A stretch of 35,828 nt of DNA from JAWOFN01 sp046497505 [NCBI: bacterium] (GTDB lineage Bacteria > Blakebacterota > Blakebacteria > Blakebacterales). Both the position numbers and the translations under genes were made by a program. The notes below the pieces were generated by a model. It was not told the DNA's origin, did no database searches, and saw only the letters and a list, made by a program, of their open reading frames with translations. The stretch lies in NCBI GenBank assembly GCA_046497505.1, contig JAWOFN010000105.1, positions 1 to 35,828 on the forward strand, written 5' to 3'. Positions 1 through 35,828 of this stretch are shown here, piece by piece. Numbering within the stretch: the first letter of the stretch is position 1; each line of letters starts with the position of its first letter.

Positions 1-456
1 GCCGCCGGTCCGGGTGATGCGGGTGGGAGCGGGGGGGCCGGGTCCGCCTCGATCCGTCCCCGTACACCCGATCGCCCACCCCCCCGGAGCGGGAGGCCCG
101 GACGTGTCCCGGACGGCCCGGCGCGCTGGGGGGACCATCGGCTGCGGGGGTATTCTTCCTTCTACGGCCGTGACTTCCACGGGAAGAAGACCGCCAACGG
201 GGAGGTCTTCAACATGTACAAGCTGAGCGCCGCTCACCGGACCCTCCCCCTGGGGACCCGCGCACGGGTCTGGAACGTGAAGAACGGTCTCAGTGTCCAG
301 GTCGTGATCAACGACCGGGGTCCCTTCATCGAGGGGCGGATCCTGGACCTCTCCTTCGCAGCGGCACTGGAACTGGAAATGGTGGATGAGGGGGTCGCCA
401 TGGTCCAGGTCGAGATCCTGGAGCTCCCGAAGGACCCGCCCGCACGACCGTTCTAG
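1..456 (+). CDS. rlpA: RlpA-type septal lytic transglycosylase, 5' end missing
   Basis: The frame is open from the first base, so the start lies outside the window; 151 codons remain. Residues 1-45 are a Gly/Pro/Arg-rich linker. Residues 50 to about 140 form a double-psi beta-barrel of the RlpA type, with the FHGKKTANGE, LSAAHRTLPLGT and INDRGPF motifs. Glu68, His79 and Asp105 are spaced 11 and 26 residues apart, the spacing I recall for the catalytic residues of Pseudomonas RlpA, so the enzyme is probably active. The family acts in the envelope on denuded peptidoglycan glycans at division sites. No SPOR domain follows, unlike many proteobacterial RlpA proteins. pyrF begins 13 bases after the stop. 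Confidence 0.9.
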   Translation, partial: AAGPGDAGGSGGAGSASIRPRTPDRPPPRSGRPGRVPDGPARWGDHRLRGYSSFYGRDFHGKKTANGEVFNMYKLSAAHRTLPLGTRARVWNVKNGLSVQVVINDRGPFIEGRILDLSFAAALELEMVDEGVAMVQVEILELPKDPPARPF

Positions 457-469
457 AGGGAGGAAGCCG

Positions 470-1306
470 GTGAGCGACGCCCCCTGCATCCCATTGCTCC
501 GCGGCAGGGCATCCCATTTCAACACGCGCCTGTGCGTGGGACTGGACCCCGTGATGGAGCGGCTCCCGGAGGCCTTGGATGGGGTGCCGGACCCGATCCT
601 GACCTTCTGCAGGGTCGTAGTGGACGCCACCGCCGAGGTCGCCCTGGCCTATAAACCGAACGCCGCCTTCTTCGAGGCGGACGGGGCGGAGGGATGGGAA
701 CGTCTACAGGCCCTCATCTCCTACATACCCGCCGAGATCCCGGTCATCCTGGACGCCAAGCGGGGGGACATCGGTTCCTCCAGCCAGGGATATGCCCGGA
801 TGGCCTTCGAGGCCGTGGGCGCGGACGCTGTCACGGTGAACCCCTACATGGGCCGGGACTCACTCCAGCCCTTCCTGGATTACGAGGAACGCGGGGTGTT
901 CATCCTTGCGGCCACGAGCAACACCGGGGCGGAGGATTTCCAGGCCCTCGAGGTGGACGGACAGCCGCTGCCGGTGCACGTGGCACGGGCCGCGAGGAGA
1001 TGGAACGAACACGGCAACATCGGCCTGGTGGCGGGTGCCACCCGGCCCGGGATGCTGGCGGTGCTCCGCCGGGAGGCACCCGACCTCACCTTCCTCGTCC
1101 CCGGTGTGGGTGCCCAGGGCGGTGACGTGAAGAGGGTGATGGCCGCAGCCGTGGATGAGGAGGGGGAGGGGGTCATCGTCACGGCCAGCCGTTCCATCCT
1201 CTATACCGACGACCCGGACTTCGAGCGGGGGAGTGCCCGCGCCGCGCGGAAGATGGTGGAAGAGATCAACCGGGCACGTGAGGAGGCGCTGGATGCTCGA
1301 TCGTGA
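470..1306 (+). CDS. pyrF: Orotidine 5'-phosphate decarboxylase, type 2
   Basis: Decarboxylates OMP to UMP, the last step of de novo pyrimidine synthesis, in the cytoplasm. The 278-residue product has the family signature VILDAKRGDIG at residues 92-102 with the catalytic Asp95-Lys97-Asp100 set. Other TIM-barrel elements are LCVGLDP (21-27) and a C-terminal phosphate-binding region around VIVTASRSI. Length and motif favour the longer type 2 subfamily. The GTG start at 470 is chosen because a purine-rich GAGGGAGGAAG lies just upstream and the homologous region begins soon after; the open frame extends upstream but overlaps rlpA. The end overlaps pyrE by 14 bases, suggesting coupled translation. 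Confidence 0.95.
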   Translation: MSDAPCIPLLRGRASHFNTRLCVGLDPVMERLPEALDGVPDPILTFCRVVVDATAEVALAYKPNAAFFEADGAEGWERLQALISYIPAEIPVILDAKRGDIGSSSQGYARMAFEAVGADAVTVNPYMGRDSLQPFLDYEERGVFILAATSNTGAEDFQALEVDGQPLPVHVARAARRWNEHGNIGLVAGATRPGMLAVLRREAPDLTFLVPGVGAQGGDVKRVMAAAVDEEGEGVIVTASRSILYTDDPDFERGSARAARKMVEEINRAREEALDARS

Positions 1307-1874
1307 GGAGATCCTGGACTACATGCGCAGGACCGGTGCCCTCCAGGAGGGGCATTTCATCCTCACCAGCGGGCGGCACAGCGACCGGTATTTCCAATGC
1401 GCCAGGCTCCTGCAGCACCCGGGGATCTCGGACCGTCTCACCGACATGCTGGCCGACCCCTTCCGGGGGGAGGAGGTCGATACGGTGGTCTCCCCCGCCG
1501 TGGGCGGCATCCTGGCGGGACAGGGGGTCGCGCGGGCCCTCGGGGTCCGGGCCATCTTCACAGAGCGTCGGGGAGGGGAGATGGTCTTCCGTCGGGGTTT
1601 CTTCCTGGAAAAGGGTGAACGGGTCCTGGTCATCGAGGACGTGGTGACCACCGGGGGGAGCGTGCGCGAGGTGCTGTACGCCGTTCGGGAGGCGGGTGCC
1701 GAGCCGGCAGGGGTGGGGATCCTGGTGGACCGCTCACCGGGCGGTGCGGACTTCGGCATCAAGACGGTGAGCCTGATACGGATGGAGGCGGAGAGTTGGG
1801 ACCCGGAGAGGTGTCCCCTCTGCGAAGAGGGGGACGTCCCGGCGGTCAAGCCGGGCAGCAGGGGCCTCTCCTGA
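1293..1874 (+). CDS. pyrE: Orotate phosphoribosyltransferase
   Basis: Transfers phosphoribose from PRPP to orotate, giving the OMP used by the preceding PyrF. The 193-residue product carries the PRPP-binding loop VLVIEDVVTTGGS at residues 111-123 and the flexible-loop region around FTERRGGEMVFRRGF. A CPLC pair (residues 174-177) near the C-terminus is typical of the Thermus-like subfamily of PyrE. The ATG at 1293 lies within the end of pyrF; the open frame continues upstream only as a shadow of pyrF. Overlapping genes for consecutive enzymes imply one mRNA and coordinated output. Confidence 0.95.
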   Translation: MLDREEILDYMRRTGALQEGHFILTSGRHSDRYFQCARLLQHPGISDRLTDMLADPFRGEEVDTVVSPAVGGILAGQGVARALGVRAIFTERRGGEMVFRRGFFLEKGERVLVIEDVVTTGGSVREVLYAVREAGAEPAGVGILVDRSPGGADFGIKTVSLIRMEAESWDPERCPLCEEGDVPAVKPGSRGLS

Positions 1875-1904
1875 GAGGTGCCGGGACCGGCCCGTATGTG
1901 CTTG

Positions 1905-1926
1905 TACCGGACCGGGGTGTCCGGTA
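1905..1926 (+). terminator. Hairpin between pyrE and the small membrane gene
   Basis: TACCGGAC and GTCCGGTA form an 8-bp perfect stem around a 6-base loop, followed by AATTT. It could be a weak intrinsic terminator for pyrFE. The same stretch also contains a poor promoter-like pair (TTGTAC at 1902, TAATTT at 1925, 17 apart), so the role is uncertain. Confidence 0.35.
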
Positions 1927-1965
1927 ATTTAGTGTCTTGCGTTCCAACAGGAGGTCGGAGCAGGC

Positions 1966-2196
1966 ATGGCGCGTAAGGTCGCACAGGAGCGGAACTGGCT
2001 GCCCTTCGGGCGGCGGAACAAGCGCTGGTTCGCCGTCGCCGCGGCGGTCATCCTCGTCGGCTACGTCCTGCTGAGCATAGGACCATACGACTCCGTATGG
2101 TCCCTCACCCTGGCACCGATCCTCCTCGGTGCGGGTTACTTCGTCCTCATACCCACTGCCATCCTGGTTCGGGACGAGCCGCGGGACGAGAGCTGA
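1966..2196 (+). CDS. Small two-helix membrane protein, DUF3098-like
   Basis: A 76-residue protein with a basic N-terminus (residues 1-22), a transmembrane helix at about 23-40, a short loop with GPYDSVW, and a second helix at about 47-66, ending in an acidic tail. The pattern of helix, short loop, then a helix containing LAPILLGAGY resembles the DUF3098 family of small inner-membrane proteins of unknown function. Family membership is inferred from layout and a few residues. The start is well supported by AGGAGGT at 1949-1955, 10 bases before the ATG. It may be transcribed with or separately from pyrFE; tRNA-Val follows 58 bases after the stop. Confidence 0.7.
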   Translation: MARKVAQERNWLPFGRRNKRWFAVAAAVILVGYVLLSIGPYDSVWSLTLAPILLGAGYFVLIPTAILVRDEPRDES

Positions 2197-2254
2197 CCCA
2201 GTTCCCCGGGTCCCACCCCCCGGCCGATCCCGGACAGACGAGACGCAACGTATC

Positions 2255-2332
2255 GGGCGATTAGCTCAGCTGGTCGAGAGCACCTGCCTTACACGCAGGG
2301 GGTCAGAGGTTCGAATCCTCTATCGCCCACCA
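2255..2332 (+). tRNA. tRNA-Val (TAC anticodon)
   Basis: Full cloverleaf: acceptor stem GGGCGAT / ATCGCCC, D arm GCTC...GAGC, anticodon stem CCTGC / GCAGG with loop CTTACAC (anticodon TAC), T arm AGAGG / CCTCT with loop TTCGAAT, discriminator A and an encoded CCA. 78 bases including CCA. It is on the same strand as the flanking genes. Confidence 0.97.
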
Positions 2333-2353
2333 TCCATCTACGGGACGACGGGC

Positions 2354-3463
2354 ATGAGACCGGCAGCCATCAACGGGACCTGGCTCGTGACGGCGGAGGG
2401 TATACGGACCTTCTCCGGCGGGGGGTGGATCGCCCCCCTGCCCTCCCATCGGGATGACCCGGCAGGGTGGGTGCACCGGAACACCGCGAGCTGGAAGAAC
2501 AGGGTCGAGGACGCCGGGGACGCGGATCTCCGGGAGCTTCAGCCCTTCCTCCCCCGGGGTCCCCTCGGGCTGGCCTTCGGAGCAGTGGGTGCCAGCATCC
2601 TGACCCGCCTCCACGTGGACCTGCTGAGGGAGACGGGGCAGCAGATCGGCTTCCCCCTCCTCCCGGTGGCGGCCATGGGTGCGAGTTTCTTCCGGGGGGG
2701 GATGCGCCCCGACACGGTGGGCCGCCTGCTCGGGAGCTGTCCTGGTGTGGGGGGCCTCATCGTCGACGAGAGCTTCCGCAGCCTGTGGGAGGAGGAAGCG
2801 GACCTGGCGCTGGAGGAGATGGTGGAGGGACTGGGGGGGAACGGGCATGGCCCGGCCATCGAGGAGATGGAGCAGGGGGACCTGGAGCAGGTGGCCACCG
2901 ATTTCGTCATCGCCTGGGTGGATGCCCTCCCGCACCTGCTCAACGCCGCCCGTGCGGCGGTCCGGTACGTCCCCCAGGGTCTCCCCGGCATGAGGATCGA
3001 GGGGGAGCTGGACATCTCTCTGTTTGACCGGTCGGTTCGGATCATCGACAGTGCCACCGACGCCGCCGCCATGGCGTTCACCGGCGCTCTCACCACCCTG
3101 GGACTCCCTCCCGGGTTCGCGGGGGTGGGGCGGGTCCTCCGGGAGTACATCGGGACCCGCCAGGAGGAGGTCCTGCTCAGGGTCCTTCCCGGACTCCCCG
3201 GCTGCATCGCCGACACCCTCGGTCTGGTGAACCAGGAGGTACTGGAGGAGGCGGAGGAAGCGTGGAAAGGGTGGGACGAGATCCGGGACGACTACATCGG
3301 CGCTGCCGAGTGGGTGCACGCCCGCGGCCTGGACATGACCGAGGACGCTCTCAGTCACACCCACCGCCGGGCAACCCGGGCGGCAGCGTCGGCTGTCATG
3401 AACGGCAGGAGCCCGGGGGTACACCTGGAGGTCGCGGCGGAGGTTCGACGCTACCTGGGATGA
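2354..3463 (+). CDS. Unrecognised soluble protein between two tRNA genes
   Basis: A 369-residue protein that I do not recognise. The N-terminal part has strand-like segments (TWLVTAEGIRTF, GGGWIAPLP). The rest is mostly helical, with acidic stretches (EEEADLALEEMVEG and EVLEEAEEAWKGWDE). There is no convincing signal peptide or membrane helix, although the segment around residues 70-120 is moderately hydrophobic. Codon use and G+C match neighbouring genes, so it is likely real and native. The ATG at 2354 is the first start after the tRNA; no strong ribosome site precedes it, and the open frame extends back through the tRNA, so the exact start is uncertain. Downstream is tRNA-Asp. Confidence 0.75.
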   Translation: MRPAAINGTWLVTAEGIRTFSGGGWIAPLPSHRDDPAGWVHRNTASWKNRVEDAGDADLRELQPFLPRGPLGLAFGAVGASILTRLHVDLLRETGQQIGFPLLPVAAMGASFFRGGMRPDTVGRLLGSCPGVGGLIVDESFRSLWEEEADLALEEMVEGLGGNGHGPAIEEMEQGDLEQVATDFVIAWVDALPHLLNAARAAVRYVPQGLPGMRIEGELDISLFDRSVRIIDSATDAAAMAFTGALTTLGLPPGFAGVGRVLREYIGTRQEEVLLRVLPGLPGCIADTLGLVNQEVLEEAEEAWKGWDEIRDDYIGAAEWVHARGLDMTEDALSHTHRRATRAAASAVMNGRSPGVHLEVAAEVRRYLG

Positions 3464-3488
3464 GCCGCATCGGGGTTCTGATTAGGCG

Positions 3489-3519
3489 TTGACTCGGAAG
3501 CTCACTCCCTCCTTATTAG
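3489..3519 (+). promoter_or_regulatory. Candidate promoter for tRNA-Asp
   Basis: TTGACT at 3489-3494 and TATTAG at 3514-3519 resemble -35 and -10 elements with a 19-base spacer, slightly long. A start about 7 bases downstream would fall roughly 10 bases before the tRNA. The stretch is less G+C-rich than its surroundings. Confidence 0.4.
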
Positions 3520-3536
3520 GTGTCCTCAGACCTTCA

Positions 3537-3613
<77 letters not shown>

Positions 3614-3618
3614 TCTCG

Positions 3619-3653
3619 AAGACCCCTGCACCGGAACCCCGGGCAGGGGTCTT
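3619..3653 (+). terminator. Hairpin terminator after tRNA-Asp
   Basis: AAGACCCCTGC (3619-3629) pairs perfectly with GCAGGGGTCTT (3643-3653). The 13-base loop can itself fold through CCGG / CCGG. It starts 5 bases after the tRNA CCA. A strong T-run is missing (CTTCTGATTC follows), so it is a stem-dominated terminator as often seen at high G+C. Confidence 0.75.
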
Positions 3654-3743
3654 CTGATTCGGTCCGTTGAGTAACGCCCCTTTCTGCGGTATACGTTGAG
3701 GGTCCGCACTCTCCCCGTCCGAACCGAGCAAGTGAGGTCCGGT

Positions 3744-6700
3744 ATGCTCCGCCGACTCCCCGCCGTTCTCGTCCTGCTCCTCGCATCGCCATTTGCGGCC
3801 TCGGGCCAGGGCACCGGCCCTTTGGGGCCCGAGCATGTGAGGGCCTTCTCCTTCCGGGAACTGGGTCCTGCGGTGACCGGCGGGCGGATCCACGATGTGG
3901 AGGCGGTCCCGGGGGATGCGGCCACCATCTACGTGGGGGCCTCCAGCGGCGGGGTATGGAAGAGCACGAACGGAGGATTCGACTGGACCCCCCTGTGGGA
4001 CGAGCTGCCCAACAGTGCGGTCGGTGACATCGCTCTGGCCCCCTCCGACCCGGAGGTCCTCTATGTGGGGACCGGCGGACCGAACAACCGTCAGAGCACC
4101 CTCTACGGCAACGGGGTCTGGAAGTCGACGGACGGCGGTTCCACCTGGACGCACCTGGGGCTGGAGGAGACGCGCCACATCGGAAGGATCCGGGTCCATC
4201 CCGCCGACCCGGACATCGTCTACACGGCCGCCCTGGGTGACCTCTGGGCGGCGAACCCCGAGCGGGGGGTGTTCAAGACGACCGACGGGGGACGCTCCTG
4301 GGAGAAGGTCCTCTACATCGACGAGGACACGGGTGCGGTGGACCTGGTCATGGACCCCGCCGACGGGGACGTGCTCTATGCCGCCGCCTACCAGCGCAGG
4401 AGGCGGACCTGGGGCTTCGACGGGGGGGGGCCGGGGAGCGGGATCTACCGGACCACAGACGGCGGGCGCAGCTGGACCGAACTCACCGACGGCATCCCCG
4501 CCGGGGAGAAGGGGCGCATCGGGCTCGCCATCTCGGCCGCCGACCCGCAGGTGCTGAACGCCACCATCGAGCACCGGACCGAAGGGGGCACATACCGGAC
4601 CTCCGACGGCGGCGCCACCTGGGAGCGGGTCAGTCGGGTGAACCCCAGGCCCATGTACTACAGTCACATCTCCATCGATCCCACCGATGCCGACGTGGTC
4701 TACGTGCTGGGGACATCCTCCTACAGGAGCACGAACGGGGGGAGGGACTTCGAGACCCTCCCATCCGCCCAGACGTACGACGTGGGCATGCACGCGGACC
4801 ATCATTCGATCTGGATCGACCCGGACCAGCCGGACCACATCTACCTGGGGGGGGATGCAGGCCTCCATGTGAGCTGGGACGGGGGGATATCCTGGGACCG
4901 GATCAACAACTTCGGCATCGGTCAGTTCTACGCCATAGGGGCGGACATGCGGGAGCCGTACCGGGTGTACGGCGGCATGCAGGACAACCACTCCTGGATG
5001 GGGCCCAGCCGTACACGCCGGTGGATCGGCATCGTGAACGACGATTGGCGTCAGGTGGGGTTCGGCGACGGCATGTACACAAGGCCCGACCCCGCAGACC
5101 CCCGGAGGGTCTACATCGATTCCAACGGGGGCAGGATCACCCGTGTGGACTCGGAGACCGGCGCGATCCAGAGCATCGACCCGGTGGAGCCGGAGGGGGA
5201 GGAGTACCGCTTCGACTGGACCGCCCCCATCGAGATCAGTCCCCACGACCACCGCACGATCTACCTGGGGGGGAACCGCCTCTTCATCAGCCGCGACGAG
5301 GGGGCCTCGTGGACCCGGACCGTGGACCTCACCAGGCAGATCGACCGGGATACCCTCCCCATCATGGGAAGCCCGCCCGGACCGGAGACCCTGAGCCGGC
5401 ACGACGGGACGAGCTCCTACGGCGAGATCACCACGGTGGACGAGTCCGCCCTGGTGAAGGGGCTGATCTGGGTGGGGACCGACGACGGCAACGTCCAGGT
5501 GAGCAGGGACGGCGGCCTGAGCTGGACCGAGGTCTCGGGTCGGGTGCCCGATGTGGGGGACCTCACGTATGTCAGCCGGGTCCAGGCCAGCCGGCACCAG
5601 CCGATGCGGGCCTACCTCACTTTCGACGCCCACCGGGACGGTGACCGGCGCCCTTACGTATTCGTCACCGAGGACCTGGGGGAGAGCTGGGAGCGCATCA
5701 CCCGCGGGCTGCCGGAGACCGGACCGGTGAACGTGATCCGGGAATCCCCCCGGAGCGAGGACCTGCTCTTCCTGGGAACCGAACATGCCCTCTTCATGAG
5801 CATCGACCGGGGGGAGCGGTGGATGCAGATCAGGAACGGTCTCCCCACCGCGCCTATCGACGACCTTCTCATCCACCCCAGGGAGGACGACCTGATCGTG
5901 GGGACCCACGGCAGGAGCATCTGGATACTGGATGACATCTCTCCCCTCAGCCAGTTCGAAGATGCGGCAGCCGCCGAGGCCGTCCATCTCTTCCGCCCCC
6001 GCTCCGGGGTGCAGTGGCAGAAGTGGAAGGCCACCAGCTACCGGGGGCATGCCGCCTACTCTGCCCCCCCGGCTCCGGAGGGCACCTACATCAGCTACTG
6101 GCTGGGCGAGCCCCTGGATGAGCCCGTGCGCGTCAAGGTGCTGACCCGGGACGGCAGGACGGTGCGTCACCTGGAGGGGGGCGGTGAGGCAGGCTTCCAC
6201 CGGGTACTCTGGGACCTGCGTCTCGAGCCCCCGCCGGAGGACCCGGACGGGGGGTCCGGCTTCCGAGGAGGGGGCAGGGAGGACCCCAACATGACCCCCC
6301 GGCTCCAGCAGATGCTCGTCGATCGCGGACCCTTCGTGATGCCCGGTACCTACACGGTGCGTCTGGAAGCGGCGGGCCGGACCCTCACGACAGGAGTGGA
6401 GGTGCGTGCGGATCCCGCAGACCCCCTCTCCCCCTCGGAACGGCAGGAGCGATGGAGCTTCGTCTGGACCGCATGGCAAAGTCACATGGACGGGTTCGAG
6501 GAAGGGCTCCGGGCCCGCAGGCTCCGTGACGGGGTGCGTTCGGTGGGGATGGATGTCGCTCAGGCCGGGGAAGAGGACCTGGGAGAGGAGCTGGACGGCC
6601 TGGAAGAGGACCTCACCCGCGTGTACGAAGCCCTGTGGCGGGAGGTACGCAGGGGTACCGACCGCCTGCTGGACGGGTTCAGCGGGGGCGGTATCAGATA

Positions 6701-6875
6701 CGGTACCTTCGAGGGGCCGGTGGAGGGGGACCGGGAGACCCTCGCCCGGCTGGAAGATCGGCTGGAGGAGGCGGAAGGCGAACTGGAACGGATCCTCGGG
6801 GAGGAGGTGCCCGGGCTGAACCGGAGGCTGAAGGCCGCGGGTCTGCAGGAGATCCGGCCACTGTCCCGACGCTGA
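3744..6875 (+). CDS. Secreted Asp-box (BNR/VPS10-like) beta-propeller protein
   Basis: A 1043-residue exported protein. Residues 1-21 form a signal peptide (MLRRLPAVLVLLLASPFAASG). About eleven Asp-box repeats follow from residue 74 on, for example KSTNGGFDW, KSTDGGSTW, KTTDGGRSW, RTTDGGRSW, RTSDGGATW, VSRDGGLSW and VTEDLGESW, indicating two propellers of the sortilin/VPS10 or glycosidase-like type. After the propellers come a beta-sandwich-like part and a helical, acidic C-terminal region. Proteins like this are often labelled glycosyl hydrolase, but no catalytic residues can be assigned, so substrate and activity are unknown. The ATG at 3744 is preferred over upstream in-frame starts because it begins the signal peptide and is preceded by GTGAGGT. 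Confidence 0.85.
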   Translation: MLRRLPAVLVLLLASPFAASGQGTGPLGPEHVRAFSFRELGPAVTGGRIHDVEAVPGDAATIYVGASSGGVWKSTNGGFDWTPLWDELPNSAVGDIALAPSDPEVLYVGTGGPNNRQSTLYGNGVWKSTDGGSTWTHLGLEETRHIGRIRVHPADPDIVYTAALGDLWAANPERGVFKTTDGGRSWEKVLYIDEDTGAVDLVMDPADGDVLYAAAYQRRRRTWGFDGGGPGSGIYRTTDGGRSWTELTDGIPAGEKGRIGLAISAADPQVLNATIEHRTEGGTYRTSDGGATWERVSRVNPRPMYYSHISIDPTDADVVYVLGTSSYRSTNGGRDFETLPSAQTYDVGMHADHHSIWIDPDQPDHIYLGGDAGLHVSWDGGISWDRINNFGIGQFYAIGADMREPYRVYGGMQDNHSWMGPSRTRRWIGIVNDDWRQVGFGDGMYTRPDPADPRRVYIDSNGGRITRVDSETGAIQSIDPVEPEGEEYRFDWTAPIEISPHDHRTIYLGGNRLFISRDEGASWTRTVDLTRQIDRDTLPIMGSPPGPETLSRHDGTSSYGEITTVDESALVKGLIWVGTDDGNVQVSRDGGLSWTEVSGRVPDVGDLTYVSRVQASRHQPMRAYLTFDAHRDGDRRPYVFVTEDLGESWERITRGLPETGPVNVIRESPRSEDLLFLGTEHALFMSIDRGERWMQIRNGLPTAPIDDLLIHPREDDLIVGTHGRSIWILDDISPLSQFEDAAAAEAVHLFRPRSGVQWQKWKATSYRGHAAYSAPPAPEGTYISYWLGEPLDEPVRVKVLTRDGRTVRHLEGGGEAGFHRVLWDLRLEPPPEDPDGGSGFRGGGREDPNMTPRLQQMLVDRGPFVMPGTYTVRLEAAGRTLTTGVEVRADPADPLSPSERQERWSFVWTAWQSHMDGFEEGLRARRLRDGVRSVGMDVAQAGEEDLGEELDGLEEDLTRVYEALWREVRRGTDRLLDGFSGGGIRYGTFEGPVEGDRETLARLEDRLEEAEGELERILGEEVPGLNRRLKAAGLQEIRPLSRR

Positions 6876-6984
6876 TCGACCCGATGCTTGCGGCTTGCAT
6901 GGTCGGTCGGAGGGGTGCAACGTGTGAAGAGGGGCCCGTACGTGCCCTTCCGACACCCGATGGAGAAGGAGCATCTTCGACCGA

Positions 6985-7938
6985 ATGAAAGTCCGTCTGA
7001 ACTACGATATCGACCCGACCGAACCGATCCTGCTGGCCGGCTGGCCCGGCATGGGGAACGTGGGGGTCGGGGCCGTGGATTTCCTGCGCAAGGAGACCTC
7101 CGCCGAGCACTTCGGTGAGATGGACATGAGCGACCACTTCACCCCCGATGCCATCGTGGTCGAGGAAGGGATCGCCAAGCTGCCGGAGATGCCCAGCAAC
7201 TCCTTCTCCTGGTCGGAGTCCTCGAACCTTGTATTCTTCCAGAGCGAGGCCCAGGTCTCGGGACCGGCGGCCATGACCCTCACCAACATGATCGTAGACC
7301 TGGCGGAGAGCCTGGGGGTGAGACGCATCTACACCTGTGCCGCCTTCTCGGTGCCCATCAGCTATTCCGAGGCCACCCGCGTCCTCGGGGTGGCCACCAA
7401 CGAGCGGCTCCGGGACTCCCTCGACCAGCAGGGGGCGGAGATCCTCGGTCAGGGCATGATCAGCGGTCTGAACGGGCTGCTCCTGGGGGTCGCCGGGAGC
7501 AGGGGGATCGAGTCCGCCTGCCTGTTGGCCACCATCCCCCAGTATGCCATCAGTCTCCCCAACCCCCGCGGCTCCCGGGCCATCGTGGAGACCCTCGGGA
7601 GGATCCTCGACCTCGAGCTGGACACCAGCGGGTTCGATGAGGCGGTCGAGCAGATGGACGGGGTGATGTCGCAGATCGAGGAGCGGATGCGGGCGGCGTT
7701 CAGTGCCGCCTCGGAAGAGGAGGGGGCCGAGGTGCCTGAGGTCTCGAGCGAGATGGACCGCGACGAGGTCCCGCAGTACGTGATGCGCAGGATCGAACAG
7801 CTCTTCGGAGAGGTGGCCCAGGACAGGGAGCGGGCGTCGGAACTGAAGGCGGAGCTGGACAAGTGGGGTCTCTACGATCTCTATGAGGACCGTTTCCTCG
7901 ACCTCTTCCGCAGCGGTGAGGAAGGCGCAGAGGAGTAG
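6985..7938 (+). CDS. PAC2-family protein
   Basis: A 317-residue cytoplasmic protein. Residues 13-31 (ILLAGWPGMGNVGVGAVDF) and segments such as YTCAAFSVPISYS and GMISGLNGLLLGVA match the PAC2 (proteasome assembly chaperone 2) family, which in bacteria and archaea is widespread and poorly characterised. After residue 230 there is an acidic helical extension ending in a probable coiled coil (residues 255-300). The ATG at 6985 follows GGAGAAGGAG at 6962-6971. It lies 109 bases after the propeller gene, so it may share its transcript. No proteasome genes are in the window, so a proteasome role cannot be claimed. Confidence 0.8.
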   Translation: MKVRLNYDIDPTEPILLAGWPGMGNVGVGAVDFLRKETSAEHFGEMDMSDHFTPDAIVVEEGIAKLPEMPSNSFSWSESSNLVFFQSEAQVSGPAAMTLTNMIVDLAESLGVRRIYTCAAFSVPISYSEATRVLGVATNERLRDSLDQQGAEILGQGMISGLNGLLLGVAGSRGIESACLLATIPQYAISLPNPRGSRAIVETLGRILDLELDTSGFDEAVEQMDGVMSQIEERMRAAFSAASEEEGAEVPEVSSEMDRDEVPQYVMRRIEQLFGEVAQDRERASELKAELDKWGLYDLYEDRFLDLFRSGEEGAEE

Positions 7939-7970
7939 GAGGGCCGCGGTCCCGAGGCGGGTACCGCTAC

Positions 7971-8008
7971 AGGGCGGCCCGGGGCGCTCCTGCGCCCCGG
8001 GCCGCCCT
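7971..8008. terminator. Bidirectional hairpin between convergent genes
   Basis: AGGGCGGCCCGGGGCGC (7971-7987) and its exact complement GCGCCCCGGGCCGCCCT (7992-8008) form a 17-bp perfect stem with a TCCT loop. It lies between the stop of the PAC2 gene (plus strand) and the stop of the dipeptidase gene (minus strand), where it can end both transcripts. No T-run is present on either side. Confidence 0.8.
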
Positions 8009-8031
8009 CACACGTCCCCCTCCCAGCCGGA

Positions 8032-9486
8032 TCAGGCCAGGCGGGCCAGGTACGCCTTCAGCAGGTCCCAGGTCTTCTGGACCGATGAGATCTGCACCTT
8101 CTCACCCGGGGCATGGGGACTCCGGATCTCGGGCCCCATGCTGATCATGTCCAGGCCCGGCACCTTCTCGCCGATGATGCCGCACTCCAGACCGGCGTGG
8201 ATGGCCTTGACCAGCGGCTCTTCCTCGAAGAGGTCCTGGAAGACCTCCCTGCCCACCTCGAGGAGGTGGGAATCGGGGTCGGGGGTCCAGCCCGGGTAGC
8301 CCTCGGGACTCTCCACCTCCGCCCCCGCCAGTTCGAAGGCGGAACGGATCTGCTCCACCGTGCCCCGAAGGGCGGGCATGACACTGGAGCGGGAGCTGGT
8401 GGTGATCTCGATGCTGTGCTCCCCGGTGTGGATCACCGCGAGGTTGTTGCTGGTCTCCACCAGCCCCTCCACGTCCCTGCTCATGGCCAGGACCCCGTGG
8501 GGCACAGCCATGAGGGCACCCACCAGGCGGCGGGTCAGGTCATCGGTGAAGACCCGGTCGGGGACCTCCGCCTCCTCGACCACGACCTCCAGGTCGGGAT
8601 CGATCCGGCCGAACTCCTCCTCGAACTGTTCCTGCTGGGCAGCGGCCACACCGCGGAGCTTGTCTGTGGCACCGGTGACCAGGCGGACCTGCGCGAAAGC
8701 CTCCCGGGGGATGGCGTTGTGCTTCGACCCCCCCTCCACGCTCACCAGGTCGATCTCGATGCCCGCCTCCACGGCGGTCTTCAGGACCCGGGCCAGGAGC
8801 TTGACGGCGTTGGCGCGGTTCTCATGGATGTCCACACCGGAGTGGCCGCCCCGAAGCCCCTTCACGGCCAGCTCTACCTGCTCCGGGCGTCCGGTCTGTA
8901 TCTGTTCCAGGTCGAAGGTCGCATGGAGGTCGGAACCTCCCGCACACCCGATGTAGAAGGCGCCGTCCTCCTCAGTGTCCAGATTGATGAGACGCCGGCC
9001 CTCCAGCAGGGAGCCGTCCAGCCCGGATGCCCCCGTCAGCCCGGTCTCCTCGTCCACCGTGAAGAGGAGCTCCAGGGGGCCGTGCTCCACGTCATCGCTG
9101 GCAGCCGCTGCCATCATCATGGCCACTCCCACCCCGTTGTCTGCTCCGAGGGTGGTGTCGGGGGCCACGATCCAGTCGCCGTCCCGTTCCATCTGGATGG
9201 GGTCGGTCATGAAGTCGTGGTCCACATCGCTGTTCTTCTCGGGGACCATGTCGAGGTGGCCCTGGAGGATGAGCTTCTCGGCATCCTCTCGGCCCTCCGT
9301 AGCGGGCACCCGGACCACGATGTTCCCCACCTCGTCCTGGCTGTACTCGAATCCCTGGTCACCGGCCCACGATTTCACCCAGGCCAGTGCCTTCTCTTCG
9401 TGCCTGGAGGGGCGGGGGATCTGCCGGATCTCGTCGAAGTAGGACCAGACACTGGCAGGCTGAAGATCGGAAAGGGGACTGCTCAT
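8032..9486 (-). CDS. pepD: Aminoacyl-histidine dipeptidase, peptidase M20C
   Basis: A 484-residue metallodipeptidase of the PepD/M20C type, cleaving Xaa-His and other dipeptides in the cytoplasm. The two-metal site is visible: His77 and Asp79 in ILQGHLDMVPEKN, bridging Asp116 in LGADNGVGVA, the Glu146-Glu147 pair in DEETGLTGASGL, Asp174 in NLDTEEDG, and a late His in SPHAPGEKV. The lid domain insertion lies around residues 190-390, and the length is typical of the family. No signal peptide is present. The ATG at 9486 starts just before the first conserved helix. It lies 119 bases downstream of amrS on the same strand, and its end faces the PAC2 gene across a strong hairpin. Confidence 0.92.
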   Translation of the reverse strand: MSSPLSDLQPASVWSYFDEIRQIPRPSRHEEKALAWVKSWAGDQGFEYSQDEVGNIVVRVPATEGREDAEKLILQGHLDMVPEKNSDVDHDFMTDPIQMERDGDWIVAPDTTLGADNGVGVAMMMAAAASDDVEHGPLELLFTVDEETGLTGASGLDGSLLEGRRLINLDTEEDGAFYIGCAGGSDLHATFDLEQIQTGRPEQVELAVKGLRGGHSGVDIHENRANAVKLLARVLKTAVEAGIEIDLVSVEGGSKHNAIPREAFAQVRLVTGATDKLRGVAAAQQEQFEEEFGRIDPDLEVVVEEAEVPDRVFTDDLTRRLVGALMAVPHGVLAMSRDVEGLVETSNNLAVIHTGEHSIEITTSSRSSVMPALRGTVEQIRSAFELAGAEVESPEGYPGWTPDPDSHLLEVGREVFQDLFEEEPLVKAIHAGLECGIIGEKVPGLDMISMGPEIRSPHAPGEKVQISSVQKTWDLLKAYLARLA

Positions 9487-9605
9487 CGCTGTGTACTCCA
9501 GTCTACTGGCTTGGATGGACCTCGGACCGGCTCGCTCGTGAGCGGACCGATGGTAAGTTCATGCCGGCGGCCCGTATGTGCAAGCGAATGAGGGGCGGCG
9601 GGCGT

Positions 9606-10679
9606 TCAGGACCATACGCCGGGGACCGCAGCCCCGCAGTCGGGACACCGGCCCCCGCGGGTACGGTCCTCGCGGATCCTGAACCCGGACCGCTCCACGA
9701 GCCGGAACCCGCAGGAGGGACAGTGCGTGTCCTCCCACTCGCCCGCTCCTCCGGGGAGGTTCCCGGCATAGACGAACCGCAGCCCCGATTCCCGGCCGAT
9801 GGAAGCCGCGTGCCGCAGACCCGCTATGGTCGTGGCCGGAGGATCCTGCATCCTGTAGTCGGGGTGGAAGGCGGTGACATGCCAGGGTATGTCGGGGGAG
9901 ACCTCGGCGAGGAAGCCGGTGAGCTCCCGGATCTCCGTATCCGAATCGTTCATGCCCGGGATGAGGAGGGTGACCACCTCGAGCCAGACGTCCATGGCGG
10001 CCAGGCGCCGGATGGTCTCCAGGACCGGCTCCAGCTTCCCCCCCAGGCGCCGGTAGGCTTCGTCGGTGAACGCCTTCAGGTCCACTTTGTAGAGATCCAG
10101 GTGGGGATCCAGGTACTCCAGGACCCCGGGGGTGGCGTTCCCGTTGGAGACGAAGGCGGTGCGCAGCCCTTCTTCCTTCGCCACCCTGAAGACCTCCGCG
10201 GCCCATTCGGCGGTGATGAGGGGCTCGTTGTAGGTGCTGGTGACGATCCGAGCCCCCGACTCGAATGCCATGGCGACGATCCGTTCGGGAGAGATCTCCC
10301 GGACCGGGGACTCTGCCGCCTCGTCCCGGAGCGCCTGACTGGTGACCCAGTTCTGACAGAAGGAGCAGTGGTAGTCGCATCCCATCATCCCGAATGAGAG
10401 GGCGAGGGAGCCTGGCAGGGCGTGGAAGAAGGGCTTCTTCTCGATGGGATCCGCATGGAGTGCGGAAGTGTAGCCCCGGGGGACGTAGAGTACACCCTCC
10501 CGATTGTAGCGGACCTTGCAGATCCCGCGATGCCCCGGCGGGACCAGGCAGCGGTGGGCGCACGCGTAGCAGCGGACCCGGTCGCCCTCCTCCTCCACGT
10601 AGAGGTCCCCGGGGGCGGAGAGGGCGTCCAGCCGATCCTCCAGTGTCCCGGTGCCGCCCTGCGATGAACGTCTCATCAT
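9606..10679 (-). CDS. amrS: AmrS-like radical SAM enzyme (AmmeMemoRadiSam family)
   Basis: A 357-residue radical SAM protein. The [4Fe-4S] motif CDYHCSFC at residues 101-108 has the CxxxCxxC spacing. An N-terminal Cys-rich segment (CYACAHRC at 37-44, GICKV at 52-56), TYNEP, and a C-terminal pair of CPSC and CPDC motifs fit the AmrS family (pyruvate-formate-lyase-activase-like). The family name comes from frequent association with AMMECR1 and Memo domains; neither is encoded next to it here. Its substrate is unknown. The start at 10679 (tandem ATG codons) is chosen because residues encoded further upstream look non-conserved and Arg-rich; the frame opens from 10754. It diverges from the cytochrome operon across a less G+C-rich spacer. 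Confidence 0.85.
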   Translation of the reverse strand: MMRRSSQGGTGTLEDRLDALSAPGDLYVEEEGDRVRCYACAHRCLVPPGHRGICKVRYNREGVLYVPRGYTSALHADPIEKKPFFHALPGSLALSFGMMGCDYHCSFCQNWVTSQALRDEAAESPVREISPERIVAMAFESGARIVTSTYNEPLITAEWAAEVFRVAKEEGLRTAFVSNGNATPGVLEYLDPHLDLYKVDLKAFTDEAYRRLGGKLEPVLETIRRLAAMDVWLEVVTLLIPGMNDSDTEIRELTGFLAEVSPDIPWHVTAFHPDYRMQDPPATTIAGLRHAASIGRESGLRFVYAGNLPGGAGEWEDTHCPSCGFRLVERSGFRIREDRTRGGRCPDCGAAVPGVWS

Positions 10680-10909
10680 AGAGGTATCATCCGCCCCCCT
10701 GCGGCTCCTCACAAGGGCAATCCCCGCAGGGATCCAGCTGACCGGACAGAACATATGAACAGATGGGTATTCAACTGATATCTAAAATAAGAGTTTCCAC
10801 TCCGTTTATCCTTGAACCTCCCGGATACACTGCTTTTCTTCGTCCCAAGGGAGGTACGGGAAGGTTCCCGTACCGAGGCGAACCACGACTTGACGGGAGC
10901 TGCCGCACC
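10680..10909. promoter_or_regulatory. Divergent intergenic region, amrS / cytochrome operon
   Basis: 230 bases separate the divergent amrS and cytochrome starts. The stretch at about 10750-10830 is clearly richer in A+T than its surroundings (for example GATATCTAAAATAAGAG at 10777-10793), as expected for promoters, but I could not assign a convincing -35/-10 pair on either strand. A perfect palindrome lies at 10853-10874. Confidence 0.45.
10853..10874 (+). promoter_or_regulatory. Perfect palindrome, candidate operator or 5'-UTR hairpin
   Basis: GGTACGGGAA (10853-10862) and TTCCCGTACC (10865-10874) are exact inverted repeats separated by GG. The element ends 35 bases before the ATG of the cytochrome lipoprotein. 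As DNA it would suit a dimeric repressor or activator; as RNA the 2-base loop is too tight, so the innermost pairs would have to open. No regulator is encoded next to it. Confidence 0.5.
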
Positions 10910-11128
10910 ATGGGTCGCAAACGACCGATCTATCACGTGCTCCTCGCCCTCCCGCTCCTGCTGGCCCTGAACCTGGCGGCCTGCAGCAGCGACAGCGAGG
11001 GGCCCACGGAATCGGAGCTGCTCCTCGGCATGAACAACTGCACCGGCTGTCACCTCGATGCCGACCAGCTGGTGGCCACCGCCGCCCACGAGGAAGAGGA
11101 CGAGGATGAGGAAGCGGGTGAGGGGTGA
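10910..11128 (+). CDS. N-terminal part of a multihaem cytochrome c lipoprotein, ends at in-frame TGA
   Basis: 72 codons. A lipoprotein signal peptide ends in LNLAAC (Cys25 would be lipidated), followed by a first haem site CTGCH at residues 44-48 and a very acidic linker (AAHEEEDEDEEAGEG). The frame stops at TGA 11126-11128, yet the same frame resumes at once as a ten-haem cytochrome (11147-12280) that has no export signal of its own. The two pieces read as one 456-codon gene broken by a single stop. The ATG at 10910 begins the signal peptide. It may be a genuine nonsense mutation, a sequence error in the G-runs beside the stop, or readthrough; a free-standing monohaem lipoprotein is less likely. 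Confidence 0.75.
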   Translation: MGRKRPIYHVLLALPLLLALNLAACSSDSEGPTESELLLGMNNCTGCHLDADQLVATAAHEEEDEDEEAGEG

Positions 11129-11146
11129 GGGGGCACCGCGCCTCCG

Positions 11147-12280
11147 TTGGAGGTGTACGAGAAATACATGCTGAGTGAGGCCTTCGTAGCCGACGCCCAT
11201 GGCGGTCTGACCTGTTTCGAGTGTCATGGGGGGACGGAAGGGGCGGAAGAGAAGGAAGCGTCCCACGCCGGGCAGGTCCCTGATCCCTCGGACGCCGGGG
11301 CCGAGACGAACATCTGCGGGGCGTGCCACAACAGCAAGGCACAGACCTTCGAGAACTCGCTCCACTACACCCAGAACGGCTATTTCTGGACCTTCGAGCA
11401 GCGCAGCGGGGTGGCGGCGGAGGCCAGCACCGGGTTCATGCAGGCCTTCGGCAGCCACTGCCAGCAGTGCCACGCCACCTGCGGTCAGTGCCACATCAGC
11501 CGGCCCGCCAGCGTGGGCGGAGGTCTGGTGGAAGAACACGAGGTCATCGCCACGCCCGACATGAACGCCCAGTGCACCGCCTGCCACGGCAGCCGGGTGC
11601 ACGACGAGTTCAAGGGCATCCATCCCGGCCTGCGGGCCGACGCCCACTACGTGGCGGGTATGGACTGCATGGACTGCCACACCGGGAGCGAGATGCACGG
11701 CACAGGGTTCACGCCGGACGACATGCGGGGGGCCATCGGTCGGGCCTCCTGTTCGGACTGTCACCCGGGCCCTGCCGCGGGCGACGACGGCATCACCCAC
11801 CACGAGCTCCACGCCCAGGCGGTGGACTGCACCGTCTGCCACAGCCAGCCCTACCGCACCTGCTACCAGTGCCACGTGGGGGAGAGCGGAGTGGCCGGCC
11901 ACGGCCTCCGGTTCCCCTCGGAGCTGGACTTCCGGATCGGGAAGAACCCCATCCCCTCCCCGAGCCGTCCGTGGGAGTACACCATCGTGCGGCACATCCC
12001 CGTCTACCCCGAGATGTACGAGGCGTACGGGGTCACGCTGGACCAGTTCGACACGCTGCCCACATGGAAGTACGCCGTACCGCACAACATCCGGCGCAAC
12101 ACGCCTCAGACCGAGTCCTGCGACGCCTGCCACGGGGAGCGCGGGATCTACCTCACCGCGGCGTACCAGGACACCCTGATCAACGACACCAAGGCGGTGG
12201 CTGAAGAGATCTCAGCCAATGCCGCTGTAGTCACCGACCCACCGGCTCTGCCTGGTGGCTCCACCTCAAGGAGGAAGTAG
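11147..12280 (+). CDS. Multihaem c-type cytochrome, main part with ten CxxCH sites
   Basis: Ten haem c motifs in order: CFECH, CGACH, CQQCH, CGQCH, CTACH, CMDCH, CSDCH, CTVCH, CYQCH and CDACH; with CTGCH in the upstream piece there are eleven. Haem attachment requires export, but this piece has no signal peptide, so it depends on being joined to 10910-11128, with which it is in the same frame. Possible independent starts (TTG 11147, GTG 11153, ATG 11168, the last with GGAGGT 13 bases before) would give a cytoplasmic apoprotein. The expected role is periplasmic or surface electron transfer; the substrate cannot be told. The stop is immediately followed by the rhodanese ATG, with AAGGAGG inside the end of this gene. 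Confidence 0.85.
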   Translation: MEVYEKYMLSEAFVADAHGGLTCFECHGGTEGAEEKEASHAGQVPDPSDAGAETNICGACHNSKAQTFENSLHYTQNGYFWTFEQRSGVAAEASTGFMQAFGSHCQQCHATCGQCHISRPASVGGGLVEEHEVIATPDMNAQCTACHGSRVHDEFKGIHPGLRADAHYVAGMDCMDCHTGSEMHGTGFTPDDMRGAIGRASCSDCHPGPAAGDDGITHHELHAQAVDCTVCHSQPYRTCYQCHVGESGVAGHGLRFPSELDFRIGKNPIPSPSRPWEYTIVRHIPVYPEMYEAYGVTLDQFDTLPTWKYAVPHNIRRNTPQTESCDACHGERGIYLTAAYQDTLINDTKAVAEEISANAAVVTDPPALPGGSTSRRK

Positions 12281-13303
12281 ATGAAGTCCCGTTGGACCAA
12301 ACTGATCATGCTCCTGCCGGCCCTGGTGCTGGCCCTGGGGATCACCGCCTGCTCGGATGATGACGACGCCACGGGCCCGTCGCAGACCGACTGGGAAGTG
12401 GTCTTCGACGCGGTGGCTGAGACGTGGGGCTCGGGAACCACTCCCGGCGCGGCCATCTCCCCCACCGCCCTCAACGACGACATCAACGGCGACGCGGAAT
12501 ACTACATCCTGAGCGTCCGCGCCGCAGCCGACTACAACACCGGCCACATCCCCACCGCGGTGAACATCCCGTGGCGTGAGGCCTTCACCGAGGCGAACTA
12601 CGCCACCCTTCCCACCGACCAGCCGATCGCGGTGTACTGCTACACCGGGCACACCGGTGGTTTGGTGGCCTACGCCCTCCAGATCCTGGGCTTCGACGCC
12701 GACAACCTGAAGTGGGGCATGATGAACTGGAACAGCGACCCCGCGGTGGGCGGCGTGGAGGGCTGGGCCGGTGACCAGGGCCTCGCGGTCGAGACCGGTG
12801 CTTCCGAGGACTGGAGCACGTGGCCCGACAACGACCTGCCCACGACCGTCGATTTCGCCACGGACGACCCGGATGAGATCCTGCGCCTGGCGGCCGACCG
12901 CTGGATCAGCGACACCAGCTGGGTGCCCATCACCAGTGCCTCCGCGCTGTTCAACGACCACCTCTCGGACGGGTACCAGGAGGCCACGGACCCGATCATC
13001 ATCAGCGTGCGCGCCCAGGCCGACTACGAGGATGGCCACATCCCCGGCGCCATCAACATGAGCCGGGAGCAGATGGCCGACCAGGCCAACCTGATGAAGC
13101 TCGACCCGGACAAGGACATCGTGGTCTACTGCTACACGGGCCACACCGGCGGGCAGGCCGCGGCCATCCTGAACATGCTCGGCTACAAGGCCCAGAACCT
13201 GAAGTTCGGCATGATGGACTGGAACGCGGACTACCTGGGTCCGGCCGGCGCCTTCAGCGGCGCGCAGGAGTTCGATACCTCGGGGAGCACCCTGAACAAC
13301 TAG
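12281..13303 (+). CDS. Tandem rhodanese-domain lipoprotein
   Basis: A 340-residue exported lipoprotein: basic start, hydrophobic helix 7-22, lipobox GITAC with Cys24, then an Asp-rich spacer. Two rhodanese domains follow (about residues 55-155 and 215-320). Each has the active-site loop CYTGHTGG, with Cys120 and Cys284, preceded by DYxxGHIPxAxN and followed by a W/F-GMMxWN segment. Both catalytic Cys are kept, so both domains may carry sulfane sulfur or selenium. The start has AAGGAGG at 12268-12274 and abuts the cytochrome stop, so the two genes are co-transcribed. Thiosulfate, polysulfide, tetrathionate or selenite chemistry is possible; the sequence does not decide. Rhodanese lipoproteins beside multihaem cytochromes are known in Geobacter extracellular electron-transfer clusters. 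Confidence 0.88.
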   Translation: MKSRWTKLIMLLPALVLALGITACSDDDDATGPSQTDWEVVFDAVAETWGSGTTPGAAISPTALNDDINGDAEYYILSVRAAADYNTGHIPTAVNIPWREAFTEANYATLPTDQPIAVYCYTGHTGGLVAYALQILGFDADNLKWGMMNWNSDPAVGGVEGWAGDQGLAVETGASEDWSTWPDNDLPTTVDFATDDPDEILRLAADRWISDTSWVPITSASALFNDHLSDGYQEATDPIIISVRAQADYEDGHIPGAINMSREQMADQANLMKLDPDKDIVVYCYTGHTGGQAAAILNMLGYKAQNLKFGMMDWNADYLGPAGAFSGAQEFDTSGSTLNN

Positions 13304-13316
13304 GGGCCTCTGTGGA

Positions 13317-13337
13317 CCGGCGGACCCGATCCGCCGG
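13317..13337 (+). other. Short hairpin before the operon terminator
   Basis: CCGGCGGA (13317-13324) and TCCGCCGG (13330-13337) form an 8-bp perfect stem with a 5-base loop, 13 bases after the rhodanese stop. It may protect the 3' end of the mRNA or assist the terminator at 13354. Confidence 0.4.
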
Positions 13338-13353
13338 AGGGGAAGCCGGAGCG

Positions 13354-13385
13354 AGGGCGGGGCACTTGCCCCGCCCTTGCTTTTT
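13354..13385 (+). terminator. Intrinsic terminator of the cytochrome-rhodanese operon
   Basis: AGGGCGGGGC (13354-13363), loop ACTT, GCCCCGCCCT (13368-13377), then TGCTTTTT. A perfect 10-bp G+C stem followed by a T-run is a classic rho-independent terminator. Confidence 0.9.
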
Positions 13386-13475
13386 GGGTTTTACTGGGGA
13401 AGGGGATCTGCCGGGGGGACCTGCCCCCGGCGGAGGAGGTGCAGGGCCTATCCGATTCCAGCAGGAGGCAGGAGC

Positions 13476-14588
13476 ATGGACCGTCTCATCCTGCGGCAGC
13501 GAGTCCTCATATCGGCCCTCGGATTGCTCCTCTCGACCACCTCCGGGTGCGGTCTCTTCGACAGCGACCCCGGGCTCTACTTCAACACAGGTGCCCTCCG
13601 GCCCGGGCGCCTGCTCCTGGCCACACATCCGGTGGACACCTTCGGTTCGGACGTCAGCCTCTACACCCTGACCGTCAGCGGTACCACCCGATTCAGCGTC
13701 TACGCTTCAGGGGTGGGGGACCCCGCCTCCCCCCACATCGTCCAGCGTCCCTCGGGCGGATGGCTCCTGGGATACGGATGGGAGCGCATCACCGTGCGCA
13801 GCAGTATCGGGGACGTGGAGCACACGCTGAGCGGCCGCGGTGCGCGGCAGAGAGGGATCGCCCTGGATCCCACGGGGTCGGGGCGCCTGGCGTTCATGGA
13901 CGGGTCCGCCTCGGGGGGGTACGACATCTCCTACCGCTCCAGCCCGGGCGGGAGGACCGTCGCACTGACCGAAGAAGCCTCCCCGGGCGTGAGCTGCTGG
14001 ACCCCCTCATGGTCGCACGACGGCCGGTGGATCCTCTATGCCCGCATCGCGGGGACCACCGGGGAGGAGGCCGAACTCTGGCGGGTGCACCCCGACGGGA
14101 CCGGGGCGGAGCAGCTCCCCATAACCACCGTCGAACTCCCCACGTACGCGATCTTCAGTCCGGATGGGAACGAGGTGTTCGTGCCCGGGGACTTCACCTC
14201 GTATCGGGTCTCCGACGGTGCGGTCGGGACGATCGACCGGGTCCGGGAGACCCAGGACTTCCGTGACCAGCTCTCCGACCTGGGGTACTCGATGGTGGGC
14301 AGCCCGCTGACGGGTCCGGAACAGCCGGGAGGACCGACCACCGCCTTCCGTCACACCTTCCCCATCAGTGCGGACTGGACGGGTGATAACAGCGAACCCA
14401 TCTACTTCGACGCCCTGGTGGCGTCCTCCGGATCGGGGGGCGATCCGCCGGAGCTGGCGGGTGCGGCCATCTTCTCGTGGCATCCTGTTACACGGACACT
14501 GGTCGAGCACGTCGGCCCGGTGAGGTTCCCCGACTCCTTCACGGAGGGGTGGTCCATCAGCATCCTGCACCCCACCCTGATACCCTGA
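13476..14588 (+). CDS. PD40/TolB-like beta-propeller lipoprotein
   Basis: A 370-residue exported protein with a signal peptide ending in a lipobox-like LSTTSGC (Cys about 24). The rest is beta-rich, with WD40-like PD40 repeats: WTPSWSHDGRWILYARI followed by LWRVHPDGTG, and YAIFSPDGNEVFV. This resembles TolB-type six-bladed propellers that act in periplasmic protein interaction, but no partner genes (tolA, pal) are near. The ATG at 13476 has AGGAGG 8-13 bases upstream. It is separated from the cytochrome operon by a strong terminator, so it has its own promoter; its stop lies 12 bases from the convergent pyrD stop. Function unknown. Confidence 0.8.
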   Translation: MDRLILRQRVLISALGLLLSTTSGCGLFDSDPGLYFNTGALRPGRLLLATHPVDTFGSDVSLYTLTVSGTTRFSVYASGVGDPASPHIVQRPSGGWLLGYGWERITVRSSIGDVEHTLSGRGARQRGIALDPTGSGRLAFMDGSASGGYDISYRSSPGGRTVALTEEASPGVSCWTPSWSHDGRWILYARIAGTTGEEAELWRVHPDGTGAEQLPITTVELPTYAIFSPDGNEVFVPGDFTSYRVSDGAVGTIDRVRETQDFRDQLSDLGYSMVGSPLTGPEQPGGPTTAFRHTFPISADWTGDNSEPIYFDALVASSGSGGDPPELAGAAIFSWHPVTRTLVEHVGPVRFPDSFTEGWSISILHPTLIP

Positions 14589-14600
14589 TCCGGGGCGGGC

Positions 14601-15713
14601 CTATCCCCCCTCGCCGGACCCTACCACATCACCCAGCCGTGCGAAGCCCTCCCGCTCCATGATCCGGAGCAGGCCCCGGTTGATCCTGCGTGCCATGCCC
14701 GGCCCCTCGTAGACGAGGCCGGTGTAGACCTGCACGAGAGAGGCCCCCGCCCGGATCTTCTCCCAGGCGTCGGCGGCACTGAACACTCCTCCCACCCCGA
14801 TGATGGGGAGGTCGCCCCCGGTGAGGCGGCGGACGGTGCGGATCGTCTCCGTGCTGCGGTCCCGGAGCGGGACGCCGGAGAGCCCCCCCTCCTCCTCCTG
14901 CCATCGGGGGGGGAGACCCTCCCGGGAGCGTGTGGTATTGCAGACCACCAGCCCTCCGGCGCCCGCACCGAGGGCGGCCCGCACCGTGGCGGCGAGTCCC
15001 TCCTCATCCAGGTCGGGGGCCAGTTTCACCAGGACGGGGACGGGGGGGCGGCCTCTCTCCCGGTTGTGCGCCTCCACCCGGGGGATGACCTCGGCGAGCA
15101 GCGATCCCAGCAGTCCGGGTGCCTGGAGGTCCCGGAGCCCCGGGGTGTTGGGGCTGGATACGTTCACCACGAAATAGTCCGCCCACCGGTGGAGCCGGTC
15201 CACGCAGGTGGTGTAGTCCTCCGCCGCCTCCCGCAGGGGGGTGCCCCGGTTCTTGCCGATGTTGATGCCCACGGGGATGGGGCGGGGGCCCAGACGGTCG
15301 AGGCGCGAGAGCCGTCGGGCCATCTCCCCGGCTCCCTGGTTGTTGAAACCCATGCGGTTGATGAGGGCCCTGCGGGAGGGGATGCGGAAGAGCCGGGGGC
15401 GCGGGTTGCCCGGTTGGGGACGGGGTGTGACCGTGCCCACCTCGGTGAACCCCATGCCCAGCAGGGGGGTGCCCAGGAGGAGGGAGGCGTCCTTGTCCCA
15501 GCCGGCGGCGATCCCCACCGGGTTCGGGAAGCGGAGACCGAGGACCTCACTCTCGAGCGCGGGATGATGGACGAAGTTGCGCCTCCTCAGCAGGTCCCGG
15601 AGGCCGGGGGTGCGCGCAGCGGACCGGAGGGCGAGGCCGGCGGCGGTATGTGCCGTCTCGGGCGGCAGCAGGAAGAGGAAGGGGCGGGCGATCCGATAGA
15701 GGGGTCCGGGCAT
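14601..15713 (-). CDS. pyrD: Dihydroorotate dehydrogenase, class 2 (quinone)
   Basis: Oxidises dihydroorotate to orotate at the inner membrane, passing electrons through FMN to quinone. The 370-residue product has the N-terminal helical region for membrane and quinone contact (residues 1-45), the FMN-binding GIAAGWDKDA, and the class 2 catalytic segment NVSSPNTPGLRDLQ, in which Ser187 is the likely base. VLVKLAPDL, a second FMN segment VCNTT and a late IGVGGVFSAADA complete the family pattern. The start at 15713 lies 7 bases after the M20 peptidase stop; longer starts would overlap that gene. It supplies the orotate used by PyrE, encoded 13 kb away, but is here last in a peptidase operon. Confidence 0.94.
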   Translation of the reverse strand: MPGPLYRIARPFLFLLPPETAHTAAGLALRSAARTPGLRDLLRRRNFVHHPALESEVLGLRFPNPVGIAAGWDKDASLLLGTPLLGMGFTEVGTVTPRPQPGNPRPRLFRIPSRRALINRMGFNNQGAGEMARRLSRLDRLGPRPIPVGINIGKNRGTPLREAAEDYTTCVDRLHRWADYFVVNVSSPNTPGLRDLQAPGLLGSLLAEVIPRVEAHNRERGRPPVPVLVKLAPDLDEEGLAATVRAALGAGAGGLVVCNTTRSREGLPPRWQEEEGGLSGVPLRDRSTETIRTVRRLTGGDLPIIGVGGVFSAADAWEKIRAGASLVQVYTGLVYEGPGMARRINRGLLRIMEREGFARLGDVVGSGEGG

Positions 15714-15720
15714 GGGGGAC

Positions 15721-16971
15721 TCAGACCCCTTCCCAGAGGAAGAGGCGGGCCATGACCCGGGCATCCCCCAGCATGTTGGAGAGCAGGCAGTACTCGTCCG
15801 GCTGATGGGCCCGGTCCTCCATCCGGGACCAGACCGCGGCGGGAAGGCCCGCCTGGCGGAAGAAGGCGGCTACCGTGCCGCCCCCGATCCCCATGGGATG
15901 GGCCTCGATCCCGTACACCTCCGCCACGGCTTCGGACAGTCCTTCTACAACGGGGGCATCGGGAGGGGTGGGGGGCGCCGCGGCCTGCCACATGGGGGTC
16001 TCGACCTCGACCTCCACGCCGAAGACCTCACGGAGTTCTCGGACGTACGATCCTACCCGCTCGCGGACCTCATCCAGGTCGTACCCGGGGAGGACCCGGC
16101 AGTCGAAGGCGAAGACATCCTCCCCCGGGATGGTGTTGATGTTGCTCACGTTCGCTTTCTTCATGGTGGGTTCGAAGGTGCTGCCGGGGGGGTCGAAGAG
16201 GTCGTCCCGGGCGGGAAAGTCCTCATACAGCCCCTCCAGCATCACGATGAGGTGGGCACCCGCCTTGTGCGCGTTGAGGCCCAGTCCGGGTGTGGAACCG
16301 TGGGTCTGCTCACCCATCACGCGGAAACGGATCCAGGCGATGGACTTCTCCGCCACCACGATCATGCTTCCCTCCTCGTTCCCGGCGTCGGGGATGAGGA
16401 GGAGGTCCTCATCGGAGAAGAGGTCGCGATGGTGCCCGGTCAGATAGGCGGCCCCGTAGCGGCTCCCCGTCTCCTCATCCGCTACGAAGGCCAGTACCGC
16501 GTCACGGGGGGGAAGGATGCCGGCCTCCAGGAGGGCCCGGGCGGCGAAGACACTGCTCACCAGACCCTGCTGGTTGTCCTCGGTACCGCGGCCGATGAGC
16601 CGGTCCCCTTCGACCCGGAGCTCCCATGGGTCTCCCGTCCACAGGTCGAGTTCCCCCGGCGGGACCACATCCAGGTGGGTCAGGACCCAGGTGGCGGGAG
16701 CCGGCGCCCGGCCCGGGAGGCGGTAGATGTAGTTGGGACGCTCTCCCCCCTCCGCGCGGGGATCGGGGGCGGGGATGTACCGGGGCCCGGGGAAGCCCCA
16801 CGCCTCCATGCGTCCCGCCAGCCAGCGGGCCTTCTCCATCTCTCCCGGCCCGTCGTTGTCCGGTCCCACGGCCGGCCGGGCGCACAGCTGGCGCTGCATC
16901 TCCACCATCTCGTCGGCCGTCCCCTCCAGCCAATCGTCGATCGGGGAGAGGGTCTCGCTGTTCCTGCTCAT
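15721..16971 (-). CDS. M20-family metallopeptidase (ArgE/DapE-like)
   Basis: A 416-residue cytoplasmic zinc hydrolase of the M20A type. Metal ligands and catalytic residues are His99 and Asp101 (THLDVVPPGE), bridging Asp132 in GRGTEDNQQG, the catalytic Glu pair 166-167 in VADEETGS, and a His near the C-terminus (DRAHQPDEY). The dimerisation domain is around residues 215-320. Such enzymes remove acyl groups or split dipeptides; deacetylase, desuccinylase or carboxypeptidase cannot be told apart here. The ATG at 16971 overlaps the stop of the upstream M14 peptidase by ATGA, implying translational coupling, so it may finish peptides released by that exopeptidase. The upstream extension of the open frame is a shadow of the M14 gene. 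Confidence 0.88.
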   Translation of the reverse strand: MSRNSETLSPIDDWLEGTADEMVEMQRQLCARPAVGPDNDGPGEMEKARWLAGRMEAWGFPGPRYIPAPDPRAEGGERPNYIYRLPGRAPAPATWVLTHLDVVPPGELDLWTGDPWELRVEGDRLIGRGTEDNQQGLVSSVFAARALLEAGILPPRDAVLAFVADEETGSRYGAAYLTGHHRDLFSDEDLLLIPDAGNEEGSMIVVAEKSIAWIRFRVMGEQTHGSTPGLGLNAHKAGAHLIVMLEGLYEDFPARDDLFDPPGSTFEPTMKKANVSNINTIPGEDVFAFDCRVLPGYDLDEVRERVGSYVRELREVFGVEVEVETPMWQAAAPPTPPDAPVVEGLSEAVAEVYGIEAHPMGIGGGTVAAFFRQAGLPAAVWSRMEDRAHQPDEYCLLSNMLGDARVMARLFLWEGV

Positions 16972-19559
16972 CGGGCTCTCTCCAGCAGCCGTGACCCGCT
17001 CCCCGGCCCGCCTGCCCCCAGGACCGCGTTCCACAGCATCTTCATGGTCTGACGTGTTTGTCCCCGGTACTGGGGGTCGAAGCCGAAGAGGATCACCGCC
17101 CCCTCGCCCCGCCTGTACCCCGCGGCCGCCGCGTGGTCCCTCAGGTGGTCGGTACCCAGGGCCCACCCGCTCAGCAGGACGTCCCGGCTGGCGTAGCGGG
17201 CCAGGACCACCCCGTCGGTCTCGTCCACCAGGAGGGCCGATCCGTGTCGGAACCAGAGGGCGTCGAAGGGCCCCAGGCCGGCGTTCACCTGCAGACCGGG
17301 GCGGAAGCTGCCCCGGAGTATGGAGCCGGGGATGAAGAACTCCCGGGGTTCGAGCCCCTCGAGACCGTCGGAGAGGCGGATGTCGAAGAGGGGGGCTGCC
17401 CACTCCTCGCTGCCGCCCCACGCCAGCAGCACGCCCCCCCGGTGTACGAAGTCCCGGAGGTTCTCCATGCCCTCCTCCCCCGCTCCCCCGACGTAATCCG
17501 GGGGCATCTGGCTCGGGGCCCACCCCTCGACCACCGCGCGCTCGGTCTCCCCGGCAAGGAGCACCGCGTCCACCTCGGAGAGTGCCTCGGGGTCAGCCAG
17601 CTCCCGGGGACGGAGGATCCGGTAATCCCACCCGTAGTGCTGCAGCACCCATTCGGTCCAGCCGGTCGGGATGGAGGCGAACCACGACTGGACCAGGCCG
17701 ATGCGGCAGCGACCGACGGGCAGGAGTCCCTCCCGGGAGGGGAGAAGCCGGGAGGAGAGGACCCCTGCTTCGACACCCAGGGGGCCGACGATCTCCTCCA
17801 CCGCCCTTCGGGTGTCCTCACCGGCGGGCACCAGCAGGGTACCGGCGGGCCAGGTGCGGGATCCATCTGGGATGGAGGAGGGGGTGCGGAAGACATCGAT
17901 ACCCCGGGCCCGGAGCCGGGAAGCCGCTGCCAGGGAACCGGTGTTGGCCGGATCCATCGCGTACCACTCCCCCGCACCGGGGGCGATCCCCCCGGCGGGG
18001 CGGAGTGAGGAGGCGGGGGTCAGTCTGCCCCCGGTCCAGGATGTGACCGGCACCGCCTCCACCCCCATGAGGAGGGGGAGAGTGTGGGCGGTGACATCGT
18101 AGGGCAGGTCCGGGGGCCCCCCCTCGTAGAGGCGGAGGTCGGGGTAGTCCTGCCGTTCCAGGACCGCCTTGGCGAAGCGGCCGTAGGGCTGGGTGATGGG
18201 GATGACCCGCGATCCGGGGGGGAACTGTCGTCCGTCCGCCTGGAGGGGGGAGCGGGCGGTGAGGATCTCCACCTCGGCCCGCCGGAGGACCTCCAGCAGT
18301 TCGCCCACCTCGAAGGCGTTGGCCTGGCCGGCGGGTATGACGAACCCGGCGGGATCCCCCTCCCGCGCCATGCTCCGCTCCCCGACGGAAGCGAAACCCT
18401 CCAGGATCTGCCGCCGGTTGTTGGCGGCGAAGAGGAGGAGCGCCTTCGCGGAGGTGTAGTTGTAGTCCACCACCTCCTCGAAGGTCCACCGTCCCCCCTC
18501 CCAGGGGTAGGGGTGGTTCCAGTGGATATCGGTATGGGCCGATCCGAGCCGCTCCTCCGGGACCTCGATCGAGAGGGCCCAGTCGGTACTGGCCACCTCG
18601 GTGAGGATCCGGATGCCCCCCTTGTAGTGATGGTAGGCCCGGGCCGGGGTCCAGGCGTCATAGCGCCGGCCCCATTCCGCCCCGGGCATGTCACGGGCGG
18701 CGAGATAGGACCCTATGAAGGGACCGGCGGTGGAGAGGAGTGAGACGAGCCAGGGGTCCACGTTCGGTTCGATGGGGTCCTCGAAAGGGGGCACGAAGAT
18801 CCTGGCCCCTCCGGAACCCATCTGGTGCTGGTCCAGGACGACCTGCGGATGCCAGGCGTTGTGTACCTCCAGGGTGAGCTGCGACTCCTTCTGGAAGAAG
18901 GTGTACCAGTCCCTGTTGTTGTCGTGCCCCACATACTTCTGGTAGAGGAAGGGGAGGCGGGTCTGCCATGGCTTCCCCCGGTGCTCCCGCCACCAGTCGG
19001 TGACCTTCACCGTGCCGTCCGGGTTGTGACTGGGGATCATCACCAGGATGACCTCCTCCAGGATCCGGCGGACCGCCGGGTCGTCGCTCACCGCCAGCTC
19101 GTGCACCAGCAGGGGCGGCGCCTGGTGCGTCCCCACCTCGGTGGAGTGGATGGCGGCGTTGTGCATCACCACCGCACGGGAGCTGTCGATGAGACGCTGT
19201 CGTTCCTCCGGCCCATCCCAGGTCCTGGGATCGGCCAGCCGCTGGATCATCTGCCGATACTCCTCGGCCCGCTCCAGGTTCTCCCGGCTCGAGATGAGGA
19301 GCATCACGAAGGGGGTACCCTCGGTGGCCTCGCCCACCCTCTCGTAGCGCACGCGGGGGCTGGAGGCGGCCACGGTGCGGTAATAGTCGTCGAGTTCCTC
19401 CCAGGTGAAGAGGACCCCCTCGGTACCGGGAGGGTCCCCGAAGAAGGTCCCGGGATCGGGTACCTGAGCGGTGCCGGGGCGGGAGAGGGACAGCACGGAG
19501 ACCAGTACGAGGAGGACCGCCGGTGCTGTCCGGCGGTCCCCGGGTCGGTGAAGATGCAT
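16968..19559 (-). CDS. Secreted M14-family zinc carboxypeptidase with long C-terminal extension
   Basis: An 863-residue exported protein. Signal peptide about residues 11-31 (ending PGTAQ). The M14 catalytic domain spans about residues 50-400: zinc ligands His138 and Glu141 in AIHSTEVGT, then SHNPDG, HDNNRDW, and EVHNAWHPQVVLDQHQMG containing a likely third ligand His; ILTEVAS is the probable catalytic Glu region. The remaining 450 residues include an alpha/beta region resembling class I glutamine-amidotransferase-like folds (DAVLLAGE, GGVLLAWGG) without a clear catalytic triad. The family cleaves C-terminal amino acids. The start at 19559 has AGGAGA upstream on the minus strand. It is coupled to the M20 gene by a 4-base overlap. 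Confidence 0.86.
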   Translation of the reverse strand: MHLHRPGDRRTAPAVLLVLVSVLSLSRPGTAQVPDPGTFFGDPPGTEGVLFTWEELDDYYRTVAASSPRVRYERVGEATEGTPFVMLLISSRENLERAEEYRQMIQRLADPRTWDGPEERQRLIDSSRAVVMHNAAIHSTEVGTHQAPPLLVHELAVSDDPAVRRILEEVILVMIPSHNPDGTVKVTDWWREHRGKPWQTRLPFLYQKYVGHDNNRDWYTFFQKESQLTLEVHNAWHPQVVLDQHQMGSGGARIFVPPFEDPIEPNVDPWLVSLLSTAGPFIGSYLAARDMPGAEWGRRYDAWTPARAYHHYKGGIRILTEVASTDWALSIEVPEERLGSAHTDIHWNHPYPWEGGRWTFEEVVDYNYTSAKALLLFAANNRRQILEGFASVGERSMAREGDPAGFVIPAGQANAFEVGELLEVLRRAEVEILTARSPLQADGRQFPPGSRVIPITQPYGRFAKAVLERQDYPDLRLYEGGPPDLPYDVTAHTLPLLMGVEAVPVTSWTGGRLTPASSLRPAGGIAPGAGEWYAMDPANTGSLAAASRLRARGIDVFRTPSSIPDGSRTWPAGTLLVPAGEDTRRAVEEIVGPLGVEAGVLSSRLLPSREGLLPVGRCRIGLVQSWFASIPTGWTEWVLQHYGWDYRILRPRELADPEALSEVDAVLLAGETERAVVEGWAPSQMPPDYVGGAGEEGMENLRDFVHRGGVLLAWGGSEEWAAPLFDIRLSDGLEGLEPREFFIPGSILRGSFRPGLQVNAGLGPFDALWFRHGSALLVDETDGVVLARYASRDVLLSGWALGTDHLRDHAAAAGYRRGEGAVILFGFDPQYRGQTRQTMKMLWNAVLGAGGPGSGSRLLERAR

Positions 19560-19616
19560 GGCGGGAACTCTCCTGTAGTTCTGTTCCTCGAGCGGTCCGG
19601 GTCCGGTGACGCCGGG

Positions 19617-20387
19617 TCAGTCGGAGGGGATCTCCTTCTTCTCGCTGACGCGCTGCATGATCGGACCGAGCAGGTCGATGGGTATGGGCAGGACGATGGT
19701 GCTCCCCTGCTCGGTGGAGACCTCCGTCAGGGTCTGGAGGAACCGGAGCTGGATGGCCGCGGGCTGCTTCTGCAGCGTCTCGGCCGCTTCCGCGAGGCGC
19801 CCCGACGCCTGCTGTTCCCCCTCGGCGTGGATCACCTTGGCCCGCCGCTCCCGCTCGGCCTCGGCCTGGCGGGCGATGGCACGCTGCATCTCCTGGGGCA
19901 GGTCCACGTGCTTGACCTCCACCAGACTCACCTTGATGCCCCAGGGGTCGGTGTGCTGGTCGATGATCTCCTGGAGCTGGTCGTTGATCTTGTCCCGCTC
20001 GGCGAGCAGCTCGTCCAGTTCCGCCTGGCCCAGCACCGCCCGGAGGGTGGTCTGTGCCAGCTGGCTGGTGGCATAGAGGAAATCCTCCACCTCGATCACG
20101 GCCTTCTCGGGGCTCAGCACCCGGAAGTAGAGCACCGCGTTGACCTTCACCGAGACGTTGTCCTTGGTGATGACGTCCTGGGGCGGGATGTCCATGGCGA
20201 TCACCCGCAGGCTCACCTTCACCATCTTGTCGATGATGGGCCAGAGCCAGATCAGCCCCGGACCCTTCACTCCGATGAGGCGGCCCAGTCGGAAGATCAC
20301 GCCCCGCTCGTATTCCCGCAGGATGCGTATGGCCGCGACGATGATGACGAGCACCACCACCACGAAGGCAACCAGATATGGCGTCAT
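19617..20387 (-). CDS. Slipin (stomatin-like SPFH/band 7 protein)
   Basis: A 256-residue membrane protein. One hydrophobic N-terminal helix (residues 4-22) is followed at once by the SPFH domain ([21 protein letters not shown] to about residue 190), then a helical heptad region rich in Ala/Glu ([18 protein letters not shown]) and a C-terminal oligomerisation segment. Slipins form large ring assemblies in the membrane and are typically paired with NfeD proteins, as here: the nfeD gene ends 14 bases upstream. Known archaeal NfeD proteases cleave the C-terminal hydrophobic region of their slipin partner; [20 protein letters not shown] here corresponds to that region by position. Confidence 0.93.
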
Positions 20388-20401
20388 GGCTATCGTACCT
20401 T

Positions 20402-21772
20402 TCAGGTGTGCTGTTCTGACCCGCCCTCAGCGGCGGGTCCCTCCAGCGTCTCGAACCTGCCCGTCCCGGCCCTCCGCACCGCGATCCGGAGGCCGCTGAC
20501 CCGGACCACCTCCACGTCGCTGCCCGACGGGATCCTGCCTTCCAGCGACTCCGCTTTCCAGATCTCACCGTGTACCGCGACCCGCCCGGCAGGATCCAGG
20601 TCGGTGCGGGCGATGCCCCGCTCTCCCACCAGCCCCTCGCTGCCCGTGGCCACCCGGGCGGACTGGGCCCTCAGCCCCAGGCCGATGACCAGGGCGAAGA
20701 AGAGGGCGGTGAAGATCACCGCGGGTATGATGACCTCCAGACTCACCTGCATGGCCGGTTCCGGACTTTCGAAGAGCATGAGAGAGCCCAGGAGCATGGC
20801 GATCACCCCTCCCACGGTGAGCATACCGTATGATGGGACCTTGACCTCGAGTACGAATAGTATGATGGCCAGGACGATGAGCGCCAGCCCCGCGAGGTTG
20901 ATGGGCAAGGTCTGGAAGGACATGAAGGCCAGGATCAGCCCCGCGGCCCCGATGACCCCGGGGAAGATCGCACCCGGGTTCTGCAGTTCGAAGATCAGCC
21001 CGTAGATCCCCACCAGCATGAAGATATAGGCGATGTTCGGGTCGGCCAGGAGGGCGAGCATCCGCTCCCGGAAGGAGGGGGGGACCTCCTCAAGCAGGGC
21101 CTCCCGGGTAGCCAGGACCCGCGGGCCGGAGGGCAGTTCCACCTCGGTGCCGTCCGCTCCCAGGAGGACCTCCTCCACCCCGGAGGCCACCAGGTCGATG
21201 ATGCCCAGTTCCAGCGCCTCCTCAGCCGTGGCGGAGACGCTCCTGCGGACCGCATCCTCGGCCCACTCCTCGTTCCGTCCCCGCCGCCGGGCGATGCTCC
21301 GGGCATAGGCGGCTGCGTCGTTGGTGACCTTCTCGGTCATGGTGGAGTCCATCTCGGCCCCTCCCATGGCCACGGGATGGGCCGCCCCCATGTTGGTACC
21401 GGGGGTCATGGCGGCCACGTGGGCGGCCATGGTGATGAAGACCCCCGCGGAGCCCGCACGGGCGCCGCTGGGGTGGACGTAGACGATGATGGGGACCTCG
21501 GAGGCCAGGAAGTCCTTGATGATCTCCCGCATGGCCGTATCCAGGCCCCCCGGGGTCTCCAGTTCCAGGAGCAGGGCCTCCGCCCCCCGCGCGGATGCCG
21601 TCTCCAGCACCCGGGTGGTGTACTCGGAGGTCACCGGTCCGATGACCCCCTCCCACCGGGCATGGATCACCGCCGGTCCGCCGGCACCCTCCTGCGCCGC
21701 TGCCGGGAGGGGCAGGGAAAGTGCGGAGGCCAGCAGCAGGAGGCCGACGGCAGCCGGCAGGGTGTACTTCAT
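20402..21772 (-). CDS. nfeD: Long-form NfeD: ClpP-class serine protease with NfeD domain
   Basis: A 456-residue membrane protein. Signal peptide residues 1-26; ClpP-like protease domain about 30-230 with [10 protein letters not shown], the nucleophile Ser108 in ARAGSAG and Lys148 in MTEKV as the expected Ser-Lys dyad; a membrane region with about five helices at 255-385; and a C-terminal NfeD OB-fold domain (about 390-445, [17 protein letters not shown]). It is likely a membrane protease acting on its partner slipin and in membrane quality control. The start at 21772 has GGGAGGAGAT directly upstream on the minus strand. It is the first gene of a five-gene minus-strand operon. Confidence 0.93.
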
Positions 21773-22151
21773 GGGATCTCCTCCCAGGAGCGGGGTGCAC
21801 GGGGGATTGTGACCTCCCGCCCGCGGTCCCGTCAACCCGCTCCGCATTCGCGGTGATCCAGGACCAGATAATGGTAGACAAGACGCCGTGGAAAGCATAC
21901 GATACCGTAACTTTACACTTTCCGGCAGTCCTGCGATCTCCGGTCGAGTGAGGCCCAGCAAGGGCTGAGGAGGTTCTGCAGGGGACAGGGGCCATCGGGG
22001 TGTAATGCCGCCTTTACAACTTCCGGCGCATATTCCCCTAAGTCGTTACCACCCATGGGAATGCAAACTGTAAGCATCCTTTAACGGAAGGGTGAGACCA
22101 AGCGGTATCAAACGCGGCACTGGGGCATAACCGGTTGCGGGACAATCAGTT
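21773..22151. promoter_or_regulatory. Divergent intergenic region, nfeD operon / pilus operon
   Basis: 379 bases without a gene, visibly less G+C-rich than either side. It must hold the promoters of both the nfeD operon (minus) and the 13-kb pilus operon (plus). It contains a 16-base direct repeat (21911 and 22012) with TTTACA boxes resembling -35 elements, but no good -10 at standard distance. No convincing sigma-54 site was found. Confidence 0.5.
21911..22027 (+). repeat. Two copies of a 16-base direct repeat upstream of the pilus operon
   Basis: CTTTACACTTTCCGGC (21911-21926) and CTTTACAACTTCCGGC (22012-22027) match at 14 of 16 bases, 101 bases apart start to start. Being in the divergent promoter region, they could be paired regulator sites or repeated promoter elements. 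Confidence 0.5.
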
Positions 22152-22736
22152 ATGTCGACTGCGCCCCGGACGTGTCCGCATCGCACGATGTCTGCTACGA
22201 ACCGCATCTCCGACGGCCGTCTTCCGGGACCGGGGGGGTTCACCCTCATCGAGATCCTCATCGTGATGGGGCTCATGGGGGTGTTCGTGGCCCTCATCCT
22301 CCCCGATTTCAACCGGGTCATACCCGAGATGAAGGTGGACAAGGTCGCCTCGAAGATGGCGAACGATATCCGCATGTCCCGGACCGAAGCGGTCAGCGAG
22401 ATGTCCTACGTCTGGTTCCTGATGAGCAGCAGTGCCAATGCCTACACGACGCAGGTCTCGACCCGGGACGCGACGTATCCCTGGGACTTCGACGGGGAGC
22501 CCGTCGAGGACCCGCTGAAGAGCGGCGCCCCCCTCTACGTGGACCTCGACGAGGTCGATGCCTTCCGCGGGGTGAGGATCAGCGGGTACAACTATTCCTA
22601 CGTTGTGTTCGACGCCCTGGGGAGCCAGATCTGGCCCGGCGAAGACGTCACGATCACCCTGCAGAGCATCCAGACGGGATACAGCCGGAAGCTCCGGGTC
22701 AAGTACCCCCTCGGTCGGGTGGAGGTCCTGCCGTGA
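22152..22736 (+). CDS. Prepilin, FimT/GspH-like minor pilin
   Basis: A 194-residue prepilin. A 29-residue basic leader ends in GPGG, cut by prepilin peptidase before FTLIEILIVMGLMG; the invariant Glu at mature position 5 is present (Glu34). After the hydrophobic alpha helix comes a globular domain with a GspH/FimT-like helix (MANDIRMSRTEAVSE). It is probably a minor pilin priming pilus assembly. The ATG at 22152 is the longest plausible start; ATG 22188 would shorten the leader and fit usual leader lengths better, and neither has a strong ribosome site. Its stop overlaps the ATG of the next pilin gene (TGATG). It is the first gene of the pilus operon. Confidence 0.85.
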   Translation: MSTAPRTCPHRTMSATNRISDGRLPGPGGFTLIEILIVMGLMGVFVALILPDFNRVIPEMKVDKVASKMANDIRMSRTEAVSEMSYVWFLMSSSANAYTTQVSTRDATYPWDFDGEPVEDPLKSGAPLYVDLDEVDAFRGVRISGYNYSYVVFDALGSQIWPGEDVTITLQSIQTGYSRKLRVKYPLGRVEVLP

Positions 22737-23248
22737 TGGGGGGACGGGGGGAGGGCGGGTTCACCTTCGTGGAGATCCTCATCACCCTGGTGTTCCTCTC
22801 CGTGGCCTTCCTCGCGGTCACGAGCCAGTTCCCCCTGGGGCTCACGGTGAGCGAGACCGCTGAGGACCTGACCATCGAGGTGAACCTGGCCCAGGAACTG
22901 ATGGAGGAGATCCGGACGCTGGCCTGGCAGGAATATGCCGGGGCGCCCCTCGGACCGGACACGGGGGAGACCGGCAGGGAGTGGTACGATGACATCGACG
23001 ACTATCACGGGCTGGCCGAGCAGCCCCCGGTGGACATCACCGGGGCCCCCATGGACGGTACGGGGGGCAGCCCCGATTTCTCGCAGTACCTCCGCAGTGT
23101 GTCGGTGGCCTATGTGGACACCACCACCCTGCTGGACAGCGGCGGGGTGGTCACCCCCTTCAAGCGGGTGACGGTGACCGTGACCAACACCTCCCGCCGT
23201 CCCGACCACAGTTCCTCCCTCAGCTTCATCATGTCCTGGAGCCCGTGA
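22736..23248 (+). CDS. Prepilin, PilV/GspI-like minor pilin
   Basis: A 170-residue prepilin with a very short leader (MGGRGEGG) before the cut and FTFVEILITLVFLSVAFLAV as the N-terminal helix, Glu5 present. The helix continues into QELMEEIRTLAWQEY, and the rest is an Asp/Gly-rich beta domain. The FTxxEI pattern followed by LVFLSVAFL is PilV/GspI-like. The ATG shares one base with the preceding TGA; a GTG three bases earlier is also possible. Confidence 0.82.
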   Translation: MGGRGEGGFTFVEILITLVFLSVAFLAVTSQFPLGLTVSETAEDLTIEVNLAQELMEEIRTLAWQEYAGAPLGPDTGETGREWYDDIDDYHGLAEQPPVDITGAPMDGTGGSPDFSQYLRSVSVAYVDTTTLLDSGGVVTPFKRVTVTVTNTSRRPDHSSSLSFIMSWSP

Positions 23249-23781
23249 TGCGCCGCCTCCGCCGCATCCGGGGGCAGGGGGGGATGACCCTCATCGAGTT
23301 CTCGATGGCCATCGCCCTCAGCGGGGTGGTCTTCATGGCGCTCTACACCATCCTCGACGCCACCCTGGACAGCTATGCCATCGGACAGCTCCGTTCCGCC
23401 GCGGCCCAGGGGGCCCGTGTGACCATGACCCGCATGGTGAACGAGGTGCGCTTCGCCGATCGGGTCTACGCGGGTTCGGACGGCCAGCGCATCCTCTTCC
23501 GCCGTCCTCTGGAGGACGACAGCGGGGGGACCACCGTCATCGACCTGCGGTACGATCCCTCTACGGGCGATATCACGCGGGAGCAGGATTTCGGGGGTCC
23601 CATGCTCATCGCGGAGGATGTGAGCGGTCTGACCCTCACCTACTGGGACCGCTCCTTCGCCCCGGTGGGCGCCACCGGGGAAGTGCGATTCATCCACGTC
23701 GACCTGCGCCTGACCCGGGAGGACTACACGATCCCCCTCCGCAACCTCATCACCCTCGCCAACCCCGTCACCCTGCCGTGA
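23248..23781 (+). CDS. Prepilin, PilW/GspJ-like minor pilin
   Basis: A 177-residue prepilin: basic leader MRRLRRIRGQGG, then MTLIEFSMAIALSGVVFMAL with Glu5. The following region (SAAAQGARVTMTRMVNEVRFADRV) and a beta-rich C-terminal part ending with a predicted strand pair match PilW/GspJ-like minor pilins. Met at mature position 1 instead of Phe is tolerated by prepilin peptidases. TGATG overlap with the preceding gene. Confidence 0.8.
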   Translation: MRRLRRIRGQGGMTLIEFSMAIALSGVVFMALYTILDATLDSYAIGQLRSAAAQGARVTMTRMVNEVRFADRVYAGSDGQRILFRRPLEDDSGGTTVIDLRYDPSTGDITREQDFGGPMLIAEDVSGLTLTYWDRSFAPVGATGEVRFIHVDLRLTREDYTIPLRNLITLANPVTLP

Positions 23782-25034
23782 GTGCGGATCGTCGACACGG
23801 CAGGGGCGGGGGTGAGGAGGGGCTCGCCCTGCTCGGGAGCCTTCTCCTGGTGAGCATGCTGGCCGTGATGAGCACCGCGTTCCTGCTTATCATGGCGGCG
23901 GACGTGAGGATCGGGATCTCCCACTGGCGGGGGACCCAGTCTTTCTACAACGCCGAATCCGCCCTCTCCATGACGTCCTACAAGCTCACCGCGGGCTATA
24001 CCGGGCCCGCCGACACCCTGTTCACCTGGGTCTCCGGGACCGACTCGCTCTCGGTGCGCGTGACCCCGGGAGCCACCTCCCACCAGCGGGAGCTTCGGCT
24101 CACCGGGTTCAGCGGCCCCGCATCCTTCGACGTCTACGCCGAGGTGCTCCTCCCCGACCGGGACCCGCGCACCTTCTACGCAGTCACCGCGCACAGCACC
24201 CTGAGGCTGGAGAACGACTGTGAAGTGGACCCCGGGAGCGGGAAGGGCATCTGGTACAGCTACACCGGGGGCTACAGCACCCTCCCCCGCGCCATCATCG
24301 AGGATTCCTTCGACCTCGACGACGGCATCATCACCGCCAGCGGGCTGCAGTTCGACTGGAGCGGCGTGGAGCCGGCCTGGACCAGCGGGACCATCCAGCG
24401 GATGCCCCATCCGGCGGTCACCTCCGAGCCCGACCTGGGGCTCTGGCAGTCGGGAGGGAACTGGTTCTACTACCTGGAAGGGGATCCGACACGATACCAG
24501 GCGTATACCTTGGGGACCGATGATGTGGGCAGCGGGACCTATCCCCCTACCCACGGGAGCTTCGGCACGGGGGATGCCAACCCCATGGGGGTCTGTGTCT
24601 GGGACTGGAACGACGGCTGGTGGAACGGGAACATCACCATCGACGGCACCCTCTATGCCCACCGGGACGGTTCCGACCTGAACCTGGTGAACGGGACCAT
24701 GCAGATCGTACCCCGTGAGTTCCCCCCCGGGTCGGGCAGACGCTTCCCCGCGGTGGTGGCCCACGGGGACTTCGCCATCGAGGACGGCTGGGGGAGCAAG
24801 GACATCTACGGCCTGGTCTATGTGCGTGATGAGTTCTACGGACGGCCGGATTACGGTTACTACGCCGACATCCGCGGGGCGCTGGTGGCCGGGGAGGTCT
24901 TCCTGGACCGGCGCACCCGGGTGTTCTACCGGGAGGACTGGATCGATCCCTCGCCCGGACCCGTCACAGGCGCCGATTATCCTGTACTCGTGCTGTACCG
25001 CAAGCAGTACGTCGACAAGAACTGGGCGTACTGA
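23778..25034 (+). CDS. PilX-like pilus assembly protein, unusually long
   Basis: A 418-residue protein whose N-terminus (EEGLALLGSLLLVSMLAVMSTAFLLIM, around residues 13-40) resembles PilX, which keeps a pilin-like helix without the Glu5. The rest is a large beta-rich exported domain with many Trp, Tyr and Gly (for example MGVCVWDWNDGWWNG) and no transmembrane segment. PilX proteins of Proteobacteria are usually under about 200 residues, so this one has an additional domain that could serve as an adhesin; this is inference. The start is GTG 23778, forming a GTGA overlap with the preceding stop; GTG 23782 is an alternative. Confidence 0.7.
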   Translation: MSADRRHGRGGGEEGLALLGSLLLVSMLAVMSTAFLLIMAADVRIGISHWRGTQSFYNAESALSMTSYKLTAGYTGPADTLFTWVSGTDSLSVRVTPGATSHQRELRLTGFSGPASFDVYAEVLLPDRDPRTFYAVTAHSTLRLENDCEVDPGSGKGIWYSYTGGYSTLPRAIIEDSFDLDDGIITASGLQFDWSGVEPAWTSGTIQRMPHPAVTSEPDLGLWQSGGNWFYYLEGDPTRYQAYTLGTDDVGSGTYPPTHGSFGTGDANPMGVCVWDWNDGWWNGNITIDGTLYAHRDGSDLNLVNGTMQIVPREFPPGSGRRFPAVVAHGDFAIEDGWGSKDIYGLVYVRDEFYGRPDYGYYADIRGALVAGEVFLDRRTRVFYREDWIDPSPGPVTGADYPVLVLYRKQYVDKNWAY

Positions 25035-25036
25035 CC

Positions 25037-26128
25037 ATGGGATTCCTCGGGATCGGAAGGGGAGCGATGGCGGGTCTCGGTTTCTCGGTGGAGGGGGACG
25101 TGGTGAGATACGCCGAGGTCCTCCAGGGCGACGGGAGGGTACGGATCGGCCGTTGGGGCATGCGCTGGTTCGGGGGTCCCGAGGAGGACCCCGACACCGA
25201 GGCCGTCACCGCCGGGGTCCCGGATGAGCCGGGCGGGACCCCCGAACCCCCTTCGGGGTGGGGGCCCCTCATGCAGCCGTGGACCCTGGGGGTGCTCCGC
25301 AAGTTCAAGCGCGCACCGGTCTTCGCCTCCCTCTCGGACCGTGATGTACTCACCAAGTTCATCACCCTCCCGGAACTCACCGCGCAGGAGGTGGCGCGGA
25401 TGGTGGAACTGCGTCGGGGCGAGTACCTCCCGATGCCCAACGCCGACATCGTCTACGACTTCTCCATCGTCCGCTTCGCCATGGCCGCCCCCGCCGACGA
25501 GGAGGGTGAGGACGTGCGGAAGATGTTCAGCGGTCCCGCCCAGGAGAGCGAGCTGCGGGTGGCCGTGGCCGGCGTGGAGCGCGGCATCTACCTGGCCTAC
25601 CGGGAGGCGATCGCCCAGGAGGGTGTGATCCTGCGGAGCCTCGAGACCAACCAGGCGGCCATCAGCCGGGGCACCAACTTCATCCTGGGCCCCGAGCACC
25701 ACCTGACGTACGCTGTCCTCTACCTCGGGGACACCTACAGCATCGTGAACTTCGTGGTGGAGGGGGGCCTCTACTACAGCCGTGTGCTGGAGCAGGGGCT
25801 CCAGGACCTGACCCACGACGAGGCGGGACGCCGCAGGGCGGACCGGCTCCTCCGGGAGATCTTCCGGTCGGTGGATTTCTTCAGTGTGGAGAGCCGCGGT
25901 GTGAGCGTGGACACCCTCTACCTGGCCAACGGCGGGACGCAGCCGGACCCCGGGGTCAGCAAGCGGATCCAGTACTTCCTCGCCGAGCGCCTCTCCACCG
26001 AGGTGGTCACCCTCCAGGAGGTGGCGGAGGAGCGGGAGGGCTTCACCCCCCCCTCGGGACTGCTGGCCGGCAGCCTCCTGCTCCCGCTGGGGCTGGGGCT
26101 CCGTTCGGTGAGCGAGGTGGGGGTATGA
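25037..26128 (+). CDS. pilM: PilM-like actin-fold ATPase
   Basis: A 363-residue cytoplasmic protein in the position of PilM. It has a degenerate actin-like phosphate loop (LGFSVEGDVVRYAEV), a long acidic insertion (GGPEEDPDTEA at about 47-57), ASLSDRDVLTKFITLP, and a second half with YAVLYLGDTYSIVNFVVEGG resembling the second ATP-binding lobe. PilM recruits the cytoplasmic end of PilN and links PilNO to the assembly motors. Assignment rests mainly on gene order before PilN/PilO plus these motifs. ATG 25037 lies 2 bases after the preceding stop; ATG 25067, preceded by GGAAGGGGAG, is an alternative start. Confidence 0.78.
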   Translation: MGFLGIGRGAMAGLGFSVEGDVVRYAEVLQGDGRVRIGRWGMRWFGGPEEDPDTEAVTAGVPDEPGGTPEPPSGWGPLMQPWTLGVLRKFKRAPVFASLSDRDVLTKFITLPELTAQEVARMVELRRGEYLPMPNADIVYDFSIVRFAMAAPADEEGEDVRKMFSGPAQESELRVAVAGVERGIYLAYREAIAQEGVILRSLETNQAAISRGTNFILGPEHHLTYAVLYLGDTYSIVNFVVEGGLYYSRVLEQGLQDLTHDEAGRRRADRLLREIFRSVDFFSVESRGVSVDTLYLANGGTQPDPGVSKRIQYFLAERLSTEVVTLQEVAEEREGFTPPSGLLAGSLLLPLGLGLRSVSEVGV

Positions 26129-26799
26129 GCCGCGGCGCGAAGATCATCCGGGGCGCCAACTTCGCCCATCCCTGGTCGGAACGGGACCAGTACTACTCGC
26201 CGGCTACGGTCCGGATCCTGCTCGGCGTCAGCGTCATCGTGGTGCTGCTCCTGGTAGCGCTGCCCTTCTATCTCGACCACATGCGGGAAGTCGAGCTGGA
26301 CCGCCGATCCGACCTGGTGGCAGAGTCCACGGTCATGAGCCGGCAGGCCGAGGCCCTCGCGCCCGTACTGAGGATGAGGGCGGTCCTCGACAGCGTGCGG
26401 ACCGAACTGCAGGCGAGGGTGAACATGCTGGAAGCGGTCCGGAAGGTGGATTACCCCTTCGACCGCCTCCTGGTTCACATCGGTGAGCTGATCCCGGACG
26501 GCCTGGTACTCACCGGCCTCGAGGTCCGGCCGCCGGCACGGAGCCAGGCAGGCCGTCCCGGTCTGACCGGGGGGGACACCGCCCTCCCCTCCGAACTGCA
26601 GGACGCCTACGTGCTGACGCTCCGCGGGACGGCTCAGCGGGCCGAGATCCTCACCCGGTTCACCGAGGTCATGACCCGCTCGCCCCTCTTCTTCGAGCCC
26701 CGCTCCCAGCCGAACGTCCATCCGGAAGGGGGCCTCTCCTTCACCATCAGTGCCCGGCTCCCCGGCTCGGGAGGCCGGCTGGAAGGAGAGGGAGGATGA
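26125..26799 (+). CDS. pilN: PilN-like inner-membrane protein
   Basis: A 224-residue protein with a short cytoplasmic N-terminus containing IRGANFAHPWSERD, in place of the INLLPWR motif that binds PilM in classical PilN. One transmembrane helix follows (about 30-50), a coiled-coil stretch (51-105) and a ferredoxin-like periplasmic domain (RLLVHIGELIPDGLVLTGLEV onward). It pairs with PilO to form the alignment platform. ATGA overlap with pilM. Confidence 0.8.
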   Translation: MSRGAKIIRGANFAHPWSERDQYYSPATVRILLGVSVIVVLLLVALPFYLDHMREVELDRRSDLVAESTVMSRQAEALAPVLRMRAVLDSVRTELQARVNMLEAVRKVDYPFDRLLVHIGELIPDGLVLTGLEVRPPARSQAGRPGLTGGDTALPSELQDAYVLTLRGTAQRAEILTRFTEVMTRSPLFFEPRSQPNVHPEGGLSFTISARLPGSGGRLEGEGG

Positions 26800-27488
26800 G
26801 GAAGTTCGATACCCTCTCACGCCCCCTTCCGAAGCGGCAGATCCGGCGGATGATCTGGGTCTACGCCGCGGTCATCCTGGTGCTCCTTGCCCTGCCCATC
26901 CGGGGCAGCTACCTCGAATACCAGACGGCGCACGAGGAAGTGGAGGCACAGCAGCGCCTGCGGGACCGGTACACCCGGCAGGTCCGGGAGGCGCGGGTGG
27001 CGGAGTCGCAGAAGGCCACTCTGCTGGGGGAGATCGAGGCGGCCGTCGACATCCTGGAGGAACGGAGCGGGGCGGTGAGGCGGCCCGAGGAATGGCCCAT
27101 CCTCCTGGAGGAGCTCCGTGACGCGGTGAACAGGAGCCGGGTGAGCCTGCTCTCCCTCTCACCCGAAGAGGCCCGCGAGGCGGGAGGGCATCAGGTGCGG
27201 AGCGTGCGCCTGAGGGTGGAGGGGGGCTTCCAGAGTCATCTCAGACTGCTCAATACCCTCCGGAACTATCCGACCCTCTTCCTCAGCGATCAGATCACCT
27301 TCCAGGTCACCGGGGAGGCAAGACGCTCGCCGACCCTCCAGATGGAGGTGACGTACCGTACCCTCCTGGCCGAAGCCCCGATCAGGCTGGACGAGGTGGA
27401 AGCACTCATCGAGCGGACGAGGGAGAGCATCGCGGACACCACCGGGGACGCGGGCACCCCGGAGGGCGGGATGGGAGGAGGGGCATGA
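26796..27488 (+). CDS. pilO: PilO-like inner-membrane protein
   Basis: A 230-residue protein: cytoplasmic segment, transmembrane helix about residues 20-35, coiled coil at 40-90 (EEVEAQQRLRDRYTRQVREA) and a C-terminal ferredoxin-like domain (RLLNTLRNYPTLFLSDQITFQV). Layout and position match PilO, partner of PilN. An extra acidic C-terminal tail with TPEGGMGGG follows. ATGA overlaps on both sides indicate tight coupling with pilN and the next gene. Confidence 0.8.
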   Translation: MRKFDTLSRPLPKRQIRRMIWVYAAVILVLLALPIRGSYLEYQTAHEEVEAQQRLRDRYTRQVREARVAESQKATLLGEIEAAVDILEERSGAVRRPEEWPILLEELRDAVNRSRVSLLSLSPEEAREAGGHQVRSVRLRVEGGFQSHLRLLNTLRNYPTLFLSDQITFQVTGEARRSPTLQMEVTYRTLLAEAPIRLDEVEALIERTRESIADTTGDAGTPEGGMGGGA

Positions 27489-28174
27489 GCAAGACGCAGC
27501 GCGAACTCCTGATCCTCGGCGGCATCCTCGGGGTGCTGGCGGTCATCCTCCTCCTCCGGTTCGGAGGCGGCGAGGAGGAGGCGCCCGTTCCGGCCGGGGA
27601 GGAGCAGCCGGTACCCACCCGGCCCCTGACCCGGGGTGAGATGATGCGCGGTGAGGGAGGCGGGACCCCCACCGCCTCGCAGATCCAGGGCGAGCTCGCC
27701 CGGCAGCTCCCCATGGACCTGGTCGTCCCGGGACTCAGCGACAGTGCGGTCACGGCCCGGATCGCCGCCGGCGGCGTACCCGATCCGTTCAGCGAGCTCC
27801 GGGGACCGGTGCGCAGGACGACCCGGAGCACGCCGCAGCCGACGAGCACCCGGTCTCCTCGCGCCTGGCGTCAGGAGACCCTCTCCGACTGGCCGAGCGG
27901 GCTGGATTTCCAGGGCCTGATCCCTGTGATGGGGGAGCCGGGTGTCTATGCCGCCCAGTTCAACAACCACAGCGTCCGTGTCGGGGAGAAGATCCCCGGG
28001 ACGGATTGGGAACTCAGGGAGGCGAGCCGCCTCCTCGTCCGGCTCTACCGCCGGGACGAGAGCACGCGGACCGAGTACAGCTTCCAGTACATCATCCCCC
28101 CCCTCCTGGTCCTGCGAGCGGGATCGGTGGTCCGGGACCGCCCCCACCCGGGGGCCCCGGACTCGGACCGGTGA
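27485..28174 (+). CDS. Membrane-anchored protein in the PilP position
   Basis: A 229-residue protein lying between pilO and pilQ, where pilP sits in other bacteria. It has a single N-terminal transmembrane helix (about 7-25, LILGGILGVLAVILLLRF) instead of PilP's lipobox, then a proline/glycine/arginine-rich stretch (35-140, with STPQPTSTRSPR) and a small beta domain (about 145-215, DFQGLIPVMGEPGVYAAQF and VRVGEKIPGTDWELRE). This final domain could match the PilP homology domain, which binds the PilQ N-terminal region, but similarity is only by layout. Assignment is therefore positional. Confidence 0.6.
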   Translation: MSKTQRELLILGGILGVLAVILLLRFGGGEEEAPVPAGEEQPVPTRPLTRGEMMRGEGGGTPTASQIQGELARQLPMDLVVPGLSDSAVTARIAAGGVPDPFSELRGPVRRTTRSTPQPTSTRSPRAWRQETLSDWPSGLDFQGLIPVMGEPGVYAAQFNNHSVRVGEKIPGTDWELREASRLLVRLYRRDESTRTEYSFQYIIPPLLVLRAGSVVRDRPHPGAPDSDR

Positions 28175-28189
28175 AGGAGGGGTAGCACG

Positions 28190-29629
28190 ATGGACCGAGA
28201 AGGAGTCCCTATGTCCAGGACCGTCCTCATGACTTTCAGCCTGGCCCTCTTCCTGGCCGCGGCGGCCCGGCCCGGCGTCTCCGAGGCCCAGGAGCTCAAC
28301 CTGCAGGAGACCGTCCCCCTGCTGGACATCCAGGACCGGACCCTGCAGGACGTCCTGCTCCAGATCCTGGAGGGGACGGGGATGAGCGTGGTGATCCCGG
28401 CGTTCGGCACCGAACAGGACTCGATCCGCATCAGCCGGCTTCGGCTCAGGAACATCACGATCGACCGCGCCCTGCGCTATGTACTCGAGCCCCAGGGACT
28501 CACCTATCGGATGGAGGAGGGGGTGCTTCGCATCGAGCCGAACCGCGTCGCGCGCACCATCCGCTTCAGGTACCTTGCCACCCGCTTCGCCATGGCGATG
28601 CAGGCGGGCGGGGGCGGCCTGGGAGGAGCGGCCGGGGGTGCCGCCGGAGGTGCCGCCGGGGGTGCCGCTGGGGCGACGGGCGGGCAGCAGACCACCAACC
28701 AGGCGGGACTCACCCAGTTCCAGCAGGAACTCGACGACCTGCTGAGCGATCAGGCCGTCCTGATCATCCACCCGGAGACCCACACCATCTACGTGGAGGA
28801 CTTCGAACCCAACGTCCGGGCGGTGGAGGCCTACATCCGGGCCGTCGACGTGGCGCCGCGGCAGGTGAAGATCGAGGTCCGGATGCTGGAGGTGCTGCAC
28901 ACGGGCGACACCAACCTGGGGCTGAGCGCCACCGCCGCCCTGACCGGGAGTCCCGACGTGGACGCCGCCACCGTGAACCTCCAGGGTACGGTGGAGGAGG
29001 GGGGCTTCCTCGCCGACCTCACCGGGTTCCGCCTGGGGGGCCTCTACGGAGGCAACCTCGACCTGGACGCGGCGGTGAACGCGGTGGCCACGGTGAGCGA
29101 TGCCCGTCTTTTGAGCAAGCCGGCGACGGTGGTTCTGGACGGACGGCAGGCCAACATCAGTCTCACCGACCAGATCCCCTACACCGAGGCGGCCTTCGGG
29201 CAGGGCATCTCCACCACGACCACCCAGTTCAAGGACGTGGGGATCATCATGAACGTGGTGCCCACCATCCTGGATTCCAGCACGGTCCAGCTCCAGGTGA
29301 GCTCCACCTTCTCGACGGCTCCGACCCGGAGCGCCACCGGCGTGCCCACCGTCTCCCAGCGGAGCGCCTACGGTTCGGTGGTGGTGAACGACGGGGAGTT
29401 CTTCATCATGGCGGGGCTGCTGAGGGAGGAGGAGACCAGCACCCAGGTGGGCATCCCCCTGCTCCGGAGCATCCCCCTTCTTAAGTATCTCTTCTCGAGC
29501 ACCCGGACCCGGAAGGAGAACCGGGAACTCATCATCTTCGTCATGCCCACCATCATCCACCCCCGCGGCTCCGGGTCGGGGCCGGGGGCGGGCGGCAGCG
29601 GGCGAGGGGGGGGGGACCTGCGGCCGTGA
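28190..29629 (+). CDS. pilQ: PilQ-like outer-membrane secretin
   Basis: A 479-residue exported protein: signal peptide (about 9-34), an STN/N0-like domain (TLQDVLLQILEGTGMSVVIP to VLRIEP, 51-118), a glycine/alanine linker with GGAA repeats (about 140-165), an N1-type domain (ELDDLLSDQAV to VDVAP), and the secretin domain (about 215-455) with VDARLLSKP-like VSDARLLSKPATVV, FKDVGIIMNVVPTI and IMAGLLREEE. There is no AMIN domain, so it is shorter than proteobacterial PilQ. It forms the outer-membrane pore for the pilus. The ATG at 28190 has AAGGAGG 9 bases upstream; ATG 28211 also has a ribosome site. Confidence 0.9.
   Translation: MDREGVPMSRTVLMTFSLALFLAAAARPGVSEAQELNLQETVPLLDIQDRTLQDVLLQILEGTGMSVVIPAFGTEQDSIRISRLRLRNITIDRALRYVLEPQGLTYRMEEGVLRIEPNRVARTIRFRYLATRFAMAMQAGGGGLGGAAGGAAGGAAGGAAGATGGQQTTNQAGLTQFQQELDDLLSDQAVLIIHPETHTIYVEDFEPNVRAVEAYIRAVDVAPRQVKIEVRMLEVLHTGDTNLGLSATAALTGSPDVDAATVNLQGTVEEGGFLADLTGFRLGGLYGGNLDLDAAVNAVATVSDARLLSKPATVVLDGRQANISLTDQIPYTEAAFGQGISTTTTQFKDVGIIMNVVPTILDSSTVQLQVSSTFSTAPTRSATGVPTVSQRSAYGSVVVNDGEFFIMAGLLREEETSTQVGIPLLRSIPLLKYLFSSTRTRKENRELIIFVMPTIIHPRGSGSGPGAGGSGRGGGDLRP
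28630..28672 (+). repeat. 12-base tandem repeats encoding GGAA in the secretin linker
   Basis: GGGGGTGCCGCC, GGAGGTGCCGCC and GGGGGTGCCGCT follow each other, preceded by a degenerate copy. They encode Gly-Gly-Ala-Ala units in the linker between N-terminal domains of PilQ. Such in-frame 12-base repeats can change copy number without breaking the frame. Confidence 0.7.
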
Positions 29630-31275
29630 ACCCCCCCGAGAGGAAGATCGGACCCCGTCCCGAGGTGAAGTCCGAGGCCCTGGAATCCAGCCTCTGGCGT
29701 CTCTCGGGTGTGGAGCGGAGGCTGGAGGAAGAGGAGGGGGGTCGGGAGAAGAGAGACAGGTACCCCGGTATCCGCCTGGGGCTGCAGGGCCGCTTCACCC
29801 TGGTGGTGATCGGTGTGGTGATGGTCATCATGGTCGGGGTGGCGATCCTGGAGCTGCGGAGCGGGATCGAGACGGTCACCCTGGCCAGCGGGAAGCTCAT
29901 CGACCTGCGGAACCTGCAGGGACTGAACGAGTGGGTCCAGGCCGTCCTCTTCGTCATGCGGACCCCGGTCATCGCCCTGGTCGCCTCGGGTTTCCTCCTC
30001 CTCTTCTACACCTCGCGATACGTGGTGGGACCCCTCAAGCAGGTGGGGGAGACCGCGGACGCGATAACCGGCGGGGACCTCACCCGGCACCTCGACTACG
30101 GGGTGAACGACGAGATCGGTGACGTGGTGCGCTCCTTCAACGTCATGACCCGATCCCTGGTCCGGAAGGTGGACCAGCTGGCCAGCCTTAACCAGGCCGG
30201 CAACGCGTTCTCGCAGCATCTCTCATTGGACCAGCTGGGACTCACGATCCGGGGGAACGCTCGGGAACACCTCCGTCCCAGCTGGGTCGGGCTCTTCGTA
30301 TACGAGGACCTGGACCGGGACCTGGCCGGAGGGCAGGAGGAGGACCTCCGGAGGACCCGGAGCGACAGGGAGGTCCCGGACGACGTGCTGGACGTCCAGC
30401 AGGGACTCGCGGCGCGGGTCATGGAGACGGAACAGGTCTGCGGAACCTATCAGGGGGACAGCCGGATCCGGTCGGTGGAGGGGTGGAACGGGGAGCGGCC
30501 CCTCCCGAGCGTCGGGTTCCCCCTCTTCAGTGAGGGGAGGGCCTTCGGCGCCCTGGCCCTGACCGTGGAACGGAGAGGGGATTCCTTCAGCCTGGACGAC
30601 CTGGAGTTCCTGAAAGTGCTGGCCAGCCATGTGAGCGTGGCGGCCAAGAACGCCCAGCTCTACCGGAGCCTGGAGATATCCTATCTGGACACGGTGGCGG
30701 CCCTGGCCGCCGCGGTGGACGCCAAGGACGCCTACACCCGCGGTCACTCCGAGCGGGTCATGCGCAACTCGGTGGCCCTGGCGAAGGCGGTGGGACTCAC
30801 CCGCTCCGAGGTTGAGATGGTCCGCTACTCCGCCCTGCTCCACGACGTGGGGAAGATCGGTCTCCCCACGCACATCCTCTCCACCAAGGAGAAGCTCACC
30901 GACGAGGAGTTCGACCTGGTCAAGCAGCACCCGGTGATCGGCTACGAGATCGTCCGGCCCATCACCTTCCTCCGGGAGGCCCTGGACGGCATCCGCTACC
31001 ACCATGAGCGCTGGGACGGGAAGGGGTATCCCGACGGGCTGGAAGGGGAGAAGATCCCCTTCATGGGACGGATCCTGGCCCTCGCCGACACGTGGGACGC
31101 CATGGCCAACGACCGCTTCTACCGAAGGGCCCGGACACCGGACCAGATCATCCAGGAGTTCCTCCGCTGCTCGGAGACCCAGTTCGATCCGGAGCTGGTC
31201 TCGGTGGCGGTGGAGGTCCTGCCCGAGGCCACCGCCGAGGACCGAGCATCCGGCCAGAAGGAGGACCGGTCATGA
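29626..31275 (+). CDS. HAMP-GAF-HD-GYP cyclic-di-GMP phosphodiesterase
   Basis: A 549-residue inner-membrane protein. Two transmembrane helices (about 56-76 and 112-130) flank a short outer loop; a HAMP domain (131-180), a GAF-like sensory domain (190-340) and an HD-GYP domain (352-525) follow. The catalytic elements are intact: His406-Asp407 in LLHDVGKIGLP, HHERWDGKGYPDGL with Gly467-Tyr468-Pro469, and LADTWDAM. It should hydrolyse c-di-GMP. It sits between the secretin and the assembly ATPase genes, with GTGA and ATGA overlaps on both sides, so it is made with the pilus machine and likely controls it. The GTG start at 29626 is forced by the overlap pattern. Confidence 0.92.
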   Translation: MNPPERKIGPRPEVKSEALESSLWRLSGVERRLEEEEGGREKRDRYPGIRLGLQGRFTLVVIGVVMVIMVGVAILELRSGIETVTLASGKLIDLRNLQGLNEWVQAVLFVMRTPVIALVASGFLLLFYTSRYVVGPLKQVGETADAITGGDLTRHLDYGVNDEIGDVVRSFNVMTRSLVRKVDQLASLNQAGNAFSQHLSLDQLGLTIRGNAREHLRPSWVGLFVYEDLDRDLAGGQEEDLRRTRSDREVPDDVLDVQQGLAARVMETEQVCGTYQGDSRIRSVEGWNGERPLPSVGFPLFSEGRAFGALALTVERRGDSFSLDDLEFLKVLASHVSVAAKNAQLYRSLEISYLDTVAALAAAVDAKDAYTRGHSERVMRNSVALAKAVGLTRSEVEMVRYSALLHDVGKIGLPTHILSTKEKLTDEEFDLVKQHPVIGYEIVRPITFLREALDGIRYHHERWDGKGYPDGLEGEKIPFMGRILALADTWDAMANDRFYRRARTPDQIIQEFLRCSETQFDPELVSVAVEVLPEATAEDRASGQKEDRS

Positions 31276-33083
31276 CCGCAATGCGGCGAGGGAAGGAAGA
31301 CCCGCTCCGCGAACAGCCGATGCAGGAGCGCAGGAAGAAGCTGGGGGACATCCTGCTGGAGCAGGGACTCATCAGCCAGAAGCAGATCGACAAGGCCCTC
31401 GAGCAGCAGCGCAAGGAGTACAAGCGGTTCGGAGAGATCCTCCGTGACCTCAGGATGGTGCCGGAAGCCGACCTGGTGAAGGCGCTCGCCGAGCAGCTGC
31501 ACGTCGAGATCTTCAGCCTGAACAACTACGAGCCGGACGAGAAGATAGCCGGCACGATCCCGGAAGAGGTGGCCCGCAGGACCCGATCGGTCCCCGTGGA
31601 GGTCACCGAGGAGGGCGAGGTGCTGAAGGTGGCGGTCCAGGACCCCCTGGACGTCGCGAAGCTGGACGACCTGAAGCGCCTGGCCGGCATGGCCATCGAA
31701 CCCATCATCGGCACGCAGAACGAGATCGACCGGGCCATCGAGCGTCTGTACGGCCTGACCTCCTTCTTCAAGGAGTTCGGGGAGATGACGGACGACGAGG
31801 CCATCGAGTTCGTCCAGCTGGAACAGACCCCGGACGACGATTACAACCTCCAGGAGATGACGGAGATCGCCGAGGAGGCACCCGTCGTCAAACTGGTGAA
31901 CCTGGTCATAGGGAAGGCGCTCCGGGACGGTGCTTCCGATGTGCACATCGAGCCGGCGGCCCAGTACCTGCGGATACGCTACCGGATCAACGGCATCCTG
32001 CTGGAAGAGGAGATGACTCCGCCGAAGCGGCTGCAGCCCGCGGTGATCACCCGGATCAAGATCCTGGGCAACATGGATATCGCTGAGAAGCGGGTGCCCC
32101 AGGACGGACGCTTCCACGTCCGACTGCACGGGCTGGAGGTGGACATCCGGGTCAGCACGCTCCCCACCTACCACGGAGAGAAGGTGGTGATGCGGCTGCT
32201 GGATACGAGCAAGGAGAGCCTGCGCCTGGACAAGATCGGGTTCCCCCCCGGCGAGCTGAAGATCTTCCGGCGGCTGATCCGGCGTCCGAACGGGATCCTC
32301 CTCGTCACCGGTCCCACCGGTTCGGGGAAGACCACCACCCTCTACTCGGCGCTGAGTGAGATCAACAGCCCGGAGCTGAACATCGTCACGGTGGAGGACC
32401 CGATCGAGTATCAGCTGGAGATGATCAACCAGGTCCAGACCAACCCGAAGGCGGGGCTCACCTTCGCTTCCAGCCTGCGGTCGATCCTGCGGCAGGACCC
32501 CGATGTGATCATGGTGGGTGAGATCCGTGACGTGGAGACGGCCCGGATCGCGGTGCAGGCCTCCCTCACCGGTCACCTCGTGTTCAGCACGCTCCACACC
32601 AACGATGCGGTGGGAGCGGTCGTGCGTCTCATGGACATGGGGGTACCTCCCTATCTCATCGCGAGCACGGTAGCGGGCGTGCTGGCCCAGCGGCTGGTCC
32701 GGACGATCTGTCCGGAATGCCGTATCGAGTACGATCCGGACCCGGAGATGCTGGCCGACTTCGCCGGGGTGGAGACCCTGCAGGGGTTCACCTTCACCCG
32801 GGGGGAGGGGTGCAGCGAGTGCATGAACACCGGTTTCCGTCACCAGACGGGCATCTTCGAACTCCTGGTGATCTCCTCCCGCATCCGGCGCCTGATCAAC
32901 CAGGAGGCGGAGAGTTCGGACATCCAGGACGCGGCACGGGAGGAGGGGCTCCGTCTCCTCCGTGAGGACGGGCTCAGGAAGGTGGCCGAAGGCATCACCA
33001 CGCTCGAAGAGGTGGTCCGGGTCACCCAGGACGCGGAGGAGATGGAAGAAGAACTCAAGCACGAGCCGGTGGGAGCGCCCTGA
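31272..33083 (+). CDS. pilB: PilB/GspE-type pilus assembly ATPase with MshEN c-di-GMP-binding domain
   Basis: A 603-residue hexameric motor for pilus extension. The N-terminus has two 24-residue MshEN motifs (23-46, KLGDILLEQG...; 52-75, RFGEILRDLR...) separated by exactly 5 residues, the arrangement known to bind c-di-GMP. The ATPase core has Walker A GPTGSGKT (347-354), the Asp box around VEDPIEY, Walker B with DVIMVGEIRD (411-420), the His box FSTLHTND (438-445) and a zinc site of two CxxC pairs (Cys480/483 and 514/517). All catalytic motifs are intact. ATGA overlap with the phosphodiesterase gene; ATG 31281 is an alternative start. pilC and pilT are not in the window. Confidence 0.94.
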   Translation: MTAMRRGKEDPLREQPMQERRKKLGDILLEQGLISQKQIDKALEQQRKEYKRFGEILRDLRMVPEADLVKALAEQLHVEIFSLNNYEPDEKIAGTIPEEVARRTRSVPVEVTEEGEVLKVAVQDPLDVAKLDDLKRLAGMAIEPIIGTQNEIDRAIERLYGLTSFFKEFGEMTDDEAIEFVQLEQTPDDDYNLQEMTEIAEEAPVVKLVNLVIGKALRDGASDVHIEPAAQYLRIRYRINGILLEEEMTPPKRLQPAVITRIKILGNMDIAEKRVPQDGRFHVRLHGLEVDIRVSTLPTYHGEKVVMRLLDTSKESLRLDKIGFPPGELKIFRRLIRRPNGILLVTGPTGSGKTTTLYSALSEINSPELNIVTVEDPIEYQLEMINQVQTNPKAGLTFASSLRSILRQDPDVIMVGEIRDVETARIAVQASLTGHLVFSTLHTNDAVGAVVRLMDMGVPPYLIASTVAGVLAQRLVRTICPECRIEYDPDPEMLADFAGVETLQGFTFTRGEGCSECMNTGFRHQTGIFELLVISSRIRRLINQEAESSDIQDAAREEGLRLLREDGLRKVAEGITTLEEVVRVTQDAEEMEEELKHEPVGAP

Positions 33084-33085
33084 AC

Positions 33086-34929
<1,844 letters not shown>

Positions 34930-34933
<4 letters not shown>

Positions 34934-35775
34934 GCCGCGTGCTGGTTCTGGACGACGAGGAGAACATCCGCTTCTTCTTCACCGAGGCACTCAAGAAGGA
35001 GGGACACGAGGTCCGGACCGTGGGGCGGGTCGACCGTGCCCTCGAACTCTTCCGCGAGGAGGTCTTCGAGGTGGCGGTGGTGGACCTCAAGCTCCCCGAT
35101 GGAGACGGCCTGGAGGTCCTGGGCGCCTTCCAGCAGATGCGGCCCGAGGTCCCGGTGATCATGATCACCGCTCACGGTACCCGCGAGATCGCCCACCGGG
35201 CCCTCAAGCAGGGCGCCTACGACTACTTCAGCAAGCCGTTCGACCTGGAGGAGATGCGGGTGGTGATCCGCCGGGCCGTGGAGAAGGCGGAACTCGTCCG
35301 GGAGGTGGAGCGGCTGAAGGCCCGGATGGAGGAGGAAGAGGAAGCAGACGCCCCCAGGCTGCTGGGGGACTCCGCGGCCATGGAGAAGGTCCGGGAGACC
35401 ATCGATACGGTGGCCGAGAGCGACGTGACCTGCATGATCCTGGGTGGTTCGGGTACGGGGAAGGAGGTGGCCGCGGAACTGATCCACCGCAGGAGCCAGC
35501 GGAGGAGCGGTCCTTTCGTGAAGCTGAACTGCGCCGCCATCCCCGACACGCTCATCGAGAGCGAGATGTTCGGGTACGAGAGGGGTGCTTTCACCGGTGC
35601 GGCGGAACAGACGATCGGGAAGTTCGAGCGGGCGGACGGGGGCACCCTCCTGCTGGACGAGATTGGCGACATGGCACCCCTGGCCCAGACCAAGCTGCTG
35701 CGGGTCATCGAGACGGGGGAGTATAACGATTGTTGGAACTTCTGCTGCCTTAATTACATTTTTATTAGGTTCTAG
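34930..35775 (+). CDS. Sigma-54-dependent response regulator (PilR/NtrC-like), truncated at a foreign junction
   Basis: An NtrC-family activator. Receiver domain (1-120) with Asp8-Asp9, phosphoacceptor Asp52 and Lys102. The AAA+ domain begins about 142: Walker A GGSGTGKE (172-179), the sigma-54 contact loop GAFTGA (219-224) and Walker B LLLDEIGDM (240-248). At codon 264-266 (about 35722) the sequence changes from G+C-rich to AT-rich and the protein becomes a nonsense tail (NDCWNFCC...) ending at TAG 35773-35775. The rest of AAA+ (sensor motifs, arginine fingers) and the Fis-type DNA-binding domain are missing, so the coded protein could not activate transcription. The native gene was surely longer, about 450 residues. 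Confidence 0.88.
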
Positions 35776-35828
35776 CATATGGGCTGCTATTTATCTTCTA
35801 CATTCTAAATTCTTAACCTATTTTACAT
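35722..35828. other. AT-rich tail foreign to the rest of the window
   Basis: From about 35722 the composition falls to roughly 30% G+C (32 of 106 bases by hand count) against a very G+C-rich background. No gene, inverted repeat or insertion-sequence end is visible in what is present. The break lies inside the regulator gene, so it is either a chimeric assembly end or the edge of an inserted AT-rich element. Confidence 0.8.

Follow-up and report, generated by a model that had tools for sequence, protein, structure and literature searches.

A probable selenoprotein operon: an in-frame UGA in an eleven-haem cytochrome gene paired with an exported rhodanese

Main finding

The window (that is, the whole stretch of 35,828 nucleotides that was analysed) contains a two-gene module that we are somewhat inclined to regard as a selenoprotein operon, in which a haem-wired selenol would reduce rhodanese-bound sulfane sulfur, selenium or tellurium outside the cytoplasm. 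The parts of this proposal differ in strength: (i) that the first gene, crossed by a TGA codon, encodes a Sec-containing cytochrome is close to certain; and (ii) that this cytochrome and the adjacent rhodanese form a functional unit is highly probable. Sequence comparison shows a conserved in-frame UGA, an accompanying hairpin, exchange of Sec and Cys, linkage to the rhodanese and, in relatives, the presence of conduit-type genes. The incorporation of selenium in this organism, the identity of the substrate, the direction in which electrons flow and the approach of Sec73 to the Cys residues of the rhodanese are inferred.

The gene pair

The following features can be distinguished:

10910..12280, + strand: cytochrome c lipoprotein with 11 haem sites, almost certainly containing Sec, 456 residues with Sec73 (from the sequence and its homologues)
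10973..10984, + strand: lipobox LAAC, with lipidated Cys25 (from the sequence; the aligned Cys is present in most, not all, homologues)
11039..11053, + strand: haem motif 1 (CTGCH), the sole one 5' of the UGA (columns invariant across 15 sequences)
11126..11128, + strand: in-frame TGA, read as a Sec codon in the motif G-E-G-U-G-G (from the sequence and the alignment of homologues)
11138..11156, + strand: bacterial SECIS-like hairpin of 8 pairs with a GUU loop, the loop G being the 18th nucleotide past the UGA
12270..12275, + strand: GGAGGA, ribosome-binding site for the rhodanese gene, within the end of the cytochrome gene (from the sequence)
12281..13303, + strand: tandem rhodanese lipoprotein, 340 aa (PF00581, structure model)
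12638..12640, + strand: encodes Cys120, the active-site Cys of the first rhodanese domain (CYTGHT)
13130..13132, + strand: encodes Cys284, the active-site Cys of the second rhodanese domain (CYTGHT)
13348..13383, + strand: stem of 16 pairs with a T-rich tail after it, resembling a terminator

A previous sequence-only reading of this DNA had described an eleven-haem cytochrome lipoprotein and a tandem rhodanese lipoprotein, encoded by abutting genes which end in a terminator, and this layout was recovered here. The cytochrome frame has a lipoprotein start at 10910 and 11 CxxCH motifs, all of them intact; its stop codon (TAG, 12278-12280) directly abuts the ATG at 12281; and the 16-pair stem is one of two terminator-like sites in the region, where shuffled sequences gave 1.0. 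Pfam likewise recognised no reductase or porin family among seven nearby window ORFs (up to 19.6 kb), five of which match other families and two of which (3537-6974 and 13377-14585) match none. AmmeMemoRadiSam-type genes adjoin the window pair and are also found near the pair of its closest homologue; they were not found in 15 other neighbourhoods searched, and no link is claimed.

The same reading took the cytochrome gene for one uninterrupted frame, and here it was mistaken: it overlooked that the frame contains one TGA, at 11126-11128, which separates haem motif 1 from haem motif 2, so that only one of the 11 motifs lies upstream. If this codon is not read through, the products are a 72-aa lipoprotein and a 10-haem remnant which lacks an export signal. 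The eleven-haem lipoprotein therefore requires recoding of the TGA.

Conservation of the in-frame UGA

The closest homologue (L001) has a TGA at the same aligned codon as the window. Genome searches gave 29 TGA loci further to the window, in the motif G-U-[GA]-[GA]; the search around G001 (386 genomes) gave 14 genomes with the UGA form, that around G347 (385 genomes) gave a further 14, and the relatives of G317 brought none. The segment is retained in 31 loci; 30 of them (in 29 genomes, window counted) have TGA at this position and one has a Cys codon, which exceeds chance. This sole Cys form (G402) has TGT at the Sec codon, in the context ESGGCGGDAP, and falls in the tree on a long branch within a clade of 13 rows (support 100/98), the other 12 being UGA forms. 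A single homologue, in G308, lacks the U/C segment. Among 19 genomes matched in one of these searches, three (G249, G305, G038) match in the middle only and a fourth (G023) is cut off; these four were counted neither as having nor as lacking Sec. A contig search started from a single protein had given one close and two distant relatives; the latter, from Nitrospina and Heliorestis, were discarded as other multihaem cytochromes.

An in-gene stop in one assembly could be the trace of a pseudogene or of a sequencing error. In this case, such an explanation has a negligible probability and was rejected: the same codon recurs at all 30 loci, purifying selection acts on both sides of it (dN/dS about 0.28 before and 0.22 after the TGA), and the 11 haem motifs are intact in the window and their sites conserved across the family. 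Global reassignment of TGA was likewise rejected, since the codon is still used as a stop: it terminates three other window genes that match Pfam families, and also six of the cytochrome genes among the 15 of the first set.

The SECIS-like hairpin and the Sec machinery

The hairpin that follows the UGA covaries. In the covariation test, 80.8% of the cells were paired, versus 67.7% in shuffled alignments and at most 47.8% in slid ones, and 22 cells had changed on both sides, versus 6.8 when shuffled. The number of paired cells, the double changes and the covariation score lay above all 500 shuffles and all slides. Two other measures were not exceptional: 97 of 500 shuffles equalled or exceeded the 5 pairs that had changed on both sides, and 29 of 500 did so for the 12 further pair types. 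Folding energy alone was weak (z -1.0 to -2.2). Of 28 hairpin sequences, one (L044, with a four-base loop) was excluded from the covariation test; neither hairpin alignment includes the locus of G389 or the second locus of G393, and nor does the tree. A hairpin model built from 15 sequences found 13 of 13 held-out UGA loci and neither the Cys locus nor the segment-less locus, a success which partly reflects protein conservation because the hairpin overlaps coding sequence. An Rfam scan of the window and L001 returned two tRNAs only.

The genomes of the relatives, rather than the window's own, provide the evidence for the Sec machinery. SelB was over the cut-off in 26 of 28 UGA-form genomes (13/14 in the first set and 13/14 in the second) and was not found in two drafts, G327 and G392. 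Regarding tRNA-Sec(TCA), sought with ARAGORN in the first set only, it was present in 12 of 14 genomes and not found in the draft genomes G201 and G034. The Cys-form genome gave no SelB match at E<=1e-60, and the segment-less G308 gave none at E<=1e-30, its best tRNA-Sec candidate being a tRNA-Ser. Judged from these sequence comparisons, the family with 11 haem sites is a selenoprotein family, because it combines a conserved UGA, a Cys form, a covarying hairpin and co-occurrence with SelB; in the window organism, selenium would then be incorporated as well.

A reading without any recoding has to be weighed against this evidence. According to it, the locus encodes two proteins: a monohaem lipoprotein of 72 aa, and a cytochrome whose translation starts anew at TTG 11147 or ATG 11168, with the GGAGG within the hairpin (11149-11153) as a ribosome-binding site. 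This GGAGG does lie 5' of ATG 11168, and the same is true for the aligned ATG in L001. Haem attachment outside the cytoplasm needs an exported protein, and the second product, having no export signal, could not receive its haems there. Besides, the residues between the TGA and the ATG are conserved; in 10 of 15 first-set sequences, the 24 codons that follow the TGA include no in-frame ATG (the count covers ATG, not GTG or TTG); a Cys codon takes the place of the stop in G402; and the UGA form tracks SelB. A restart is thus very improbable, and decoding of the TGA as Sec is the reading retained below.

The rhodanese partner

The second product of the pair matches PF00581 in two stretches (114.4 bits versus a gathering threshold of 22.2, E 4e-33), with Cys120 and Cys284 in CYTGHT loops, as expected for a tandem rhodanese; it is over no NCBIfam cut-off. 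Its structure model (pLDDT 83.5) matched rhodanese folds with Z up to 17.8, one domain each time, and among the matches are the rhodanese domains of CoA-disulfide reductase, of NADH persulfide reductase and of a fusion with persulfide dioxygenase.

Conservation of the gene pair and conservation of the rhodanese Cys residues were two of the points on which, by its own account, the earlier reading could fail, and both held. A rhodanese gene adjoins the cytochrome gene in all 28 loci with enough flank; G390, G400 and G392 were not evaluable, as their contigs end within about 125 bases past the gene or inside it. The segment-less homologue of G308 has no rhodanese nearby. The paired Cys residues are present in 24 of the 28 loci, and the four departures (G317, G142, G279 and G034) comprise two with Cys in one of two domains, one single-domain protein with one Cys, and one cut by the contig end. 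Most of the rhodaneses have two domains (four in two loci) and carry CYTG[HQ]-type loops; the alignment of ten was made from selected two-domain ones.

It had also been suggested that the cytochrome reduces or oxidises persulfide or selenium bound to the rhodanese. The conserved pair and Cys residues agree with this idea, which was put forward without sight of the in-frame UGA; this codon is in fact the strongest hint of chalcogen redox chemistry.

Larger clusters and proposed mechanism

At the window, the description of the pair as a self-contained unit stands. It does not extend to 14 other loci, in which the pair sits in a bigger cluster together with an outer-membrane-type protein and a cytochrome of 6-12 haems. 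The outer-membrane-type proteins belong to two unrelated families (7 and 7 loci), an assignment which rests on one weak, sub-cut-off BBP2_2 match and on gene order. HmcB-like genes are found at 8 loci and HmcC-like genes at 7.

These neighbours could indicate general extracellular electron transfer (to metal oxides or electrodes), with the cytochrome as a wire and Sec and rhodanese as accessories for redox switching, repair or scavenging. The second multihaem cytochrome, the outer-membrane-type families and the HmcB/HmcC-like genes fit such a role. However, a pure wire has no need of Sec; the U/C residue and the rhodanese occur together at every evaluable locus, and the homologue devoid of the former has none of the latter nearby; and neither the window pair (seven ORFs) nor the G001 pair (at clustering level) had a recognised conduit gene next to it. 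We consider this role improbable.

The preferred reading, in which a selenol reduces a rhodanese-bound chalcogen, can be outlined as follows: (i) the TGA would be decoded as Sec with the help of the adjacent SECIS hairpin, giving one exported 11-haem lipoprotein; (ii) the selenol of Sec73 would be located between haems 1 and 2, on an arm (GEGUGG) that is acidic, rich in glycine and probably flexible; (iii) the active-site Cys pair of the rhodanese would present sulfane sulfur (Cys-S-SH), derived from polysulfide, thiosulfate or tetrathionate, or its Se/Te equivalent; (iv) the selenolate would attack the sulfane sulfur, forming a selenenyl-sulfide on Sec73; and (v) the haem chain would supply two electrons, with release of sulfide (or zero-valent Se/Te) and restoration of the selenolate. 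In relatives, the electrons might come from the quinone pool via HmcBC-like proteins and the cytochrome conduit of the same cluster. Whether the pair reduces sulfane sulfur or a related chalcogen is, in our judgement, evenly balanced, and the link to sulfane sulfur is suggested by family resemblance.

More broadly, and with somewhat less than even confidence, the family may represent a new class of terminal reductase. In this class, a selenol within an eleven-haem chain would take sulfane sulfur, Se or Te from a dedicated exported rhodanese, outside the cytoplasm and without molybdopterin, sirohaem or flavin; it would form the terminal part of an electron conduit in three or more phylum-level groups, and would have been overlooked since annotation stops at the UGA. 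Gene callers do end the cytochrome gene at this codon, which constitutes a blind spot. The authors of deep-Sep state that selenoproteins which lack Cys homologues may escape their tool (PMC12013277); in this family, one Cys form was found versus 30 UGA loci. The pair points to a little-known, selenium-based reduction of sulfur-type compounds outside the bacterial cytoplasm, with Sec73 and its putative partners Cys120 and Cys284 as the residues named for a possible haem-wired reduction of sulfane sulfur or Se/Te.

Comparison with known systems

The family is unnamed by the NCBIfam and Pfam models searched here, which were run on the read-through protein, and it is not among the cytochromes in a 2026 inventory of 119 prokaryotic families. 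The structure model of the cytochrome is poor (pLDDT 67.7), and Foldseek gave no match for it at E<=0.001; among 18 Foldseek chains re-examined, only 6qvm, an S-layer undecahaem cytochrome, aligned (Z 2.0, rmsd 5.8, 174 aligned), too weakly to be informative. In an alignment search of PDB, the solved sequence nearest to the cytochrome profile was 1sp3 (E 8e-9, 138 positions), which we take to be the octahaem tetrathionate reductase of Shewanella. That family (TIGR04315, cut-off 375 bits) has 8 haems versus the 11 sites found here, and membership was rejected: the best score was 17.8 bits, in one of eight members, the other seven (window included) having no match. In a 2026 review, one TIGR04315 protein is given as containing Sec, on the basis of its GenBank annotation.

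The 14 larger loci resemble porin-cytochrome conduits (Mtr, Omb/Oma/Omc, Ext) in having an outer-membrane-type protein and a cytochrome of 6-12 haems; none was recognised among the seven ORFs near the window pair. The rhodanese stands in for a large surface cytochrome, as in extHIJKL. As for exported rhodaneses (ExtH, PspE and the tandem-domain sulfurtransferases), they share with the present ones the PF00581 fold and Cys-x-x-Gly loops. The window-type rhodaneses differ in that they mostly have two domains with CYTG[HQ]-type loops and are tied to a Sec cytochrome.

The closest known system is ExtKL of Geobacter (GSU2937-GSU2936; NF040886, cyt_C_like_Sec). According to the published reports (PMC5877670, PMC6148476, PMC1914089), it is also a predicted Sec multihaem c-type cytochrome, split at a TGA in annotation and clustered with the rhodanese-family lipoprotein ExtH as well as with the outer-membrane ExtI. 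The two differ in architecture: in ExtKL, five N-terminal haem motifs precede the TGA, as described in two of these papers (PMC1914089, PMC6148476), whereas in the window family Sec lies between haem sites 1 and 2 and ten haem motifs follow. Membership in ExtKL was rejected on the published layout and on the model NF040886 (cut-off 250 bits), as Sec is placed differently and the model does not match. In eight members, window included, the model had no match at E<=1; none of 19 genomes was over the cut-off, its weak matches falling elsewhere; and no match appeared in 386 genomes around G034, where the controls were silent too, so that this last result says nothing about absence.

Geobacter also suggests another function, namely the reduction or detoxification of selenite and tellurite, as proposed for its ext genes, with the Sec-cytochrome reducing a rhodanese-bound perselenide derived from Se(IV) or Te(IV). 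According to the corresponding paper, the cluster extHIJKLMNOPQS brings together a rhodanese (ExtH), a porin (ExtI) and a predicted Sec cytochrome (ExtKL), and cells that have lost extI reduce less selenite and tellurite (PMC5877670). The window cytochrome has weak matches to ExtM, ExtN and ExtO (E 1e-9 to 5e-7, far below cut-offs), and the window rhodanese has one to ExtH (E 0.0021). Nevertheless, the cytochrome does not match ExtKL; its weak Ext matches fall in CxxCH stretches of a type common to many cytochromes; and the spread across several phylum-level groups would better fit abundant sulfur than rare Se or Te. This function is unlikely.

In any case, the view that such chemistry is little described has to be qualified, as ExtH and ExtKL of Geobacter are already a described analogue (PMC5877670, PMC6148476). 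What the window adds is a second, differently built joining of Sec, multihaem cytochrome and rhodanese besides ExtKL/ExtH; with two such joinings, the combination looks recurrent and not an oddity.

The Gene Pair and Its In-Frame TGA

The two-gene unit proposed by the sequence-only reading, i.e. an eleven-haem cytochrome lipoprotein plus a tandem rhodanese lipoprotein, is real, and the finding is better than was described: the pair represents a new family of selenocysteine (Sec) cytochromes genetically tied to a rhodanese. The cytochrome frame does carry a lipoprotein signal and 11 CxxCH motifs, but it is crossed by one in-frame TGA. The following features can be distinguished in the window:

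10910-12280, + strand: cytochrome gene
11126-11128, + strand: in-frame TGA of the cytochrome gene, separating the first haem motif from the second
12281-13303, + strand: rhodanese gene, with PF00581 in two stretches and its start directly 3' of the cytochrome TAG
13348-13383: terminator-like stem of 16 pairs, 3' of the rhodanese gene

The GGAGGA of the rhodanese gene sits within the end of the cytochrome gene. TGA terminates three nearby genes that match Pfam families (M20 peptidase, radical SAM and M14 peptidase), so this codon is still a stop in the window organism. A radical SAM gene (9606-10754, - strand), which adjoins the pair divergently, resembles the AmmeMemoRadiSam type. Just past the terminator, 13377-14588 (+ strand) encodes a protein of up to 403 aa with a lipobox-like Cys, a probable start at ATG 13476 and no Pfam match.

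Conservation and Spread of the TGA Codon

One close homologue was found in genome contigs (65% identity over the whole query), namely in L001, a stretch of contig JALGVQ010000032.1 from the MAG G001; here TGA stands at the aligned codon and a rhodanese gene comes next. A Memo-AMMECR1 fusion gene lies about 2.4 kb past that rhodanese gene (L001 10559-12169, + strand), and genes of the AmmeMemoRadiSam or Memo-AMMECR1 type were found in none of the other 15 neighbourhoods searched.

Two profiles were used for wider searches: (i) one made from the window and L001 proteins, run over 386 genomes around G001 (E<=1e-10); and (ii) one made from 15 UGA-form proteins, run over 385 genomes around G347, possibly Caldithrix abyssi (E<=1e-30). 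The first matched 19 of 386 genomes, 14 of them with an in-frame TGA between haem sites 1 and 2 in the motif G-x-G-U-[GA]-[GA] (the first set); the other five are G308, whose homologue lacks the segment, G023, cut by a contig end, and three that match only mid-protein. The second matched 31 genomes, that is, the same 14, G308, G023 and 15 new ones, with the UGA form in 14 (the second set; twice in G393) and Cys in one (G402). The genomes around G317 yielded no further carrier (16 of 386 match, all already found). Carriers make up 16 of the 40 genomes in the phylum of G402 and one of four in that of G001; other carriers fall in neither phylum list, so the family spans three or more phylum-level groups. 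The segment is kept in 31 loci including the window, as TGA in 30 and TGT in one; the motif part common to them is G-U-[GA]-[GA], the preceding GxG being usual and not kept in G390 and G414. G393 has two Sec cytochrome-rhodanese pairs (L116 and L117), with an outer-membrane-type gene seen, in the stretches covered, beside the L117 copy only.

Identity to the window protein is 32-64% in the other 14 proteins of the first set. Across all 15, 57 alignment columns are invariant; they include the Sec, each of the 11 Cys/Cys-His haem sites and eight additional His, which may be distal ligands. The strict CxxCH count ranges from 8 to 11 per member, because the two haem-site Cys are separated by three or four residues in some of them. 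By profile, the nearest solved relative is 1sp3 (E 8e-9), the octahaem tetrathionate reductase. The structure model of the cytochrome is poor (pLDDT 67.7) and contains no haem. Its Sec stretch is acidic and glycine-rich, and the pLDDT below 50 at residues 60-75 would suit a mobile arm beside haems 1 and 2.

Evidence for Selenocysteine Decoding

Sequence comparisons indicate that the conserved TGA is decoded as selenocysteine, on four grounds: (i) a Cys form; (ii) the decoding machinery; (iii) a SECIS-like hairpin; and (iv) selection. The Cys form, in G402, reads ESGGCGGDAP, with a TGT codon one base from TGA. In the tree it groups with 12 UGA forms in a clade of 13 rows (support 100/98), on a long branch and with a less certain placement. 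The G402 genome gave no SelB match at E<=1e-60.

Regarding the machinery, SelB exceeds the curated cut-off in all first-set genomes but G327 (13 of 14) and in all second-set UGA genomes but G392 (again 13 of 14). For 12 of the 14 first-set genomes, ARAGORN reported a tRNA-Sec (anticodon TCA); G201 has no candidate over the cut-off, and the best one in G034 is a tRNA-Trp. Each first-set genome has SelB or tRNA-Sec. The segment-less G308 has no SelB at E<=1e-30, and its best tRNA-Sec candidate is a tRNA-Ser.

The hairpin has 7-8 pairs and a GUU-type loop, and starts 10 bases 3' of the TGA. Its covariation was examined on 15 sequences and then on 27. In the latter, paired cells amount to 80.8% (67.7% shuffled, at most 47.8% slid), cells changed on both sides to 22 (6.8 shuffled) and the covariation score to 0.371 (0.154 shuffled); two cruder measures stand out less, with 97/500 and 29/500 shuffles reaching the observed value. 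When a covariance model of the first 15 sequences was given 13 held-out UGA loci, it recovered every one (E 1e-9 to 0.018), and it matched neither the Cys locus of G402 nor the segment-less locus of G308; the sole other match in the window has E 0.49. Folding energy alone is unimpressive (z -1.0 to -2.2).

As for selection, dN/dS between the window and L001 is about 0.28 before the TGA and 0.22 after it; a stretch of 26 bases starting at 11138 ranks among the gene's two longest identical runs.

The Rhodanese Partner

The pairing is conserved: in 28 of 31 loci the cytochrome gene has a rhodanese gene next to it on the same strand (downstream in 23, upstream in 5), and in the remaining three (G390, G400 and G392) the contig ends inside the cytochrome gene or at most about 125 bases past it. 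The 17 kb around G308's segment-less homologue yielded no rhodanese. Paired active-site Cys are present in 24 of 28 loci and invariant in ten rhodaneses chosen as two-domain; this does not extend to G142 and G279, which keep one of the two, to the single-domain protein of G317 or to that of G034, which is cut off. The window rhodanese model is good (pLDDT 83.5), and its domains match rhodanese folds one at a time, these three among them:

Fold matches of the rhodanese domains
3ict, CoA-disulfide reductase: Z 16.6, rmsd 1.5, 103 aligned
5ve4, persulfide dioxygenase fusion: Z 15.6, rmsd 2.1, 104 aligned
3nta, NADH persulfide reductase: Z 14.7, rmsd 1.4, 95 aligned

The rhodaneses of G244 (L043 5544-7559) and G196 (L050, about 8400-10252) have four Cys-x-x-Gly loops each, as would fit four domains. 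In G397 (L122 8040-8993 and 11364-12365), the adjacent rhodanese gene is joined by a further tandem one, about 3.3 kb past the Sec cytochrome.

In the simplest reading, the Sec selenolate would take sulfane sulfur (or Se/Te) from a rhodanese Cys, and the haem chain would then reduce the Sec; here we infer the substrate, the direction of electron flow and the contact between both proteins.

Wider Gene Clusters

Neighbours were compared in 30 loci, window and G308 included. A second multihaem cytochrome (6-12 CxxCH) is nearby in 14, and two unrelated outer-membrane-type families occur in seven loci each, one family per locus; in the first, one member weakly matches a putative beta-barrel porin model (E 6e-5, slightly below the cut-off), and the member scanned of the second has no Pfam match. 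Homologues of an HmcB/HybA-like iron-sulfur protein and an HmcC/HybB-like membrane protein, names that come from two loci and lie below curated cut-offs, are present in eight and seven loci, respectively, and a histidine kinase with one CxxCH in seven. Taken together, these clusters resemble a regulated electron conduit linked to quinones, with the Sec cytochrome and the rhodanese as its distinctive end; the two-gene core alone was recognised in the window and G001.

Some clusters carry further genes 5' of the Sec cytochrome. In G108, a response regulator is fused to a glycine-cleavage-H-like (lipoyl) domain (L041 3234-4406); its family occurs in 7 loci, the fusion having been examined in G108 only. 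In G317 (L037 4742-9233), genes for a thioredoxin and a pyridine nucleotide-disulfide oxidoreductase on the opposite strand are followed by a PAS-type and an ArsR-family regulator; the PAS/sigma-54 regulator family was found in 5 loci.

Comparison With Known Selenoprotein Cytochromes

Phrases such as "selenocysteine-containing cytochrome" were absent from the literature searched, which excludes preprints and most subscription journals, and no title or abstract opening found there describes such a family. The main text of the Caldithrix abyssi genome paper has no word starting with "selen" or "rhodan". A 2026 inventory covers 119 prokaryotic selenoprotein families; in the part consulted, the word "cytochrome" appears three times, in the rows of ExtKL (NF040886) and of a GenBank-annotated octahaem protein (TIGR04315); a CXXCH-containing barrel protein, the GSU2204 family, is also included (PMC13188914). 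The window family matches neither cytochrome model.

According to the passages seen of the respective papers, stop-codon mining in 2007 gave GSU2937+GSU2936, with five N-terminal CXXCH, as a selenoprotein candidate (PMC1914089); it was later named ExtKL, in extHIJKLMNOPQS with the rhodanese ExtH and the porin ExtI, and reduction of selenite and tellurite falls when ExtI is lost (PMC5877670). ExtK is a pentahaem cytochrome, separated by a TGA from the small ExtL (PMC6148476). The Sec position of ExtKL differs from that of the window family, where Sec lies between haem sites 1 and 2. The window family works like ExtKL but, by the tests made, does not belong to it: these multihaem cytochromes form a selenoprotein family that is new and genetically tied to a rhodanese, itself exported in most loci.
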